Below are positions 1-64,000 of a stretch of 64,000 bases of DNA, piece after piece. The stretch lies in the IMG/VR virus record IMGVR_UViG_3300021519_000008, positions 1 to 64,000 of that record. One strand, given 5' to 3'. This DNA is from a virus. Under the pieces are notes generated by a model. It did not search any database, was not told where the DNA came from, and saw nothing but the letters and a program-made list of their open reading frames with translations. The stretch's first letter is position 1. Each line of letters opens with the position of its first letter. The position numbers and the translations under genes were made by a program.

Positions 1-516
1 ATTTAAATCTAAGTAGTGTACGAAGATGTGATAGTCATTAAGAATCTCATTTTCTACAGCTTTGTCTGTCTTGAATACATACTTAATAGGATAGTATTCC
101 ATCATAAGTTGACCTTTCTCTGAAGTCAGGTACTTAGGAGGAGTTCCTGTTAAGCCTAAGATTCTTCCTCTGTAGTTAATAAGAAAAGGTAAAGCAGTCG
201 CTTTAAGAGAGTGTGCTTCATCTAAGATAACAATATCATACTCCTCAGGATTGTGCTTAGTTAAAGAAAGATAAGTAGAGAATGTAATCCTATCTAGGAG
301 TTCTTCTACTTCAAACTTCTTAGCGTCATCAATCCAAGACTTAAAGATATCTACCTTAGGAGCTACTACTAGCACTTTATAAGTATCAGGTAAGACAGTT
401 ATGTAGTCTAATCCTACTTTTGTCTTACCTGCACCTGTTGCCAGTTGTAATCCACTTCTTTTAAATTGCATGGCTTCTTTTAAAGCCTGATGTTGTACTA
501 GGTCTCTTGTTATCAT
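1..516 (-). CDS. SF2 DNA helicase, C-terminally truncated by window edge
   Basis: The reading frame starts at 516 and runs off the left edge without a stop. Residues 22-28 (ATGAGKT) form a Walker A motif and a later DEAH sequence is the Walker B/motif II of superfamily 2 helicases; a motif III-like LTGTPP follows. The protein is therefore probably an ATP-dependent DNA helicase of the UvsW/RAD3-like phage type used in replication or recombination; the exact subfamily cannot be set from the N-terminal part alone. Its start overlaps the stop of the upstream gene (513-1010) in an ATGA arrangement, so the two are probably translated together as part of a minus-strand operon. Confidence 0.85.
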   Translation of the reverse strand, partial: MITRDLVQHQALKEAMQFKRSGLQLATGAGKTKVGLDYITVLPDTYKVLVVAPKVDIFKSWIDDAKKFEVEELLDRITFSTYLSLTKHNPEEYDIVILDEAHSLKATALPFLINYRGRILGLTGTPPKYLTSEKGQLMMEYYPIKYVFKTDKAVENEILNDYHIFVHYLDLN

Positions 517-1010
517 TTAAAACTCTTTAGTTTGCTTACGTAAGTAGGATCTTCTGCATAGACTCCGTCTATGTTCTTAAGATATCGCTTCTGAATGTGA
601 GCATAGCATTTGATGTTGTCTCTGTAAGAGTCGTACTTAGCATAAACTCCATGCTTACCAGCTACATGCTTACATCTGTGATAGGTAATACCAAACAAGT
701 TTTTTGCTTGGATACCTACGTTAGATTTACCATGATTGCTTTCTATTTTAGACTGTAAACATGCAACAGCAGCTAAGATGACTCCTTGATTGGTTAACTC
801 AGCTGTAATACCTGAATCATTAAGGACTATGTCTTTCTCTGTTACGATTTCTTTTACAATTTTAGTCTTGTAAATAGGTTTATCTGGGTTAGTGAATGCC
901 ATAAACAGAAGTACAGCAAAGATAACATTAATAATTAAAGAACCATAGAATAGGTTTCTGAAATTTGGCACTTTTGAAAAGCTAAGGTCTTGATTTTGTT
1001 TGTAATACAT
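513..1010 (-). CDS. Membrane-anchored glucosaminidase-type lysozyme
   Basis: 165 aa. A single hydrophobic segment at about residues 22-40 follows a short N-terminus without a clear cleavage site. The C-terminal two thirds resembles the glucosaminidase/FlgJ-type muramidase fold: the stretch around 'QSKIESNHGKSNVG' followed by 'KNLFGI' matches the family pattern in which the Glu of the ES motif is catalytic. It probably cleaves peptidoglycan from the periplasmic side while tethered to the inner membrane. The gene sits in the minus-strand arm, away from the late lysis cassette at 18442-20590, so it may act early, for example in entry, or as a second lysis enzyme. It overlaps the helicase start by 4 nt. 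The fold assignment is good; the timing is inference. Confidence 0.7.
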   Translation of the reverse strand: MYYKQNQDLSFSKVPNFRNLFYGSLIINVIFAVLLFMAFTNPDKPIYKTKIVKEIVTEKDIVLNDSGITAELTNQGVILAAVACLQSKIESNHGKSNVGIQAKNLFGITYHRCKHVAGKHGVYAKYDSYRDNIKCYAHIQKRYLKNIDGVYAEDPTYVSKLKSFK

Positions 1011-1067
1011 GATTTTTAATATTATAGGTTAAACATAAATTAAGGCAACAACTATGCCAATTGGAAC

Positions 1068-1094
1068 CTAGGGCAGGTATTTCTCCTACCCTAG
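1068..1094 (-). terminator. Intergenic hairpin after 148-aa gene
   Basis: CTAGGGTAGG and CCTGCCCTAG form a 10-bp stem with one G-T pair and a 7-nt loop, just 3' of the gene at 1100-1546. No strong T-run follows on the minus strand, so it may be a processing or stability hairpin rather than a full terminator. Confidence 0.5.
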
Positions 1095-1099
1095 ATTGA

Positions 1100-1546
1100 T
1101 TAACGGACTACAATTTGGTCCTTAGTGATGATGATATTACTAGTTTTTTCGATGTGAATGATAGTTCCGTGGAAATCTATCTTAATCATAGAATTAGCTA
1201 CGCTTTCTTTGATTGTAGATAGTTTAGGAGCTACTGTAGGTGTTTGAATAGCTCCTAAAGCCATTTTATATGCTTTACGTGCTTTTTGTTTCTGCAAACG
1301 CCTTTTAGTTGCAACCATTCTTGCTGCAGGCTCACTCATTGAAATTAAACCTTGTTTAATCATTTCAGTTCTTACAAGATAAATAACACCTGCGTTTCTT
1401 AACTCAAAATACTGAGGATACTTAGCTTTTACCTCAGAAGCTTTTTTACCAGCTTTAAACTCTGTAAGTAACTCACTAATTGCCTGCTCACTAAAGTTTA
1501 ACTTGTGAAATGGCTTGTAATTGATTGTTTGTGTTTGGTTTTCCAT
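1100..1546 (-). CDS. Hypothetical protein, basic centre
   Basis: 148 aa, not recognised. Residues 18-62 look helical, and 'GKKASEVKAKYPQYFEL' resembles part of a helix-turn-helix in which a small domain decides spacing to a target site. Residues 80-95 are very basic (KRRLQKQKARK), which suggests nucleic-acid binding. The last 30 residues are beta-rich. It lies between the glucosaminidase and the methyltransferase-like gene in a minus-strand series, followed by a hairpin. A role as a small phage DNA- or RNA-binding protein is possible but is only inferred from charge. Confidence 0.65.
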   Translation of the reverse strand: MENQTQTINYKPFHKLNFSEQAISELLTEFKAGKKASEVKAKYPQYFELRNAGVIYLVRTEMIKQGLISMSEPAARMVATKRRLQKQKARKAYKMALGAIQTPTVAPKLSTIKESVANSMIKIDFHGTIIHIEKTSNIIITKDQIVVR

Positions 1547-1595
1547 AATTTTTTGTTTTGTGTTTTAGGTTTTTGTTTTTATTTTTGTTTTTTTG

Positions 1596-2126
1596 TTATT
1601 TTTCAAATGAATACACTATCATTGGGCTCTTGTTAGGGCTTAAATAGCGGTAGATTTCAGTTACTTTGTATCCACTAAAGTCTTCTAATAGTTTAGGAAA
1701 TACATTGTAACGAAAGTCATCAAGATCTTTAGCTCCATAGAATTTTAATTTGTTTCCAAATAATTCTCTTTTACCTTGAATGGTTAGACAAATAGTCTTA
1801 GCTGTTGAATCTTGAAAGTAAGAAATGAAGGTATTTACAAGCATTGGACTTAGATTAATACATAAGTCTAGCCATACAAAGTCATATCTGCCCTTAAGAG
1901 TGAAGACGTCTCTGTTTAAATACTCTACATTCTGTGGTTTAAATTTTCTACCACGTTTGTAAGTTTCTGTGTCTAGCTCACAACAAGTGATTTTAGCATT
2001 AGGAAACTTAGACTCAAAGAGAAAGTTGTCAGCAGGCAGGGATAATATATCCCCACCTGTGTACTTCTGACTGATAATCTCTCTGACATCTTCTTTGACT
2101 GAATAGTCTTGAAAGTTAAATGACAT
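1596..2126 (-). CDS. Methyltransferase-like (Rossmann) protein
   Basis: 176 aa. The order of elements fits a class I SAM-dependent methyltransferase: 'GGDILSLPADNF' in place of the glycine-rich loop, 'ITCCELD' ending in the acidic ribose-binding residue, 'NVEYLNRDVF' with the adenine-contacting Asp, and 'YDFVWLDLC' as motif IV. The glycine-rich loop is degenerate, so activity is uncertain; the substrate cannot be told. The gene is preceded by a T-rich spacer, typical of this arm. It could modify DNA, RNA or a small molecule during infection, or be an inactive Rossmann-fold relative. Confidence 0.5.
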   Translation of the reverse strand: MSFNFQDYSVKEDVREIISQKYTGGDILSLPADNFLFESKFPNAKITCCELDTETYKRGRKFKPQNVEYLNRDVFTLKGRYDFVWLDLCINLSPMLVNTFISYFQDSTAKTICLTIQGKRELFGNKLKFYGAKDLDDFRYNVFPKLLEDFSGYKVTEIYRYLSPNKSPMIVYSFEK

Positions 2127-2146
2127 AATTTATCTGTTAGTTTGTT

Positions 2147-2521
2147 TTAGTCTTGCCAATCAATTACTGATACGACTTCAAGTCGCTCAATAAAAGTCTT
2201 AAGATAGTTTTTACCTACTCTAATATTACCTAGAACAATGTCTGGTATTACTTCGTAGTCTTGAGGTACAACTACTTCTTCCCGTACAGGAATAATAGTT
2301 TGTTTAGTAGGAAGCTGAGTTAAGGTCTTTAAATACCTTTTCTCATCTAAGATAGAGTCAATGGTGAGATGTTTAAACATGTTACTGATTTCAACTTCTC
2401 TAATTCTCTCTAATTTTTTAGAAATGAATCGCTTAGTCCTTCCTTGAATAGGAAGTACATTGATAGGAGACTCAGGACTAGCTGAGTACACTTTTTCTGC
2501 TTTGATAATTCTTTTTCTCAT
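2147..2521 (-). CDS. Hypothetical protein
   Basis: 124 aa, not recognised. It is basic at the N-terminus (MRKRIIKAEKVY, then TKRFISKKLERIREVE) with a likely helix at residues 28-55, then a Val/Pro-rich segment (VREEVVVPQDYEVIPDIVLG) and a short C-terminal helix. It is the first protein gene after the tRNA-like and hairpin region and starts about 45 nt downstream of a bidirectional terminator. Only codon use, placement and gene-like spacing support it; no function is proposed. Confidence 0.6.
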   Translation of the reverse strand: MRKRIIKAEKVYSASPESPINVLPIQGRTKRFISKKLERIREVEISNMFKHLTIDSILDEKRYLKTLTQLPTKQTIIPVREEVVVPQDYEVIPDIVLGNIRVGKNYLKTFIERLEVVSVIDWQD

Positions 2522-2563
2522 TCTGTATAGGTTTAATTATTAGGTTCGAGATAATTTAGGATA

Positions 2564-2595
2564 ATAAAAAAAGGAAGCTCACACTCTTCCCTTTT
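2564..2595 (-). terminator. Bidirectional rho-independent terminator
   Basis: GGAAG and CTTCC form a stem around an 8-nt loop. On the minus strand it is followed by a run of T (2565-2572) and on the plus strand by CTTTTT. It would end the RNA-gene transcript that comes from about 3100. Confidence 0.75.
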
Positions 2596-2597
2596 TA

Positions 2598-2852
2598 CCC
2601 TAACAGATATGATTGCTTTAATATAGAAAATATGAAAAACTATAGTGTGAGTTCAGCAATAGTTTAAGATAACTAACGTTTGTTAGTTCTTGGTAGTCAA
2701 GATAAGCGCTAACCTATCTTGACTCATAAAGAGAAGCTTTAAGTTTAAAGGGTTACTGATTGAGTGCAATGAGTGACGCCTACCTACTATTAACCCTTTT
2801 TCGGTATTTAAAACACTCTACTTCTCAATTACAGCTTAACTACTTCTCTTTG
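2598..2852 (-). other. Non-coding, hairpin-rich stretch
   Basis: No credible gene. On the minus strand it holds several inverted repeats: AAGGGTTA/TAACCCTT (about 2739-2801), a 10-bp AGTCAAGATA/TATCTTGACT stem with a 10-nt loop (about 2695-2725), and AACTAAC/GTTAGTT (about 2677-2695). They lie directly 3' of the tRNA-like gene and before the terminator at 2564, so they are probably part of the same transcript. Function unknown. Confidence 0.5.
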
Positions 2853-3019
2853 TAACACAGACAGGAGTTGAACCTGTAAGTCATTCGTGGTTTTCTCTAA
2901 TTTACCCTTGCAAAGGTACCACATGCGTTTTACTACACCTGATGAAAATCCGCTTACCTCCTTTCATCAATATCAGCTTTGCGAGCCAATGTTAGCGTTT
3001 ACCATTTCGCCACTGTGTT
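2853..3019 (-). tRNA. tRNA-like RNA with large central insertion
   Basis: The ends fold as a tRNA: acceptor AACACAG (3013-3019) pairs with CTGTGTT (2854-2860), discriminator A at 2853; D-arm with GCG/CGC and a GG-containing loop; T-arm ACAGG-TTCAACT-CCTGT (2861-2877) with a canonical T-loop. Between D- and T-arms lie about 120 nt instead of about 22-40. Within them I see an ACAT/ATGT stem, a TGATGAAA/TTTCATCA hairpin, a GTGGT/ACCAC stem, and complementary GCAAAG/CTTTGC segments. No unambiguous anticodon loop can be drawn. It may be an intron-bearing tRNA, a tRNA mimic or a decayed tRNA; about 90 extra nt is too short for a usual group I intron. Confidence 0.5.
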
Positions 3020-3109
3020 GTTTAAAAAGAAGCCCCAAAATCAGATCTTACGGTATGAAGTTGGGGACATTCTGTAGCCAAGAGATACTATCTCAAGGGT
3101 GGAACACTG

Positions 3110-3139
3110 CAAATATAAGCTTAAATTACTATAAATCAG
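3110..3139 (-). promoter_or_regulatory. Promoter for tRNA-like gene
   Basis: TATATTTG on the minus strand (3110-3117) matches the Bacteroidota -7 box. The upstream -33 position carries the CTCTTCTCT motif (3138-3153) rather than TTG. The transcript would start near 3104 and hold two hairpins (CCCCAA/TTGGGG and GAGATA/TATCTC) before the tRNA-like RNA. Confidence 0.5.
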
Positions 3140-3163
3140 AGAAGAGAAAAAGGAAAGAAGGGG

Positions 3164-3478
3164 TTAATCTTCTTTCAATATTGTAATCTCTGATCCTTTG
3201 TGTATATAGATAGGTCCTATATAACCGTCTTTGATGATGTATGTTCTTTCTTCTTTTGGTAACTTATAAGAGATTATGTAGTTCCACTCAGAGAATTTGT
3301 AAACAAAGCAATCTAAGACTTTAGGAGAAGGATGTTTGCCTTCGCCTATCAGATCTTCTACAAAGATTGTATCAGATAAATTAAGAGGTAAAAATACTTC
3401 TAGGCTTCTAATAGGGAATAGTTGAGCTTTTAGGTTACTGAAGCCAGTTAAAATTAAGATTAAGAACAGTTTTTTCAT
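3164..3478 (-). CDS. Small exported protein
   Basis: 104 aa. Residues 1-18 form a signal peptide with cleavage after the 'LKAQ' stretch, typical for Bacteroidota exported proteins (Gln at +1). The mature part of about 85 residues is beta-rich and ends acidic (ITILKED). No family is recognised. It lies directly before the tRNA-like transcript and after a strong hairpin that follows the 113-aa gene. A periplasmic or surface role during infection, for instance in superinfection exclusion, is conceivable but not shown. Confidence 0.65.
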   Translation of the reverse strand: MKKLFLILILTGFSNLKAQLFPIRSLEVFLPLNLSDTIFVEDLIGEGKHPSPKVLDCFVYKFSEWNYIISYKLPKEERTYIIKDGYIGPIYIHKGSEITILKED

Positions 3479-3493
3479 AGAGTAATAATAAAA

Positions 3494-3518
3494 GTAAAGG
3501 GGGAGATCTCTCTCCCCT
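3494..3518 (-). terminator. Terminator between 113-aa and 104-aa genes
   Basis: GGGGAGA-gaga-TCTCCCC followed by CTTTACTTTT on the minus strand. The GGGGAG/CTCCCC core is the same as in hairpins behind virion genes at 36699, 40016 and 40522. Confidence 0.65.
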
Positions 3519-3524
3519 GTTTAA

Positions 3525-3866
3525 TTAGTTGAATTTAGTTGCTACTAAGTTCTCGAAGTAAACAATAGTTTCTTTAGTTGATTCTAAAGTAGCTAGAGCT
3601 ATATCCAAATACTCTTGACGAGCTTGGATAGTTCTAACGTAAGAACTATTGTCAGTAAAGACAGAAGTTGGAAAAATTGCATTGTTCAACGCTTCTTCAG
3701 CATCCTCTACTGCTGTCTCATCATCAACTAGCTTTGCCTTTAAGGCAGCTAATTGACCATTAATAGCACTAGTTGCTTTACGTTCTACCTTTGCAGCTAC
3801 AACACCTGCTTCATCACCCTTCAAACGGGCTGTTACTTCTTTGATAAAATTTGATACTTTTGACAT
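3525..3866 (-). CDS. Small coiled-coil protein
   Basis: 113 aa, almost wholly alpha-helical by composition, with heptad-like patterns at about residues 30-60 (AINGQLAALKAKLVDDETAV...) and 75-110. Acidic Glu/Asp and Ala dominate. It has no signal peptide or Cys residues. Proteins of this size and type are frequent in crAss-like phages, but I do not recognise a named family. The start has an A-rich leader without a Shine-Dalgarno sequence. It is followed by a strong GC-rich terminator, suggesting it is well expressed. Confidence 0.65.
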   Translation of the reverse strand: MSKVSNFIKEVTARLKGDEAGVVAAKVERKATSAINGQLAALKAKLVDDETAVEDAEEALNNAIFPTSVFTDNSSYVRTIQARQEYLDIALATLESTKETIVYFENLVATKFN

Positions 3867-3879
3867 ATGTTTAGGTTTT

Positions 3880-5013
3880 TTAGATTGTTGTTAATTTACT
3901 TTTAGGTTTTGCTTTAATAGTAATAGGTTTTTGTTTGTACAAAGATAAAGGATCAGTATCTATAGTTGCAATAGTACTATGAGTAGAACCATGAGCTAAA
4001 TCAAGACGTACAGGATAAACTACACCATTAGTAAAAATAGGATTACTATCTGCAGCAGCACTAGTACCTTTAATTATAAGACGCTTAGCAGGTTCTGAAC
4101 TACCTATAGCACCAGAGCTATTTGCTATGGTTCTTGAGACATCTCTAAAATCATCTACTTTACTAGGTATCCATTCTGTAATTATGTAATCAGTTACTTG
4201 AAATGTCCAGTCTTCATAGGAAAAAGAACCATTTGATCCTATACTAGATTTAGGAATTACTAATGACCAGCCTAAGTACTTATTCATTAGTCCCATACTA
4301 TTCCATCCTTTAGGAGAAGAATGCCTCCAAAGACCTTTTTCTTTAAACTGTTGTTCTGTTAAGAATTTAATGCTAACAGTTTCTTCTTTAATCTTAGGTT
4401 CAACATAGTGTTCAACTTGAGTGACTTGTAAATACCAACCTCTTCCATAAGGACAATTACCATTACAATCATTTGCTCCTATGTTTTCATCAAAAGAAAC
4501 TCCAACATGACCTTGGTGAAAATGTACAATAGTTCCGTGCTTACCAGCTCTAATACCATCAATTTCAATAGCTGTTATTCTATCTCCTAGCTTAAATCCA
4601 TGTAGATGATACTGCTCAAGTTTTTTTTCAGGTTCACAATAAGGAGCTAAGATCATTTGGTTTTCTTTACTAAAGTTACATGTGTGACCATCATCATCTT
4701 TTACAATCCAATAATCATCACCGCCATCTCTTACAATAGTAGCTTTTTTATCACGCCAGTTTCCAATATTTTGGGTAATAATCACTTTGTCCCCTACTTC
4801 AGGAGTCCAGTGAGGATAGATAGTAGACCAACTTATTTCTATATCTGTTTTAGTAGCTGGTTCATATCCTTGTCCAAAGGAGGAAGTTTGGGGCCAAGTT
4901 TTTCCATCCATAATAATTTCAAAGCGTTCTGAACTTGTTTGGATACCTATACAACCCCTATAAGCATCACTAAAAGGTGTACCAGTTACTCTAATTAGTT
5001 TTAAGTTTGCCAT
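3880..5013 (-). CDS. Hypothetical protein with KOW/SH3-like domains
   Basis: 377 aa, beta-rich. Two stretches resemble small SH3/KOW-type barrels: 'GDKVIITQNIGNWRDKKATIVRDGGDDYWIVKDDDG' (about residues 73-112) and 'GDRITAIEIDGIRAGKHGTIVHFHQGHVGVSFDE' (about 142-178), both with the KOW pattern of a basic loop, Gly, Thr-Ile/Val and an aromatic strand. The second is followed by a Cys pair (NDCNGNCPYGRGW). The C-terminal part is not recognised and ends with a basic tail. It may bind nucleic acid or a ribosome/polymerase component; that is inference from the KOW-like repeats. Confidence 0.6.
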   Translation of the reverse strand: MANLKLIRVTGTPFSDAYRGCIGIQTSSERFEIIMDGKTWPQTSSFGQGYEPATKTDIEISWSTIYPHWTPEVGDKVIITQNIGNWRDKKATIVRDGGDDYWIVKDDDGHTCNFSKENQMILAPYCEPEKKLEQYHLHGFKLGDRITAIEIDGIRAGKHGTIVHFHQGHVGVSFDENIGANDCNGNCPYGRGWYLQVTQVEHYVEPKIKEETVSIKFLTEQQFKEKGLWRHSSPKGWNSMGLMNKYLGWSLVIPKSSIGSNGSFSYEDWTFQVTDYIITEWIPSKVDDFRDVSRTIANSSGAIGSSEPAKRLIIKGTSAAADSNPIFTNGVVYPVRLDLAHGSTHSTIATIDTDPLSLYKQKPITIKAKPKSKLTTI

Positions 5014-5046
5014 AGTTTTAGTTTTTAAGTTTATTTTTAAATTTAG

Positions 5047-5118
5047 TATCCCCTGGGTGAATCGAACACACCTTTAACAGGATGAAATCCTGCTGTCCTA
5101 CCAATAGACGAAAGGGAC
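5047..5118 (-). tRNA. tRNA-Glu(TTC)
   Basis: A complete 72-nt cloverleaf on the minus strand. Acceptor GTCCCTT (5112-5118) pairs with AGGGGAT (5048-5054) with G-T wobbles; the discriminator is A5047. The anticodon stem GCAGG/CCTGT closes the 7-nt loop ATTTCAT, which has T33 and anticodon TTC. The T-loop is TTCGATT. No CCA is encoded. Confidence 0.9.
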
Positions 5119-5125
5119 ATTAAGC

Positions 5126-5302
5126 TTATCTATACTCTAGGAATTCTCCGTGATAGTAACGCTTAGATTTTTTACCACAACCATGTGGTACATTTTTAGA
5201 ACTTGCACAACCCTCTAAACAAATACAAATTGTAATTATTAAAGAGAACCATACAAGGGCTTTGAAGGCAGTACTTTCGCTAAAAGGATTTTCTGGTTTC
5301 AT
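5126..5302 (-). CDS. Small putative lipoprotein or membrane protein
   Basis: 58 aa. Residues 11-27 are hydrophobic and lead into 'CLEGCASSKN', a possible lipobox with Cys at about residue 31. The mature part would be about 28 aa, basic, with a CGKKSKRYYH segment. Its start codon overlaps the stop of the 31-aa gene upstream as ATGA, which supports both being real. The gene lies directly before tRNA-Glu. Such short membrane lipoproteins in phages can be outer spanins, but no partner is clear here. Confidence 0.5.
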   Translation of the reverse strand: MKPENPFSESTAFKALVWFSLIITICICLEGCASSKNVPHGCGKKSKRYYHGEFLEYR

Positions 5303-5394
5303 AGTCTTGAAATTACTAAGTAGTTAGCATAAGCATCTTCATAGGTCAAAGCCCAGATTCTGTAGCCGTCAATGACAAATAATTGTTTTTCCAT
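5299..5394 (-). CDS. Very small hypothetical protein
   Basis: 31 aa (MEKQLFVIDGYRIWALTYED...). It is supported by tight packing only: it starts 3 nt after the 68-aa gene ends and its stop overlaps the next start (ATGA at 5299-5302). The sequence is beta then helix; no family is recognised. Confidence 0.45.
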   Translation of the reverse strand: MEKQLFVIDGYRIWALTYEDAYANYLVISRL

Positions 5395-5397
5395 TTG

Positions 5398-5604
5398 TTA
5401 AGTTGTTAAAAGGTTAAGTTCCCATTTAAGGGCATTAAAAGGATTCTCAGAGCCTACTTGATTCATTATCTCTCTTAGCTCTTGAGTATGTTCTCTAAAT
5501 TCTATTTCAGAAATAGCAGAAATCGCTTTGAGTACATCAAGTTGCATAAGTAAACGATAACCATGCTCTAGTTGATTAATCTCTTCTTGAATTAAGTCAT
5601 CCAT
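5398..5604 (-). CDS. Small helical hypothetical protein
   Basis: 68 aa, acidic and helical throughout (MDDLIQEEINQLEHGYRLLMQLDVL...). No Cys residues, signal peptide or recognised domain. It is packed between the 46-aa gene (3 nt upstream) and the 31-aa gene (3 nt downstream), so it is part of a compact five-gene minus-strand string (5126-5944) in which neighbours overlap or touch. It may be a small regulatory or inhibitor protein; nothing more can be read. Confidence 0.55.
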   Translation of the reverse strand: MDDLIQEEINQLEHGYRLLMQLDVLKAISAISEIEFREHTQELREIMNQVGSENPFNALKWELNLLTT

Positions 5605-5607
5605 AGC

Positions 5608-5748
5608 TTATAAGAAGTGCCAGCCTTTAAAACCAGCAGAGTTAAGTCTTACCATAATTAATCTTCCTTGCTTATCGTATCCTCTTGCAAGGATCTTACC
5701 TGAAGGAATTCTAGGCTTAAGAACGCTTAGTGTCTGTTGATTAATCAT
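5608..5748 (-). CDS. 46-aa protein, paralogue of 7861-8001
   Basis: 46 aa, not previously listed because of its size. It has the pattern LKP-x-IP-x-GKILARG ... R ... G-W at residues 10-44. The 46-aa product of 7861-8001 has a matching pattern (LKP..., P-x-GQILGR, R, W near the end) and exactly the same length, so the two look like paralogues with a small beta-barrel-like fold. The start overlaps the end of the 67-aa gene (AATGAT), supporting translational coupling. Function unknown. Confidence 0.5.
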   Translation of the reverse strand: MINQQTLSVLKPRIPSGKILARGYDKQGRLIMVRLNSAGFKGWHFL

Positions 5749-5944
5749 TACCTTCTTCTTTAAGAGACTTAAGATAAAAGTGTCCTACTACTGTAAGTAA
5801 ACATAAAGTTAAAACTTCTGTAGTAAACACATAAGTAAAGGCTTGTGTTCCCATGCTACTAATAACATCAGGAAGAGCCATGATAAATACCATACCTGCA
5901 CATACAGCGATGACAAGTAAGAAAGTGGACGGTTTGATTTTCAT
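5741..5944 (-). CDS. Small two-TM membrane protein
   Basis: 67 aa with two hydrophobic segments, about residues 6-28 and 37-58, and a charged C-terminus (KSLKEEGND). The topology would place both short termini in the cytoplasm, as in small phage holins or superinfection-exclusion proteins. It is the first gene of the compact 5126-5944 string and is preceded by a low-complexity GTTTA-rich spacer (5945-5990). Holin function is possible, but the late lysis cassette has better candidates. Confidence 0.55.
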   Translation of the reverse strand: MKIKPSTFLLVIAVCAGMVFIMALPDVISSMGTQAFTYVFTTEVLTLCLLTVVGHFYLKSLKEEGND

Positions 5945-6019
5945 ATTTTTTAGTTTTTAGTTTGTTTAGTTTGTTTAGTTAGTTTAGTTTATACTAGTTG
6001 GTATTATACCCTTAGGTAT

Positions 6020-6074
6020 AAAAAAACTACAAGGTCCTCTAGACGTGTTAGTAGGATAAACCATACCTTGTAGT
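6020..6074 (-). terminator. Terminator behind tRNA-like gene
   Basis: ACTACAAGGT (6065-6074 on the minus strand) pairs perfectly over 10 bp with ACCTTGTAGT (6027-6036), with a 28-nt loop, followed by seven T. It starts 3 nt after the tRNA-like RNA ends. The long loop is unusual for a terminator. Confidence 0.65.
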
Positions 6075-6076
6075 AG

Positions 6077-6212
6077 TAGTACATTTGGGACTCAAACCCA
6101 AGATAGTATCCATCAGCTCAACGATAAGCAGATACTCCCCAACATTGCAATATGTGCATTACTCTTTTTTAAATTCGTTGATTGGGAACGTGTGTCACCT
6201 CGCCTATGTACT
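6077..6212 (-). tRNA. tRNA-like RNA, possible Leu(CAA) with insertion
   Basis: Acceptor AGTACAT (6206-6212) pairs with ATGTACT (6078-6084), discriminator A at 6077. There is a D-arm (GCG/CGT, GG in the loop) and a T-arm TTGGG-TTTGAGT-CCCAA. The central part is too long: TTCCCAA/TTGGGGA closes a loop of about 40 nt where a 7-nt anticodon loop is expected, and GTATC/GATAC forms a long variable arm as in type II tRNAs. If the anticodon stem is TCCCA, the loop starts A-T-CAA, giving Leu(CAA), which fits the long variable arm. Intron, tRNA mimic or pseudogene are all open. Confidence 0.5.
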
Positions 6213-6293
6213 ATTTAAAAAAGGCCTTTCACCTATTAGTAGCCAATAGCTGACTATACTGCATTGCTTCATCAGCACTTATGCTATGCTTTA

Positions 6294-6412
6294 CTTCCAT
6301 CTGCACTCAGTTGTAACGTGCTATCCACATTTAAGTGGCCAATACACTAGCTGGATATCCCGCTTCCTTTACAACTGCTCACCCTTTGGAAGTGAGTTAT
6401 GGTGCATTAAAG
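6294..6412 (-). ncRNA. Structured RNA, copy 2 of a 119-nt pair
   Basis: Same length and frame of conserved blocks as the copy at 6606-6724: it starts CTTTAATGCA, has a hairpin CTCAC/GTGAG closing a TTCC-AAAGG loop, then CAGTTGTAA pairing with TTACAACTG, and ends TGCAGATGGAAG. The enclosed arms are AGC/GCT and GTGTAT/ATAGCAC with CCAC/GTGG at the tip. It is not a known riboswitch, ribozyme or tmRNA that I recognise. Confidence 0.65.
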
Positions 6413-6605
6413 AAAGCAGTTTAAACACTTGCCTAGGTGTAGGATTTCATCCCATAGAGAGTTGTTTTACATTACGTATCATGGCTCACAAGCGATACAA
6501 CCTTTCCAGGAATTTAAATTTTGGGTTTTATATAAGAGTTCTGTAACGTAGAGACTCATAACTTACCGAATAGTTTTTATTAAGGTTTACTAATAACCTA
6601 TAGTA

Positions 6606-6724
6606 CTTCACTCTGCATTCAGTTGTAATATCTAAAGGACACATATTTCAGCGTTAGATATTAAGAGCCCATCCTTGCTCATTACAACTGCTATCCCTTG
6701 TGAAGATAGAATGATGCATTAAAG
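6606..6724 (-). ncRNA. Structured RNA, copy 1 of a 119-nt pair
   Basis: Compared with copy 2, the first hairpin is CTATC/GATAG instead of CTCAC/GTGAG, i.e. two compensatory pair changes (A-T to C-G and T-A to A-T). CAGTTGTAA/TTACAACTG is kept. The enclosed arms change sequence but stay paired (GAGC/GCTC, and a 10-bp TAATATCTAA/TTAGATATTA stem). A hairpin GCGAACT/AGTTCGT and an 8-bp AATCATCA/TGATGATT hairpin lie just 5'. Length is exactly 119 nt in both. The RNA would be made on the minus strand, upstream of the tRNA-like gene. Confidence 0.65.
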
Positions 6725-6803
6725 CAACGAACTGAGAAGTTCGCTTAGAATCAGTTAAGGAATCATCAGGCTAATGATGATTACTACATAAGAGAAGAGA
6801 GAA

Positions 6804-7186
6804 GACATAAGAATAAGGGAAGGAAGGGAAAGGGTAATCCTTTAATCTCTTTTAATCTTTTTTAATCTCTTTTAAGGTTATTTAACGTAAAGTCAACAAT
6901 TTATATATAACGTAGCATTAAAACCCCACAATTACCCACTTTTAGGTGTTAAATAGAAGATTGAAGGGAGTGGTTCCCCACTATTTACCACTACATATAC
7001 CCCCCAATTGTCAGGAAAAAGTTAAACATTATGACAATTGTCTCGCAAAACACGGGGTTATGACTTACAAAAGTTAAACAAAACGTAAATTAGGTAGTTT
7101 GATGACATTAGACTGACAATATACCCGCAATATAAGAGAGAGATAAGAGAGTGATAAGAGAATTTAATTTCTCTTCTTCCCACTGC
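6804..7186. other. AT-rich intergenic region with repeats
   Basis: About 380 bp without a credible gene. It holds TTTTAATCTC-type direct repeats (6838-6876), a hairpin AGTGGT/ACCACT (about 6969-6993), an inverted repeat CAATTGTC (7005-7012) / GACAATTG (7033-7040), and a direct repeat AAAAGTTAAACA (about 7017 and 7069). This could be a regulatory or replication-origin region, but no DnaA-box-like array or firm promoter was seen. Confidence 0.4.
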
Positions 7187-7219
7187 TGTCTGATTACTGT
7201 CTGATTACTGTCTGATTTA
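7187..7219. repeat. Tandem 11-bp repeat, three copies
   Basis: TGTCTGATTAC occurs twice in a row and is followed by TGTCTGATTTA. It lies just 3' of the 179-aa gene and next to its hairpin. Confidence 0.85.
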
Positions 7220-7238
7220 GGGGGTATTTCTACCCCCC
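7219..7238 (-). terminator. Hairpin after 179-aa gene
   Basis: GGGGGGTA-gaaa-TACCCCC, a near-perfect stem with a GAAA tetraloop on the minus strand, 8 nt past the stop at 7246. No T-run follows, so it may stabilise the 3' end or terminate weakly. Confidence 0.55.
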
Positions 7239-7245
7239 TTTCAGA

Positions 7246-7785
7246 TTAATCTTGCTCTACTGCTACGCTTTCTACCACATTCTCTGTGATAGCACTGAGG
7301 TCAGTCTTCCTTACAAGGATGTCAAGCATCTCTGCATCGTAAGCACGAAGGAATGACTTACGGTAAATTGCTTTTCCGTTCTCGTCTGTTACCTTAGCAC
7401 CTGAGCGGTCTTTCTTGTAGTTACTTTCGTAGACCACAGGTTGACCTTTGTCATTACCTACAACACCTAAGGTCACTGCCTCTGCAAGTGATGTTGTTTC
7501 GATTACTTGGATACCATAGTTGTTGTTTACCAACTGTGATAGATTTACATCTAACTGAACAGGGGAGTCTTTGTCACCTGTAATAGTAGAAGCGTCCATT
7601 CCAAAAATCTTTGCGAACTTTTCTTCGCTAAAATTCTGAATGCAAGTCTTTGTCCATTCGCTACCTTTACCTGTAAAGACAGCCATAGGGTTGTTGTTGC
7701 GAATACCGCAAAGAACTGAGAGAGAGTTTGCTTTGTTGCGCCAAACGCTTAAAGCAATGATTGGAGAAATAGATGGGTTAAACAT
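7246..7785 (-). CDS. Hypothetical protein
   Basis: 179 aa. The N-terminal 15 residues are hydrophobic but include Trp-Arg and do not form a clear signal peptide. The body has a mixed alpha/beta pattern ('MAVFTGKGSEWTKTCIQNFSEEKFAKIFGMD', 'GIQVIETTSLAEAVTLGVVG') and the C-terminus is acidic. It uses GC-richer codons than neighbouring genes, suggesting strong expression or different history. No family is recognised. It is single, with a spacer rich in GGAGGA/AAGGAGG-like purines upstream on the opposite strand and a GC hairpin behind it. Confidence 0.6.
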   Translation of the reverse strand: MFNPSISPIIALSVWRNKANSLSVLCGIRNNNPMAVFTGKGSEWTKTCIQNFSEEKFAKIFGMDASTITGDKDSPVQLDVNLSQLVNNNYGIQVIETTSLAEAVTLGVVGNDKGQPVVYESNYKKDRSGAKVTDENGKAIYRKSFLRAYDAEMLDILVRKTDLSAITENVVESVAVEQD

Positions 7786-7860
7786 AGTAAAGTAGATAGG
7801 AGGAAATCACAACCAAGCAAGGAAGGAGGAGACCACGTTAAATAAGGAAAAGAAGAAGCA

Positions 7861-8001
7861 TTACGCTTCTACCCAAATAATACCTTCGCAGGTCTTTATC
7901 CTTAACTTTTTTACAATTCCGTTAAATGATATGCGACCTAAGATTTGTCCGTAAGGTAGGCTTCTGCCTACGATAGGTAATGGTTTAAGTATATTGTACA
8001 T
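7861..8001 (-). CDS. 46-aa protein, paralogue of 5608-5748
   Basis: 46 aa: 'ILKPLPIVGRSLPYGQILGRISF...' ending 'GIIWVEA'. It shares length and the LKP ... P-x-G-x-IL-x-R ... W pattern with the product of 5608-5748. Its start follows the hairpin plus CTCTTCTCT boundary (8007-8034) that separates it from the 99-aa gene. The predicted fold is a small beta barrel. Function unknown. Confidence 0.5.
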   Translation of the reverse strand: MYNILKPLPIVGRSLPYGQILGRISFNGIVKKLRIKTCEGIIWVEA

Positions 8002-8015
8002 AGATTAGAGAAGAG

Positions 8016-8034
8016 AAAAAGGGGCTTTAGCCCC
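8016..8034 (-). terminator. Hairpin-T terminator before 46-aa gene
   Basis: GGGGCT-aa-AGCCCC followed by TTTTT on the minus strand; the T-run merges into the CTCTTCTCT motif. Confidence 0.75.
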
Positions 8035-8037
8035 TAA

Positions 8038-8337
8038 TTACAGATTATGCCGATGCATATTCTTATAAAAATCTATAAGCCACCATGGTATTTCATAATA
8101 CTCAGGTTCTTGTTCAAAGTAGTAGTGGTTTTTATACCTTTTCATAACGCTTACCCAATAGTTATCTGACCAAAGGAAATAAATGTGGTACCCTCCTACT
8201 AAGAGTTGAGCAGTAGTGCTATTCTTTCTTCTTAGTTTTACAGTATTAGTAGGGGCTTGTAGTCCAAGTCTTTCTATTACTTCCGTTACTCTAACTTTTA
8301 AGTTAGCAGTTCTTTCTTGTATAGTTTGTATATCCAT
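8038..8337 (-). CDS. Hypothetical protein
   Basis: 99 aa when started at 8337 (MDIQTIQERTANLK...). The longer frame to 8388 would cross the terminator hairpin and boundary motif that precede every other gene here, so the internal Met is preferred. The N-terminus is a probable helix; the rest is rich in Tyr and Trp (HIYFLWSDNYWVSVMKRYKNHYYFEQEPEYYEIPWW), with a beta-sheet pattern. No family recognised. It follows the signal-peptide gene 8363-8686 in the string of small genes. Confidence 0.6.
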   Translation of the reverse strand: MDIQTIQERTANLKVRVTEVIERLGLQAPTNTVKLRRKNSTTAQLLVGGYHIYFLWSDNYWVSVMKRYKNHYYFEQEPEYYEIPWWLIDFYKNMHRHNL

Positions 8338-8352
8338 ACTACGGAGAAGAGA

Positions 8353-8375
8353 AAAAAGATGCCTATTGGGCATCT
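8353..8375 (-). terminator. Terminator overlapping stop of exported-protein gene
   Basis: AGATGCC-caata-GGCATCT and then six T on the minus strand. The stop codon at 8363-8365 lies inside the hairpin. Confidence 0.8.
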
Positions 8376-8686
8376 CTTTCTGTTCCATAGTCTATGTATC
8401 TACCATCAGGGTAGATCTCATAGTAATGCTCTACCTCTCCCTTAGAGATAAGATAGATTTGGTCACAAGTCTTAGTACGTACAGTAAGTAACAACTTACT
8501 ATCAAGGTTAATCACACAATTCTTGATGTGATTAACACTCGCCAGTATGTTCTTACATACAGTACTATCGTCAGAGGAGATAGCACCAAAGGATTTAACT
8601 ACGTTAATCTTTGGCTTAGTTGTTCTGCTTACTTGACCAGAAAGGGAAGCACACAACAGGAAGGATAGGAAGATGAAGTATTTCAT
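8363..8686 (-). CDS. Small exported protein
   Basis: 107 aa when started at 8686 (MKYFIFLSFLLCASLSGQ), which gives a clean signal peptide with cleavage before Gln and puts the start right after the boundary motif. The longer frame to 8740 would include the preceding terminator and is rejected. The mature part has a pair of Cys residues near 'DSTVCKNI' and 'HIKNCVI', a third near 'TKTCDQIYL', and ends Asp/Tyr-rich. Periplasmic or surface location is likely; function unknown. Confidence 0.65.
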   Translation of the reverse strand: MKYFIFLSFLLCASLSGQVSRTTKPKINVVKSFGAISSDDSTVCKNILASVNHIKNCVINLDSKLLLTVRTKTCDQIYLISKGEVEHYYEIYPDGRYIDYGTERDAQ

Positions 8687-8700
8687 AGAATAGAGAAGAG

Positions 8701-8722
8701 AAAAAGATAGCCAAAGGCTACC
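8701..8722 (-). terminator. Terminator after small membrane protein gene
   Basis: GGTAGCC-ttt-GGCTATC followed by TTTTT on the minus strand, overlapping the last codons of the 8718-8936 gene. Confidence 0.8.
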
Positions 8723-8936
8723 TCTTCTTGTCTGTCTCATTGATTATGCTTGCTATCACAAAGGCTGGCATCCATCCTAAGGCAAAGCAATACTTCACTA
8801 CCTCAGTAAACTCCTGACCATACTCCTTCACCATTCCTATTTGGAAGTACACAGTCATAAACCATCCTGCTACAATGAAGGCAATCATACTAACTACCGC
8901 AATGGTAATCAATACACTCTTAGTTATCCTATTCAT
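8718..8936 (-). CDS. Small two-TM membrane protein
   Basis: 72 aa when started at 8936 (MNRITKSVLITIAVV...), directly after the boundary motif at 8942. Two hydrophobic segments are seen at about residues 7-30 and 46-64, with a short charged tail (NETDKKR). Phages often encode such proteins as holins or as superinfection-exclusion factors; there is nothing more specific. The longer frame to 9002 would include the hairpin and is rejected. Confidence 0.6.
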   Translation of the reverse strand: MNRITKSVLITIAVVSMIAFIVAGWFMTVYFQIGMVKEYGQEFTEVVKYCFALGWMPAFVIASIINETDKKR

Positions 8937-8949
8937 ACAATAGAGAAGA

Positions 8950-8975
8950 GAATAACAAGACATCATTGCCTTGTC
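8950..8975 (-). terminator. Weak hairpin before membrane-protein gene
   Basis: ACAAG/CTTGT stem with a 10-nt loop, followed by TATTCTCTTCTCT on the minus strand. It is shorter and less T-rich than the neighbouring hairpins. Confidence 0.45.
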
Positions 8976-9148
8976 ATTCTTTCTTTGCAGTAGTAGTAAC
9001 AATCCATGGCATCGCTGGTTGTTTCATCCCACTCCACTCTTGTTTCCAACATCTTGTTCTTGTCACAGAACATTGAGTAGGTCATGTCTTCTGTGTAGAC
9101 TATCAACATACCATTGTAGTTTACTTCTATTGTCCTTGTATCCATCAT
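8963..9148 (-). CDS. Small acidic hypothetical protein
   Basis: 61 aa (MMDTRTIEVNYNGMLIVYTED...), acidic, with Cys residues at about positions 28 and 50-54 (DCYYYCK). A second Met directly follows the first, so the start may be 9145. It is the first gene of the boundary-motif string. A GGGTACC/GGTATCC hairpin and the CTCTTCTCT motif lie just before it. No family is recognised. Confidence 0.5.
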   Translation of the reverse strand: MMDTRTIEVNYNGMLIVYTEDMTYSMFCDKNKMLETRVEWDETTSDAMDCYYYCKERMTRQ

Positions 9149-9206
9149 CTAGAGAAGAGGATACCCATAGGCAATGCTATAGGGGGTACCCTCAGCTTGT
9201 TTTTTA

Positions 9207-9239
9207 GGGTAGGGGGGAGCAATTATACATCCCCCACCC
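9207..9239. other. Strong GC-rich hairpin
   Basis: GGGTAGGGGGGA and TCCCCCACCC form a stem of about 10 bp around an 11-nt loop, in the 174-bp gap between the minus-strand string and the plus-strand gene at 9323. It may separate the two transcription units or act as a leader hairpin of the minus string. Confidence 0.6.
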
Positions 9240-9322
9240 TCTTATAACCATAAAGAAAAGTAGGGGGGTAAAAATTTTGGGAAAAAATCGGGGAAAATCT
9301 GTTTCAGACTTATCTTTGATTT

Positions 9323-9835
9323 ATGTATATAAGTAAGGAATTAGAGGAAACAGCTACCTGTAAGGTTTTGGTTAGTTTACAGGAGATTATGGATAAGGAG
9401 TGGGGGGATTGGAAAACTGATGATGTGTTAGTAGTATGTGTTAGTCCTGACTATAGTGGAGCTATAGGGATGCGGGTTTTACATGGGTTAAGTAGAGATA
9501 GGGTTTTTCCTTATTATGATAGTGCTGATGTTTCTTTTCCTGATAGTAGTGAGGAGTTTATTGAGGAATGTAAGTTAGAGTTTAGAGTACTTCTAGGTAT
9601 GTGGAGGATTCAGGTAAGTAAGATTGTTTTAGTTGAGGCAGGTATACTTACTGGGGGTAATTATACTTGGATGAGTAGGATGATAGAGGAGTTTGGTTTT
9701 CAGAAGCCTATTACTGTAGCACTAGTAGAGAGAGTACAGTCTAAGTTTAAGTGTGATGTGGTTGGAATGTATTGTGAGAAGATGCCTACTTTCTGGTGGG
9801 AGCAGGATAATAAGCATTGGGATGGTATAGATTAA
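9323..9835 (+). CDS. Phosphoribosyltransferase-like protein
   Basis: 170 aa. 'DDVLVVCVSPDYSGAIGMRVLHGLSRDR' (about residues 33-60) resembles the N-terminal strand and the loop that binds pyrophosphate in type I phosphoribosyltransferases, and 'KIVLVEAGILTGGNYTWM' (about 98-115) resembles the PRPP-binding loop (acidic residue, then TGG). The usual two adjacent acidic residues are reduced to one (VEAG), so activity is uncertain. It is a single plus-strand gene between minus-strand blocks; a -7-like TATCTTTG lies about 10 nt before its start, which would give an almost leaderless mRNA. A nucleotide-salvage or PRPP-sensing role is inferred. Confidence 0.5.
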   Translation: MYISKELEETATCKVLVSLQEIMDKEWGDWKTDDVLVVCVSPDYSGAIGMRVLHGLSRDRVFPYYDSADVSFPDSSEEFIEECKLEFRVLLGMWRIQVSKIVLVEAGILTGGNYTWMSRMIEEFGFQKPITVALVERVQSKFKCDVVGMYCEKMPTFWWEQDNKHWDGID

Positions 9836-9901
9836 GTTTAGTTTAGTTTAGTTAAGTTGTTCTATTTTAAGTTTAGTTATTTAAATCTAGGTTTAGTAGG
9901 T

Positions 9902-10588
9902 TTAGTAGGTTCTAATTAGTTTAAGAATTGCTTCTTCTGTTTCTACCCAACTATGCTCTATTGCTTTGGTTACTGTATTTTCTATTTCAGAGATTAATCT
10001 AAGTTCTTTAGCCGAGGCTAAGTTACGCATTCCTTGGATGTGTTCTCCAAATACTCGTAAATTAATCTCTCTAGCGTACTTGGGGTAATCTGGTTTTTCT
10101 AAAACTCTAGATATTGCTCCGTTCATAGGTTTGAATTTATCTCCTGCTTCCATCCTATCAAAGATTAAACTATCAGTCAACCAAATAACAACCTTAGCAT
10201 ATAACATAGGATTAAGTTCCATAGCAATTAGAGTCCAGATGTAAGAATCGCATACTACGTTTCTATTTTCTCCTCTTCCTGTGGTCTTCCAAACACCTAG
10301 TTTTTTTAAGTAGTTTATAAGTCCTTGACTTTCAATCATTTCGGTAAAAACGTGAAAAGACGTTTTTATGAGATCCCTCTCATTGAGTAGGTGATATACT
10401 TTCTCTTGGGTAAATCTGAATTGTAATATATCATTAACTCTTCTTTCATTCCAACCATGCATCCACCTAGCTTTCTCATAGGCTTGTTGAAGGTCTGTTA
10501 CAGACATAAATCCATTTTTTGTTTCTTGTCTTACCTTAATCCCAAACACTTCCCTGTCTGTAGATTGCATTGTTACATTTGTTTTCAT
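9902..10588 (-). CDS. KilA-N-domain DNA-binding protein
   Basis: 228 aa. 'GFMSVTDLQQAYEKAR' followed by 'W..NERRVNDIL' (residues 26-58) and the later 'VCDSYIWTLIAMELNPMLYAKVVIWLTDSLI' are typical of KilA-N family proteins of Bacteroidota phages, which bind DNA and are thought to be regulators or antirepressors. The C-terminal 60 residues are helical and charged. The gene has its own promoter (TATATTTG at 10602-10609) and diverges from the late operon promoter at 10659, so it is well placed to regulate the early/late switch; that role is inference. Confidence 0.75.
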   Translation of the reverse strand: MKTNVTMQSTDREVFGIKVRQETKNGFMSVTDLQQAYEKARWMHGWNERRVNDILQFRFTQEKVYHLLNERDLIKTSFHVFTEMIESQGLINYLKKLGVWKTTGRGENRNVVCDSYIWTLIAMELNPMLYAKVVIWLTDSLIFDRMEAGDKFKPMNGAISRVLEKPDYPKYAREINLRVFGEHIQGMRNLASAKELRLISEIENTVTKAIEHSWVETEEAILKLIRTY

Positions 10589-10601
10589 AAGTTTATAAAT
10601 A

Positions 10602-10609
10602 CAAATATA
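10602..10609 (-). promoter_or_regulatory. -7 box for KilA-N gene
   Basis: TATATTTG on the minus strand, 14 nt before the start codon at 10588. No TTG is seen at -33, so the promoter may need an activator. Confidence 0.55.
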
Positions 10610-10658
10610 TAAAGAAATTACTTTAGTTTATATTAATTTATATTAATTTATACTTCCC

Positions 10659-10688
10659 TTGACTTAATTTCTAGATTCTCTACATTTG
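10659..10688 (+). promoter_or_regulatory. Bacteroidota-type promoter of the late arm
   Basis: TTGAC at 10659 and TACATTTG at 10681-10688 with the 22-nt start-to-start spacing seen in the other phage promoters. The start would be near 10695, giving a leader of about 135 nt before the gene at 10832. Confidence 0.75.
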
Positions 10689-10754
10689 TAAACGAGGAGG
10701 ATCAGTGTTTGTGGAGTTACGATTTCTTTGTGACTAATTTCTTAGCCATTTTTT

Positions 10755-10817
10755 GGAGGGTAATTAGGTAGGGATCAGATCTTTCTCCTTCATTACCCTG
10801 CCTAAGCCCTCTTTTTT
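10755..10817 (+). terminator. Terminator/antiterminator-like leader
   Basis: GAGGG (10756-10760) with CCCTC (10807-10811) and AGGTAGGG (10766-10773) with CCCTGCCT (10796-10803) form a two-part stem directly followed by six T: a full terminator between the promoter and the first late gene. An alternative 7-bp pairing, GGGTAAT (10758-10764) with ATTACCC (10792-10798), would exclude it. This reads as an attenuator or as the end of a small RNA of about 120 nt. Confidence 0.6.
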
Positions 10818-10831
10818 CGTTAAGATATTTT

Positions 10832-11209
10832 ATGATACGTGATAACTTCTTTCTAACCCCTGGCTACTCTCAAGATTTAATGGAGGCTATTATTAAAGGC
10901 TTCTCAGAGAAGACTTATGTTTGTCCTCATGACTGGCAACAGCTTTATCAATTTAAAGAAAGGTTAGGAGTTACAATTAGGCGAGAAAATGAAAAGTGGT
11001 TTATGCTTATTAGAGGAGGAGATAACTACGGAGGAGAGTTTGAAACTCAAGTTATCGAAAGTAAAGCGATTCCGTGTTCTAAGCCTAGATTTGAGTTTCC
11101 CTACCAAAGACAAGGATTCTTAAGATATGAAGGACAAGTACAAACAGGCCACTATCTAGAGAACGGCTATATCCTAACAGAAGAAAATCAATACATCGTT
11201 TTTGAATAA
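10832..11209 (+). CDS. Hypothetical protein upstream of tail fibre
   Basis: 125 aa, mixed alpha/beta, no signal peptide. It has an N-terminal helix (QDLMEAIIKGFSEK) and a C-terminal beta-rich half (FLRYEGQVQTGHYLENGYILTEENQYIVFE). It starts 15 nt after the T-run of the leader terminator and ends 8 nt before the giant tail-fibre gene, so it probably shares its transcript. A role as a tail-fibre assembly or attachment protein is plausible from position only. Confidence 0.6.
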   Translation: MIRDNFFLTPGYSQDLMEAIIKGFSEKTYVCPHDWQQLYQFKERLGVTIRRENEKWFMLIRGGDNYGGEFETQVIESKAIPCSKPRFEFPYQRQGFLRYEGQVQTGHYLENGYILTEENQYIVFE

Positions 11210-11217
11210 AACTAATT

Positions 11218-14200
11218 ATGAACTTTAAAGTATCCCAACTTAAATCCCTAACAGCAGGGCAAGTAGCAGTAGACGATTTGATCTACGTTATAGACAGTAA
11301 TCCTACAGATGGTTCTGTTAAATCTAAAAAAGTCACAGTAGGCGACTTAATTGATTCAAGGATCTACGGAATCAGTTCTAGTCAATTCGTTTTAATCACG
11401 GGTTACTATGCAAATCCTTCTTGGATCAGTTCGTTAGATTGGTCTAAGATAACAAACGCTCCTTCTTTTGTTACCTCTCTTTCGGCTTTAACAGACGTAC
11501 AACTCTCAACTCCTCTTGTAGGACAAGCTTTAGTTTATAACGGAAGTAAATGGGTAAACCAAGGAATAGGAGAACTAGACACTCTAAATTCAGTAACAAC
11601 CAGAGGTAATACTACTACTAACTCGATTACTGTAGGAGGGCTTACTATCTCTAATGGTTCTGCATCAATTACGAAAACAACTTCTGGAGCAACACTGACT
11701 CTTACTCCAAATGCTTCAGATAATGCTATTGTAATTAACAATAATGGATTTATAAAATTCACATCTGGTGCTGATTCTTTTATTAGAGGTAGCTCATCAA
11801 CCTTTGTTATTTTAGATGCTAGTTATGTATCAAAGGTTCAATTTCATTGGGGAGGAAATGCTTCGTGGATAAACACAGGGGGTAATCTCCTCATAGGAAC
11901 TACCACTGATGCTGGTTACAAGCTAGATGTAAATGGTACAATCAGAACTACAGGGACAAGTACAAACGGAGTTATATTCTACGATGGGACATATGGAGCA
12001 AAGATTTCTATGTCAAGTTACATTTTTACTATTGAAAAAGAAGGAACTTACGGTATATCAACGTATTTATTTAAATATAATGACGGAACTGCTGCTCTTT
12101 CTTTAACTGGCAATACTACTATTCTTGGAATAGGAGGTAGCGATGATGCTGTAATGCTATCTAGAAACGTATATGCAAGACATGATGCAGCTTTTGGATT
12201 TACTACTTATGCAAGTACTACAAAGTATAAAGCAATCCAAGCGATATTTACAGACAACAGTACTAGTGGTGTAGCGTTCAACTATAAAACAGGAGGTACA
12301 GATACAGAGGCAATGAGAATAACTTCTGCTGGTAATGTAGGTATAGGAACTGTTTCTCCTACTGAAAAATTGTCTATATCGGGAGGCAATATGACAATGG
12401 AAAGTGGGCGTTTTATTAAGTTTAATTACTCCACCCCTTTTTGGATTGGTGCAGATGGTACCGCTAATGGTTTTACAATATTTGATGCTACTGCAAGTTT
12501 AAGAAGATTTACTATAACTACAACGGGCAACGTTTTAATCAATACCACCACAGACGCAGGATACAAACTAGATGTAAATGGTAGTGTTCGAGCAGTAAAT
12601 GATATTACAACCAACGGTACTTTTGTTGCAACATCTACAAGTTTAAGTGGATCTGTTAAATACTTTAATCTAGTCAGAAGTACTGATGGTAATAATCCAT
12701 TCTATGTTACCTCTGATAAAGTAAATATGTACGGGGTACTTTTCCAACTAAGTAGCCAAGGAGGAGGAACTATATCTAGTGGTAATAGTGTTGGAGGGGC
12801 AAGTACATACATCACTATGAGTGGTCCAGCTTACTACTCTTCAACAAGTGGAGTAGCGGGTACATTTGCTGTAGCTGGACAATCCAATATGTCTAGTGGA
12901 ACTGCTACATTTAATACATTAACTGTATCTCCTACTATAAATAACTCAGGAACTTACTCGGGTATTTTTAGAGGATTTTACTACAACCCCACTCTTACCT
13001 CTCTTACAGGAACTACTCACAGAGCAATAGAGACAACTAGCGGAGATGTGATATTTAATGGTGGTAATGTTGGAATAGGTACTAGCAGTCCTACTTCTAA
13101 ACTTTATCTGGATGGAGGATTATTTACTAAAAAGTACTATACGGATACTGCAAGTAACACGATAAATTTTGGAAGTGCATACGAATTATTTGGAACATTA
13201 CACGCTTCATCAGGATATTCATTTTTTATTAATCCTAGTGGATGGTCTGCTGGTTGGAATGTTAAAATAGGTAACACTACTACATCTTTTGATTTTGATT
13301 ACAGTTCGGGATTTTCTGCTCCTAGAATTAATACTGAATTATTAAATTTAGGAGGAGGTATGGTTTCTTATTATAAATCCTCACCTGATACAGGATTTGC
13401 TTATAGTTCTGCAGGGGGGTGGGACTTTGTAATAAGAGGAACATCTGACGAAAAACTAAGAATAAAAGCTGGAGGTAACGTTCTTATAGGTACTACAACG
13501 GATGCAGGATTTAAATTAGATGTTAATGGGACTGCAAGAGTGCAAGGAAATGCAACAGTAACAGGTACTGCAAGTTCATTTTCTTTAGATGCAAGTAATA
13601 GAAGAGGTGTTGTAATTGGTAGTGCAAGTTCTCTTGGCAGTGTTGAATTGCGTGGAGATACATTATACAGCGGATTTCTAACATTTTCTCGTAATACAAC
13701 AGGAGAGGCAAATTTTGGTATTAATTATGTATCAGGTGCTAGTGCACTTAAAATAAGCAATACTCTAACGAGTCCTTTTTATATTACTACTCCATCTACA
13801 ACGGTGTTTGATGGATCTATTACCGCATCATCCTCTTTAGCAAGAGGATTATTAGTAAGTAACACTTTAGTAGCAGCAGCAAACAATGACGTATTAGTAG
13901 GACTAGACATCAATCCTACCTTTACTAATGGTGCATTCACGGGGGTAAGTAATTTTGCTTTGAGAGTTGCTTATGTAGCAAGTAGATATATTTCCTTTAC
14001 CCAAAGACCAGGATACGCTGACTACGGAAGAATTCAGTTTACAAATGTAACAGGTGGAGATATTTACTCTAGTTCAAAAATAGATTTAATTCCTAATGAT
14101 ACAGATCAAAGCGTTGGGTTAGGCAATGGTCTTACAAGTAGACGATTAGCTTCAAGTACAAACTATGGACTTTATGGCCCAACACCTCCAGGATTTTTAG

Positions 14201-17200
14201 TAATAGGAAACTCTGCATTTGTTGTTCTTTCTGCTAATGCAGATGTAAACACAGATAGTTTTGTATTTTCTGGACCAACAGGATCGAGACATTTCTTTAA
14301 AGTAGTACAGAACAACGTACCGTACTTTACCATAATGCCTACGGGTAACGTATTAGTTAACACAACCACAGACGCAGGATACAAACTAGATGTCAATGGG
14401 ACTGCTAGATTTCAAGGATTTACTACAGTAAGTGCTACTACTTTGGTAAACGGAGATGCGGCATTAACTATCCAATCTACAACTAATAACTCTGTTGTCG
14501 GTCAACTATATGGCATAAATAACATAGTAACAGCAAGTACAAACGTATCAAATATTTCTGGTATTAACTCAGCCGTAAATACAAGTTCGTCCGCTTCATT
14601 AATGGCAGCTGTTCAAGGTCAAGTTAATATTAGTGCAAATACAGTTACAGAAGCAAAAGGATTTACTACTAATCCAGCAGCTACAGGAACAGGAACATTT
14701 ACAAGATATATTGGATTTGACAATTTGGCTGTATTTACCGCTGGTAGTGGATCAGTAGGCTCTCAGATATTTTTAAGATCTCAATATTTAAATGCAGCTG
14801 CAAATAATATTGGTCTACTATTACAAGATGCAGCGGCTGCAACAGTAACTGGAAACTGGGCTATTCATGATCAGACTGGTTATGGCAGTTATTTTAAAGG
14901 CAGTATAGGTATAGGTACAACTACTCTTACAAGGCAATTAAACATAAGCGGAACCAATCCTGTTGCGTTGTTAAATGCAACATCTGTGTCTTATGCTGGA
15001 GTTAATTTAAAAAGTACAGCAGGAAATTTTTATGTAGCATTAGACGGTTCTACACCATCATTTGGAACTGCAAATGCATCAGTTTTTTGGAGTGAAATAA
15101 ATGCTCCTATGATCTTTGCTGTCCTAAACGTAGAAAGAGTTCGTATTCATGCAAATGGTAATTTTGCCATCGGAACCACTACTGATGCTGGGTATAAGTT
15201 GCAAGTTCAAGGGTCTGGATATTTTAATACTAATACTGCTTCTACAAATTCAATATTAAAATTAACCGATAATACTAATGGTACTGCTTGGCTAGGTATT
15301 TCCTCTGCAGTGACTACAGGATTTTTTATAGGAAGTAATGGAACAATGACTCTTGGTAAGATAACTGGAGGAGATAACTCAAGTCCAAGTACATCCTATT
15401 CTACAATTACGCTTAATCAAAATGGTGTTTCAAGTATTCAACTAGCAACAAACGTAGCAAATACAGGAATAGTATTCTCTGATGGAGTAAACGGAACGAT
15501 CAGAATGAACTTTCCAGCAGTTTCAGAAGCTGCAATTACTACTATATCCACTCATAATTTAAGCATTGGTGTAGCGTCTAGTACTGGTTCTTTGAGTTCT
15601 ACCACAATGAAGTTTTTCCAGTCTACTAATAATGTGGCAATAGGTACTACAACAGATGCTGGTTATAAATTAGACGTAAATGGATCTGTAAGAATAGTTT
15701 CTAGTTTACGGACAGATACTTTTGGAACAGATAATAACGCAACAATAGGGGGAACATTAGCCTTAAATTCCAGTATAATAGTATTAAACAAAGCACAAAC
15801 AACATACATACCGCTTGCAACAAGAAATACAACAGGTAGTGAAGTAGTATACGATCTAAGCAACATTGGTAGTATCTCAGCAACAGGAAACGTAGGTATA
15901 GGCACATCAACACCATTTGGAAAAGTAGATGTAAAAGATGGTGAGATATTTGTAACAACAAGTACCAATGCCAATTTAAGGAGTAGACTAACTTATCAAG
16001 GACTTTATGTAAGTCGCTCATCAGATGGAACTTATCCAGAACAAATTACAAGTGCAAGTAGTGCTTGGGAATATCATTCAAGAAATAGTCATGTTTTTTA
16101 TAGAGATACTCTTCCATATTTTGCAATGGGAACTTTGTTTGTTGGATCATTTATAAATGTAAATACAACAGGTAATGTCCTTATTAACACTAGTACTGAT
16201 GCTGGGTATAAACTAGACGTAAATGGTAGTGCAAGAGTAGGTTCTTTAGGATTATATGGGAATAATGGAACTATTACTGCTCCTTTAATTAAATTTAACG
16301 GTAGTAACAAAGTAAATGTAGATCCTCAAGGATACGGAACTGTTACAAACGATTCCCTTATTACAGGTAATTACATTCTAGCAAGTGGAGGAGGTATTCG
16401 TGCGAATGGTGGTTTTGGTGCAAAGTCAAGCACTAGCGTAGTATCCACGCCATTTATATCTTATGGAATATCTAGACCAGATAGTGATGCTTCTGTAAAT
16501 GCGTTGGCTGGTATGGGGGGTGTGCATGATGGTGCTACTAACTGGTTTCAAGGACTAGGGCTTGTATTCTATACATCAAATGGCCCAGATATAAGTGGGG
16601 GTTCATACCTTACAGAAAAGATGCGTTTGAGTTCTGTTGGAAATCTTGGAATAGGAACAACTTCCCCTAGTTATAAAACACAAATAAGTCAAGCAGGAGG
16701 ATCAAGTACTGCAATTTCAACTATTGCTTCTACAAACTACAACTTAGTAGTTCAAAACACTACAGACTTAGCAGGAACTTATACTGGTATAGGATTTATG
16801 AATCCTTATGATACACAGGGATATATTGGAGTTGCTCAAGTAGGAACAGGATACGGAGCAGGAGGAAATATGTTATTTGCTTTAAGACCTGCGGGAGGAG
16901 GAACTGTAATGACTGAGTATATGAGACTTACTTCTGGAGGTAACCTCTTACTAGGAACAACTACAGATTCTGCTAGATTAACAGTTAAAGGATCTGGTTC
17001 TACTTCAGCTACGAGTTCATTGTTAGTTCAAAATAGTGGGGGTACAGAAAGTTTTAAAATACAAGACGACAATATTGTAAGAACAACCTATTTAGGTGTT
17101 GGTGGTGGTACATCTACAAATAATATTGGTGGAACTACTATTGCTCAATTTGGTAATGCAGTAAGTTCAGGAGACCAATTAATAGTTGTTGACTCAGTAG

Positions 17201-17550
17201 CAGGAACTAAAAGAGGTTTTAAATTTGGAAACCAAGGTACTATTAGAATGGCCCTAATTCAAGACGGTGTTAATCTACAAATTGGAAATTTTGTAAGTAC
17301 TTTTAATCCCTATGTAACTTTTGAGTATGTAACAGGTAATGTAGGATTTGGAACTGCATCTACAAATTCATCCGCTAAAGTACAGATTGATTCCACAACG
17401 CAAGGTTTCCTTGCTCCAAGAATGACGACTGCTCAGATTAATGCTATTACTACACCAGCAGAAGGATTACAAGTTTATAATACAGACTTACATGTTATAT
17501 GTTTTTATGATGGTACAGATTGGAAAAAAGTATCTCACTCAAATATGTAA
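11218..17550 (+). CDS. Giant tail fibre / receptor-binding protein
   Basis: 2110 aa. The N-terminal 60 residues (SQLKSLTAGQVAVDDLIYVID...) resemble virion-attachment domains of Bacteroidota phage fibres. The body is beta-rich, Ser/Thr/Asn/Gly-rich and carries a recurrent block of the form G-N-V-L-I-G-TTTDAGYKLDVNG-(T/S)-(A/V)-R, with at least seven copies at about 11890, 12532, 13483, 14345, 15165, 15640 and 16180, plus variants beginning 'NVGIGT.SP'. The C-terminus (QGFLAPRMTTAQINAI, then GLQVYNTD) matches the usual end of such proteins; a self-cleaving chaperone domain is not visible. It probably forms trimeric fibres that recognise the host surface. Confidence 0.85.
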   Translation: MNFKVSQLKSLTAGQVAVDDLIYVIDSNPTDGSVKSKKVTVGDLIDSRIYGISSSQFVLITGYYANPSWISSLDWSKITNAPSFVTSLSALTDVQLSTPLVGQALVYNGSKWVNQGIGELDTLNSVTTRGNTTTNSITVGGLTISNGSASITKTTSGATLTLTPNASDNAIVINNNGFIKFTSGADSFIRGSSSTFVILDASYVSKVQFHWGGNASWINTGGNLLIGTTTDAGYKLDVNGTIRTTGTSTNGVIFYDGTYGAKISMSSYIFTIEKEGTYGISTYLFKYNDGTAALSLTGNTTILGIGGSDDAVMLSRNVYARHDAAFGFTTYASTTKYKAIQAIFTDNSTSGVAFNYKTGGTDTEAMRITSAGNVGIGTVSPTEKLSISGGNMTMESGRFIKFNYSTPFWIGADGTANGFTIFDATASLRRFTITTTGNVLINTTTDAGYKLDVNGSVRAVNDITTNGTFVATSTSLSGSVKYFNLVRSTDGNNPFYVTSDKVNMYGVLFQLSSQGGGTISSGNSVGGASTYITMSGPAYYSSTSGVAGTFAVAGQSNMSSGTATFNTLTVSPTINNSGTYSGIFRGFYYNPTLTSLTGTTHRAIETTSGDVIFNGGNVGIGTSSPTSKLYLDGGLFTKKYYTDTASNTINFGSAYELFGTLHASSGYSFFINPSGWSAGWNVKIGNTTTSFDFDYSSGFSAPRINTELLNLGGGMVSYYKSSPDTGFAYSSAGGWDFVIRGTSDEKLRIKAGGNVLIGTTTDAGFKLDVNGTARVQGNATVTGTASSFSLDASNRRGVVIGSASSLGSVELRGDTLYSGFLTFSRNTTGEANFGINYVSGASALKISNTLTSPFYITTPSTTVFDGSITASSSLARGLLVSNTLVAAANNDVLVGLDINPTFTNGAFTGVSNFALRVAYVASRYISFTQRPGYADYGRIQFTNVTGGDIYSSSKIDLIPNDTDQSVGLGNGLTSRRLASSTNYGLYGPTPPGFLVIGNSAFVVLSANADVNTDSFVFSGPTGSRHFFKVVQNNVPYFTIMPTGNVLVNTTTDAGYKLDVNGTARFQGFTTVSATTLVNGDAALTIQSTTNNSVVGQLYGINNIVTASTNVSNISGINSAVNTSSSASLMAAVQGQVNISANTVTEAKGFTTNPAATGTGTFTRYIGFDNLAVFTAGSGSVGSQIFLRSQYLNAAANNIGLLLQDAAAATVTGNWAIHDQTGYGSYFKGSIGIGTTTLTRQLNISGTNPVALLNATSVSYAGVNLKSTAGNFYVALDGSTPSFGTANASVFWSEINAPMIFAVLNVERVRIHANGNFAIGTTTDAGYKLQVQGSGYFNTNTASTNSILKLTDNTNGTAWLGISSAVTTGFFIGSNGTMTLGKITGGDNSSPSTSYSTITLNQNGVSSIQLATNVANTGIVFSDGVNGTIRMNFPAVSEAAITTISTHNLSIGVASSTGSLSSTTMKFFQSTNNVAIGTTTDAGYKLDVNGSVRIVSSLRTDTFGTDNNATIGGTLALNSSIIVLNKAQTTYIPLATRNTTGSEVVYDLSNIGSISATGNVGIGTSTPFGKVDVKDGEIFVTTSTNANLRSRLTYQGLYVSRSSDGTYPEQITSASSAWEYHSRNSHVFYRDTLPYFAMGTLFVGSFINVNTTGNVLINTSTDAGYKLDVNGSARVGSLGLYGNNGTITAPLIKFNGSNKVNVDPQGYGTVTNDSLITGNYILASGGGIRANGGFGAKSSTSVVSTPFISYGISRPDSDASVNALAGMGGVHDGATNWFQGLGLVFYTSNGPDISGGSYLTEKMRLSSVGNLGIGTTSPSYKTQISQAGGSSTAISTIASTNYNLVVQNTTDLAGTYTGIGFMNPYDTQGYIGVAQVGTGYGAGGNMLFALRPAGGGTVMTEYMRLTSGGNLLLGTTTDSARLTVKGSGSTSATSSLLVQNSGGTESFKIQDDNIVRTTYLGVGGGTSTNNIGGTTIAQFGNAVSSGDQLIVVDSVAGTKRGFKFGNQGTIRMALIQDGVNLQIGNFVSTFNPYVTFEYVTGNVGFGTASTNSSAKVQIDSTTQGFLAPRMTTAQINAITTPAEGLQVYNTDLHVICFYDGTDWKKVSHSNM

Positions 17551-17562
17551 TAGGCATCTCTC

Positions 17563-17592
17563 TTGACATTTTAATCTATTAAATTATCTTTG
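17563..17592 (+). promoter_or_regulatory. Bacteroidota-type promoter
   Basis: TTGAC at 17563 and TATCTTTG at 17585-17592; 22-nt spacing. It drives the 95-aa gene. Confidence 0.85.
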
Positions 17593-17621
17593 CAACGTAT
17601 ACAAAAAATTAAACTATAAAC

Positions 17622-17909
17622 ATGGCAACAAAAATTAAATCCGTTAACGTACCTGGTAAAGGTGCTGGCGAGTATTTGGACTTAACAGTTCTTTCTTTTT
17701 CTCTTTTCCCTAGCAACATCTCTTTGTACTGGGCTATTAAAGCTGAATCTATCTCTACTGACACTGAAGGAGTTGAAGTAGCAAGCGTAGGTGCCACTTT
17801 GACAGAAGGTAACTTAAGCGTTCCTGAAGCAATTGTATCCACTTGGGGTACTGATGATTCAGTAATTGCTGATTGGGCTATCGAAGAATTAGGCTTAGAA
17901 AAAGCTTAA
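17622..17909 (+). CDS. Small conserved phage protein
   Basis: 95 aa with strand-helix pattern, acidic. It has its own strong promoter and an A-rich leader, and codon use richer in C-ending codons than its neighbours, both suggesting high expression. The sequence 'AGEYLDLTVLSFSLFPSNISLYWAIK' reads as a beta sheet; no signal peptide. Proteins of this kind occur behind tail-fibre genes of Bacteroidota phages. It might be a tail-fibre chaperone or a minor virion protein; not recognised at family level. Confidence 0.65.
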   Translation: MATKIKSVNVPGKGAGEYLDLTVLSFSLFPSNISLYWAIKAESISTDTEGVEVASVGATLTEGNLSVPEAIVSTWGTDDSVIADWAIEELGLEKA

Positions 17910-17922
17910 TTGTTTAGACAAT

Positions 17923-17955
17923 TTGTCATTATCTTAGCAAAAGGAATTATATTTG
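17923..17955 (+). promoter_or_regulatory. Bacteroidota-type promoter
   Basis: TTG at 17923 and TATATTTG at 17948-17955. The 25-nt spacing is slightly longer than in the other promoters. It drives the 97-aa gene. Confidence 0.7.
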
Positions 17956-17978
17956 CATAAACCAACTAAATTTATATT

Positions 17979-18272
17979 ATGGCAACTAAGTTAACCGAAC
18001 AAGAAATCGAAGCTATCAAAGGCTTCCAACAGAAAACCCAGAACGTGATTATGGATTTGGGCAAAATCGAACTTCAAATGGCTGATCTTGAGTCTGTAAA
18101 AGCTCAAGTAAAAGACGTTATGAAAGAAGTAAGCAAAGAACAAACAGAGTTCTTCAAGAACATTGAAGAGACCTACGGTAAAGGTCAAATCAACTTGGAG
18201 ACTTATGAGCACATTGCTACAGAAGTTGAAGACCCTACTGTTTACCAAATGGGAGACGATGAAGTACTTTAA
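17979..18272 (+). CDS. Small coiled-coil protein
   Basis: 97 aa, helical for residues 5-75 with heptad-like spacing (LTEQEIEAIKGFQQKTQNVIMDLGKIELQMADLESV...), and an acidic C-terminus (MGDDEVL). Similar short coiled-coil proteins occur in crAss-like and flavobacterial phages near fibre and lysis genes. It has its own promoter and is followed by a strong terminator, forming a single-gene unit with codon use that suggests high expression. Function unknown; a structural or scaffold role is possible. Confidence 0.7.
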   Translation: MATKLTEQEIEAIKGFQQKTQNVIMDLGKIELQMADLESVKAQVKDVMKEVSKEQTEFFKNIEETYGKGQINLETYEHIATEVEDPTVYQMGDDEVL

Positions 18273-18313
18273 TTAGTATTACAAAGTATTACAAAGTATT
18301 AAGTAATTTATTG

Positions 18314-18343
18314 AGACCCTCAGAGAAATCTGGGGGTTTTTTG
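18314..18343 (+). terminator. Rho-independent terminator
   Basis: ACCCTCAGA-gaaa-TCTGGGGGT followed by six T. A short tandem repeat (ACAAAGTATT twice) lies just upstream. Confidence 0.9.
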
Positions 18344-18359
18344 TTTTACAGTTAAGCAG

Positions 18360-18389
18360 TTGACTTATTTTTTTAAAGTTTTATCTTTG
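18360..18389 (+). promoter_or_regulatory. Promoter of lysis and surface operon
   Basis: TTGAC at 18360 and TATCTTTG at 18382-18389, spacing 22. No other promoter or terminator was seen until 26752, so it could drive the whole block. Confidence 0.85.
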
Positions 18390-18441
18390 CCCATAACCAA
18401 CCTTTTCTCGCCTCTACTATCTATGAAAGTCCGAAGTCGCT

Positions 18442-18564
18442 TTGAACATTTTCTCAGATATCACTGTATTGGTGAGTTTAACTGTTTTTCTCACTGTCCT
18501 ACTTTCTAAGTGGGTCATAGAAGACATTATTAAATTCTTAAAGAATAAAAAAGGTAACATATGA
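18442..18564 (+). CDS. Small TM protein with TTG start, holin candidate
   Basis: 40 aa if started at TTG 18442: a hydrophobic segment at about residues 7-23 (ITVLVSLTVFLTVLLS) and a basic tail (KFLKNKKGNI). The stop TGA at 18562 overlaps the next start at 18561 (ATGA), which supports translation. The only ATG nearby (18423) is in another frame and gives a 28-aa peptide, so the start is uncertain or a frameshift is present. Its position before the 82-aa membrane protein and the cell-wall enzyme suggests a lysis role. Confidence 0.4.
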   Translation: MNIFSDITVLVSLTVFLTVLLSKWVIEDIIKFLKNKKGNI

Positions 18565-18809
18565 AACTATTAAACTTTATTGGCGGGCTCTTCAAAGATG
18601 AGAAGGGTGTTGTCTCCATGAAACGATTGTGCGGATTAGCATGCACAGTTACACTATGCGCTACATTGTACGCTAACTCTTTTACAGAGTCTCACTTTGC
18701 TCCTTCTGTTCCTTTAGTGGATGCAGTTGCATTGCTTGCTTTTGGTTGTCTTTCTTTGACAAGCGCAGAGAAAATTATGAAAAAGAAAGAAGGGGACTCT
18801 GCTGAATAA
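18561..18809 (+). CDS. Holin-like two-TM protein
   Basis: 82 aa with two hydrophobic stretches (about residues 22-38 and 49-66), a charged N-terminus (FKDEKGVVSMKRL) and a charged tail (KIMKKKEGDSAE). Short two-TM proteins with this charge pattern, next to a cell-wall hydrolase, are usual phage holins that make lesions in the inner membrane. It comes shortly before the endolysin candidate at 19538, from which it is separated by an inserted GIY-YIG gene. The assignment rests on topology and position. Confidence 0.6.
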   Translation: MKLLNFIGGLFKDEKGVVSMKRLCGLACTVTLCATLYANSFTESHFAPSVPLVDAVALLAFGCLSLTSAEKIMKKKEGDSAE

Positions 18810-18811
18810 AC

Positions 18812-19513
18812 ATGGCTTATGTCTACAGACATATCAGGTTAGATAAGAATGTACCTTTCTATATTGGATTAGGTACAGATTCTAATTATTCTAGAGCACA
18901 CCAAACTAAAAGTAGAAATCAACACTGGCATAATGTTGTAAAGAACTCAGAGTATAGAGTAGAGATTATGTTAGATCATTTATCTTTTGAGGAGGCTTGT
19001 GTAAAAGAAATAGAACTGATAAGTGTGTATGGCAGAGTAGATACTTGTGGAGGTAGTCTAGTTAATTGGACTGATGGAGGTCAAGGTACTTTAGGTTGGA
19101 GACATGAAGTTGGATACTGGACAGGAAAATCCTTACCAGAATCTATGCGTAAGAATCTATCTGAAGTAGCTAAATTAAGAGTGGGAGAGAAGAACCCCTT
19201 TTATGGAAAGAATCATTCTGAAGAAACAAAACAAAAACTTAAACAGAGTAGATTAGGTAGCACCCTTACAGAAGAAACTAAACTTAAGATAAAAGAGTCT
19301 TTAAAGAACTCTGAAGCTTTTAAGAATAGAAAACATTCAGTAAGACTTGGTGCAGATAATCCTAAGTCTAAACAAGTAATCAACACTGAAACAGGAGAGA
19401 CTTATGAGAATCTTAGAATTGCTTCAGAGATTACTGAAATAAGTTACAACAAGTTAAGATCCTATTGCCAAGGAAAAGTTAAAAGCAAAACAAATTGGAA
19501 TTATTTACTATAA
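18812..19513 (+). CDS. GIY-YIG homing endonuclease with NUMOD motifs
   Basis: 233 aa. The N-terminal domain carries the GIY-YIG pattern ('VYRHI' and 'FYIGLG', residues 3-20, then 'EACVKEIELISVYGR' with the metal-binding Glu). NUMOD3-type DNA-binding motifs follow ('KNPFYGKNHSEETKQKL' and repeats, about 126-170), then a NUMOD1-like/intron-encoded-nuclease repeat at the C-terminus (SKQVINTETGETYENLRIA...). It is a free-standing homing endonuclease of the T4 Seg/group I intron type, inserted 3 nt after the holin-like gene and before the endolysin candidate. It probably spreads by cutting relatives lacking it. Confidence 0.85.
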   Translation: MAYVYRHIRLDKNVPFYIGLGTDSNYSRAHQTKSRNQHWHNVVKNSEYRVEIMLDHLSFEEACVKEIELISVYGRVDTCGGSLVNWTDGGQGTLGWRHEVGYWTGKSLPESMRKNLSEVAKLRVGEKNPFYGKNHSEETKQKLKQSRLGSTLTEETKLKIKESLKNSEAFKNRKHSVRLGADNPKSKQVINTETGETYENLRIASEITEISYNKLRSYCQGKVKSKTNWNYLL

Positions 19514-19537
19514 ATTATAAACTATAAACTATAAACT

Positions 19538-20125
19538 ATGAGTTACACAAGAGAACAAATTGAGGCTGCTATGAAAGCCAAAGGTTACAAGTACTTTGAA
19601 AACGGAGACTTTAACATCAACATCATTGGTGTTAGAAACTCTGCCACTGGTACTAAAGTAACTAACGTATTTGATGATCACTTGACTCTTTCTTACAAAG
19701 AAGGTGGAGAGTGGAAATTTAAAATCTGGCCTGCTACTACAGATCCAGGAACTAAAGGAGTTAAAGAATTCCATAACGCTGCAGGTGTTGCACGTTTAGT
19801 ACCTGGTCAATACTCAGGTTCACACCACATTGCATTACACCAAGGTAAATACGAAGCCCTTAAACAAAAAGCTAACGTAAAAGTTTACCGTGATGCTAAT
19901 AAAGACATGAACTATGATGAGTCCAAGATACAAGAAGGGATCTTCGGTATTAACATTCATAAAGCTGGTGCAGACTCTACCTACGTTGAGAATTGGTCAG
20001 AAGGTTGCCAAGTGTTTAAGAAGTCTGCCGACTTTGATGCGTTCTTGGCTATCTGTAAGAAGGCTGCAACATTGGGTGGTAATTCTTTCACGTACACTCT
20101 TATCGAGTCTAAAGATATTAAATAA
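19538..20125 (+). CDS. Cell-wall enzyme candidate (YkuD-like motif), endolysin
   Basis: 195 aa without signal peptide. The C-terminal half has 'GINIHKAG' (about residue 140) followed about 15 residues later by 'WSEGCQVF'. This H ... S-x-GC order matches the catalytic His and Cys of L,D-transpeptidase (YkuD) folds, which some phage lysis enzymes use. 'GSHHIALHQGKYEAL' just before may complete the sheet. It lies in the holin-endolysin position, and codon use indicates strong expression. A peptidoglycan-cleaving role is therefore likely, but the chemical bond cut cannot be told from sequence. Confidence 0.55.
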   Translation: MSYTREQIEAAMKAKGYKYFENGDFNINIIGVRNSATGTKVTNVFDDHLTLSYKEGGEWKFKIWPATTDPGTKGVKEFHNAAGVARLVPGQYSGSHHIALHQGKYEALKQKANVKVYRDANKDMNYDESKIQEGIFGINIHKAGADSTYVENWSEGCQVFKKSADFDAFLAICKKAATLGGNSFTYTLIESKDIK

Positions 20126-20590
20126 ATGAAAGGACTTCTAGTAAGTCTTTTTCTAATTCTTTCTATTCCCTGCTTTTCTCAGATTAAAGTGATGAAGGCA
20201 GGGGATGGTTGGGATTTAAAGGTAGACTCAGCCTTAGCATTAATTGCTCAAACAGATGTCAATGTATACATTAGATTAATAGATGTCTGCGACATAGTAG
20301 ACTTTTGGATTAGTCCCTATTCTTCTAATAACATCTCTCAAGACGGAAACACTATTTACATAGCCGTAGGAGATGCAAAGATGCACTCAATAGCCAACTT
20401 AGCTTGCGTTCTAGTACATGAGAGTCTTCACTTAAACTATTTGTTACATCCAGTAACTCAGAGTCTAGAAGAAGAAGAACTTAAGTGCTACATATACGAG
20501 TTAAGTTTTATAAACAAACTACCAACCCCAGAGCCTTGGTTACAGGCAAACGCTGTAGAACAAATACACAAACTAAGTAAAATTAAGTAA
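20126..20590 (+). CDS. Exported HExxH metallopeptidase candidate
   Basis: 154 aa, starting directly at the stop of the endolysin candidate. Residues 1-19 form a signal peptide (ending 'IPCFSQ'). Near residue 100, 'CVLVHESLHLNYL' contains HESLH, the zinc-binding HExxH of metallopeptidases, inside a helix, and acidic residues in 'SLEEEELKCYIYEL' could supply the third ligand. The mature protein of about 135 residues would act in the periplasm or outside. It could cut peptidoglycan stems, outer-membrane proteins, or process the exported proteins encoded next to it. The motif is clear, the substrate is not. Confidence 0.6.
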   Translation: MKGLLVSLFLILSIPCFSQIKVMKAGDGWDLKVDSALALIAQTDVNVYIRLIDVCDIVDFWISPYSSNNISQDGNTIYIAVGDAKMHSIANLACVLVHESLHLNYLLHPVTQSLEEEELKCYIYELSFINKLPTPEPWLQANAVEQIHKLSKIK

Positions 20591-20611
20591 AATTAAGTAA
20601 AACTAAAACAC

Positions 20612-22513
20612 ATGAATAAAATAATCAAAGTCCTCATCGGAGTGCTCACATTGTTGGTTGGCAATGCATCAGCACAATCTTCTGCTACCTCTCCAGGTAC
20701 AGGTCACTGGGTAGTAATTGACTCAGGCTATCAAGTAGCAACAACTACTGTAGGTCAAACAGTTGCTCCTCTTCATTTTTACAATACTTCTACTTCAGAG
20801 AAGATTACAGGTATGCAATTTCGTGTATTCTATGACAAGACAGCTTTCACAGGAGTTGTGCCTTCTCTTAAGATTTCTGCTTCTGATCAATACCTTCAGT
20901 ATGTAGATAGTAACCTACAAGGATTCTTGACAGTTACTTTGGCTTACACAGGATCTAATTCTACTTTTAACTATTCTAATGGAGCTACATTTGATTTAAC
21001 TTTTACTCACGCAGGTGAAACAGTTTGGAATAGTTTAGATTCTATTAAGACTTTAAAAGTTGCTGGTGTTAAGTCATTCTCTAACAGAGCTGCTACTAAC
21101 TGGGGTAACGATACTACTTTGGTAGTTTACTCTTATGGTGGACGTTTCAATCAGAAAGTATTGCGTTTTGCTACTAAGTTCAAGAACGTAACTGGTACAG
21201 ATGCTAAGAATTTAACAGTTAGTTTAGAGAAAAGAGCTAAAGGTTCTTCTACTTGGTCTCAGATTGCTTCACAAAAGACTAACTCATTGGGTGTTACTGT
21301 GTTTAAGAAATTCCTAGATACTACTTATTGGGATGTACGCATTGTAGTTAAAGGAGACACAATGACTCCAGGTAACGTATTCTCTACTGCAGATGCACAG
21401 AAGATCAATCAATCTATCTTAGGTCAGTACACTCCTGCAGGATTTGATTACTATACAATGGATGTAAACGGTACTGCTGGTGATATTTCTATTGCTGACG
21501 TCTATTCAGTTTACGGAAGATTGGCAGGTAGATTCTCTGCTTGGCCTAACTCTAAGAAGGATGTAATGTTCTTTACAGTTGCTGAGTACAATGCAATTAA
21601 TGGAGCTGCTTCTAATTTAACTTCTACTTACTCTACTGTAAATAACTTTACTTACTCTGTAGATGGAAGAGACTCTATCACTTACTATGTAGCTGTTAAA
21701 GGAGACGCTAATGCTACAGGATTTAAAATGGCTCGTTTGACTCCTATTAAAATTACTAATCAAGCTAACGCTAAAAGATATATCATTGACGAAACTGTAC
21801 GTTATGATTTCCCTGCAGAAACTATCGAGGTAAACATGCCTAAAGTAAGTGTAGAAGAAGGAAACCTAGTTAACGTTCCTGTTAAAGTTTTGACTAACGG
21901 AAAGAACTTAGGTGCACTACAGTTAGATCTTAGGTACGATACAGCTTACTTAGAGTTTAAAGGTATTGAGAACTCTGAGAAGATGATGAAGTGGACTACC
22001 TACATGAATCCTTCTAATGGAATGGTTTCTTGGGGAGGTGCTGACTTAACTAACGAGAACATGCTTAACGATGGAGAGCAGGCTTTTAAAGTTCAGTTCA
22101 TTGCTAAAAAACCTCAAGACTCTTGGGCAAGTGCAGCTTTGTGGACAGGTGCTAAATACGTAGGAGACAAAGACTCTAAAGATATGAACATTATTCCTGC
22201 TATGGGAATTATTGAAGTCCGTAGAGTTAACAAAGGAACTATCTCGCTTAACGATTTAAACTCTATTATAGTATTCCCTAATCCTACAGAAGGAAACATC
22301 CAAGTCCAATTCAAGATTAAAGAAGACTCTAACGTAGATATGGCTATCTCAGATGAGGTAGGAAGACGCATAGAGACTCTTTTAAAGCAACGTATGCCCG
22401 CAGGTAAGTACAAGTATAGTGCAAACCTAAATCGTCTCTCTGATGGCGTTTATATTCTTTCTGTAACTACTGAGACAGAAATATTACATTCTAAAATAAT
22501 CGTACAAAAATGA
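20612..22513 (+). CDS. Exported protein with cohesin-like domains and T9SS sorting tail
   Basis: 633 aa. Signal peptide 1-22 (ends 'NASAQ'). Residues about 30-165 and 405-500 resemble cohesin-type beta sandwiches ('ITGMQFRVFYDKTAF'; 'VEEGNLVNVPVKVLTNGKNL' then 'GALQLDLRYDTAYLEFKG'). Between them, about 246-307 has two dockerin-like helices ('NVFSTADAQKINQSILG'; 'DVNGTAGDISIADVYSVYGRLAG'). Residues about 551-633 are a T9SS type A C-terminal sorting domain ('VFPNPTEGNIQVQF', then 'GRRIETL', 'AGKYKYSANLNRLSDGVYILSV' split across strands, 'KIIVQ'). Such tails send proteins through the host type IX system to the cell surface. It heads a set of exported proteins; a surface role in infected cells is inferred. 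Confidence 0.75.
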   Translation: MNKIIKVLIGVLTLLVGNASAQSSATSPGTGHWVVIDSGYQVATTTVGQTVAPLHFYNTSTSEKITGMQFRVFYDKTAFTGVVPSLKISASDQYLQYVDSNLQGFLTVTLAYTGSNSTFNYSNGATFDLTFTHAGETVWNSLDSIKTLKVAGVKSFSNRAATNWGNDTTLVVYSYGGRFNQKVLRFATKFKNVTGTDAKNLTVSLEKRAKGSSTWSQIASQKTNSLGVTVFKKFLDTTYWDVRIVVKGDTMTPGNVFSTADAQKINQSILGQYTPAGFDYYTMDVNGTAGDISIADVYSVYGRLAGRFSAWPNSKKDVMFFTVAEYNAINGAASNLTSTYSTVNNFTYSVDGRDSITYYVAVKGDANATGFKMARLTPIKITNQANAKRYIIDETVRYDFPAETIEVNMPKVSVEEGNLVNVPVKVLTNGKNLGALQLDLRYDTAYLEFKGIENSEKMMKWTTYMNPSNGMVSWGGADLTNENMLNDGEQAFKVQFIAKKPQDSWASAALWTGAKYVGDKDSKDMNIIPAMGIIEVRRVNKGTISLNDLNSIIVFPNPTEGNIQVQFKIKEDSNVDMAISDEVGRRIETLLKQRMPAGKYKYSANLNRLSDGVYILSVTTETEILHSKIIVQK

Positions 22514-22860
22514 ACATAAAAAAAGCACTTGGTCTTACCCAAGCAGAACCAGTAGCAGTAGATCCTAAAAACAGGTTCTACTACATGCTACAACAAATGC
22601 AAGCCAATCGTTGGAGAATTACCGCTATCGTATTAGGTTTGTTTACTTTAATCATTCTTGGTATTAATGCAGCAGTATTTTTAGGAGCATCTATTGGAGA
22701 AGATTGGAAAGAAATGTTACTTATTCTTTTGGGTGCCTTTGTAGGTAACTTAAACAAAGTAGTTGACTACTGGTTTAACTCTGAAGACAGAGACAAGATG
22801 TTAATACAGAAGGTCGATGAGGAAGACGGAGAATCACTATCAAACACAACTAATCCATAA
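22510..22860 (+). CDS. Single/double-TM membrane protein
   Basis: 116 aa. A cytoplasmic N-terminus of about 35 residues is followed by a TM segment (about 37-60, ITAIVLGLFTLIILGINAAVFLG) and a second, weaker hydrophobic stretch (about 69-80, MLLILLGAFVG), then an acidic, charged tail (NSEDRDKMLIQKVDEEDGE). Its start overlaps the T9SS protein stop (ATGA). It may serve as holin/antiholin or anchor for the exported complex. No family recognised. Confidence 0.65.
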   Translation: MNIKKALGLTQAEPVAVDPKNRFYYMLQQMQANRWRITAIVLGLFTLIILGINAAVFLGASIGEDWKEMLLILLGAFVGNLNKVVDYWFNSEDRDKMLIQKVDEEDGESLSNTTNP

Positions 22861-22864
22861 TATC

Positions 22865-23185
22865 ATGTCAGAAGAAAAAGAAGAAGGCGGTATGTCCGCT
22901 ATCAAAAAAACAATCATTGGAGCAATCACCACTGCTGTTACAGCAGGAGGTGCTTGGTTTGCTACTCACTTAGGTGGTGGAGAAGATGAAAAGCTAGAAA
23001 CTCCAACTGCTGTAGCAGCCCCTGCACCTGTGATTAACATCACTACGAACAACGAACAAAAGCAACAAGCAAATACTGGTGGTGGTAACACTACTATTAT
23101 CAGAGAGAAGACAATTGAAAAAGCTGCTTCTCCTGCTCCTGCTCCAGCAACTAAACCTAAAGAAACCGAAGAAGACCCATGGTAA
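22865..23185 (+). CDS. Membrane protein with Ala/Pro-rich stalk
   Basis: 106 aa when started at 22865 (MSEEKEEGGMSAIKK...), 4 nt after the preceding stop; the longer frame from 22817 would overlap that gene by 44 nt. There is one hydrophobic segment (about 17-34, IGAITTAVTAGGAWFATHLGG), followed by a long stalk rich in Ala, Pro, Thr and Lys (TPTAVAAPAPVINITTNN, then PAPAPATKPKETEEDPW). N-terminal TM plus a Pro-rich periplasmic stalk resembles an inner-membrane spanin or a TonB-like linker. It overlaps the CsgG-like lipoprotein by 7 nt. Confidence 0.6.
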   Translation: MSEEKEEGGMSAIKKTIIGAITTAVTAGGAWFATHLGGGEDEKLETPTAVAAPAPVINITTNNEQKQQANTGGGNTTIIREKTIEKAASPAPAPATKPKETEEDPW

Positions 23186-23868
23186 AAAATATATTAACGA
23201 TACTAATAGTAATTTTTTTAGTTTCTTGTGGTAGTATGAAAACAACCACAGATGATGAGCCTGTAGTATCTAAGGACATCTCAAGTGTATCTGGTTATAC
23301 AGATTCTATTAAAAGAACAGTTCAAGTAGTTAGTGTAGACATGACAAAAGTCTTAAGTTTGTATCCTGCTTTACAGGAAAAGAACGTAGGCTTAGGTTTT
23401 GCAGAATCCGTATTAGACTATTTAGATGAAACAAATCGTTTTGTATTTACTGAGGAGAAGGCTGAAATCAAGGAGAGGATGGTGACTCAGTTCAAAGCTT
23501 CAAAGAAAGGTGTATTTGATGAACCCATTGATGGAAAAGGTAAGATTAAACCTGCTCACTATTTTGTGTATGTTACTGTGGCCGATTTTGCTGTTGATGA
23601 AGACGAGCAAGCTGAAGGTCTTAAGTCAAAGGTTGCTGTCACTACCTTTATTCGCTTACAAGTCCGTTTTGTTGATGCAAAGACAGGTCAGATATACATT
23701 GGATCTGGAGAAGGCGAATCACAAAAGATAGGCGAATCTTTCTTAAAGTCTCTTGACGATATGAAGTTTTCTCAAAGTACTGTCGGTAAAGCTACCAGAA
23801 AGTCTCTAGAAACTGCTTGTACTAATGTGATTCAAAATCTCATTAAGGCAGGTGTATTTAAAAACTAA
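23179..23868 (+). CDS. CsgG-like outer-membrane lipoprotein
   Basis: 229 aa. Signal peptide with lipobox 'FLVSC' (Cys about 16). The body follows the CsgG/curli transport family order: 'KNVGLGFAESVLDYLDETNRFVFTEE' (helix and strand), 'AHYFVYVTVADFAVDED' (strand with the typical 'adf' turn), 'VTTFIRLQVRFVDAKTGQIYIGSGEGES' (the two strands that end in D-x-x-TG-x-I), and a C-terminal helix 'TVGKATRKSLETACTNVIQNLIKAG'. CsgG proteins form oligomeric secretion pores in the outer membrane. In a phage operon with exported proteins it may export a product, or open the outer membrane at lysis. Fold likely; role inferred. Confidence 0.65.
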   Translation: MVKNILTILIVIFLVSCGSMKTTTDDEPVVSKDISSVSGYTDSIKRTVQVVSVDMTKVLSLYPALQEKNVGLGFAESVLDYLDETNRFVFTEEKAEIKERMVTQFKASKKGVFDEPIDGKGKIKPAHYFVYVTVADFAVDEDEQAEGLKSKVAVTTFIRLQVRFVDAKTGQIYIGSGEGESQKIGESFLKSLDDMKFSQSTVGKATRKSLETACTNVIQNLIKAGVFKN

Positions 23869-25324
23869 AATATTATTAATCTTTTGCATACTAGCTCTGT
23901 CCCTAAAAGGTCAGAGCTTTATGTATTCATACACAGACCCTTGCACGCAGGAGTTAAAATTTATTAACGCAAATATGTCTAGTCCTATAGTAATTGCTTA
24001 CTATGGACAAGTCCAAACTTTCTCTTACACAGAATTAACAGACGGAACATTTGATAATTGGATAAATAGTGTATATTTGAAGTATAAAAATACATCACCC
24101 TGTCAAGGAGTTGGAGTAACTACTACAACAACAACAACTACAAATGCAACCTTAAACATCGTAAGTAATGTTATGAACTTAGGGGCTATATCAAATGTAG
24201 GAAGTGTTAACGTAGATGTAGGCTCTAGTACTTCTTCAGGAACTAACGTAGGAACCAACAATAAAACCAATAACAATGACAATCGAACTAACTCTCGGAA
24301 TCGTACTAGCAGTAGCTCTAGTAATTCTAATTCTTCTGGCAGCTCGTCAGGAGAAAGTGGACAAACAAACGGTGGATCTAACTCCTCAGAAACCTCAGGA
24401 ACCTCAAGTGGAAATTCCCCAGATCCCAATTCAGGAAGCAGCGGAGATGGTGCTTCAGGAAGCAGTGGCTCCAGCTCCAGTAGTGGAAGTAGTAGCGGAA
24501 GCAGTAGTGGAAGCTCCAGTGGTAGCAGTGGAAGCGGAAGTGGCTCAGGAAGTAGTGGTAAAACCGAAGAAAAAACGGAAGTACAAACCGAGAAACCCTC
24601 AGAACAAAAAGTAGAAGAAACTAAAACTGAGCAACAAAAGTCTCAGTCTAGTGGTACTGCGAAAGCAGCCAATAAAGCTAAAACCGAAGTTGCTAAGCCT
24701 GCGATCTTAGTAACTGGTGATTTAGTTGGTATTCAGACTAAGTCTGATGGAGCACAAGATGCAAGAGGTACTGCTTCCTTTACAAGAGTAAAAGGAGATG
24801 GTACTTCTTCTCTTGGGTTTTCAGCCGATTACATGCTTAATGCTAAGATCGGTAATATCTCATGCGTACGCTCTTGGATAGGAGCAAACAAAAAAGGCAA
24901 CAAACACATTAGTGTAGTATCAGATGGAATGAGTCTGATGCCTAAAGCCTTCTCTAACACAGCTCTGTTTGTTAGAGTAAATTCAATTAAGAATCTTACA
25001 GCACTTTACGGAGTTGCTGGAACTTACGGTAAACTCTACGGAGAACAAATGATCTCTACTATTGTAATAGGAGGTTTTATGTATAAAGGAAAAGTTACTA
25101 AGCATATAGACGCTACAATCATTATGGCTGGCATCTATTCTCCCTACTCTAAGTATTATACAGAATCTTTATTTAAAGCTAAACCAATTGTAATTCCTTT
25201 TGTAAATTTGACCTGGAAAATGACAAAGACATTTGGCTTAGGTATTACAGGAGGAGGAACTTATATTGCAGGTCAAGATATTCTTAACTTTCAAATATTA
25301 ATGGGAGCAAAGTTATTAATATGA
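23852..25324 (+). CDS. Outer-membrane protein with Thr and Ser/Gly/Asn-rich linker
   Basis: 490 aa, overlapping the CsgG-like gene by 17 nt. Signal peptide (ends 'LKGQ'), an N-terminal domain of about 70 residues with two Cys (DPCTQ, TSPCQG), a run of eight Thr, then about 130 residues of low-complexity Ser/Gly/Asn, a Lys/Glu-rich stretch (EEKTEVQTEKPSEQK), and a C-terminal region (about 285-490) with alternating hydrophobic strands ('LGFSADYMLNAKIG', 'LGITGGGTYIAGQDILNFQILMGAKLLI') like an outer-membrane beta barrel. It could span the periplasm and outer membrane next to the CsgG-like pore. A second frame is open across the linker. Confidence 0.65.
   Translation: MYLKTKILLIFCILALSLKGQSFMYSYTDPCTQELKFINANMSSPIVIAYYGQVQTFSYTELTDGTFDNWINSVYLKYKNTSPCQGVGVTTTTTTTTNATLNIVSNVMNLGAISNVGSVNVDVGSSTSSGTNVGTNNKTNNNDNRTNSRNRTSSSSSNSNSSGSSSGESGQTNGGSNSSETSGTSSGNSPDPNSGSSGDGASGSSGSSSSSGSSSGSSSGSSSGSSGSGSGSGSSGKTEEKTEVQTEKPSEQKVEETKTEQQKSQSSGTAKAANKAKTEVAKPAILVTGDLVGIQTKSDGAQDARGTASFTRVKGDGTSSLGFSADYMLNAKIGNISCVRSWIGANKKGNKHISVVSDGMSLMPKAFSNTALFVRVNSIKNLTALYGVAGTYGKLYGEQMISTIVIGGFMYKGKVTKHIDATIIMAGIYSPYSKYYTESLFKAKPIVIPFVNLTWKMTKTFGLGITGGGTYIAGQDILNFQILMGAKLLI
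24276..24614 (+). CDS. Overprinted ORF, spanin-like membrane protein
   Basis: 112 aa in a different frame, wholly inside the OM-protein gene. It starts ATG with MTIELTLGIVLAVALVILILLAA (split: TM about residues 5-23), followed by a Pro/Gln/Glu segment (VDLTPQKPQEPQVEIPQIPI), a Val/Glu/Ala repeat and a strongly basic end (KPKKKRKYKPRNP). The Val/Glu/Ala part is a trivial result of reading Ser/Gly codons in another frame, but the TM segment and basic tail are not. The layout is like an inner spanin or TonB-like stalk. It may be real or chance. Confidence 0.4.
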   Translation: MTIELTLGIVLAVALVILILLAARQEKVDKQTVDLTPQKPQEPQVEIPQIPIQEAAEMVLQEAVAPAPVVEVVAEAVVEAPVVAVEAEVAQEVVVKPKKKRKYKPRNPQNKK

Positions 25325-26304
25325 GATGGGTTGTTATTCTATTCTTCTTTGTGAACTCACTGAGTGCACAATTCACCTATTCTGGATACTTGTATAATGC
25401 AAATGGTTCAGGTGCCTCTAATGTGGCTATAAATCTTTATAGAAGGACAAATCAAACGATAACAGGATTCACTAATCAACAGAACTATAACGGACACTCT
25501 TATTACCGTTCTACAGGTAGTGCTACTTGGACTACTGCTAGAACTAACTGTTCTAACATGGGTGGACACTTAGTAACTATTACTTCTTCAGGAGAACAAA
25601 GTTTTTTATTTGCTCTGTGGCCTTCTGGTTGGATAGGATTAACAGATGAAGTAACAGAAGGAACTTGGAGATGGGTAACAGGAGAAACCTATTCTTATTC
25701 AAACTGGAATAACGGAGAACCAAATAACTCAGGCAATGAAGACTATGTACAGTTTGTATCTAATGGTAAATGGAATGATTTAAACAACAATAGTAGTTTA
25801 GCCTACGTATTAGAGTTTGAATATTTAGTAACAACTTCTTCTTGGACTCTCTACAAAACAATCTATACTAACTCAGCAGGATATTATTCGATTTCAGAGG
25901 CTTATGATCCCTCTAAAGAATATTACATAGAAGTAAATGCCCCTACTAGAATTCAAGCTTATACTAATACAGATATTCAAGCAGTAGCCAATGTAGTTTT
26001 AAATAAGACTACTAGAAATGGTTTATCTTTTCATATGTTTGATGTTAATGATGACAAGATAATCTCTGTGGCAGATAAGTATTATGTAGCTGCAAGAAAA
26101 GCAGGAAGATTTTCTAAATGGAGAACAGCTCCTGATGTACGTATCTTTACTTTAACTGAATACAATGCTATCAAAGCCGCAGCTACTAATGTAAGAGGAA
26201 CGTATCCAGGAGTAAGCACTTACACAACTTCTACTTTAACTAGTGGACAAACTTTAAACTTATATCTAATAGCTCCTGGTTATGCTGGAGCAGTAACCTA
26301 CTAA
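25321..26304 (+). CDS. Exported C-type lectin with dockerin-like module
   Basis: 327 aa, start overlapping the previous stop (ATGA). Signal peptide 1-16 (ends 'LSAQ'). Residues about 57-170 are a C-type lectin-like domain: 'GHSYYRS', 'TWTTARTNCSNMGGHLVTI', 'WIGLTDEVTEGTWRWVTGE', the 'EPNN' carbohydrate/Ca motif in 'NNGEPNNSGNEDYVQF', 'GKWNDLNN' and a final 'YVLEFE'. After a linker, about 240-300 holds a dockerin-like pair including the 12-residue Ca loop DVNDDKIISVAD, closely similar to the module of the T9SS protein (both continue '...AGRFS.W' and '...TEYNAI'). It may bind glycans at the cell surface and dock to a cohesin-like domain. Confidence 0.75.
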   Translation: MRWVVILFFFVNSLSAQFTYSGYLYNANGSGASNVAINLYRRTNQTITGFTNQQNYNGHSYYRSTGSATWTTARTNCSNMGGHLVTITSSGEQSFLFALWPSGWIGLTDEVTEGTWRWVTGETYSYSNWNNGEPNNSGNEDYVQFVSNGKWNDLNNNSSLAYVLEFEYLVTTSSWTLYKTIYTNSAGYYSISEAYDPSKEYYIEVNAPTRIQAYTNTDIQAVANVVLNKTTRNGLSFHMFDVNDDKIISVADKYYVAARKAGRFSKWRTAPDVRIFTLTEYNAIKAAATNVRGTYPGVSTYTTSTLTSGQTLNLYLIAPGYAGAVTY

Positions 26305-26305
26305 C

Positions 26306-26752
26306 ATGAAAAAATTATTTATACTTTCCGCTTTAGTCACTATGATGACTTCTCTGAGTGCTCAATGCTACAAAATTGACACTGTAACTTCAATTGCTAC
26401 TGTAACAGAAATAGGAGGAAGACCTATAATCTTTGGAGCACAAACAACTCTAGAAGAGATTGCTTCTTCAAAGTACCAATTATGTAATGAGGGCAGTCCT
26501 ATTTCAGGAACAATCAAATCCATTGCAATGCCTGAACAACTTGTAAATATTGTAGGCTTACAGTTTCTTAAAAGAGAATATATTGTAAGTACAGAAGTTA
26601 ACGTAAATGGAATTCTTCTTCAAGGAGAAGCTAGTAAAGTAGTTTACGTTAATGCTATGTTTATTTCTGTAGAAGGTATTCCTCATAACAGAAAAGCTTA
26701 TTCTAAGGCTTTAGAGAAGTCGTTTAAGAATGGGTTTGAAAGTTTAAAATAG
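26306..26752 (+). CDS. Exported small protein
   Basis: 148 aa, signal peptide 1-19 (ends 'LSAQ'). The mature part is a mixed alpha/beta protein with two Cys (AQCYK and QLCNEG) and a beta-rich centre (IVSTEVNVNGILLQGEASKVVYVNAMFISVEG). It is the last gene of the operon that starts at 18360 and is separated from the lectin by 1 nt. It may be an accessory subunit for the CsgG-like pore or for the surface proteins, but no family is recognised. Confidence 0.65.
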   Translation: MKKLFILSALVTMMTSLSAQCYKIDTVTSIATVTEIGGRPIIFGAQTTLEEIASSKYQLCNEGSPISGTIKSIAMPEQLVNIVGLQFLKREYIVSTEVNVNGILLQGEASKVVYVNAMFISVEGIPHNRKAYSKALEKSFKNGFESLK

Positions 26753-27090
26753 GATAGGTTCCTTCTCTCTTCGAGAAGTAGTCTATTTTGACTTTCTATT
26801 CTAACTTATATTACAGCAGTTTTTAACCAAATAGCCTCTCAGAGGCTAAGTCTCTATTCTGTCCACTTATTGCCTACGGTCTATTAGTTGTAGGTTAGAG
26901 CACTGTAAACTTTATTAGAACATTTTGACACTATCGGAGAAACCTCTTTTCACCTCTGAGGGCTACTCATACAATCCAACTTCTAGCAGATTACTTTTAA
27001 ATCCTCGTCTGCGAACACAAAGATGTGATGTCACTACGAAGGTAACTACATTTTGTAGTCAACTGTTTGCTCTGTTGATAAATTGTGGAA
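26753..27090. other. Non-coding block between convergent genes, many inverted repeats
   Basis: 338 bp without a credible gene. On the plus strand: hairpin CTTCTCTCTTCGAGAAG near 26762, AGCCTC/GAGGCT near 26833, CAGA/TCTG near 26987-27012, ACTACA/TGTAGT near 27046-27059, GGAATT/AATTCC near 27087. AGCCTCTCAGAGG and CCTCTGAGGGCT (26953) can also pair with each other. It may be a structured 3' end or RNA gene; no clear T-run terminator was seen. Confidence 0.4.
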
Positions 27091-27363
27091 TTAAATTCCT
27101 GCTGACTTCTGAGCATGCATGTAGTCAGTCTGTTGCATAGGTTGATCTTCATCTAAAAGTTCTGTTAAAGCTTCTTCAATGTAGTCAAATAGCATCTCTT
27201 CGTTATACTTCTTACGATAAGTAAATGTTTTAAAGCCATCATAGAGAGCTAATTTAAATCCTCCTATATCTCCTTCTAGCTTTACTTGCTCATCTTGGAG
27301 TGCTAGTAAGAAAATATCAAATACTTCCTGGGCATTTGGTTTTTTAATTTTATCCATCGACAT
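27091..27363 (-). CDS. Small acidic hypothetical protein
   Basis: 90 aa, acidic and helical at the C-terminal half (MLFDYIEEALTELLDEDQP). It is the only minus-strand gene in the right arm. It has its own promoter (TATATTTG) and, unusually for this genome, a Shine-Dalgarno sequence AAGGAGG 8 nt before the start. Being convergent to the surface operon and divergent from the packaging operon, it could encode a regulator of the switch between them; that is inference. No family recognised. Confidence 0.6.
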   Translation of the reverse strand: MSMDKIKKPNAQEVFDIFLLALQDEQVKLEGDIGGFKLALYDGFKTFTYRKKYNEEMLFDYIEEALTELLDEDQPMQQTDYMHAQKSAGI

Positions 27364-27370
27364 AACAAAT

Positions 27371-27388
27371 CCTCCTTGTACAAATATA
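27371..27388 (-). promoter_or_regulatory. Promoter and Shine-Dalgarno of 90-aa gene
   Basis: Minus strand TATATTTG at 27381-27388, followed by AAGGAGG at 27371-27377 and ATG at 27363. A canonical Shine-Dalgarno sequence is rare in this window, where leaders are A-rich. Confidence 0.65.
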
Positions 27389-27506
27389 ATCTTTAATTAT
27401 TTTTTGTCTAGACATAGTTTTTCACTAAAATAACCATAGGTGTTAAGAGTTGGGTTAACACGGTTAATATCTTAAGTTAAAAGTATTCTTTGAGTTAACA
27501 TATAAC

Positions 27507-27536
27507 TTGACTTTTTTTGTTAAGATAGTATATTTG
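27507..27536 (+). promoter_or_regulatory. Promoter of regulator and packaging operon
   Basis: TTGAC at 27507 and TATATTTG at 27529-27536, spacing 22, 24 nt before the start at 27560. The region just upstream has repeated GTTAACA-like words (27450-27503), which may be operator sites. Confidence 0.85.
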
Positions 27537-27559
27537 TTCATGTTAAACCAAACCAACCA

Positions 27560-27913
27560 ATGAAAGTAGCACGTAAATACGAAGAAGGAGTTAAGTTACA
27601 TCAGGCATACATTGATGTACTACTAAGACTTGCGGGATATAGATTATCCGATCTGTACACCAGTATATTAGCCCATAGTTCATTTTACGGTACTTTAGAT
27701 AAAGTAGTAAAAGAAAGAATCGCCAGTGAGTTTGACACATCAATACAAGTTATCTCTAATGGGATAACGAAGTTAAGAAAGATGGGCATCTTAGAAAAGA
27801 ATGCAGTCAACCCAAGATTGTGTCCTACTAGCAAGCAAGGTGTCACACTTACTCTGGTTCTTTCTACTTTAGATCAACCTGTTCTTAAACAAGAAGCTCT
27901 AGCAACTGCATGA
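27560..27913 (+). CDS. Winged-helix DNA-binding protein
   Basis: 117 aa. Residues 30-85 form a helix-turn-helix with a short wing: 'TLDKVVKERIASEFDTSIQVISNGITKLRKMGILEKNA' has the spacing of MarR/replication-initiator-like wHTH domains, where the third helix (SNGITKLRKMGIL) contacts DNA. No other domain. It heads the packaging/virion operon under a strong promoter flanked by GTTAACA-like repeats, so it may regulate that promoter or the late genes. It overlaps the HU-like gene by 4 nt. Confidence 0.65.
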   Translation: MKVARKYEEGVKLHQAYIDVLLRLAGYRLSDLYTSILAHSSFYGTLDKVVKERIASEFDTSIQVISNGITKLRKMGILEKNAVNPRLCPTSKQGVTLTLVLSTLDQPVLKQEALATA

Positions 27914-28455
27914 CCTCAATAAGAGATACATACGAAACTATTGAAATTAAGACTTACGCTGCTTACTCTGATGTAGCAAAAGAAATGGGTCTTACTATTG
28001 ATAAGGTAAGTACTGTATACGAATGGTATCTAAAAAAAACCATAGAGGATATAGTAGAACTACCTACAGTTAAAGTTAGATTGTCTGGTTTAGGAGTTTT
28101 AGTTTTTAATCCTTCTAGAGCAATCAAACTAATAGCTAAGAAACTTAAGTCCGAGTATCTGTTAACTTATGAGACAGAAAGACAAGGACTCACAGCAATC
28201 AGAGGTTATGCTAACTACTACATGCTAGAAGATTGGCTTAAACTATTTAAAGAAAGATACGAAAGAGGACAATCCAAAAAACTCTACAACCAACAAACCA
28301 TAGAGTATATGGACAGAACATATCAGACACAATTATTAAACCACCAGAAATTATATGAATCCTTACAAAGAGTACATGGCCCTGAGCCTGAAGGGGCTAA
28401 AGAATTTGAACAAAGTATTGGAGGGAGTAGCAACGAAGACAGCGAATCAATTTAA
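27910..28455 (+). CDS. HU/IHF-like DNA-binding protein
   Basis: 181 aa. Residues 15-75 fit the HU/IHF fold: an N-terminal helical part (YSDVAKEMGLTIDKVSTVYEWYLKKTIEDI), then 'VKVRLSGLGVLVFNPSRAIK', where 'L-x-G-x-G' matches the HU turn. The remaining 100 residues are a long helical, basic extension. IHF-type subunits are among the conserved virion-region genes of crAss-like phages. It probably bends phage DNA during packaging or regulation. The last 100 nt overlap the next gene in another frame. Confidence 0.6.
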   Translation: MTSIRDTYETIEIKTYAAYSDVAKEMGLTIDKVSTVYEWYLKKTIEDIVELPTVKVRLSGLGVLVFNPSRAIKLIAKKLKSEYLLTYETERQGLTAIRGYANYYMLEDWLKLFKERYERGQSKKLYNQQTIEYMDRTYQTQLLNHQKLYESLQRVHGPEPEGAKEFEQSIGGSSNEDSESI

Positions 28456-28732
28456 ACTACTAAGCAATGAAAAACAGAACATTATCGCAGACAGAATGGA
28501 CATTTGCATTAATTGTCCCTACAATTCGAGAAACGCAGTCACTTCTACCGAGTATGTACAACTCACAGGCAAGCACTACAGCACTGACAGAAGTGAACTT
28601 CACTGTTCGTTTTGTGGCTGCATCTGTACCTACAAAACGGCATCTCTATCTTCAGATTGTGGAATAGCAGATTGGAACGCAGATCATCCCTTACATAAAA
28701 TAGAATTAAAATGGAAAAGCACAGAAAAGTAA
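28355..28732 (+). CDS. Cys-rich zinc-binding protein
   Basis: 125 aa. The start 'MNPYKEYMALSLKGLKNLNKVLEG' is typical for a small phage protein family. The C-terminal half carries 'CINCPYNSR' and 'LHCSFCGCICTYKT' plus 'SDCGI', i.e. enough Cys pairs for one or two zinc sites. The gene overlaps the end of the HU-like gene by 101 nt, long for this compact but mostly 1-4-nt overlapping genome; starting at a later Met (28376 or 28496) would reduce or remove the overlap. A role in regulation or packaging is possible. Confidence 0.65.
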   Translation: MNPYKEYMALSLKGLKNLNKVLEGVATKTANQFKLLSNEKQNIIADRMDICINCPYNSRNAVTSTEYVQLTGKHYSTDRSELHCSFCGCICTYKTASLSSDCGIADWNADHPLHKIELKWKSTEK

Positions 28733-28839
28733 CCATCAAGAACGGTTGCGACAAAAAACCAGGTAGCAAGTGTGGAGTTCAGATCTACTTCTTGCCTGCC
28801 GACAAACCTTTAACTAAGGTTTCTTCTAAAGCAAAATAA
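28711..28839 (+). CDS. Small basic protein
   Basis: 42 aa (MEKHRKVTIKNGCDKKPGSKCGVQIYFLPADK...), basic, with two Cys. Too short for a domain call. It overlaps the preceding gene by 22 nt and ends 1 nt before the next start, which supports it. Confidence 0.5.
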   Translation: MEKHRKVTIKNGCDKKPGSKCGVQIYFLPADKPLTKVSSKAK

Positions 28840-28840
28840 G

Positions 28841-29044
28841 ATGACAGACAACCAACCAACCTCCCAGCCATATGTAAACTTTACTTTGCAAGATAACTTA
28901 TTCGAGACGTTTAAGATATTTTGGAAAGCAGGATACTCATATAGTAAAACAGGCAGAGATGAAGACTTCTATGCACGTGTGCTAGAAGACATCATGAATA
29001 TGTCTCAAGAAGAATTTTTAAAGAAATACTCAAATGGCCGTTAA
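28841..29044 (+). CDS. Small hypothetical protein
   Basis: 67 aa, helical and acidic in the second half (RDEDFYARVLEDIMNMSQEEFLKKY). It is packed 1 nt after the 42-aa gene and overlaps the next by 11 nt. It lies in the four-gene run just upstream of TerL, where small phage packaging factors are usual. No family recognised. Confidence 0.55.
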   Translation: MTDNQPTSQPYVNFTLQDNLFETFKIFWKAGYSYSKTGRDEDFYARVLEDIMNMSQEEFLKKYSNGR

Positions 29045-29351
29045 GAAATTATCATACATATCAGCAGAACTAGAGTGGGCAGAACAACGCTTAACTGAGT
29101 GGAGAGGTTATATAGATAACAACCCTATTAACTCTTTGAAAGATAGAATTGAATGGAAGCCAACAGCTAAAGGTGGAACTATGCCTATGGTTATTGCTAG
29201 CCAAGAATCTCAAATCAAATCTTTAAGAGATACTATGAAAGAGTACTTAGCTCTTTTAGAGGTAGTAGATAGGTTGAGGGAGAAAGAGGAACAGAAAGCA
29301 GAAGCTAGAGGTTCTCAAGAGATTAACGGTAAGATGAAACAATTCAGTTGA
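29034..29351 (+). CDS. Coiled-coil protein upstream of TerL, small-terminase candidate
   Basis: 105 aa. An N-terminal helix (ISAELEWAEQRLTEWRGYI), a short middle with 'RIEWKPTAKGGTMPMVIASQESQIKSL', and a long C-terminal coiled coil rich in Glu/Lys (VVDRLREKEEQKAEAR). It ends 1 nt before the TerL start. Position and coiled-coil character suggest a small terminase subunit that recognises DNA and recruits TerL, but no helix-turn-helix is evident. The call is inferred from position. Confidence 0.5.
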   Translation: MAVKKLSYISAELEWAEQRLTEWRGYIDNNPINSLKDRIEWKPTAKGGTMPMVIASQESQIKSLRDTMKEYLALLEVVDRLREKEEQKAEARGSQEINGKMKQFS

Positions 29352-29352
29352 T

Positions 29353-31362
29353 ATGCATGCTAATCTAGAAAGTCCAGAATTCTTTATTAATGTTAAGTCC
29401 TTCCCTGAGATTGGCTCAGAGGAGTATGATGCATTTTGGGAGAACGAAGACAAAAAGATTACAGAAGGTGTAACTATTAATGGATTCTATTTCTCGCCTT
29501 TTATTTATTGGCACTTAAACTACTGGTCTATATACATAGATACAATGGTAGGTAAGCGTCAAATTAGAAAGCTAGACAAACCTCAGCTTTGGGATACCTA
29601 CTTAGCAGTAGACGAAACTATCCACAAAGCAGAAAATCACGTAGACGGAAAGAAAGGAGTTGTGATGGTAGGATCAAGACGTATCTCTAAGTCAGTTTTA
29701 ACTTCTTCTTATATGGCTCACAAAGCCATCACACAGAAAGGTTCTGACAATTTGATATCTGCGCTTAACCAACCTGACTTAAAAGTAATCACAGACTATG
29801 TAGACTTAGGTATTAGAAACCTTCCTGACTACTTTAGATTTCCTCGTATTGAGGATGACTGGAAGAGACAGGTAACTTTAGGATTTAAAGACAAGAGAAC
29901 TAACTCTCGTAATGAGTGGTCTAAGTTTCACGTACGAAACTTTGATGAAGGTAACAATACGGAAGCAGCGGCAGGTCTTACTCTATCTTCATTTCTTTTA
30001 GAAGAAGGAGGAAAAGGAAAGATCCTTTCTTGCTTAGCGGCAACTACTCCTTGTTTTGACAGTCCTTATGGCTGGCGTTGTTCTCCTTTCGTAATTGGAA
30101 CTTCTGGAGATATGACTAAGGCAGCAGATCTAGAAGAACTCTTTAACAATCCTGAAGCCTATAATTTTCTTCCTGTAGAATCTAATGAAACAGGAAAGTC
30201 TTATGGACTATTTATTCCAGGTACACGTTCTTTGAAAGTTCCAAAGCAAGAAACTCCTCTAGGACTTTACTTAGGTAAGGAAGAAGCTTCTGAGTTAGAT
30301 ATAATTAAGATCTGGGTAGCAGACGAAGAGAAAGGAAAAGAACTTATCTTAAAGTCTAGAGAACAGACTAAGAAATCAAACGGATTAGAAGCTTACTTAA
30401 AAGAAGTAATGTACTATCCTTTGAATCACGAAGAGTGTTTCTTAGAACTATCTCAGAACATATTCCCTGTAGACTTACTTCAAGAACAACTACAGAAATT
30501 AAGTGCTCAAGAAATTCAAGCAGACAACGTAGAACTTTTCATCAACTCTGAAGGAAAGATAAGACACAAGTTTACAGACAAGAAGCCTGTTATTAACTTC
30601 CCTGTTAAGTCCACAGATCCTATTGAGGGTTGTGTTCAGATTTGGGAATATCCTCTGTCAGAAGCCCCCTATGGACTTTATACAGCAGGAACGGATCCAT
30701 ACAAACAGTCTCAAGCACACTACTCAACTTCTTTGGGTTCTACTTATATTTATAAGAGGGTTCATAATCTAAGTGGAGAGGGATGGCAGAATATAGTTGT
30801 AGCTTGTTACACAGGTCGTCCTAAGAAGATTGAGACTTGGTATGAGATGACTAAGATGCTTCTTAAATATTACAATGCTAAGACTCTTTGTGAAAACATG
30901 GACTATGGTTTTATCCAGCATTGTGTAGATAAGAATGAATCTCCTAAAGTCCTAGAGAAGACACCTAAGTTCCTGAATGACATCCATCCTAACTCTACAG
31001 TAAACCGTGACTACGGTATTCACATGACCAAAGACATTAAGAACTATTTGATGTCTCTTATTATCGAATACATAACCGAAGTAATAGAAGTAGAAAGAGA
31101 TGAAGACGGAGCTATCATAAAAGAAAGACTAGGAGTAACTAGAATCTTAGATCCTCTTTTGATTAAGGAGTTAATTAAGTTTACACCTAAGTTAAACGTT
31201 GACCGAGTTATTTCATTTGGATTAACTTTAGCTATGGCTAAGACTCTTACTACTCAGGTTATTATTTCCAACTCTAGTGACGACAATAGAATACAAGCTT
31301 ACTTCAGAGAGAAGAAAGGAAACTCGTTGTTCCGTACAACCTCATCCCCATTTAGATACTAA
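29353..31362 (+). CDS. Terminase large subunit (TerL)
   Basis: 669 aa, usual crAss-like length. The N-terminal ATPase has a deviant Walker A 'VGSRRISKS' (about residues 113-121) and Walker B 'SSFLLEEGGK' (about 213-222) with the catalytic Glu. The C-terminal nuclease has acidic clusters in the usual order: 'AGTDPYKQS' (about 445), 'LCENMDYGF' (about 516) and 'NRDYGIHMTKD' (about 555). TerL pumps DNA into the procapsid through the portal and cuts concatemers. The start ATGC at 29353 follows the preceding stop by 1 nt. Confidence 0.9.
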   Translation: MHANLESPEFFINVKSFPEIGSEEYDAFWENEDKKITEGVTINGFYFSPFIYWHLNYWSIYIDTMVGKRQIRKLDKPQLWDTYLAVDETIHKAENHVDGKKGVVMVGSRRISKSVLTSSYMAHKAITQKGSDNLISALNQPDLKVITDYVDLGIRNLPDYFRFPRIEDDWKRQVTLGFKDKRTNSRNEWSKFHVRNFDEGNNTEAAAGLTLSSFLLEEGGKGKILSCLAATTPCFDSPYGWRCSPFVIGTSGDMTKAADLEELFNNPEAYNFLPVESNETGKSYGLFIPGTRSLKVPKQETPLGLYLGKEEASELDIIKIWVADEEKGKELILKSREQTKKSNGLEAYLKEVMYYPLNHEECFLELSQNIFPVDLLQEQLQKLSAQEIQADNVELFINSEGKIRHKFTDKKPVINFPVKSTDPIEGCVQIWEYPLSEAPYGLYTAGTDPYKQSQAHYSTSLGSTYIYKRVHNLSGEGWQNIVVACYTGRPKKIETWYEMTKMLLKYYNAKTLCENMDYGFIQHCVDKNESPKVLEKTPKFLNDIHPNSTVNRDYGIHMTKDIKNYLMSLIIEYITEVIEVERDEDGAIIKERLGVTRILDPLLIKELIKFTPKLNVDRVISFGLTLAMAKTLTTQVIISNSSDDNRIQAYFREKKGNSLFRTTSSPFRY

Positions 31363-31382
31363 ACTAAAACAAATATACTAAA

Positions 31383-33836
31383 ATGATTATTGAAGCATTT
31401 AAAGAGCATGTAGATCCCGTCAATCATGCCTACTTCTACCCTGAGCAATTTGTAAGCTTGGAGTATAAGCAGTCTGAAAAGTGGGTAAAGTCTACCATGG
31501 ACTATTTTGCAAATATTGCATTTGCACAATATAAACAGAACGTAGAATTTAGAAAGAACTACCGCTTACTTAACGGAGAATTTAACTTTGCTGACTATAC
31601 AAACGTTGCAGATTATCAAGAGCTAATCAGCTATTTAGAAGATGCTCCTAATCAGGATCCAGATGTTCCTCAGCACTTAAAGCACTATCCAATAGTAAAC
31701 CCTCCTATCAATCAGTTAAAAGGAGAGTTGATTAATCGTCCTCACAAATACAAAGTAAAAGCTGTAGATGATGAAGCGATTAACGAAACTATTGACTTTA
31801 GAACTGACTTAATCAAGGAACACTTCTTAAAAAATCTTCAAGCTCAACTAGAAGGACAAGAGATTGATCCTGAACAGAGAGCACAGATGGAGCAAGACAT
31901 TCAGAATAAAATCTTGGATTATACTTCAGTGGCTGAAGAGTGGGGTAACAAAACTCTTAATGCTCTTAAATATCATTTTAACTTTAAAGAAAAGTCTCAA
32001 CAGTCATTCCTAGATTTCTTGGTAACAGGTAAAGAGTTTCACCACTTTTACCCTGACAATTCTCGCTTAGGATTTAACTATAAAGTAGAGAACCCTTCTA
32101 ACGTATGGTACTTAGGTAATCGTAATGCTCAGTACACTTCTGATTGTTGGGCATTAGGTCTTATTGAAGTTCTTTCAATGACTGAGATTGTAGATCGTTA
32201 CACCTTAACAGGAGAAGAAGTAGAACACCTAAGAGATCGTTCTCTTCAGAATTTAAGAAATAACGAATACTCTCCTATGGCTCCTGCTCTTCCAGATCCT
32301 AATGATCCTTTGTGGCAGTTAACATTTGAGAACGTAGGTGACTTTGCTAACGGAGGTATTGACCATAACGTATTCTCTTTTAACTCTCAGCATGCGTACA
32401 CAGTAGTTACCGCTTACTGGCAGTCTAAGAAAAAAATCTTTAAGAGAACTTACTTAGATGAAGAGGGATACCAACAAGAAATGTTTGTATCTGAAGAATA
32501 TAAGTTAAACAAAGACTTAGGAGATATCTCTATTGAAGAACTTTGGATGAATGAGTGGTGGAGAGGAATTAAAATCGGAGCAAACATTTACGTAAACGTA
32601 GAACCTTTAGAATTTATTCAAGATTGTCCCCTAGTAGGAATTATTAACACTTCTCGTAACACTCAAGGTAAATCTCTTCTAGATCTTCTTAAGCCTTACC
32701 AGGTTCTTTATAACATTTGTATGAACCAGTTATGGGAATTACTAGAGAAAGAAATTGGAGTAGTATTCTTAGGTGACCTTAAAGTAGTTCCTAAGAAAGA
32801 CTCTCAAGATCCTATCGAGACAATGTTGTGGAATGCTAAGAACAGAGGTACTCTTTTGATTGATACTTCAATTGAGAATACAGGAGGAGCTGTACAGTTT
32901 AACCAGTTCTCTCGTATTGACCTTACACGTTCTCAAGAAATTCAAGCACGTATTCAATTGGCTCAACAACTTCGTCTAGAAGCCTACGAGTTAGTGGGTA
33001 TTACTCGTCAACGTCTAGGTAACTCACAGGCATCAGATACAGCAACAGCTGCTAACAATGCTTTGATTCAATCTTTTGCTCAGACAGAAACTTGGTTTGC
33101 TTGGCATGACAACGTACTTCAGAAAGTATATCAGTCTATCCTAGACATGTCTCAGTACATTGAATTGCAGAAACCTACTTCTACGCTTAACTACCTTAAC
33201 TCTGAACTAGAGAGTGTATTCTTAAGAGTAAGTAAGAACGAACTCCTTCATGAGTTGTTTGTATTCGTATCCTCTTATGCAGAAGACAAAGTAACCCTAG
33301 AACAGTTAAAGCAATTGGCTCAGCCTGCTATGCAGAATGGAGCAGAGCTTTCTGAGATGGTAGACTTATTTACTGCTAACTCTGAAAGAAGTCTTCGTAA
33401 GACTTTAGGTGATGTACAGAAACGTAAAGAAGAAATTCGTCAACAAGAGCAAGCTCTTAAGCAACAACAGTTGGATCAACAACAACAACAGTTTGAACAG
33501 AAGATGCAAATGGATGCTGCTCAGAAAGCAGAAGACGCTCAACGTGATGACATGAACAAACAGTTAGATCGTGAGAACAAACTTCAGATTGTACAACTTC
33601 AAGGTATCGCTAACGAAGGTTCTTATAATCCTGACGTAGATACAACTAATCTTCTTATCCAACAAACTAAAATAGCTCAAGATCTTTCTAAGAGTCAATT
33701 TGATAAAATAACTAAAGATAAAGAGATGGGTTTGAGAGAGAAAGAGTTGTCTCTCAAGGAGAAAGACATCGACACCAAGCTAAAAATAGCTCAAACAAAT
33801 AAAAATAAGTACGATTCTGGCTCAAAAAAGCGCTAG
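31383..33836 (+). CDS. Portal protein
   Basis: 817 aa. Position after TerL, length, and domain order fit crAss-like portals: N-terminal wing ('NPPINQLKGELINRPHKYKVKA', about 97-120), stem/crown region with 'AYELVGITRQRLGNSQASDTATAANNALIQSFAQTE' (about 533-568, the typical clip motif with 'G-x-SQ'), and a long Gln/Glu/Lys-rich coiled coil at the C-terminus (about 665-800), the barrel that extends into the capsid. It forms the dodecameric DNA gate. It is followed by a strong terminator at 33851, ending the packaging operon. Confidence 0.85.
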   Translation: MIIEAFKEHVDPVNHAYFYPEQFVSLEYKQSEKWVKSTMDYFANIAFAQYKQNVEFRKNYRLLNGEFNFADYTNVADYQELISYLEDAPNQDPDVPQHLKHYPIVNPPINQLKGELINRPHKYKVKAVDDEAINETIDFRTDLIKEHFLKNLQAQLEGQEIDPEQRAQMEQDIQNKILDYTSVAEEWGNKTLNALKYHFNFKEKSQQSFLDFLVTGKEFHHFYPDNSRLGFNYKVENPSNVWYLGNRNAQYTSDCWALGLIEVLSMTEIVDRYTLTGEEVEHLRDRSLQNLRNNEYSPMAPALPDPNDPLWQLTFENVGDFANGGIDHNVFSFNSQHAYTVVTAYWQSKKKIFKRTYLDEEGYQQEMFVSEEYKLNKDLGDISIEELWMNEWWRGIKIGANIYVNVEPLEFIQDCPLVGIINTSRNTQGKSLLDLLKPYQVLYNICMNQLWELLEKEIGVVFLGDLKVVPKKDSQDPIETMLWNAKNRGTLLIDTSIENTGGAVQFNQFSRIDLTRSQEIQARIQLAQQLRLEAYELVGITRQRLGNSQASDTATAANNALIQSFAQTETWFAWHDNVLQKVYQSILDMSQYIELQKPTSTLNYLNSELESVFLRVSKNELLHELFVFVSSYAEDKVTLEQLKQLAQPAMQNGAELSEMVDLFTANSERSLRKTLGDVQKRKEEIRQQEQALKQQQLDQQQQQFEQKMQMDAAQKAEDAQRDDMNKQLDRENKLQIVQLQGIANEGSYNPDVDTTNLLIQQTKIAQDLSKSQFDKITKDKEMGLREKELSLKEKDIDTKLKIAQTNKNKYDSGSKKR

Positions 33837-33850
33837 AATGATCTGAAATT

Positions 33851-33885
33851 GGGGGGTTTGTGAGCTACAAAATCCCCCTTTTCAA
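33851..33885 (+). terminator. Rho-independent terminator after portal
   Basis: GGGGGgTTTGT-gagct-ACAAAaTCCCCC followed by CTTTTC. Confidence 0.8.
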
Positions 33886-33921
33886 CATATTGTATATAAC
33901 GTATCATAAATAATTAATCTC

Positions 33922-33951
33922 TTGTGTTAATTTTTTAAAATACTATTTTTG
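33922..33951 (+). promoter_or_regulatory. Promoter of scaffold-MCP operon
   Basis: TTG at 33922 and TATTTTTG at 33944-33951; spacing 22; 22 nt before the start at 33973. Confidence 0.75.
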
Positions 33952-33972
33952 AATTAAACCAAACTAACTATT

Positions 33973-35124
33973 ATGACTAATGATAATCCATTAGAGAACT
34001 TAGAGTTCTTTGACAGTTTTTCCGTGGATGATCCTTTCGAGGATGCCGCAGAAGATCCCAATGCCAACGTCAAACCAGACATCTTAAATGGGGAAGATTA
34101 CGATCCCCTAGCTGAGGAAACAGAACCAGAAGGTTCTGAAGATCCTTTAGAAGATGATGATTTACCTTTACCTAAAAAGAAAACTCCTCCTCCTGTAGAA
34201 GAAGAGGAAGAAGAGGAAGAAGTAAACTTAGAGGATGACGAAGAAGAAGGAGAAGAGAATCAATTTGAGATTTTTGCCAATGGTCTAATACAAGCAGGAA
34301 TGCTTAACGTAGAAGAAGGCGAAGAAATCGAATGGAATGAACAAACCTTCTTAGCTAAGATGAATGATACCATCGAAGACAAGGCTTGGAATCAACTAGA
34401 GCAACTTGCAACAGAGACCTACGGAGAAGCAGGAGTACAGATGATCGAAGATATCTTCATCAATAAAGTTCCAGTACAAGAATACCTACAGAAGTTCTCT
34501 AACGAACAGATTGTAGAAAATGTAGACTTGAGTGTAGAAGCAAATCAGGAAAGAGTTTTCCGTTTGTATCTAGCTAAAACAGGAATGGACGAAGAAGAAA
34601 TTACAGATCAACTTAACTACGCTAGGGACAATGATCGCTTAGAAGCCTACTCTCAAAAATACCACACTAAGTTGGTAGAGAAAATGCAACAAGAGAGAGC
34701 AGTACTTGCTCAAGAAAGTGAAGCAAGGGTTCAAGTGATGAGACAGAAAGAAGAAGAAAGAGAACAGTTATATGCAGACGTATTAGATGGAGCAATTGCT
34801 TCTGGTACTATTGAAGGTTATCCTTTAAACGAACAAGCTGCAAACGAACTATTTGATTTCGTTCTTTCTAAGCCTCACGTTCTTCCAAATGGACAACGTA
34901 TTAGTGAGTTTGAATACAAACTAGCTCGTATGCGTCAAGAAGATCCTAGTAAGTTCTTAGCTGTAGCAAAACTAGTTCAAAGCAATTTGGACTTGTCTCC
35001 TGTAAAAAGAAAAGCAGTAACAGAAGAAACCAATTCTCTGTTCAACAACCTTAAAACTAAGAGCAAGAAGTCTTCACCTTCTAATAAAGCAAACGAAGAT
35101 GTATTCTCAAAGTATTTCAAATAA
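33973..35124 (+). CDS. Acidic scaffold-like protein
   Basis: 383 aa. The first 110 residues are strongly acidic and proline-rich (runs of Glu such as 'VEEEEEEEEVNLEDDEEEGEE' broken by Asn/Leu); the middle is helical with Gln/Glu/Arg-rich coiled coil (about 225-265), and the C-terminus is basic (NNLKTKSKKSSPSNK) ending DVFSKYFK. An acidic helical protein with a short basic capsid-binding tail, directly before the major capsid protein, is the usual sign of a phage scaffold. It is probably removed or expelled during maturation. No protease gene was seen nearby. Confidence 0.7.
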   Translation: MTNDNPLENLEFFDSFSVDDPFEDAAEDPNANVKPDILNGEDYDPLAEETEPEGSEDPLEDDDLPLPKKKTPPPVEEEEEEEEVNLEDDEEEGEENQFEIFANGLIQAGMLNVEEGEEIEWNEQTFLAKMNDTIEDKAWNQLEQLATETYGEAGVQMIEDIFINKVPVQEYLQKFSNEQIVENVDLSVEANQERVFRLYLAKTGMDEEEITDQLNYARDNDRLEAYSQKYHTKLVEKMQQERAVLAQESEARVQVMRQKEEEREQLYADVLDGAIASGTIEGYPLNEQAANELFDFVLSKPHVLPNGQRISEFEYKLARMRQEDPSKFLAVAKLVQSNLDLSPVKRKAVTEETNSLFNNLKTKSKKSSPSNKANEDVFSKYFK

Positions 35125-35153
35125 ACAAAACAAAACAAAAATAAATTACTACT

Positions 35154-36683
35154 ATGCCTAATCAAAGTATTCCAAGGGTTAACGGGAGAGTTATAGCTAA
35201 CGCCCACATGACCAGCTCATTCTATTCTAAGAATGGTTTGGGTAAATTGACTGACAAGAATTTTGTTGAAACTATGTTGCGCACTAAGCCTGACCAGTAT
35301 GACAAAATGATGATCCGTCTATTCACTGACACTAAATTGTACTCTAACGATTTGATCGACCTAGTTATGAAGAGCGGTAAGCCTTTCATGGTTAACGATC
35401 CTAACGGTGTGTTCACCTACAAAATCAAGAAGCGTGCCGAATTGCCTAAAGTTATTGTTAACTTGGCTTCTAGCATTGCTAAACCTGGTATTGATGGACA
35501 AGAGTTTGAAATCGTGTTTGACAAAAATGTATTCGTTGTAAACGATATCATCACTGCACATCGTTATGAGCAAGAAACTCAGATCCAAGTTGTAGCTGAA
35601 GGTGAAAAGTATCAGAATGGCTTTAAGTTCCGTGCTCGTGCAATTGGTGCTTCTAGTTCTGATTTCGTTAACCAACGTTTCTTACAAGTAGGTACTGAGT
35701 ACTTCAAGATTGGTAACATCTTGGGTGAGTACACCACTTCATTCTCTAGCTTGGGATTGTTTGATGGTAACTTGGAAGTTATGGCTGATGTATTGCAACA
35801 GTATGGTGTTGAACACACTATCACTGACTGGGCTGATGCAACCAAATTGGGTATGCAGACTGACGCTTCAGGTAATCCTTTGGACATCACTTACTACTCT
35901 GTAACTGATCCTATGGCTATGGGCGAAAAGACCAAGATCGTTGGTTGGGAGCCTACAGTATCTCGTTTGCTTCGTATGGAGATGATGCGTATGAAGGCCA
36001 ACACTTTGATGTGGGGTCGTCAAGGTAACGCTAAAGATGAAAAAGGTCGTCCAACTCGTGCTAAGCAAGGTTTGTGGCAACAACTTCACTTGGGTAACGT
36101 TATCTATTATGATCGTGGTCAGTTCTCTTTGAACTTGATTCGTGCTGCTGTTGGAGATTTGTTCTACAACCGTGTATTGATCAAAGATCGTAGCGTTAAA
36201 ATCTACACTAACCGTTCTGGTATGGAATTAGCAGCTACTGCTATCCGTAAAGACTTCAACGGTCAGAACTTTATGGTAGATGCAGGTAAGTTCATGGATG
36301 GTAAAGATCGTTTGAAGCAAGGTTATGCTTTCCAATTTGATCACTTTATGACTACTGAAACTGGTCCAGTTGAGTTCGTAGAACTAGAGCAATTGAATGA
36401 GCATGCAACTTTCTTGGAATTGGGTCCTAACAAGAAGACTCCTCCAATCTTCATCATTTTGGATATCAGTGGTCAAGATGACGCTGGAATTCGTGAAGTG
36501 AAATTGTCTACTCGTCCTAACATGTACTATCAGTATATCCCAGGTTCAGTAGGATTCGGAAGCCAACAAACTGTTGTTGCTAGCAAAGATCCTTACTCCA
36601 CCTACATGATGAAAGATTTCGCAGGTATCTTCTTGGAAGATCCTACTAAGTCAGTAATCATTAAAGAATTCCCTCGTATCTAA
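35154..36683 (+). CDS. Major capsid protein (MCP)
   Basis: 509 aa, length and position typical for crAss-like MCPs (HK97 fold). Features include the N-terminal arm (SIPRVNGRVIANAHMTSSFYSKNGLG), the spine/E-loop region, and the C-terminal conserved stretch 'PGSVGFGSQQTVVASKDPYSTYMMKDFAGIFLEDPTKS' (read in parts, about 463-500). Codon use is shifted to GC-ending and preferred codons compared with neighbours, as expected for the most abundant virion protein. A GC-rich hairpin follows at 36699. It forms the icosahedral shell. Confidence 0.85.
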   Translation: MPNQSIPRVNGRVIANAHMTSSFYSKNGLGKLTDKNFVETMLRTKPDQYDKMMIRLFTDTKLYSNDLIDLVMKSGKPFMVNDPNGVFTYKIKKRAELPKVIVNLASSIAKPGIDGQEFEIVFDKNVFVVNDIITAHRYEQETQIQVVAEGEKYQNGFKFRARAIGASSSDFVNQRFLQVGTEYFKIGNILGEYTTSFSSLGLFDGNLEVMADVLQQYGVEHTITDWADATKLGMQTDASGNPLDITYYSVTDPMAMGEKTKIVGWEPTVSRLLRMEMMRMKANTLMWGRQGNAKDEKGRPTRAKQGLWQQLHLGNVIYYDRGQFSLNLIRAAVGDLFYNRVLIKDRSVKIYTNRSGMELAATAIRKDFNGQNFMVDAGKFMDGKDRLKQGYAFQFDHFMTTETGPVEFVELEQLNEHATFLELGPNKKTPPIFIILDISGQDDAGIREVKLSTRPNMYYQYIPGSVGFGSQQTVVASKDPYSTYMMKDFAGIFLEDPTKSVIIKEFPRI

Positions 36684-36698
36684 TTAACGATTCTATAA

Positions 36699-36722
36699 GG
36701 GAGGGGTTTAATCACTCCTCCC
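36699..36722 (+). terminator. GC hairpin after MCP
   Basis: GGGAGGGGT-ttaatc-ACTCCTCCC, followed by AAATAG rather than T. It probably protects the MCP mRNA 3' end or lowers read-through. Confidence 0.6.
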
Positions 36723-36766
36723 AAATAGATAAAGATTAGAACCCAAAAAACCAAAAACCAAACCAA

Positions 36767-37705
36767 ATGAGTAACAATAACATCAAGGGTATGCGCATTA
36801 TTCGCCCTTACAAAAGAGAACCATCTAACATGCGTACGTTAGAAGGATCATTGTACCAGAATGGATATGCATTCATTCCAGGAACAACAAGAAAGTTTTA
36901 TCCTCGTGTAGATTCACGTGGAGTTATTAGGACAGGATTAGATGAGAACTCTCCAAAAATCAGAGCCATCTTTGATCCTAAAGTAAAGGAAGCTGAGGTA
37001 CAACGAATCAAGCAATTGAAAGATTACTATGAGTCGATCCTTGACGAATCTTTAGAACCTAATAGTACGTTCTATGACGAAATGAAAGAAAACGGAGTTA
37101 CCCTAGAAGATGGTGAAAACATCTTTAACATGGAGAACCCTCGTGAAGCTGTAAATTTCTATTGGATTATGGAGACTGATATGGTAGCCAATTCATTAGA
37201 TGACATTGAAAGTGGAAAAGTAGACACCTCAATTGTAAAATTCTATGTTTACAATGGAGAAGTTGAAACAAAGGTAACCTTTGAACGCAAGAAAAAGATC
37301 AACAGCGCTATTGCATCTCTCGATAAGATGACTGCAGTTAAGCGTAAGAAGATTCAGAAACTTATCGGCTTAGGATTGCCAATGGATAGTACAGAAGAAG
37401 AAGTTTACAATGCTATAGATGAATTCTTACGTACACCTGCTAGTGCAATGGACAGAGATCCTATTGAACAGTTTGCAAAGATCACCTCTTATAGTGATGA
37501 CTTGCTTGATGTTAAGGCTCTTGTTAAAGACCTAGTAGATAAAAACATAGTAAGAATTAAAGGTTCTATCATTTACGAAGGTGAGCATGTATGGGCTAAG
37601 TCAATTGAAGAGTTTGAACTTTTCTTAACTGACCCTAAGCACACTGAAGAATACGATTCCTTTAAGGACAAATTAAAGAATAAAGCTAGAATTGATTCTC
37701 TCTAA
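36767..37705 (+). CDS. Virion-region protein downstream of MCP
   Basis: 312 aa, largely helical with a short beta N-terminus. 'MRIIRPYKREPSNMRTLEGSLYQNGYAFIPGT' and 'YPRVDSRGVIRTGLDENSPKI' are Arg-rich; the middle has 'YWIMETDMVANSLDDIESGKVDTSIVKFYVYNGEVETKV', and the C-terminus is Lys-rich (DKLKNKARIDSL). No enzyme motif. Its place between MCP and the connector-type genes is conserved in crAss-like phages, so it is probably a minor head or head-completion protein. Not recognised at family level. Confidence 0.65.
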   Translation: MSNNNIKGMRIIRPYKREPSNMRTLEGSLYQNGYAFIPGTTRKFYPRVDSRGVIRTGLDENSPKIRAIFDPKVKEAEVQRIKQLKDYYESILDESLEPNSTFYDEMKENGVTLEDGENIFNMENPREAVNFYWIMETDMVANSLDDIESGKVDTSIVKFYVYNGEVETKVTFERKKKINSAIASLDKMTAVKRKKIQKLIGLGLPMDSTEEEVYNAIDEFLRTPASAMDRDPIEQFAKITSYSDDLLDVKALVKDLVDKNIVRIKGSIIYEGEHVWAKSIEEFELFLTDPKHTEEYDSFKDKLKNKARIDSL

Positions 37706-37717
37706 TAAACATAAACT

Positions 37718-38434
37718 ATGATCTCAGTTGAGGAACTCATCTATGAGTTTAAACTAACCATAAACAAAGTCAATCGTCAGGATAACATTGATATCCCGAT
37801 TGAAGACATTATGGTTTATCTCAACAAAGCTCAAGTTAGTTGGGTTAAAACTAAACTTAATCCTAACAACGTTTATAGAGTAGGGTATGATTCTATCAGA
37901 AAACGGATTGACGACCTACAAATCTTAAAACAATCTAACGTTCTTTTACAACCAATTAAAACAAACGATCTCTTTCACATTGGCTATTACTGCCCTTTGA
38001 AAGATGCAGTAAACTATATGTTCTATATTTCGTCTTACGCTATAGCTAAAGAAAACAAATGTTCTGAGCCAATAACTATAGACTTAATTAGACACGGAGA
38101 ACTTACTACTAAGTATCTAGATGATAATTATAACCCTTCGTTTAAGTGGAGAACTACGATAGCCACACTGGGGAATGATAATTTAACAGTCTATACTGAT
38201 GGTAAGTTTACAGTTGACCAGGTCTACATTACATACTTACGTTATCCCCTTAGCATAGATGTCCAGGGTTATGTAAAGTTTGATGGAAGTAGTTCTGTTA
38301 ATCAAGACTGTGAACTCCCTGAATATGCTAAGTCAGACGTTGTCGACCTAGCTGTTAAGTTTGCTGCTCAATCAAATGACAATCAAGCACAAGCTGTGTT
38401 TGCTGAAGATCGTCTAACTAAAAACTCTGAATAA
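37718..38434 (+). CDS. Head-tail connector / ring-type protein
   Basis: 238 aa. 'MISVEELIYEFKLTINKVNRQD' (helix) and the C-terminal 'ELPEYAKSDVVDLAVKFAAQSNDNQAQAVFAED' (helix that ends connector proteins) resemble adaptor/ring proteins that stack below the portal in podoviral crAss-like tails. The centre is beta-rich (TVDQVYITYLRYPLSIDVQGYVKFDG). It lies between the MCP and the 520-aa virion protein, within 15 nt of both neighbours. The call is a family-level analogy. Confidence 0.6.
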   Translation: MISVEELIYEFKLTINKVNRQDNIDIPIEDIMVYLNKAQVSWVKTKLNPNNVYRVGYDSIRKRIDDLQILKQSNVLLQPIKTNDLFHIGYYCPLKDAVNYMFYISSYAIAKENKCSEPITIDLIRHGELTTKYLDDNYNPSFKWRTTIATLGNDNLTVYTDGKFTVDQVYITYLRYPLSIDVQGYVKFDGSSSVNQDCELPEYAKSDVVDLAVKFAAQSNDNQAQAVFAEDRLTKNSE

Positions 38435-38445
38435 AACATAAAATT

Positions 38446-40008
38446 ATGAATCACAAAATCACACAAATTTTCGTGCCTACAGCAGTATCTACTTCTGCTA
38501 GCACTGATGCTTTGGCAACTCAACAGTTGGCCATTTATGACGGAAAATTGACTACTAACTTAGGTGCTACTCCTTCAGCTACTGAAGGTTACATCGTAAT
38601 TGGTTCTGGTCAATCTAAGTTTGGTTCTTTCAAATCTGGTTTGATCAAAAAATCAAACGTTTTGAAAATTACTAAAACTGTTCCTGATAACACTACTAAA
38701 CAACAAATCACTTACATTGGTTTTGATGAAGTTAACGATGGTAAATCTCCTTCTTTCTCTTGCGATGAAGAGTATGTTGTTACTTTGAAAATCAGCGAAT
38801 ACTGGAGCAAAGGTATTTTCCAACCTATGATCCAAGAATCAGTAAGTGTTAAAACTGCTTGCTGCGCTGACTGTGCAGGTGGATGTGACTCTTTGGGTTG
38901 CTCTACTTACATGTCTACTTTGGCTGACAAAATCAATGCTTCCCCACTGTTGAGCAAGTATGTAACTGCTAGCTACGTTTACAAAGGTACTTTGCCTACT
39001 TACAAGTATACTTTGACTCTTCCTGATCCAGGTACAAACGTAGGTGGTGTTTCTACTTTCACTTCTTCAGGTGCTAGTACTACTAACGGAACTTATACTG
39101 CTGTTGCTGCTACAGGTGGAACAGGAAGTTCTGCTACCTTTACTGTAGTTATTGCAGGTGGTGTTGTAACTTCTATTACTAACGTTGCTGCAGGTACTGG
39201 CTATACTATTGGAGATAGTTTGACTATCCCTTCTGCTAGTGTGGGTTCAGGTGGTGCTATCACTCTTGTATTAACTGCTACTACTGGTCCAGAAGGTACT
39301 TTGTTGAATGCTTTGAAAGCGTATTACCCAGCTGCAACTTATGGTGCAATTACTTTTACTGCTGATGTTGATGGTGATCCAGATGCAGATGCTTTGAATA
39401 ATAGTATGTTTGAAATTGCAACTCCTTTGATTTCTGATATTACTTTGATGCCTGTTTATAATAACATTGCATGGGAAAAAGTATTGGTATCTGCTGGTTC
39501 AGTAACTGCTTGTGGTGTTAAAATCATCGGTAATGCTTTGGATGAATTCGGAAACGCTTGTGTTCCTGATGCAGTTCCTTATGTATTTAACTTGGTACGT
39601 TTCAAAGTAAACATCCATGAAGGTCCTTACAACACTCAAGATTTCGATATCGAAAACTTCTGTGCTGCTATCCCTGTAACCACTACTCAAGAGATCAAGT
39701 ATCCTATTGGTGCTGGTAAGGCTATGGCTGAAATGGAGCGTCACTACTTCACTAACAACTTGCCTGCTGTTGCTGAAGCTCGCTACTATTGGAATCCTAT
39801 CTACAACGAGGACATTAAGTTCTACGTAGATAACACCAAATTGTACAATGCTTATGAGTTGACCTACGAAGAAGGTTCAATGGATGGCTTTGAAAAGAAG
39901 ACTACAAATGCTCACTCTGTATTGGTTTTGGTTGACTCTACTGCTAGCTCAGTTATCACTGCTGTAGAAAACTTGTTTACCAACTTCACTGGGTTGTCAT
40001 TCTCCTAA
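38446..40008 (+). CDS. Virion surface protein with inserted beta domain
   Basis: 520 aa, codon use almost as biased as the MCP, so it is abundant in virions. It has a Cys-rich patch ('TACCADCAGGCDSLGCSTY', about 139-157). Residues about 200-283 are an inserted small beta domain (GTGSSATFTVVIAGG, then VVTSITNVAAGTGYTIGDSLTI) shared with the 41757 and 45792 products. The C-terminal part returns to a compact alpha/beta body ('KYPIGAGKAMAEMERHYFTNN'). Its place and expression suggest a capsid-associated or tail-sheath-like protein, possibly an auxiliary capsid or head-fibre protein. Confidence 0.65.
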   Translation: MNHKITQIFVPTAVSTSASTDALATQQLAIYDGKLTTNLGATPSATEGYIVIGSGQSKFGSFKSGLIKKSNVLKITKTVPDNTTKQQITYIGFDEVNDGKSPSFSCDEEYVVTLKISEYWSKGIFQPMIQESVSVKTACCADCAGGCDSLGCSTYMSTLADKINASPLLSKYVTASYVYKGTLPTYKYTLTLPDPGTNVGGVSTFTSSGASTTNGTYTAVAATGGTGSSATFTVVIAGGVVTSITNVAAGTGYTIGDSLTIPSASVGSGGAITLVLTATTGPEGTLLNALKAYYPAATYGAITFTADVDGDPDADALNNSMFEIATPLISDITLMPVYNNIAWEKVLVSAGSVTACGVKIIGNALDEFGNACVPDAVPYVFNLVRFKVNIHEGPYNTQDFDIENFCAAIPVTTTQEIKYPIGAGKAMAEMERHYFTNNLPAVAEARYYWNPIYNEDIKFYVDNTKLYNAYELTYEEGSMDGFEKKTTNAHSVLVLVDSTASSVITAVENLFTNFTGLSFS

Positions 40009-40015
40009 AATTAAC

Positions 40016-40045
40016 GGGGGAGTTAATTGCTCCCCCTTTATTTTA
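40016..40045 (+). terminator. Terminator-like hairpin after 520-aa virion gene
   Basis: GGGGGAG-ttaattg-CTCCCCC followed by TTTATTTT. It belongs to the GGGGAG/CTCCCC series (36699, 40522, 3494). Confidence 0.75.
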
Positions 40046-40067
40046 ACCTTAATTAAATAAAACAAAA

Positions 40068-40514
40068 ATGAAAGATATTATTCTAAAATCAGGTACATAC
40101 CTTAAGGAGACTAAGACATCACATACAAACTCTATCCCTGGAGAATCTTTGGAGAACTTTGTAATAAGTGTATTGGCTAATCCTACTTGCTGTGTAAAAA
40201 ACGTTTCTTTGACTAAAGGAACTGTTACTCAAGCTACTTCTCGTGCTACTGCTGTTACTTTGAATGCCCCTGCTGGAGTTATCACTACTGATACTACCAA
40301 CATTGCAATTGCAGGTAACGCTGTATTTACTGTAAACAACTCTTATGTAAAAGCAGATTCAGTTATTTTGTTGACTATCAACACTACTGGATTGGCTGCT
40401 TACTCTATCCACCTTGCGGTTGAGAGTGTTGCTGCAGGTTCTTTTGCTATCCGTATTTTTAATGCTACGGGAGCAACTTTATCAGCAATTAAAATTAATT
40501 ACGTAATCCTTTAA
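40068..40514 (+). CDS. Decoration / head-fibre-type virion protein
   Basis: 148 aa. An N-terminal arm (MKDIILKSGTYLKETKTSHTNSIPGESLENFVISV) precedes a beta-sandwich pattern with repeated Thr/Val/Ala strands ('SRATAVTLNAPAGVITTD', 'GNAVFTVNNSYVKADSVILLTINTTG', 'GSFAIRIFNATGATLSAIKINYVIL'). This layout is that of small phage head-decoration proteins. It is flanked on both sides by GGGGAG/CTCCCC hairpins, which fits a highly expressed single gene. Confidence 0.65.
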   Translation: MKDIILKSGTYLKETKTSHTNSIPGESLENFVISVLANPTCCVKNVSLTKGTVTQATSRATAVTLNAPAGVITTDTTNIAIAGNAVFTVNNSYVKADSVILLTINTTGLAAYSIHLAVESVAAGSFAIRIFNATGATLSAIKINYVIL

Positions 40515-40521
40515 TTAAATA

Positions 40522-40545
40522 GGGGAGGTAATACTCCCCTTTTTT
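40522..40545 (+). terminator. Rho-independent terminator
   Basis: GGGGAG-gtaata-CTCCCC followed by six T. No promoter was found between it and the next gene, so read-through must occur. Confidence 0.8.
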
Positions 40546-40550
40546 AAACC

Positions 40551-41057
40551 ATGAATGTACAACTAAACATAGAAGCATTAAAAGCGAAAGACTGCGCTTT
40601 CTTATCTATCTTGGATAACTCTTTATATCCAGTAGCTCCAACTAGTGCAGAAATTAATATCACTCTACCAGGGTTTTCAGATCCATATAATTTTGACTTT
40701 ATCTTAGGCGAAGTAAATACATTTACTTCTTATTCTTTTGGTCTTACAGTAGAGGGAACAGATAGCTTTACTCCACTTCCTGATGGTGTGTACAGATTAG
40801 AATTTGCTCCCTGCCCTAACGTAGGAGTAGCTAACAGGTACCATTTGCGTACTTGTAAAATTGATTGTCGTCTTGGAGTTCAGTGGGCTAAGTATGTAGA
40901 CTGCTGTGATGATGAGAAGATGTTATATTACTTAGACAAAATTGAGTTTTTGTTAAAGGGAGCTGAGGCACATGCTGATCTTTGCAACCCTGCAAAAGCT
41001 ACTGAATTATATATAAAAGCCGATGACCTACTCAGAAGAATTGAGCTTGACTGTTAA
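40551..41057 (+). CDS. Virion-region protein, Cys-containing
   Basis: 168 aa. The N-terminal 90 residues are a beta-sandwich pattern (SAEINITLPGFSDPYNFDFILGEVNTFTSYSFGL read in parts). They are followed by 'CPNVGVANRYHLRTCKIDCRLGVQWAKYVDCCDD' (seven Cys within the C-terminal part) and a C-terminal helix. It belongs to a run of four Cys-rich proteins (40551-43643). Position suggests a tail or head accessory protein; family not recognised. Confidence 0.6.
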   Translation: MNVQLNIEALKAKDCAFLSILDNSLYPVAPTSAEINITLPGFSDPYNFDFILGEVNTFTSYSFGLTVEGTDSFTPLPDGVYRLEFAPCPNVGVANRYHLRTCKIDCRLGVQWAKYVDCCDDEKMLYYLDKIEFLLKGAEAHADLCNPAKATELYIKADDLLRRIELDC

Positions 41058-41211
41058 GAAGAAACTAGCTATGGCTGCCTACAAGGAACTACAGCATATC
41101 AAGTACTTAACAAAACCTTATTACAAAAAGTCTAGAGCATTAGCACGCTTTCTTAAGTATGCTGATTGTTTAGACTGCGATACACGTGCAACCCTAAAAA
41201 TTAAACTGTAA
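41023..41211 (+). CDS. Small basic protein
   Basis: 62 aa from 41023, overlapping the previous gene by 35 nt; an internal Met at 41071 would give 46 aa and a 13-nt gap and is an equally good start. It is basic and helical (KYLTKPYYKKSRALARFLKY) with two Cys near the end (ADCLDCDTR). No family recognised. Confidence 0.5.
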   Translation: MTYSEELSLTVKKKLAMAAYKELQHIKYLTKPYYKKSRALARFLKYADCLDCDTRATLKIKL

Positions 41212-41226
41212 TTAAACTGTAAACAA

Positions 41227-41754
41227 ATGACTAAATGCTGCCCTACCAATAATTGTGTTGAGATCGTTCCTTCTGGATGCGTCAAATACACTGGTACTCC
41301 TACAGTAGGAGGACTTATAGATTCTTTTGATTCTTGTGACCCTTACCTAAATGACTTGCTTAAGTTGTTAGATGATAAGGTAGTTAACTTAGATGCTCGT
41401 GTAGGATTAAATAAAACTGCATTTGACAATGCTAATACTGCATGTGGACTTACTTCGGTAATCTCTACAACAGGTCTTACAGTTACAGATAATAAATATT
41501 ACTCTGCTGAGGTTGTACTTAAACTTGTAGGAGTTATCTGCGAATTGCGTTCTCGCATGAACTACTTGTCTTCTGGAAATATTAACTCCAATCTTGGAAA
41601 TGTTTATTGGGAAGACTTAGCATTAAGTCCTGATTTTATTCTTTATCTTAAAACTAAATGTTTAGGTGATGATCCTTGTGGTAGTGGATTACCTACTACA
41701 CTTGGAGGATTGCTTAGAACTATTATTAACAAACTTTGTACTTGCTGCCCCTAA
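41227..41754 (+). CDS. Cys-rich virion-region protein
   Basis: 175 aa with about 15 Cys, clustered at both ends (MTKCCPTNNCVEIVPSGC...; KTKCLGDD, INKLCTCCP). The centre has 'GGLIDSFDSCDPYLNDLLKLLDDKVVNLDARVG' (helix) and 'SAEVVLKLVGVICELRSRM'. It ends 2 nt before the next, also Cys-rich, gene. Proteins in this series may be tail-fibre or collar components; the Cys may bind metal or form disulphides in the virion. Not recognised. Confidence 0.6.
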   Translation: MTKCCPTNNCVEIVPSGCVKYTGTPTVGGLIDSFDSCDPYLNDLLKLLDDKVVNLDARVGLNKTAFDNANTACGLTSVISTTGLTVTDNKYYSAEVVLKLVGVICELRSRMNYLSSGNINSNLGNVYWEDLALSPDFILYLKTKCLGDDPCGSGLPTTLGGLLRTIINKLCTCCP

Positions 41755-41756
41755 CT

Positions 41757-43643
41757 ATGTCTACTTGTATTGATTGCTACGGAACTACTTCTATTGACCC
41801 TTGTGGAACTACAGGGTGTATCTCTACCAACTATGGTAAGTGTATAACCTATTCAGGTGCAGATCTTTTCTGTGCTACAGGTGCTGTTAAAACTTTTAGT
41901 GTAACTGGAGTAGCAGTAAACCCTACTGTACTTACTGACTACACCGTATCTCCAACAGGAGGAGCAGGAAGTTCTTTAAGTGTTAAGGTAACTCGTACTC
42001 CAGGTTCTACTACTTACACAGTGACTTTGGTTTCTGCAGGTTCAGGCTATGCTATTAATGACGTAGTAACTGTTGCAGGAGCTAGCTTAGGTGGAACTAC
42101 TCCAGCTAATAACTTATCTTTAGTTATTACCGCATTGGTTCCTTTGATTTCTTCAGTAAACACTATTGACGAAGTTATTGCTAATATTAACTCTAGACTG
42201 TGTACTTTAACTTCTGTAGGACTAAACTACTCAGGATTTAACTATGGATGTCTACGTGTAGGCGGTAACTTAAATAGTATAGGAACTTCTATTACAACTG
42301 CTCAACAGTTTGCTGAATCTACTTCTGCTGCTTTGTGTTCTTTGAATACTAGAACTCTTGCATTAGAAACTCCTACGTTTGTTGCTGCTTGTGTATCTGG
42401 GATTACTTCAGGTACTTCTACTCTAAGTCAAATCTTGACTGCTTATGGAACTAAAATATGCTCTATTAACACAAGTATAGATATGACAGGGGTTACAAAT
42501 AATCCTTGTATTGCTTATGCATTTACTACTAAGCCTTCTACTACCGTAGTATCAGATTATATTAACTGGGTCACAACCAACATGTGTGGTATGTTCCAGA
42601 CTTTAAATACAAGTATTGTTACTGTAACTACTGCAGCAGCTACCCTTAAGACTTATATCTCAGGAGGTAGTGCAGTTCCTGCATCTATTAACACTTCTTG
42701 TATCTCAGGAGGATCTGCTACAAGCACTTTGAGTGCAGCAGCTATCTTGTTTACTAGTCAGATCTGTGCAATCAACACTACTTTAGCTTCTATCCCTGCT
42801 TCTAGTTATGCTCTAACTTGGGCTACAAACTTTGGATCAACTCCTTACTATGGTTATACTTTTGGTTATACTAACAGTGCAGATACATTAGCTAATCAGT
42901 TAGGAAAGATTGTTTCTACTTTAGGTAGATTAAAACTTAAGTTAAACTCTAGTGACTTTGTTGCTACTAGTGATGCAGATGGATTAAATGTAGCTTTGGC
43001 TTCAGGAGTAAGATTTGCTTGTTCTCAATTGAGTACTTGTTCTATCTCTGCTTTATCTGATGTAACTACAAGTTCTCCTGCAACCTACCACACTTTGTTC
43101 TGGAATGGTTCTGAGTTTGTAAACAAAGAACTTATCTTTACTTCAACAGGAGGAACAGTAACAGTTACTCGTACTGATAACGTAGGTAATGTAACTATTA
43201 ATTTAGAGTCTTCTGGATCAAGTGGAACAGCTACAGCTGCTACTTTGGTTGCAGGAACTTTGACCAATGCAGTAGTTGCTGCTTCGTTAAGATTCCCAAG
43301 TGGATCTTTACCTAGAGTATCTAAGTTTGGTAAAACAATAACAATTGTAGGAAGTTTGGCTGTTAATGCTACAGGTTCTTTTGCTTGGGCACATGGTCAA
43401 TCTTTAATATTTGCAACAGTTCCTGCAGGATATCTTCCTTTATACCTTCCAGTATTTAACGTATTGATTCTTAAGTATACAACAACTTCAGGTACTAACT
43501 CGACTGTTGTGTATCAAGGTGTATGTTACATAAATGGTAGTGACTTAACGATAGAATTGAATAACCCAGCAAGTCCAATATCTTTGTCTGTTGGAGAATC
43601 TCTTGAGATATTTATCGGAGGAAATTCTTACGCAGCAATTTAA
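41757..43643 (+). CDS. Tail-fibre/collar-type virion protein with inserted beta domain
   Basis: 628 aa when started at 41757 (MSTCIDCYG...), 2 nt after the preceding stop; the longer frame from 41736 overlaps that gene. The N-terminus is Cys-rich (CIDCYG, DPCG, GCIS, KCITY). Residues about 42-128 are the small beta domain shared with 38446 and 45792 (GAGSSLSVKVTR, then SAGSGYAINDVVTV). Two helical repeats with Cys follow, then a C-terminal beta domain (about 510-628) like a fibre tip (SLPRVSKFGKTITIVGSLAV...). A terminator follows. It is probably a short tail or head fibre. Confidence 0.65.
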   Translation: MSTCIDCYGTTSIDPCGTTGCISTNYGKCITYSGADLFCATGAVKTFSVTGVAVNPTVLTDYTVSPTGGAGSSLSVKVTRTPGSTTYTVTLVSAGSGYAINDVVTVAGASLGGTTPANNLSLVITALVPLISSVNTIDEVIANINSRLCTLTSVGLNYSGFNYGCLRVGGNLNSIGTSITTAQQFAESTSAALCSLNTRTLALETPTFVAACVSGITSGTSTLSQILTAYGTKICSINTSIDMTGVTNNPCIAYAFTTKPSTTVVSDYINWVTTNMCGMFQTLNTSIVTVTTAAATLKTYISGGSAVPASINTSCISGGSATSTLSAAAILFTSQICAINTTLASIPASSYALTWATNFGSTPYYGYTFGYTNSADTLANQLGKIVSTLGRLKLKLNSSDFVATSDADGLNVALASGVRFACSQLSTCSISALSDVTTSSPATYHTLFWNGSEFVNKELIFTSTGGTVTVTRTDNVGNVTINLESSGSSGTATAATLVAGTLTNAVVAASLRFPSGSLPRVSKFGKTITIVGSLAVNATGSFAWAHGQSLIFATVPAGYLPLYLPVFNVLILKYTTTSGTNSTVVYQGVCYINGSDLTIELNNPASPISLSVGESLEIFIGGNSYAAI

Positions 43644-43688
43644 TAAAAATCTTGGCAGGATTTTTTGGTTGGTTTTCCTGTCATCTTG

Positions 43689-43727
43689 CTAGTAGGAGCC
43701 TGCGAAAGTGGGCTCTTCTAGTTTTAA
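43689..43727 (+). terminator. Terminator after fibre gene
   Basis: CTAGTAGGAGCC and GGCTCTTCTAG form a stem of about 10 bp with mismatches, followed by TTTTAAAA. Another hairpin, GGCAGGA/TCCTGTC, lies just upstream. Confidence 0.65.
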
Positions 43728-43735
43728 AATAACCC

Positions 43736-43766
43736 TTGACTTAAACTTAAAATTAAATTATATTTG
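43736..43766 (+). promoter_or_regulatory. Promoter of tail/ring operon
   Basis: TTGAC at 43736 and TATATTTG at 43759-43766; spacing 23; 36 nt before the start at 43803. Confidence 0.8.
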
Positions 43767-43802
43767 TAATGAACCTTAAATTAACCCAAACTATATCCTG
43801 AG

Positions 43803-44444
43803 ATGTACACAAATTCAGAATTAATCGGTAGAGTTAAGAGTGCTAACAAGTTTGTTAGTGACGATGACTTAATAACTGATCGTTATATTTATGGTTTATT
43901 AAAAACAAAAGCAGCTACTTTACTACGTAGAGAGATCAATTTGAGAAGGTTGCTTACTTCAGATAATGTTTATCAATCGTATGAGTGTGTACACTTGATT
44001 GAAGCTAAGGGATCAGAGTGTGATTTAAATTGTCCTATTCGTAGAACCAAATACAAACTACCAAACATAGATGAAGGTTTATATTCATATTTCATTCAGG
44101 GGGTATTCAATACTTCGAACTCAGAAGAACTTTTCCCCACGACTATTAGAGATTACATCAATCATACCCGCTTACGTTTTAAGACCCCTAAAAAGTACTA
44201 CACCATTCGTAATGGATATTTGTATGTTTTAGACCCTGACGTAGAGTGTGTTAATATGTACGCTTACTTCACCGAGTCTATAGAGGACTTAGATGGTACA
44301 GAATGCATGAGTATGTATGATAAACAATTTAAGTTCCCAGGTTATCTAACAGACACATTAATTGAAATGTGTACTCAGTCATTGATGAACTATCAAAGAA
44401 TCCCTCAAGACTTGGAAGATAACAACAGAGACGAACCCAACTAA
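43803..44444 (+). CDS. Tail ring / tubular-type protein
   Basis: 213 aa. 'MYTNSELIGRVKSANKFVSDDDLITDRYIYGLLKTKAATLLRREINLRRLL' (helical) is the usual N-terminus of a crAss-like ring/tail tubular protein, followed by a beta-rich centre and a C-terminal helix ('FPGYLTDTLIEMCTQSLMNYQRIPQDLEDNNRDEPN'), which usually contacts the portal. Three Cys. It starts the operon 43803-51896 that also holds a HU-like protein, a second ring-type protein and the muzzle-like giant. It probably builds part of the tail hub. Confidence 0.65.
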   Translation: MYTNSELIGRVKSANKFVSDDDLITDRYIYGLLKTKAATLLRREINLRRLLTSDNVYQSYECVHLIEAKGSECDLNCPIRRTKYKLPNIDEGLYSYFIQGVFNTSNSEELFPTTIRDYINHTRLRFKTPKKYYTIRNGYLYVLDPDVECVNMYAYFTESIEDLDGTECMSMYDKQFKFPGYLTDTLIEMCTQSLMNYQRIPQDLEDNNRDEPN

Positions 44445-44446
44445 TT

Positions 44447-44938
44447 ATGTCGAAAGACTTCATAAGAAAAAACCAGCAACCCAAAGTAAGACAAAAAGAG
44501 AAAGACACAGCTTCAGATACGAACTATGTCTGTCTTGGTGCTTACGAAATGTTCTTAAGAGAAACCAAACGTAAAGATATCACCTACAGAGAATTCTGTG
44601 GCATCCCTAAAAAGATACACTTAAAGCTTATGGAGAGATTGTTACGTGGTAGATACGCAATTAGATTTCCAAACTTAGGTTCCATTAAAGTTGTAAAGAC
44701 AGAAAATGCAATTCCAAAAGCTAAACATACGATTATTAACTGGAAACTCTACCACGAAACTGGTGTCAAAGTGCCTTATAGAAACACACATACCAATGGT
44801 GCCGTCTATAAGTTTCACTTGTATCCTTACTATAAAAGGGTAGTACAGTTTGGCTTCTATGATTTAAGAGTGTCTAACAAACACAAAGCAGTACTAGCGC
44901 AAGCTATAAGAGAAAACAAAATAGACATACAGTCTTAA
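44447..44938 (+). CDS. HU-like/conserved virion-region protein
   Basis: 163 aa, very basic. 'TYREFCGIPKKIHLKLMERLLRGRYAIRFPNLGSIKVVKTE' (about 43-85) has the helix plus 'L-x-x-LG-S-I/V' turn reminiscent of HU-type DNA-binding or ribosomal-like folds, and the C-terminus is rich in Arg/Lys/Tyr (YPYYKRVVQFGFYDLRVSNKHK). A basic protein at this place, between two ring-type proteins, is conserved in crAss-like genomes. It may bind DNA at the tail gate. The call is tentative. Confidence 0.5.
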   Translation: MSKDFIRKNQQPKVRQKEKDTASDTNYVCLGAYEMFLRETKRKDITYREFCGIPKKIHLKLMERLLRGRYAIRFPNLGSIKVVKTENAIPKAKHTIINWKLYHETGVKVPYRNTHTNGAVYKFHLYPYYKRVVQFGFYDLRVSNKHKAVLAQAIRENKIDIQS

Positions 44939-44949
44939 AATATAAAAAC

Positions 44950-45786
44950 ATGAATTACGATAACACTAACTTTATTTCATCTGAGCCCTTAATTGCGGAA
45001 GTAAAGCAAGAGTTAAAGTCGTACTTTGAGGCAGGTGCAATAAGTGAAGTGATGATTCCTACTTACATAGATCAATCACTTCGTAAGCTTAGAGTAATGG
45101 TCTTAAAACCAGAAGAATTGGTTTTGTCTTTTCACGATTACAAGTCAGAACTTCCTTGCGACTTTGGGCTACTAGACTATGCTATATACTATGACTCCGA
45201 GATCTTCTGGTCTCAAGGAGTTAACTCTGTTAGAGGTAGTTGGTACAAGTCTATTCAATGTACTAATGGTTGTACAGATTGCGGACTTAAAGAAGAGATG
45301 TATGAAACAGTATCTGTTGCTACTCCTGGCTTTAAGATTACAATGAAGCAACCTACTTGGATTAAGGTTTACTATGGATCGAAAGCTCTCTGTGTAGAGG
45401 ACTGTCCTAACCTTAGTACTTCTTCAAATGATGTTATTCAAATTCATCCTAATAAAACTGTCACATCTACGTTTGAAACTGGTTGCATATACGTTAGATA
45501 TTTCTCACGTCCAATGGACGATGATAACCTACCTATGGTTCCAGAAATTCTTGAAGTTGAAGAGTATATCAAGTCTTATCTTAAGTTTAAGTTTTTTGAA
45601 CAACTTTGGCATTCAGTAGTAGACGAGAGTCAACGTCAGGTAGAAGCTAAGTTTCAGTACTACAGACAAGATCAACTAAACAAGTTGCAAGCAGCTAATG
45701 GTTACTTGTTAACTTATACCAAACAACAGATGGCAGATAACGTAGCTAAGATGCGTAATCGCTTTATCAAATACCATATTCAATAA
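44950..45786 (+). CDS. Second tail ring / stabilisation-type protein
   Basis: 278 aa. Helical N-terminus (EPLIAEVKQELKSYFEAGAISEVMIPTYIDQSLRKL), beta-rich centre with Cys pairs (CTNGCTDCGLKEE), and a long C-terminal helix (VEEYIKSYLKFKFFEQLWHSVVDESQRQVEAKFQYYRQDQL...). The order corresponds to the second connector-like protein of crAss-like tails, related in position to P22 gp4/gp10-type tail stabilisation proteins. It lies 5 nt before the muzzle-like gene. Confidence 0.6.
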   Translation: MNYDNTNFISSEPLIAEVKQELKSYFEAGAISEVMIPTYIDQSLRKLRVMVLKPEELVLSFHDYKSELPCDFGLLDYAIYYDSEIFWSQGVNSVRGSWYKSIQCTNGCTDCGLKEEMYETVSVATPGFKITMKQPTWIKVYYGSKALCVEDCPNLSTSSNDVIQIHPNKTVTSTFETGCIYVRYFSRPMDDDNLPMVPEILEVEEYIKSYLKFKFFEQLWHSVVDESQRQVEAKFQYYRQDQLNKLQAANGYLLTYTKQQMADNVAKMRNRFIKYHIQ

Positions 45787-45791
45787 GATTA

Positions 45792-48700
45792 ATGGAGAAT
45801 AAAATCAATCAGAATACTGCTGGGTTAAATTTAGATTCAGTTAACTACCAGATAAAGGAGAACATGATTACGTTTGCCTTAAATGCAAATGTTCAGTCTC
45901 ATGATGGTAACTCAACTACCTATACTAACGAACCTTCTAGTCAGATTTGTTATGATTTTGTCAACTTGTATCCTGGATTTAAAATTACAGGAACATTAAG
46001 TATTACCGAACAATCTAAACTTATTGTCTTCTTAGCACACCCAGATGGACGTTCTTTGATTGGACAGGTTACTGACTTAGGAAAAGATTGTACTAGTCTG
46101 GTAGAAAGTGAAACAGATTGTGGTTGCATATCAGGTACTGTATTAGATAGTACAGTATTAAGTAGTTTAATTCCAATAGCTGGAACTGGAGAATGTCCTA
46201 CAGGATATACCTTTAATAGTAAATCAGGTTTTTGTGAGAAATTAATTACTACTCCTATACAGGAAACTGTCACAAAAAAATCTGTTATTTCTTCGTGCAG
46301 AGATGCTGAACATGGAACTACACTTACTAGAATATACAAAGATACTTGGATTACTCAAACTCCTCCTACATATCATACTGTAGTAGAATCTAACTTAACT
46401 CAATCTTTTTGGTTTCCAGGGGGTAATTTTTCTTATATTAAACAAATTGGTATTCAAGCAGATATTGATAATACTAATAATCCGTGTGGAACTCAGGAAA
46501 CTCTTGATTTTTTAGGATTTACTGAAACGATTTGTATTAGTGATACTAAACAATACTACTTAGGATTAGCTGCAGATGATTCTTTAAGGGTGTCTATTGA
46601 TGGGAATATAGTTTTTGATTTTGACGCTTTAGATCCTGCTAAAAGCTTTGCAACACTTACGGACTTATGGGCAAGATATAATCTATTTCCTGTTAATATA
46701 AGCAAAGGCAGTCATCTTTTAAAATTTGAATATAAAAATAAACCTACTGGTGATCCAGGAAATAGAGGGATGTTTGCCTATGAACTATATGACATCTCCT
46801 TAGCACAGTTGACAGATCCAAACTTAACTAGAGTTATTTTACAAAATAGTCGAGTTTTAAGTAATGGTAAACCTATTACTTCTGAAATAAAAGCTCCAGG
46901 TCGTATACTACAGATAAGTTATACTGGAACTGCTACTGGAACTTTTACAATCGTAAGTGCAGTACCAAGTAGTACTTCTGGAACAGGAACTGATGCAGAA
47001 TTTAAAATAGTTGTTAATGCGGGAGTTATTACTTCTCTAATACTTCAATACTCAGGTAAAGGTTACAAAACTGGAGATACTCTTATTATTTCTTCGGGAA
47101 GTGCTCTTAATGTAACCGTTACTGTAGTAGCTGCTTCAGGACAACAAGATTTTATTGAACTTTCCCAAGCATGTCCTGTAGGTTATACTTTATATGTAAA
47201 CGAAGATTGTGTAGCTTCTTGTCAGAAGATAGATCAAAAAAGTGCAATATTTCCAGCAACTTCTGTAAATTGTTGTACTTTTACTCCTTTAGTTGTAGAC
47301 AACTGTTGTGATTGTTCTGACTGTTACGAGTATTCTGTAGAAAGTATTTCTAAGTCTCCTTACATAGTAAATTATATAGACTGTTCTGGATTAGAGACTA
47401 ACATTACTTTTCCTGCAGGACAAGTGGGAGTATTTAGGGCTAGAAAAGATAAGTACACATTAACTTCAGACACAGGTATTGTTTCTGAACGTTTTATATC
47501 TCAGGGAATTTGTGTACCTAAGTCTAGTAAGTGTTGTTTAGGCTTAAGTCCTGACTATCCTGTGTACTCTGAGTATCGTATTGACAACTGTAATACCAAA
47601 GTATATTTTATTGCTAAGAACATTAGTCCTAGATTCTTCTCATTGGAAGAACCTTATGGCAAAGATCAGTGCGGAGTATTGGCTGATTGTCTTTCTGATT
47701 CTTGTGAGAGACTAAAATTGTTTCCTGACTTCTGTCAAGCAGACATATATCCTACCTCAATTAACTCAGGTGGATCATTAAAGGGAGGAGTTTATTCCTT
47801 CTCTATTGCTTATGCAGATGAGAATGGAAAAGAACTTACTGACTATGTAGATTTTTGTAATCCTATTCCAATTTTTGAGAGGTACATTACAGAACAAACT
47901 GAGTATGTAACTTCTAAATCTATTAGAGTTACTATAGAACACAGTACTGCTATCTTTGATTACTTTAACTTAGTAGTAGCTGAAAACATAAATGAAGTAA
48001 CTACATACCAACTAGTAGGTACTTACAGAGTTAATCAGACTACTAACAAAGATTCTTTAATCTATACAGGAGAATACACTTCTACGTTCTCTTCTATTGT
48101 TCCTCTTATTCGCAGTCCTCATTATACTAGTGCAGGAATTATTGATAAGCAAACTGACATGTTAATGCTAGGAGACTTAACAGAAACTCCTAAATATAAT
48201 TTTCAGTTACTTGCAAACAATATTAAGTTACGTTGGGAAACAGTGGAGATGCCTGCTGATAGTAAGTTTGATTACTCTAATCCAGAGATTGCATACTTCT
48301 TCCGTACATATCAAAGAGATGAAGTTTATCCATTTGGTATTAAGTTTAGATTAAAGAACGGAAAGTATACAGATGTATTCCATATTCCAGGAAGAGTTGC
48401 TTCTGGTTCTGATACAAATACTTTATCTAAGGGATCTAGTTTAGACGTATTTACTGTTCCCAATGATTGTATTGTAGAAAAAGATCTACCTACCTGGAAA
48501 GTATATAACACAGCTACTGCAGGTCTTACACCTCCTAGTAATGAACCTTCTATACAAGAAGCTCAGTACAGTTGTAAGATCACTGTCAAAGACTCAGGAG
48601 AGTTTGCTTACTGGGAGTCTACTGAGACTTATCCTTGTTACACAGAAGTATGGGGAGCACTAGCTGAACAACCTATAAGATTTCATAAGTTTCCTGAGAA

Positions 48701-51700
48701 TGCAATTTCTCACATACATGCAGACAGTAAAGATTTAATTTACCCTATTGGAGTACGTATTCTTGAGAGTTTGTTTGAAGCAGACTTAAATACATTTACA
48801 GTATACGATCCTTTAAACACTTATGGTAATAATCAGATTCCTGTTAAGGAACTTATCTGTGGTTATGAATTAGTAAGGGGTAATCGTGTAAACAATAAAT
48901 CAGTTATTGCTAAAGGTCTTATTTACGATGTTGGAACTTTTGAAGATGTTAAATCAGGTAAGAAGTTTTACTATCCTAACTATCCTTACAATGATATCAG
49001 GGAAGATGGTTATATTAAGTCTAGTCCAGATTGGTACAACGCAGCAGACAGAGGAGAAAAGAATGACAACATCCCAGGAATGGGTCCTCACAAAGGATTT
49101 AACACTATTGGATCTAGATACACATTTCACTCACCTGACACACACTTCCAACTTCCTAAGATTGGAACAGAACTTAAAATAGAAACTCTAGAGTTTGGTA
49201 AAGTACAAGGAAAGTTTATTCCTGTATTAGATCATCCTCAATATAAGTTTTTAACCAAAGCTGACTACGGTTTGTCTGCTGTTTTAGCAGATGCACTTTC
49301 TTTAGCCTTTGAGACTACAGCTTCTGCAGTTGATCCTAATACTAAATTAAAAACAGATGGTCTTTCAATCCTAACCAACAATCAAATATTTATAGATTTA
49401 ATTGAAAGACTTATTCCTAATACAAACTTTGCTTATCAGTTTAACTCAGTAGGTAAGTACACAAGTTTTAGACCTATCACTACTAGAGGCAACAGAAGAC
49501 GTTTCTTAGATATTGGATTATACGCTAATGATAAGATAGTAGAATTAAACGATGATAAACCTTTACATAATCGCCTAAGAGAGACTTCAGTTTACCTTAA
49601 GACAAGTGCTGGTTTTTCTTATGAGTATCCTTTTATTCAAGATACTAGTCGTTATACAATAGGAGAAAATAATCTAGAAGACACTCCAGAAAAAGTAACA
49701 GAAAGCGATACAAGAGCTTACTATGCTTCTATTAAACGTGAGTTTCCAAATCAGTATGGACAGATAGAAAACATTAGATATGTATCTACAGGATACATTG
49801 TTGATGTAACTACAAGTTTAAATGGCACAGCAAAGATTCTTAAGAAGTATTATCCTGCATTTGGTGGAGATACTTATATTAATAAGTTTGCTCTTAAACG
49901 TAAACATTCTTTCTTTACTCGTAACTTAGCGAACCTTCCTGCTAAAGTAAATAATGTTCCTTTTGATTATTGGCTTTATCCTAACTTAGGATATCCTACG
50001 TATTATATAGGAGAGTCTCCTGAAGAAATAGATGCTGCAGTTGCTTCAAGTCTTGCTGTAGGAGTAGGAGCAGCATTAACTGCAGCCTTAGCTGCGTCAC
50101 TTACAGGAGCAGCTAGTGGAGTAACACTTAATGCAGCTATCTCAGGAGCACTTGGTACTATCTACAGTTTATTTGTAAAGAAGAATAATCTAGATGCAGA
50201 TCCTAATGGATTCTTCTATCAAAAAGGATTCTTCTACACAGCCTCTTACGGTATACCTGTATTCTATGTAGAGTCAGACATTAACGTAGACTTACGTCAT
50301 GGAAGAAATGATCTAGAAGAAAACTTCTACCCTAACGTAGGAGATGGTATTCCTGATGATTGGTTGCATGAAGTAAACGTACCTATTAAGTTTGATAATT
50401 TCTACAGCTACAATGCTACTTACTCTGCACAGAACTTGAGTCCTAACTTTCCTTACAGATTAAAGTATCCTTCTTTAGAGTGTCTTACCTACCATCAGAA
50501 CAGAGTTATCTATTCAGATCCTGCAAATGCTTCTAACTATCTTTCAGATGCTTGGAGAGTATTCCGTCCTGGTAATTTTTATGATTTTCCTAAACAAGGA
50601 GGTCGCTTAATAGATTTGAATGCAGGAGAGAACGAAAGAGTATATGCTAGATTTGAAAATACAACTAAAGTATACAACTCTCGTATTACCTTAAGCACTA
50701 CTTCGCCTTATCAATTAGAGATTGGTAATGCAGAAATGTTCAAACAGAAACCTGTAGAACTCTCGAAGACAGATCTAGGTTACATAGGAACTCAGCACAA
50801 GGCTTATGTTAAGTGTGAGTATGGAACATTCTGGGTAGACGCTAAGCGTGGTCACATTTATCAAATTACAGGAGAAGGGTTTAACGAGATTAAAACAGAG
50901 AATAACTTTAACTGGTTTAAAAATAATTTACCTTTTAATATCCTTAAGGACTTTCCTGATGCAGACATAGATAATCCACAATCAGGATTAGGCATTGTAA
51001 TGGGATGGGATGAAAGATATGAAAGAGTGTTTATTACTAAACTAGATTATCTAGCACGTAAAGATCTAGTGGGTATTATAACTTATGAGGATCGTAAATT
51101 TTATTACCAAGAAATAAACTTAAGAATAGAAGTTCAGTTAACTAATCCAACATACTTTGAGAATAAGTCTTGGACAGTAGCCTACTCTCCTAAACTTAAA
51201 AACTTTATTTCATTCTATTCTTTCCTTCCTAACTTCTTTGTTCCTTTGTTAGGTCACTTTCAAACTATCATTAATACAGGAACAGGTTCAAGTATTTGGA
51301 ATCATAATTTGTCTGTTTATACTTACCAGACTTACTACGGAATTTTGTATCCTTACATACTAGAGTATAATGTAAATTCATTCCCTCAAGTATCTACAGT
51401 TAACTCTGTTACTTTGATGCAAGACATCCAAGAATACTATTCTGATTACGAGTACTACTCTTTGTCTACCGCAAACAAAAAGAATTTAGCAAACTTTACT
51501 AAAGCGATTATCTACAACAAAGAACAGTCTTCTGGTATTATTAAATTAATTCCTGAAGAGTTCGGTAACACTAGACAGAAGATAACCTATCCTAGAATGA
51601 CAGCAACAGGCATAGAAGCGCTTATCTCTCGCAGAGAACAGCTTTATACCTTTAATGGATTTTGGAACGTTGCAGCGCAAGGAAATGGACAACCACTTTG

Positions 51701-51896
51701 GTCAACTCAGTGGGGAGACTTAGTTACTCAATACCCAATAGACAAAGTACCAAACACTAAGAGTGTAAGACCTGTGTCTGTATCTTACCAGAAGAATAAA
51801 ATTAAATCAGACTTTGCTAAGGTAAGACTTATACAAGATGCTTACTCTAGATTTAAATTTATTAACACCATTCAAATAACACAAACCAATCCATAA
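45792..51896 (+). CDS. Giant tail hub / muzzle-like protein with PA14-like and beta insertions
   Basis: 2034 aa, by place and size the tail muzzle/stabilisation protein of a crAss-like phage. N-terminal 'NKINQNTAGLNLDSVNYQIKENMITFALNANVQS' is typical. Two insertions enlarge it: residues about 157-356 look like a PA14-type lectin domain ('YYLGLAADDSLRVSIDGNIVFDFD'), and about 370-450 the small beta domain shared with 38446 and 41757 ('GTGTDAEFKIVVNAGVI', then 'SGKGYKTGDTLII'). Several Cys clusters follow (DNCCDCSDCYE). Residues about 1416-1456 are hydrophobic, Ala/Gly-rich, and may insert into the host membrane. It probably forms the distal tail opening and contacts the cell envelope. Confidence 0.7.
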   Translation: MENKINQNTAGLNLDSVNYQIKENMITFALNANVQSHDGNSTTYTNEPSSQICYDFVNLYPGFKITGTLSITEQSKLIVFLAHPDGRSLIGQVTDLGKDCTSLVESETDCGCISGTVLDSTVLSSLIPIAGTGECPTGYTFNSKSGFCEKLITTPIQETVTKKSVISSCRDAEHGTTLTRIYKDTWITQTPPTYHTVVESNLTQSFWFPGGNFSYIKQIGIQADIDNTNNPCGTQETLDFLGFTETICISDTKQYYLGLAADDSLRVSIDGNIVFDFDALDPAKSFATLTDLWARYNLFPVNISKGSHLLKFEYKNKPTGDPGNRGMFAYELYDISLAQLTDPNLTRVILQNSRVLSNGKPITSEIKAPGRILQISYTGTATGTFTIVSAVPSSTSGTGTDAEFKIVVNAGVITSLILQYSGKGYKTGDTLIISSGSALNVTVTVVAASGQQDFIELSQACPVGYTLYVNEDCVASCQKIDQKSAIFPATSVNCCTFTPLVVDNCCDCSDCYEYSVESISKSPYIVNYIDCSGLETNITFPAGQVGVFRARKDKYTLTSDTGIVSERFISQGICVPKSSKCCLGLSPDYPVYSEYRIDNCNTKVYFIAKNISPRFFSLEEPYGKDQCGVLADCLSDSCERLKLFPDFCQADIYPTSINSGGSLKGGVYSFSIAYADENGKELTDYVDFCNPIPIFERYITEQTEYVTSKSIRVTIEHSTAIFDYFNLVVAENINEVTTYQLVGTYRVNQTTNKDSLIYTGEYTSTFSSIVPLIRSPHYTSAGIIDKQTDMLMLGDLTETPKYNFQLLANNIKLRWETVEMPADSKFDYSNPEIAYFFRTYQRDEVYPFGIKFRLKNGKYTDVFHIPGRVASGSDTNTLSKGSSLDVFTVPNDCIVEKDLPTWKVYNTATAGLTPPSNEPSIQEAQYSCKITVKDSGEFAYWESTETYPCYTEVWGALAEQPIRFHKFPENAISHIHADSKDLIYPIGVRILESLFEADLNTFTVYDPLNTYGNNQIPVKELICGYELVRGNRVNNKSVIAKGLIYDVGTFEDVKSGKKFYYPNYPYNDIREDGYIKSSPDWYNAADRGEKNDNIPGMGPHKGFNTIGSRYTFHSPDTHFQLPKIGTELKIETLEFGKVQGKFIPVLDHPQYKFLTKADYGLSAVLADALSLAFETTASAVDPNTKLKTDGLSILTNNQIFIDLIERLIPNTNFAYQFNSVGKYTSFRPITTRGNRRRFLDIGLYANDKIVELNDDKPLHNRLRETSVYLKTSAGFSYEYPFIQDTSRYTIGENNLEDTPEKVTESDTRAYYASIKREFPNQYGQIENIRYVSTGYIVDVTTSLNGTAKILKKYYPAFGGDTYINKFALKRKHSFFTRNLANLPAKVNNVPFDYWLYPNLGYPTYYIGESPEEIDAAVASSLAVGVGAALTAALAASLTGAASGVTLNAAISGALGTIYSLFVKKNNLDADPNGFFYQKGFFYTASYGIPVFYVESDINVDLRHGRNDLEENFYPNVGDGIPDDWLHEVNVPIKFDNFYSYNATYSAQNLSPNFPYRLKYPSLECLTYHQNRVIYSDPANASNYLSDAWRVFRPGNFYDFPKQGGRLIDLNAGENERVYARFENTTKVYNSRITLSTTSPYQLEIGNAEMFKQKPVELSKTDLGYIGTQHKAYVKCEYGTFWVDAKRGHIYQITGEGFNEIKTENNFNWFKNNLPFNILKDFPDADIDNPQSGLGIVMGWDERYERVFITKLDYLARKDLVGIITYEDRKFYYQEINLRIEVQLTNPTYFENKSWTVAYSPKLKNFISFYSFLPNFFVPLLGHFQTIINTGTGSSIWNHNLSVYTYQTYYGILYPYILEYNVNSFPQVSTVNSVTLMQDIQEYYSDYEYYSLSTANKKNLANFTKAIIYNKEQSSGIIKLIPEEFGNTRQKITYPRMTATGIEALISRREQLYTFNGFWNVAAQGNGQPLWSTQWGDLVTQYPIDKVPNTKSVRPVSVSYQKNKIKSDFAKVRLIQDAYSRFKFINTIQITQTNP

Positions 51897-51914
51897 TTAA
51901 ACCAAAACCAAACC

Positions 51915-52310
51915 ATGAGCAACTTCAACATGAAAGAAAAAGAATTATTCACAACAATTAAGCCTGAGATCTTTATCGGCCAATTGTTCCAGTCACGTGA
52001 TATGATGCACTTGACTCACCTACAGACTACTTCGTTTGCAGAACACAAAGCATTGAATGGGTACTATGATGGTATTCTTGGCCTTACTGATTCTCTTACT
52101 GAAACTTACTTTGGTACAATTGGAAAACGTCTTAATGTTAAGATCCCTGCATCCGAATACATGAACTCTAAAACTCATTTAACTTACATGAAAGACTATG
52201 TATTCAAACACAGAGGAGTATTAGGTATGGAGAACACTCACATTCAAAACATCATTGATGAGATCATTGGTCTTATTACTGAAACTCTTTACTTATTAAC
52301 ACTAACTTAA
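51915..52310 (+). CDS. Helical virion-region protein (DUF5856-like)
   Basis: 131 aa, all-helical pattern of four helices ('EIFIGQLFQSRDMMHLTHLQTTSFAEHKALNGYYDGILGL', 'LTYMKDYVFKHRGVLGMENTHIQNIIDEIIGLI'). It recalls the ferritin-like phage family DUF5856 with conserved His/Glu in the first helices ('MHLTHLQT..FAEHKAL'), which could bind metal. It follows the muzzle-like gene by 18 nt. Function unknown; family call by memory of sequence pattern. Confidence 0.55.
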   Translation: MSNFNMKEKELFTTIKPEIFIGQLFQSRDMMHLTHLQTTSFAEHKALNGYYDGILGLTDSLTETYFGTIGKRLNVKIPASEYMNSKTHLTYMKDYVFKHRGVLGMENTHIQNIIDEIIGLITETLYLLTLT

Positions 52311-52320
52311 AATAAAATAT

Positions 52321-52563
52321 ATGGGTCGTTTAAAAGATTCTTACATGGGCTGCATGGAATGCGGTGGTAAGAAAATGAAATCAGGGGGTAATTGGATCAA
52401 AGGTGCTATTAAGAAGCCAGGATCTTTTACTGCCCAAGCTAAGAAGGCTGGTATGTCTGTACCTGCATTCCGTAATAAAGTGCTTAGCAATAAAGGTGCT
52501 TACTCTTCTACTACTGTTAAGAGAGCTAACCTAGCTAAGACTCTTTCTAAAATGAAAAAGTAA
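52321..52563 (+). CDS. Small basic virion protein
   Basis: 80 aa, strongly basic. 'GNWIKGAIKKPGSFTAQAKKAGMSVPAFRNKVLSNKGAYSSTTVKRANLAKTL' (in parts) is a pattern found widely in Bacteroidota phages, often in virion-associated proteins. The N-terminus has a 'CMECGGKK' Cys pair. Basic charge suggests DNA binding, perhaps packaged with the genome. It overlaps the next start by 1 nt. Confidence 0.6.
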   Translation: MGRLKDSYMGCMECGGKKMKSGGNWIKGAIKKPGSFTAQAKKAGMSVPAFRNKVLSNKGAYSSTTVKRANLAKTLSKMKK

Positions 52564-53735
52564 TGGTTGTCCCAGGGGTTAACGGTTCTATAATTGCAAA
52601 TTCTAATGCACCTACAGGTTCAAGACTTAAGGGTGCATATAAGAATTCTAAGAAACGTAAGATGGATGATGGGGGATGGGCTAACTGGACTCCCAATACA
52701 GGAAAACCTTACTTAAGAACTAGTCCTGCAGGTAATACAGGTTACTCAGACAATACTAAAGTAAGTAGCCCTGACCTAAACAATAGAAAAGCAGCAGAAG
52801 CTGCTCAGTATGCAAGAAAGGTAGGAAGTATCACTCAAGGTACAGTTAAATCAAATTATGAGAAAGCAAAAGAAGCTAGTTCTTTTGTATCTCAAGCAGA
52901 ACAACGTAAAGGTTCTGCTGATCCATTAGATCATGTATTAGATATGGTTAATCCCGCTTCACTTGCATTTGCAGCAACTGATTTAGTAGGTAATACAGGA
53001 TCTGCTGTATCTAATGCTGCACAAGGTAATTTTAAAGAAGCTGGAAGCAATTTGTTAAATGCTGGGATTAATGCACTCCAAGTTATACCAGCTGCTTCAG
53101 AATTACGTGGACCATTAAAATCCGCTAGTAAATATCTTACTACTAATACAGCATTAAAAAATACATACAAATACAATCCTTTAGCATTTAAACCTAATCC
53201 TGAATCTTATTATAGAGTGATGCCAGATGCAGGTGCTGAAGATTTAATTAATTCTGGATTTGTAAGACCTGCAGAAGGTTCTCCTACATCTTATTTTAAT
53301 AAAGGAGTACCTCTTGATATAAGAAGAGCAAAAACTTTTGGAACTAATACTCGTGAAGCTTATCATGGTTATAAGGGACCATATATGGTAGAATCAAATA
53401 ATCCAAAAGCATTTGATCCCTGGCTTCAGTTTCCTGAACCTAGTTTAAAATTTTATCAAACAAAAGCTCCTATTCCCTCTAGTGATATTAAATTATACAA
53501 AGAAGATTGGTTACAAGGATATAAACAAATTAAAAAACCAGGATTAAAAAAAGGAGGAGAGATAGATAATGATGATGATAAAGACATGGTTAACGGAGTA
53601 GCAAGTATTCTACGTAGGGTAAAAGACCCTAAGAATAGATTGCAATTAGCTAATCAGTTATCAAAACAATTTAATAGAGAAAAGGTAAAGTATGACTTAG
53701 CTTCTTTTTTAAATAAATCAAAAGTAAAAAAATGA
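52563..53735 (+). CDS. Putative cargo protein with ADP-ribosyltransferase-like region
   Basis: 390 aa. The N-terminal 90 residues are basic and disordered. A hydrophobic Ala/Gly-rich stretch at about 125-175 may pass through membranes. Residues about 216-290 carry 'YYRVMPDAGAEDLINSGFVRP', 'TSYFNKGVPLDIRRAK' and 'GPYMVE', an order (Arg after a strand; S/T-S-Y-F; later Glu) that resembles ADP-ribosyltransferase folds. The C-terminus is basic with 'LKKGGEI'. T4 Alt is a precedent for an ejected virion ADP-ribosyltransferase. The fold call is weak; packaging into the virion is suggested by the basic context. Confidence 0.45.
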   Translation: MVVPGVNGSIIANSNAPTGSRLKGAYKNSKKRKMDDGGWANWTPNTGKPYLRTSPAGNTGYSDNTKVSSPDLNNRKAAEAAQYARKVGSITQGTVKSNYEKAKEASSFVSQAEQRKGSADPLDHVLDMVNPASLAFAATDLVGNTGSAVSNAAQGNFKEAGSNLLNAGINALQVIPAASELRGPLKSASKYLTTNTALKNTYKYNPLAFKPNPESYYRVMPDAGAEDLINSGFVRPAEGSPTSYFNKGVPLDIRRAKTFGTNTREAYHGYKGPYMVESNNPKAFDPWLQFPEPSLKFYQTKAPIPSSDIKLYKEDWLQGYKQIKKPGLKKGGEIDNDDDKDMVNGVASILRRVKDPKNRLQLANQLSKQFNREKVKYDLASFLNKSKVKK

Positions 53736-54304
53736 AACAGATGATAAAACGCAAAGATGGATCTTACTCACAACGTGGATTGTGGGATAACATCCGTGCT
53801 AAGAGAGGTTCTGGAAAGAAGCCTACTCCAGAGATGCTTAAGCAAGAACGTAAGATTAAACGTGAAATGGCTGAGGGCGGTAAGATGCCTACAGCTGTTG
53901 CTAAAGCAAGATTCGTAGCAGCCAACTCAGGAAATGTATCTGAAGCTAGACAAGATGCTTCCAAGTACGGATATAAGTTTATGGCTGGGGGTAGACTGAA
54001 GATGGCTTACATGGCTAAAGGAGGAAACATTGCTAAGACTACTAAAGGTCCAGGAGCAAACTATCGCCCTACTAAGTCAGGAGCAGGTATGACTCAAAAA
54101 GGAGTTATGGCTTATCGTAGAGCTAACCCTGGATCTAAACTAAGTACAGCAGTAACAGGTAAGGTTAAAGCAGGCAGCAAAGCAGCTGGTCGTAGAAAAT
54201 CTTATTGTGCTCGTTCATTAGGACAGTTACGTGGATCTAAACAATCTACACAGAATGATCCTAACAGCAGAATACGTCAAGCACGTAGACGCTGGAAATG
54301 TTAA
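53732..54304 (+). CDS. Basic virion protein (DUF6321-like)
   Basis: 190 aa, very basic. 'DGSYSQRGLWDNIRAKRGSGKKPTPEMLKQERKI' (about 6-39, in parts) and the C-terminal 'AGMTQKGVMAYRRANPGSKLSTAV' plus 'GSKAAGRRKSYCARSLGQLRGS' are recurrent in phages and match my recollection of DUF6321. Two 'GG-K/R-M/L' spacers (EGGKMPTAV, AGGRLKMAY) look like processing or linker sites. It starts within the last codons of the preceding gene (ATGA). It is likely packaged and DNA-binding. Confidence 0.6.
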   Translation: MKQMIKRKDGSYSQRGLWDNIRAKRGSGKKPTPEMLKQERKIKREMAEGGKMPTAVAKARFVAANSGNVSEARQDASKYGYKFMAGGRLKMAYMAKGGNIAKTTKGPGANYRPTKSGAGMTQKGVMAYRRANPGSKLSTAVTGKVKAGSKAAGRRKSYCARSLGQLRGSKQSTQNDPNSRIRQARRRWKC

Positions 54305-54329
54305 ACTAAAATAAACTAAAACTAAATAC

Positions 54330-54485
54330 ATGGCAGCTAAAGCATCTAAATCAAATACATCTTCATCTTCAAAGTTTACAGTTAAACCTAAGGTAAGAAG
54401 AAAGGGAGTTGTAGCAAAGACTAAAGCATCTAAGCTAAAGTCTAGCAAAAATTATCTCAAGAAAAAAGTTGGGCAAGGAAAGTAA
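54330..54485 (+). CDS. Very small Lys-rich protein
   Basis: 51 aa, about 30 percent Lys/Arg (MAAKASKSNTSSSSKFTV, KPKVRRKGVVAKTK...), ending 'YLKKKVGQGK'. Its stop shares one base with the next start (TAATG). It resembles the basic tails of neighbouring virion proteins and may be packaged with DNA. Confidence 0.55.
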   Translation: MAAKASKSNTSSSSKFTVKPKVRRKGVVAKTKASKLKSSKNYLKKKVGQGK

Positions 54486-55216
54486 TGATAGTCTACAAAG
54501 CAACTAACCTAATTAATGGTAAAGTATATGTAGGTTATACAACTAAGACTTTAGATCAAAGAATTAAAACTCATTTAAATAAAGCAAACTGTTTAACTCA
54601 AAAACACTACACTCAAGCTTTTAAATTAGCTTTAAGAAAATATGGTGTAGAAAGTTTTTTTTGGGAGGAACTTGTTGTATGTACTACTAAAGAAGAGGCG
54701 TGTGAAAAAGAGAAAGAATTTATAGCTAAATATAATTGTATTGCTCCATTAGGGTATAACATGACTTTTGGAGGAGAGGGAGGAATACAGTCAGAAGAAG
54801 TAAAAATTAAAATATCAAACTCTCTCAAACTTCGTTACTTAAGTAATCCTGAGTTGTGGACTAACAGTGTTTTAGTTAATGCAGATACAGAACAGAGAAA
54901 GTTATATGCAAAGAAAGCAGTTGCTACTAAAGTAAAGAATGGGTTTAAATACAAAACAGGATTCACTAGATCTATAGAATCTAGAGAAAAGATGAAAAGT
55001 ACTAAAAGAGAAAAAAATGCTTGTACTTGGTATAACTTTAAGACAAAAACTTTTGTAATAGCAGCAGTTCCAGATATGGGTGAACTTACGGGATTATCTG
55101 TTGGAACATTTAATCATCTAAAACATGACAGAATTCATATTACTAAATGTGGGTGGCTATACGTTCCAAAAGAATCTTCTTACATAGAATTAGAAAAATC
55201 AGTAAAAAAGGGTTGA
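54485..55216 (+). CDS. GIY-YIG homing endonuclease
   Basis: 243 aa. GIY-YIG core 'IVYKATNLINGKVYVGYTTKTLDQRIKTHL' (read in parts; residues 2-31), then 'EACEKEKEFIAKYNC' with the metal-binding Glu, 'GYNMTFGGEGG', NUMOD3-like 'SEEVKIKISNSLK', and a C-terminal DNA-binding part (NACTWYNFKTKTFVIAAVPDMGELTGLSVGTFNHL). It is a free-standing homing endonuclease of a different lineage from 18812-19513. The AT-rich codon use and position between virion genes, followed at once by a terminator, suit a recent insertion. Confidence 0.85.
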   Translation: MIVYKATNLINGKVYVGYTTKTLDQRIKTHLNKANCLTQKHYTQAFKLALRKYGVESFFWEELVVCTTKEEACEKEKEFIAKYNCIAPLGYNMTFGGEGGIQSEEVKIKISNSLKLRYLSNPELWTNSVLVNADTEQRKLYAKKAVATKVKNGFKYKTGFTRSIESREKMKSTKREKNACTWYNFKTKTFVIAAVPDMGELTGLSVGTFNHLKHDRIHITKCGWLYVPKESSYIELEKSVKKG

Positions 55217-55237
55217 GAAATCAACCCTTGCTTTTTT
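55206..55237 (+). terminator. Rho-independent terminator
   Basis: AAGGGTTGA-gaaa-TCAACCCTT followed by GCTTTTTT. It contains the stop codon of the GIY-YIG gene, and its 3' end supplies the TTG of the next promoter. Confidence 0.9.
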
Positions 55238-55257
55238 ATCTTAATCTTGTATATTTG
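55228..55257 (+). promoter_or_regulatory. Promoter of cargo-protein operon
   Basis: TTG at 55228 and TATATTTG at 55250-55257, spacing 22, 64 nt before the start at 55321. Confidence 0.8.
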
Positions 55258-55320
55258 TATAACTGGCTTAAACTCAAGCAGTTATTAACTTTCTATGTTA
55301 ATAACATAAATAATTAAAAC

Positions 55321-57675
55321 ATGTTACGATACTCGCTTTACAAAAAATTTGGCACTGGGGGATCAAATGATACTCCTAATGAAGAAGGCATTAGTATACC
55401 TACTGTAGAAGACTTGAATGCAGTAATGCAAAAAGAGTTTGCTCAACCTAATCCGTCTACACTAGGTAAACCCTTTGCTCCTAAGGGAAGTTATAGGAGT
55501 TCTTTAATGCCTGAAGGTACAATTACTTCAGAAGGAACTACTTATGAGCCTGGAACATTTAACGATGCTTCTAAAACTCTTAATTTTCTTTATAGTAATA
55601 CAGGTACTAAGGCAAATGAAGGTCAGCCTAAGCCTGAAGGCAACCAAGATAACCAAACAAGAGACGCAATCTCTTTAGGACTTCTAGGATTAGATGCAGG
55701 ACTTGCATACAATCAAGACCTAAAGAATGAACGTACTCTTAACGAATCAATACAACAAAGAAATTCTAAACCTCGTTCTGATGTCAACTATCAATATGGT
55801 CGTACAACAAGTGGTGGTACAGAGTTTCAACCTACAATAAAAGTAGAAATGGGTGCACAAATAAAAAAACGTTATGCTTCTAATGGAGCAAATGATGTAG
55901 AGATTGAAGGTGGAGAATTTATCCAACTTCCAAACTTTGAAACAGAAATGGCTACAGGCCCTTCTCACTCTAATGGGGGGATACCTACAAACCTTCCTGA
56001 TCAAACTAAAGTATACTCTAACAATCTAAAGCCAGAAGGTTCTAAGAAGACCTTTGCTCAGATTGCTAAGAACTACGACATTACTTCTTACAAGAAGACA
56101 ATGGATAATCCTTTTGCTAAGCAGGTTGATAAAGACACTGCTAGTATTATGATGCAACGTAATCAAAAAATACTTGATGATTTATTTAATGATCAACAGG
56201 CTCTTAATGGAAATTCTAACGGAGAGATGGAAGCAAAGAATGGAGCAAGCATTAACAATGCAGGCTTCAAAGCACTTCCTCAAAGTGTGCAAGATAAAAT
56301 ACTTGCAGAAATGCAGTACGGAGGATACGCTAAAAGAGAACAAGGAATGTTACCTATGGCAGTTGATGGAGTACAAATAGAAGATATAACTAACCCTTAC
56401 GAAAAAGGAAACTTTCCTCCTAAGTCGGTTTATCCTTATGATCCAAAGAAGGCTGCTATGCCTGCATATACAGCAGACGAAACTACATTTTTAACAGGTA
56501 TGGATTCTAGGTTGTCTCCTAGTCAAGAGATGGTTCCTGGAATACAACCAGGATCTACTAGTGGTGTTTATGGAGATCAATCTAATATGGATGTTTTTAA
56601 TAGGAACTATGATTGGTATCTTAAAGATCTAGCTGCTAAAGGAGAGACTTACGATCCTAAAAGAAAAGGAGATTCTTACAAAGCACAGGTTGCTTTTAAT
56701 GAAGAAGCGTATAACAGATTTAGAAAACAAGGCTTAGGAGAAGAAGACGCACGTAAAAGAGTAAACGAGATTGGCTTTGATGTTAAAACAGGATTACAAA
56801 ACTCGTTAGATGACAAGTTAGGAAAGTATACAGCAACACGTATACTACCTGATGGAACTCCTGTTACTCCTGTTACTCCAACAGGTACTTCAGGTATACC
56901 TCCAGGTACAACCCCAGAGAAAGGTAAAAGTACGACTCCTAATACAGAACCTAGTAAAGAACCTACAAAAGATCCTGTTACAGGTAGAACTTTTACAGGA
57001 GTAGGAGAACCTAATAAAGGAAAGTATATTCCAGGACAGTTTCCTTTGTATCAAGCTATTCCAGAAGCTATGGGACTTGCTCAGTCACAAGAAATTTATC
57101 CATATGCTATTCCTGAGATAGATGCTCCTTATCTTCGTCCTCAGACTTTGAACATTCAAAGCGAGTTACAAGATATTGACAGTATGGCAACAGCAACTCA
57201 GAGAGCAGGTGGAGATCCATTAACTACTTATATAGCAGGACTAGATGCTAAACAAAGAGCATTTGGTGCTAAGCAAAACTACGATGCAAATGCACGTGCT
57301 GCTGCAGATCAAGCTAATGCTTCATCACAGTTTAATGCTGATCGAGTTAACATGACTGCTTTTGATCAAGTTTATAATACTCAAATAGCTAATGCAAGAG
57401 ATGCTCAGTCTTACGAAAAGAATAAACAAGTCAATAGTTTAGTTAATAAGAAAGCTCAGTTTACTCAAGAAGAAAATAAAAAATCTGCTTACATTAACAA
57501 CTTAATTGAGAACTATGATGTTGACTCTAAGGGTAACTTTACTTTGAAACCAGGCAAGAATCCAATTATAAACAATACACCTAGTAAAAACGTAGATGCC
57601 TCTACTACAGCTATTTCTCCAACCAAAGCTAAAACTAAAGGTAAGAACGGAATGTATAAAAAATCTAAATATTAA
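55321..57675 (+). CDS. Large virion/cargo-type protein
   Basis: 784 aa. 'NDVEIEGGEFIQLPNFETEMATGPSHSNGGIPTNLPDQTKVYSNNLKP' (about 189-236, in parts) is a motif block often seen in large Bacteroidota phage structural proteins. The centre is charged and disordered, with Pro/Thr-rich linkers (PDGTPVTPVTPTGTSGIPPG, about 508-530). The C-terminus is helical, Gln/Asn/Ala-rich (about 600-740), ending with a Lys-rich tail (KTKGKNGMYKKSKY). crAss-like phages carry such proteins as capsid cargo ejected with DNA; no enzyme motif was seen. Confidence 0.65.
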   Translation: MLRYSLYKKFGTGGSNDTPNEEGISIPTVEDLNAVMQKEFAQPNPSTLGKPFAPKGSYRSSLMPEGTITSEGTTYEPGTFNDASKTLNFLYSNTGTKANEGQPKPEGNQDNQTRDAISLGLLGLDAGLAYNQDLKNERTLNESIQQRNSKPRSDVNYQYGRTTSGGTEFQPTIKVEMGAQIKKRYASNGANDVEIEGGEFIQLPNFETEMATGPSHSNGGIPTNLPDQTKVYSNNLKPEGSKKTFAQIAKNYDITSYKKTMDNPFAKQVDKDTASIMMQRNQKILDDLFNDQQALNGNSNGEMEAKNGASINNAGFKALPQSVQDKILAEMQYGGYAKREQGMLPMAVDGVQIEDITNPYEKGNFPPKSVYPYDPKKAAMPAYTADETTFLTGMDSRLSPSQEMVPGIQPGSTSGVYGDQSNMDVFNRNYDWYLKDLAAKGETYDPKRKGDSYKAQVAFNEEAYNRFRKQGLGEEDARKRVNEIGFDVKTGLQNSLDDKLGKYTATRILPDGTPVTPVTPTGTSGIPPGTTPEKGKSTTPNTEPSKEPTKDPVTGRTFTGVGEPNKGKYIPGQFPLYQAIPEAMGLAQSQEIYPYAIPEIDAPYLRPQTLNIQSELQDIDSMATATQRAGGDPLTTYIAGLDAKQRAFGAKQNYDANARAAADQANASSQFNADRVNMTAFDQVYNTQIANARDAQSYEKNKQVNSLVNKKAQFTQEENKKSAYINNLIENYDVDSKGNFTLKPGKNPIINNTPSKNVDASTTAISPTKAKTKGKNGMYKKSKY

Positions 57676-57678
57676 ACC

Positions 57679-59364
57679 ATGCCAATTTCAGCTAACCATA
57701 ACAGATTTGCAGACTCCCAGTACATATCTGCTTTACCTGCAGATGATCTTATTAACTTAGCAGTTAAGAAGCAAGAGATGTACACTGAGGGACTTACTAA
57801 AGTTCAACAGAGTGTAGACGCTTACGGACAACTCAGAAACAATATCAAGACTGACGTAGAACGTGAGTACTTTGATAAGACAATGGACAACCTAGTAAAG
57901 ACTATTAACAGTAGTGCTGGATTAGACTTTTCTATGAAGGGTAATGTACAAGCAGTCCTAAACATAGGTAAACCTTTAGAAAGAGATGAGTATATTACTA
58001 CAGCTATCTCTAACGGTAATGAGATTACTCGTAGACAAGAAACTTTAGGTAAACTTAAATCTGATGAAAGAAGTGCTGCTAACGATGCTGACTACTTTGA
58101 GGATGTACAAGACTACATGAAGAGTGGTAAACTAGGATACAAACTAGGAAGTAAAGAATATACTCCATACATTGATATCTCAAAAGAAATCAATGAGCGT
58201 ATGAAGGGGGCTAAAGAAAATGGTACGGTAGATATTATGATGGATGGTAAGTACATTAAAACAGAATCTACAAAAGGTTTAACTAACAATCAAGTTGCTG
58301 CAAAAATTAGAGCAGGACTAGGAGGTAAAGAATACAACCAACTTCGTATAGATGCAATGTATGACCTCAAACAACGAGGAGTAGAACAAGGACATGCTGA
58401 AGTAGTTAATTATTATGCTAATCTTAAACAAACAAGTGAAGCTATTCTATTACAAAGCCAAAACAATCTTAAAGCGGCACAGGATACTTATGCTAAAACA
58501 CCTACAGAAAGTGCAAGACTAGACCTTGAGGCTGTTAGAGGGCCTTTAGAAGAAGCAAGAGTTCAAGTAGAAGTAGCTAATAAGAACTTAACTAAAGTAT
58601 CTGATCCAGCTAACTTTAATCCTAATCAATATGTTAACTTGTTTACGGATAAGTTTATCTCTAATCAGTCTAATGCATATGTTTACAAACAGGTAGAAGC
58701 AAAAATTGAAGCCGATCCTTACGGTACAATTGAAGCAAATTCAAGAAAAGCAATGAACTTGGCTGCTTATAATAGTCAATTACGTATGCAAGAGAATGAA
58801 CAAAAATCAAATTTAACTTCAGCTAAACTTCCTGCAGATGCTCGTGTTATTTCTGGTCAAGACGTCTATGACTTAGGAGGTGATCCAACTAAACTGATGG
58901 ATGCAATAGTACAGAACTCTTCTAAAGCAGATCCTAAAATAGGAACTGATATAACAGAAGCTAAAGCTTTATTAGAAAAAGCAGCTATCTCTACTAATCA
59001 AGGAAGAGCAGATATTCAAAAAGCTATTACTTCGTTAAGAGCTTCTTATAATACTCTTTTGGAAGATCACGATGTGCAAGATAAAGCTTTAGATGGTCTT
59101 ATAAGAAAGACTCAAGCAATACTTTCAGGATACAATAACTATGAAAATAAACTTGCAGCTAAAGATAGTAAGTTTAAAAAGGGTGAATTCCAAGAAGTTA
59201 ATTATGGTAAAGGAACTATGCCAGTAGATGAATACTTTAAATTACCTTTTATGCAGTTATTGCAATCCGACCAAACTCAGATATACTCAAGGGCTCAAAG
59301 ATCTACTAGTACCAATGATTGGATGAATGGTATGCCTATAGATAATCCTCCAACAACACCATAA
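57679..59364 (+). CDS. Helical virion/cargo-type protein
   Basis: 561 aa, nearly all helical. 'MPISANHNRFADSQYISALPADDLINLAVKKQEMYTEGLTKVQQSVDAYGQLR' (in parts) is the usual N-terminus of a crAss-like internal virion protein. Long coiled-coil regions follow (about 245-310, rich in Ala/Gln/Glu). No Cys and no enzyme motif. It lies between two giant cargo-type genes, 3 nt after the first and 11 nt before the second. A role in DNA ejection is inferred from position. Confidence 0.65.
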   Translation: MPISANHNRFADSQYISALPADDLINLAVKKQEMYTEGLTKVQQSVDAYGQLRNNIKTDVEREYFDKTMDNLVKTINSSAGLDFSMKGNVQAVLNIGKPLERDEYITTAISNGNEITRRQETLGKLKSDERSAANDADYFEDVQDYMKSGKLGYKLGSKEYTPYIDISKEINERMKGAKENGTVDIMMDGKYIKTESTKGLTNNQVAAKIRAGLGGKEYNQLRIDAMYDLKQRGVEQGHAEVVNYYANLKQTSEAILLQSQNNLKAAQDTYAKTPTESARLDLEAVRGPLEEARVQVEVANKNLTKVSDPANFNPNQYVNLFTDKFISNQSNAYVYKQVEAKIEADPYGTIEANSRKAMNLAAYNSQLRMQENEQKSNLTSAKLPADARVISGQDVYDLGGDPTKLMDAIVQNSSKADPKIGTDITEAKALLEKAAISTNQGRADIQKAITSLRASYNTLLEDHDVQDKALDGLIRKTQAILSGYNNYENKLAAKDSKFKKGEFQEVNYGKGTMPVDEYFKLPFMQLLQSDQTQIYSRAQRSTSTNDWMNGMPIDNPPTTP

Positions 59365-59375
59365 AATCCTAACTA

Positions 59376-62300
59376 ATGCCTATAGAACCTGTATATAATG
59401 TACCTCCTAAGAGTGGGATACTAACTAGTCGGACAGTAAAATTAGGAGATACTGAAGCGTCTAGAGGATTGGTTGATGCTGATATTAGTGCTAGAAATAC
59501 TCAAGCACAAGTAGCTCAGATTAATCAACAAAAAGAAGCTATTAAATTAAAAGCAGCTAATGATGCTAAGATTGATGGAGCATTGACAACTGCAGCACAA
59601 GTTAATTTAGAAAGTGCAGGAGCATTAAGACCAGGAATTCTATTTGCTCTTCCAAGTGCTAAAGGAACAATGGGTCCTCAGTTGACTACAGAGTATCAGC
59701 TAGTTAACCAAGAGAAAAATAGATCTAAGCAAATTCTTACAGAAAGCTTTGCAGAGAAAGATCCTATCTCAGAAGAGTTAGATAAAAAACTAGGTCAAGT
59801 AGAAGATGAATTGAATGCTTTTACTTCTAGAAAACAACAAGGTTCTGCTATTACTAGTGTAGGAGCAGAAGCAGGAGGAGGAGCAGGAGGATTTTTACAA
59901 GACTTTATTGCAGAGAAGGCTTTAGGACAAGACACTAGTTTAAATAAAGAACAAGAATTAAAGAATACTATTGCTAATCTTAAACAGAGTCAAGCAACTA
60001 TAAACTCTTTTAAATCCGATCTACAACTAAAGAAATTCACTACAGATTATCTGACTGAGTTAAAAGGACAAGGTAAGAAGTTTGGAGAACAAGAAGCAGC
60101 AACTCTAATGCAGAAAGCAAAAGAGATTACAGCAAACCAAAGACATCTTACTAGAGGAGACGATTTGTATGATGACAACACATACAATACTTATATAAAA
60201 GACTTTCAGGGAAAGAATGATTTCTTTGACTGGAGACATACAGACATAAGTTTAGGTAATGCAATAAACTCTGTTTACAATCAAGTAAAATCTGCACAAG
60301 GTCCTGAGAGAGAAGAGTTAGTAGGAGTTCTTAACCAATTACAAGGTTATAGTAAAAGACATGAAGGTTCTAACAAAGACGCTTACGATCATTACTACGG
60401 GGGATCAAAACAATACTACAAAGAGAATACTCCTTGGAAAACTTATTTAGGTAACCAAATTGGAGGAGGAGTTGGAGAAGGATTATACAATGCTTTAGGT
60501 ACAATAGTTAGTACTTCTCAAGATCTACTAGGATACCACTCTGCTGCATTTGCTTCTAGACAAGGTAAGGATAAATACTTTTCAGCTGACATGCTTCAAG
60601 CAGACTTAGATGGAGATGGTAGGATTACAGAAAGAGACCAAGACATTAATGGTCAATATCAGTACATTGGAAAAAATGTTACTTATATAAAAGCAGGAGA
60701 TGGACCAGATAAAAAAGGAAGGGGTGATATAGGTTTTATTGGTCAATCTGTTTTAGGAGCTTCCGTAAGGACTCTTGCAGAAATGGCACCTACTTTATTA
60801 CTTACTAGAGGTATGATGGCAGCAGGTGCTGGCATGCGAATAGCAACCTTTGCTCCAGTTGCTTTAACTTCTACTATTCGTTCTTATGAAGAGAATAGAA
60901 AGTTCTTTAAAGACAAAGGAACTGCAGCGTTAGTAAGTTCTGTTCAGGGAATTATTGAAGGAGCAACTGAATCTATTGTTCCAGACATTAGTTACTTTAT
61001 GGGTAACAAGTCTCTAGGAACAAAAGCTTTAAACAATAGTAGTAGAAAATACTTTACAGCTCAAACCTTAGTTCCTGAGTTTACAACACTTTCTAATGCA
61101 GGTAAAAACTTTCTTTTAGGAACAGTCTATGCAGGAAAAGCTTTAGGTAAACAAACTTTACAAGAAGGTGCTGAAGAAGAACTTTCCATGTTTGCTAATT
61201 ATATCTTAGATAAACAACTTGAAACAAAAGATGATCTTTATGGAAAGAGAGAACAAGAGTTGGATGATAGCAGTGTAGAAGGATTCTTTAAGTCAGTAGC
61301 AAAAACATTTGTAGAATCTGCAGCTGCAGGATTACTTATGTCTGGTACTGCTATAGGAAGTTCTCGTACAGAGGATAGGAACTATATGCGATTTAACATT
61401 GCAAATAATCCTGATCAGTTTAAGGCAGAACTAAAAAGCCAACTAGAAGCAAAGAAGATTACACAAGATCAATATAATAAAGGAATCTTGGAGACAGGTC
61501 GCTTAAGTCAATTACAAGAACAAGCGACAAGTACTATGATGAATCTAGTAGACTCAGAAAATCTATTAGAAGATCATGACAAACAATACGAATACTTTTC
61601 TAAATTACTAACTAGAGATGATCTATTAACTAAAGTAGATTATAATGCTTTGTCTGAAACAGAAAAAGCAGAATACGTTAAGAAAGTAGAGACTGTAGAA
61701 AAAGAGATAGATAGCTTTGAAAATTCAGCAAGACAGTATGCAAACATGCCTAAAGAAGAGAAAGAAGGCATACTGGCTAAAATGTTTCAGAAGAATCTTG
61801 AAACTGTAAAGAACACAAATAATCCTGCAGTACTTTCAGAAAACTTAGAAGCTATTACAGACGCAATTGAGATAGGAGAAAAGACAGGTAAAGGTTCTCA
61901 AGTAGTAATATCAGGAAGACAACAAGTAAGAGAAGCTTTAGTAGGACAGATAGAAAGACTTCAAACTGTAGAGGATAATGGGAACACTGTATATGAGAAT
62001 CAATTATTAAATACTCCTATAGAATCTGCTGGAGAGTCTATGCAGATAAGTAATGCTGTTAAGTTAGAAAACCTATTGACTCAAAATAAAAACTTAGTCA
62101 GCCCTGCAGTAAGACAACAGTTACTTGGTAAGATTGCTCAGGCTTCTAGTGTTGCAAGAGAAAGACTTAATAGCCTTTCTAAGAAAGAACAGAAGAAAGT
62201 TATTGCTAGAGAATTAGCAAGAGTAGAATTAATATACCCTGGTACTGCTTTTAATAAAGAAAGATTAAAGACATTATTTGGTCAAGACTTAACTCAAGAA

Positions 62301-64000
62301 GAACACTCAGAAGTAATACAACAAGCTTCAGTTATAACTGCTAGAGAGAAGGAAACTCTTAAAGACGAAGACATATTACAACCTCAAGACGAGGATATAA
62401 CATTAAACTCTTTACTTAAATCTATTGAAGCTGCTCCTGCAGAGATTCAAGTAGAGAATGAGATGGGTAATGTAGAAACAAAAAGAAATGAAGAAAGAGT
62501 TACTAGAGAGCGTAGAGCTGTTATGTCTATTCCTAGAGCTAAATCTAAAGAACAAGCAAGAGGTAGAGTTAAAGCTATCTTTAAGATACTAGGTTATGAT
62601 ACTGAACAAATAAATAAAGCTTTAGAAGATCTTAACAAAGTATTTGATAATCAAGAAGTTACAAGTCCAGGTGAAATCTATGAAGGATTTCTTCGCTTCC
62701 TTGATTCAAACTTATTACGTTCTTTACCTGATAGAGCTATTACAACTTCAGAAGATGTATTAGCTGAAGAACCTATAGTAACAGAAACAGTAACTACTCC
62801 TACATCTACAGATGCTGTAGCTGATATAGAAAAAAGAAGACAAGAAGAGTTAAACAGAGAGGTGTATGGATATAATTATGAAGTAAACTATAGACCAGAT
62901 GTAGCAGCAGAATATGATACAGTCTTACAAGACTGGATTGACACTCCTAGTTATGCAGAAAGCAGAGAAAGAAATATTGAAGCAAAAAGAAAATATCTAG
63001 AAATCAATGCTAAGTATGATGCGGAATTAGCTGCTTTAGGACAGACTAGCACTACAATATCTGAAGAGGATGCTTTATTTGGAACTAATGAAGAGATTGA
63101 TGCTCGTAGAGGAGCAACAGAAGTTGTTGTACAAGGTCCTACAATAGATGCAGCAGATGAAGTAATAACTGAAACTCCTATTCCTGTAGTGGATCCATTA
63201 GATGGTTTAGAAGTAGTTGCTGCAAAGAGTATAGACTCTCCTAATCTAGTAGCAACTATTCCTACGGTATTTACAAATAGTAATGCAGTAGTACAAAGTT
63301 CTATTATGAGAACGATCAGTCAATCCTTAGAGTCTTTTAATTTAAAGTTAGTAGATATGTTCTCTTTTATAAGAGAGACTTTAGGAGAGTCAGCTATGCC
63401 TACCTTAGAGAAGATCTATAATAATGTAACAGAGGCGCTTAAAACAAACGACACAGAAACTATTGCTAGACTTAAAGAAGAGTACTTAGCTGTATTCAGT
63501 GGTAGTACATTTGCTAATGAGCAGTTAGAATATATCTGGAAAACACAATACGTAAACGGAAAACCTGATGCTTCCATTCCTTTCCAAGACTTAGCTTATG
63601 TTACCAATGGACAGTTTGCTACAGCATATCAAGGAGACGAAGTAATTGTTACTGCAGTAAAAAAAGAGACAGGAGAAGTGTTTACTTATAATGCAACTGT
63701 AACAGGCAAAGTAAATGAATCAAACCAAATCGAAGTAAAGACTCGTAACGGTAATATAGTTTATATTAAGAAGAGCAACCTTCAAACTATTGCTCCTAGA
63801 ACAATAAGTGTAAGAGCAAACTTTAATCAAACTAACTCTATTATGATGACTGCAGTAGATAGAACTACTGGAGAAATTGCTAAGTTTAATTCTAATGGAG
63901 AAAGAGATGCTCAAGGAGATACACAGTTAAATACATTTGTTCCTCAAGCAAACCCAACAATGATTGAAGTAAGAAAGAGTCTTGCTTCAGGTCAACCTGT
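59376..64000 (+). CDS. Giant virion/cargo-type protein, cut by window edge
   Basis: An open frame of at least 1541 codons from ATG 59376 with no stop before the window end. The N-terminal 400 residues are helical and Gln/Ala/Lys-rich. Residues 410-421 form a perfect Ca-binding EF-hand-type loop (DLDGDGRITERD). A hydrophobic stretch at about 455-500 and another near 655 (AAAGLLMSGTAIG) may cross membranes. After about residue 950 the protein is acidic with linker-like repeats, then a new domain appears to start near 1300. It is probably an ejected cargo protein; part of a virion RNA polymerase is possible in crAss-like phages but no such motif was seen in this part. Confidence 0.7.
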   Translation, partial: MPIEPVYNVPPKSGILTSRTVKLGDTEASRGLVDADISARNTQAQVAQINQQKEAIKLKAANDAKIDGALTTAAQVNLESAGALRPGILFALPSAKGTMGPQLTTEYQLVNQEKNRSKQILTESFAEKDPISEELDKKLGQVEDELNAFTSRKQQGSAITSVGAEAGGGAGGFLQDFIAEKALGQDTSLNKEQELKNTIANLKQSQATINSFKSDLQLKKFTTDYLTELKGQGKKFGEQEAATLMQKAKEITANQRHLTRGDDLYDDNTYNTYIKDFQGKNDFFDWRHTDISLGNAINSVYNQVKSAQGPEREELVGVLNQLQGYSKRHEGSNKDAYDHYYGGSKQYYKENTPWKTYLGNQIGGGVGEGLYNALGTIVSTSQDLLGYHSAAFASRQGKDKYFSADMLQADLDGDGRITERDQDINGQYQYIGKNVTYIKAGDGPDKKGRGDIGFIGQSVLGASVRTLAEMAPTLLLTRGMMAAGAGMRIATFAPVALTSTIRSYEENRKFFKDKGTAALVSSVQGIIEGATESIVPDISYFMGNKSLGTKALNNSSRKYFTAQTLVPEFTTLSNAGKNFLLGTVYAGKALGKQTLQEGAEEELSMFANYILDKQLETKDDLYGKREQELDDSSVEGFFKSVAKTFVESAAAGLLMSGTAIGSSRTEDRNYMRFNIANNPDQFKAELKSQLEAKKITQDQYNKGILETGRLSQLQEQATSTMMNLVDSENLLEDHDKQYEYFSKLLTRDDLLTKVDYNALSETEKAEYVKKVETVEKEIDSFENSARQYANMPKEEKEGILAKMFQKNLETVKNTNNPAVLSENLEAITDAIEIGEKTGKGSQVVISGRQQVREALVGQIERLQTVEDNGNTVYENQLLNTPIESAGESMQISNAVKLENLLTQNKNLVSPAVRQQLLGKIAQASSVARERLNSLSKKEQKKVIARELARVELIYPGTAFNKERLKTLFGQDLTQEEHSEVIQQASVITAREKETLKDEDILQPQDEDITLNSLLKSIEAAPAEIQVENEMGNVETKRNEERVTRERRAVMSIPRAKSKEQARGRVKAIFKILGYDTEQINKALEDLNKVFDNQEVTSPGEIYEGFLRFLDSNLLRSLPDRAITTSEDVLAEEPIVTETVTTPTSTDAVADIEKRRQEELNREVYGYNYEVNYRPDVAAEYDTVLQDWIDTPSYAESRERNIEAKRKYLEINAKYDAELAALGQTSTTISEEDALFGTNEEIDARRGATEVVVQGPTIDAADEVITETPIPVVDPLDGLEVVAAKSIDSPNLVATIPTVFTNSNAVVQSSIMRTISQSLESFNLKLVDMFSFIRETLGESAMPTLEKIYNNVTEALKTNDTETIARLKEEYLAVFSGSTFANEQLEYIWKTQYVNGKPDASIPFQDLAYVTNGQFATAYQGDEVIVTAVKKETGEVFTYNATVTGKVNESNQIEVKTRNGNIVYIKKSNLQTIAPRTISVRANFNQTNSIMMTAVDRTTGEIAKFNSNGERDAQGDTQLNTFVPQANPTMIEVRKSLASGQP

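Follow-up and report, generated by a model that had tools for sequence, protein, structure and literature searches.

What are two similar segments on the minus strand of a crAss-related viral genome, and what might they do there? The segments lie in a stretch of 64,000 nucleotides (the window, to which all coordinates without a locus name refer) that forms part of a 74,087-base IMG/VR virus record and encodes a large terminase whose closest GenBank counterparts are those of Leptolyngbya phage Lbo-JY46 (38.8%) and Cellulophaga phage phi4:1 (30%). The first-pass annotation had described a structured RNA of 119 nt at 6412-6294 and again at 6724-6606, and we recovered both segments with the same sequence blocks at exactly these positions; covariance model R1 matched 6412-6291 with 80 bits and 6724-6603 with 74 bits. 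The shared length is a coincidence, as members of the same class span ~80 to more than 200 nt.

In the predicted fold of copy 1 (6294..6412, minus strand; class I, GUGC type), stem P1 is formed by 6406-6402/6306-6302, P2 by 6396-6392/6382-6378 and P3 by 6377-6369/6316-6308, while the P2 loop (6391-6387) pairs with the tail (6299-6295) in a pseudoknot and a variable arm occupies 6368-6317. The corresponding parts of copy 2 (6606..6724, minus strand; class I, AUGC type) are P1 at 6718-6714/6618-6614, P2 at 6709-6705/6695-6691, P3 at 6690-6682/6628-6620, the pseudoknot between loop 6704-6700 and tail 6611-6607, and the arm at 6681-6629. The two compensatory changes that had been reported for the P2 hairpins (CTATC/GATAG versus CTCAC/GTGAG) are present in the sequence, and P1 (TGCAC/GTGCA versus TGCAT/ATGCA) as well as the pseudoknot (loop TTCCA with tail TGGAA versus loop TTCAC with tail GTGAA) also differ in a compensatory manner. 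The arms enclosed by CAGTTGTAA/TTACAACTG do vary as had been proposed, but they are not one covarying homologous arm, each copy carrying a different one. Compared with dinucleotide shuffles the folds scored z values of -2.44 (copy 1) and -2.08 (copy 2), which are modest taken alone.

Pattern scans of viral contigs from IMG/VR, the first of which gave numerous chance hits in its raw output and after which hits were read individually, yielded at least 94 distinct class I members and at least 21 members of a larger class II (230-370 nt) under strict rules, or at least 27 of the latter under a looser rule. Class I members consist of an outer stem P0, P1 (UGCAC/GUGCA), the hairpin P2 and P3 (CAGUUGUAA/UUACAACUG) with the variable arm, and the P2 loop pairs with the tail immediately 3' of P1. 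An alignment of 49 spliced class I cores, from which the arms had been cut out, shows a conserved core that is predicted to be a three-way junction of P1, P2 and P3 combined with the pseudoknot and P0. Over its 24 pairs 97% of the cells were paired and ten pairs exhibited double changes, amounting to 111 double-change cells compared with 26 +/- 4 in shuffled and at most 11 in register-slid alignments, in support of the earlier proposal that the RNA structure is under selection. All five pairs of P2, two each of P1 and the pseudoknot and one of P3 were affected, and in the pseudoknot variants CCC/GGG, CCA/UGG and CAC/GUG both sides change together. Because members were gathered and spliced by motif, the statistics for P1 and P3 are biased by the search patterns, which left P2, the pseudoknot strand and P0 unconstrained. 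P0 begins one base 5' of AATGC and directly 3' of the pseudoknot strand and is variable in sequence; its mean score of 8.3 exceeded the 6.28 +/- 0.24 obtained after exchanging flanks between elements (highest value 7.0 among 300 shuffles). The sequence of P3 is almost invariant, which suggests recognition of the sequence or a tertiary contact. G-U pairs far outnumber A-C mismatches on the RNA strand (60 versus 9), which, together with the co-orientation with the nearest genes described below, favours an RNA read on this strand rather than a DNA element.

Class II is predicted to be a larger form of the same core: a domain with two arms (P4, P5, P6) and the organization GTGGATATAAAGACTTCTTA-[P5 arm]-TAAGATGTGAAACCAC-CTGATTA-[P6 arm]-TAATCAG-CTCCCAAGG is inserted in the P2 loop of the class I scaffold. 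Its alignment of 26 sequences had 96.1% of the cells paired, 20 pairs with double changes (10.7 in shuffled and at most 7 in slid alignments) and 97 double-change cells compared with at most 12 after sliding, part of the changes in P6 being due to two variants whose registers differ by one base. Strong covariation was thus seen in the homologues of both classes.

No catalogued family accounts for these RNAs. In the window Rfam 15 gave no match to them at gathering level and none that was credible over 5900-7300 at E values up to 10, in agreement with the first-pass annotation, which had not recognized the family; matches at relaxed thresholds were due to chance only. In the carrier loci Rfam 15 returned nothing for the RNA, but only tRNAs, a sub-threshold S15 leader and a DUF805b hit away from the elements. 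Searches by blastn with one member of each class found nothing credible among 50,697 GenBank phage records or among GenBank plasmids. A match in MT839011 was rejected as a bare 36 nt with the core missing, and a 19-bit R1 match in the cultured crAss001, located inside the stabilization-protein gene, was taken as chance; phi4:1, cr50_1 and Lbo-JY46 gave no R1 match. The commonest 3' end had a single occurrence in the GTDB genomes, on an 8-kb contig binned as Neisseriaceae, which we take to be a misbinned phage contig since a strand switch is followed by the RNA in the same layout as in the phage contigs. The open-access literature yielded no description of the RNA, although it may be described elsewhere. 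The earlier annotation had named a match to a known Rfam family and a lack of covarying homologues as routes to its refutation, and both routes failed. Comparative sequence evidence therefore identifies the two window segments as members of a putative new, previously uncatalogued family of phage-encoded structured RNAs, which has been missed so far because no member was found in the GenBank phage records or in Rfam. The pseudoknot, P0, the class II architecture and the exchange of arms between phages go beyond what had been annotated.

With 167 distinct arms, most of them dissimilar to one another, the variable part of the family is highly diverse. At E<1e-3 there were 23 similar pairs, in eight of which a class I and a class II scaffold bear the same P3 arm, and in one of which a P3 arm corresponds to a P6 arm; some arms recur on different scaffolds with 94-99% identity. 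Compared with shuffles, arm folds were slightly better (mean z -0.7 to -1.1 for 161 arms), and changes within similar pairs comprised 11 double, 8 single compatible and no breaking ones, the structure having been fitted to the same pairs. Four arms contain T-arm-like hairpins compared with a mean of 0.85 in shuffles, an enrichment that we rejected as not established since shuffles reach five. For 11 of 14 arm-sharing pairs, in which loci of 1.4 to 14.6 kb were compared, DNA similarity was confined to the RNA elements or included one extra short match. In four of these pairs the terminases differ widely: L125/L134 (30% terminase identity, RNA 96% identical over 129 nt), L166/L271 (23%; 94% over 84 nt), L173/L253 (26%; 97% over 106 nt) and L161/L264 (21%; 94% over 83 nt). 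Assembly chimaeras are an unlikely origin of the shared arms, as the members of all four terminase-tested pairs have different metagenome ids and their RNAs are 94-97% rather than 100% identical. Shared stretches frequently start and stop within the conserved scaffold, which points to recombination through the scaffold on either side of the arm, and one whole class I unit in L096 is missing from L274 between the same flanks. These comparisons show diverse arms that appear to pass from one scaffold to another and among distantly related phages; given closely matching arms in such distant genomes, these uncultivated crAss-like phages seem to trade RNA parts.

In the window both copies belong to a 519-nt cassette (6219..6736, minus strand) consisting of copy 2, the inter-copy module mid1, copy 1 and a tail module, and this cassette is absent from the relative L001, where the flanks are 94% identical upstream and 80-86% identical downstream. 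Relatives L001-L004 were reached through the upstream gene (7246..7785, minus strand), whose 179-aa product has a weak PHROG match (E 0.007). As these close relatives do not carry the RNA, it is dispensable. Mid1 (6413..6605, minus strand) contains CCTGGAAAGGTTGTA..CGCTTGTGAGCCATG..ACAAC and ends in CCTAGGCAAGTGTTTAAACTGC; a similar module sits between two copies in L061, and related segments were found in L170, L284 and L287. The mid1 region follows the pattern CCTGNAAAGGTTG-stem-GCTTGTAGGCCAT-stem-GTAAT..ACAACC with varying stems in different phages (L061, L170, L284, L287 and L296). The tail module 3' of copy 1 (6219..6293, minus strand) has a terminator-like end, AGGTGAAAGGCCTTTTTT, and is conserved in L061 and L090. 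Further candidate structures follow on the same strand. A segment at ~6218-6090, also present in L001 and L002, has pairable ends and a T-arm-like hairpin (AATAGTACATAGGCGAGGTGACACACG..CTTGGGTTTGAGTCCCAAATGTACTACTA) and is perhaps a candidate for an unusual tRNA-like RNA; neither ARAGORN nor Rfam called it. At ~6078-6030 a hairpin conserved in L061, L253 and L298 (CTACAAGGTATGG..CCTACTAACACGTCTAGAGGACCTTGTAG) precedes a T run. The only ARAGORN or Rfam match in the window is a tRNA-Glu (5046-5118, with the Rfam match at 5047-5118), and ORFs 18812-19513 and 54485-55216 resemble GIY-YIG homing endonucleases by eye.

Across the family, members are intergenic and in the sense orientation of their nearest genes (47:4 upstream, 55:3 downstream). 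Among 16 loci with 4 kb available on both sides, an opposite-strand ORF occurred within 4 kb upstream in 15 (median 2.6 kb) and downstream in two, and with this upstream strand switch the RNA is probably promoter-proximal within its gene block. Many members come immediately after a hairpin that includes a stop codon and after a T-rich tract. For 38 of 96 members an ATG ORF begins 20-80 nt downstream, with no obvious terminator in those member-to-ORF gaps that were read by eye, and further RNA modules or tRNAs also occur downstream. No gene family was common to more than nine loci, and a single-gene riboswitch was rejected since the downstream gene is not conserved. A dedicated promoter at a fixed distance was likewise rejected, as the upstream sequences contained no such promoter-like motif and their only positional signal was T at -1/-2, and a link to tRNAs was rejected because many carriers have no tRNA in the locus. 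In 36 of 42 records one to three R1 matches were clustered at a single genomic site, a figure that describes copy number and not prevalence since most of these records were chosen by pattern hit. A homologue of the window terminase was present in 39 of 44 carrier or related records.

Other small structures were noted in these loci. A second RNA motif has an invariant loop, ATATAATGCGAAGTGAAA, and stems that covary and take many different sequences (RNA-strand coordinates L015 8558, L082 3406, L096 2703, L089 1814, L144 4726 and others); it is usually preceded by a CCCTAGAAGCGGGG-type hairpin, often has a class I element or an ORF immediately downstream, and its loop resembles the internal loop of class II (ATATAA..GTGAAA). 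A closed structure of ~200 nt, AACAAACTCTCTT...AAGAGAGTTTGTT, is located just after a tRNA-Glu-like sequence in L002 (~7964-8170) and L003 (~7727-7925). In L187 (887-1274) ARAGORN identified a tmRNA gene with the tag ADLYPSRKASAKVINLTPVAEQELELAA on a contig that also bears an RNA of the class I/II family.

Comparison with known systems revealed partial likenesses. Integron attC sites share conserved ends, a variable central part and modular exchange; their core sites are RYYYAAC/GTTRRRY, whereas the new RNA ends in AATGCAC and GTGCAGAGGG, shows evidence for the RNA strand and is linked to no recombinase family. Over the window elements neither ARAGORN nor Rfam RF00005 gave a tRNA or tmRNA match, and no conserved toxin gene lies adjacent as expected of type III toxin-antitoxin systems (ToxI), neighbour families being limited to nine loci at most. 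The new RNA lacks the tested defining feature of GOLLD/ROOL, of the flavivirus xrRNAs and of HK022 put RNA. The phage RNAs GOLLD and ROOL, whose function is not known, often lie near tRNA islands and resemble the new RNA in joining a conserved and a variable part in an elaborate pseudoknotted structure (PMC12286853); their family models do not match it in Rfam/Infernal searches, however, and its conserved core is much smaller, its arms are exchanged between scaffolds and its proximity to tRNAs is inconsistent. The xrRNAs likewise combine a P1-closed three-way junction with a hairpin loop that pairs just 3' of the junction (PMC5760640), but this is L3, the loop of the second hairpin, while the new RNA uses the P2 loop of the first hairpin, has no sequence similarity to xrRNAs and derives from DNA phages of bacteria. 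The put RNAs of HK022, which lie near early promoters and suppress termination without a phage protein, are also promoter-proximal phage RNA structures next to terminators with no dedicated protein (PMC9378689); put, however, consists of two stem-loops of ~70 nt, the new core of a pseudoknotted three-way junction with exchangeable arms.

As to function, we lean, tentatively, towards a structural RNA that would be released from phage transcripts and act in trans with exchangeable, host-facing arms. In the mechanism we infer, the RNA would be transcribed together with promoter-proximal phage genes, fold on its core and, through release or protection, persist as a stable RNA in the manner of phage tRNAs. 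The near-invariant core would be recognized by a common partner of phage or host, and the arms would confer specificity for a host target that changes, for instance a factor of defence or RNA metabolism; this would account for both their diversity and their spread between phages by recombination via the conserved scaffold stretches flanking each arm. The arm diversity could instead reflect weak constraint, and the 38 of 96 members just before an ORF fit a cis-acting leader equally well. Such a leader or intercistronic element, kept in the mRNA and controlling transcription, stability or translation of the following genes, is the main rival to the trans-acting RNA and a realistic, if somewhat less probable, reading. 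It could act on the elongating polymerase like put RNA, block an exonuclease or mark a processing site after the terminator-like hairpin of the preceding gene, and the sense orientation, the promoter-proximal location, the position directly after stop codons within a hairpin and T-rich tract and the HK022 precedent (PMC9378689) are all in its favour. On the other hand, the gene downstream is not conserved, members are sometimes followed by RNA modules or tRNAs, and long exchangeable arms as well as class II elements of 230-370 nt exceed the usual needs of a leader.

An extended version of the trans-acting RNA, in which the family would be a combinatorial platform whose knotted core carries host-facing arms swapped across phage families as a takeover or counter-defence system, strikes us as rather unlikely. 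It is improbable that the cassette is one ornate RNA of ~500 nt of the GOLLD/ROOL type assembling into an RNA-only complex: the cassette occurs either whole or not at all, other modules share the same clusters and GOLLD and ROOL are known from phages, yet neither matches in Rfam, the copies in most genomes are single and free-standing, and class I cores are also found where mid modules are missing. Least probable is a selfish element, either a small transposable unit or an attC-like single-stranded recombination signal whose fold would serve its own spread. The occurrence of nearly identical units between unrelated flanks, bounded at or close to the ends of the element, and the unit gained or lost between repeats in L096 versus L274 would fit; exchange boundaries often fall on conserved stretches within the scaffold, though, as expected of homologous recombination, and the one to three copies in a single cluster per genome, the excess of G-U over A-C, the strand bias and ends unlike the attC consensus all speak against it.

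The analysis adds a putative RNA family with strong covariation support to a widespread group of phages. Arm exchange across phages whose terminases are 21-30% identical would correspond, at the RNA level, to the shuffling of protein domains. Should the arms be host-facing, they may serve as pointers to host factors worth seeking. CrAss-like phages carry their own RNA polymerase, and if the element is cis-acting it would represent a new control point in their transcription.
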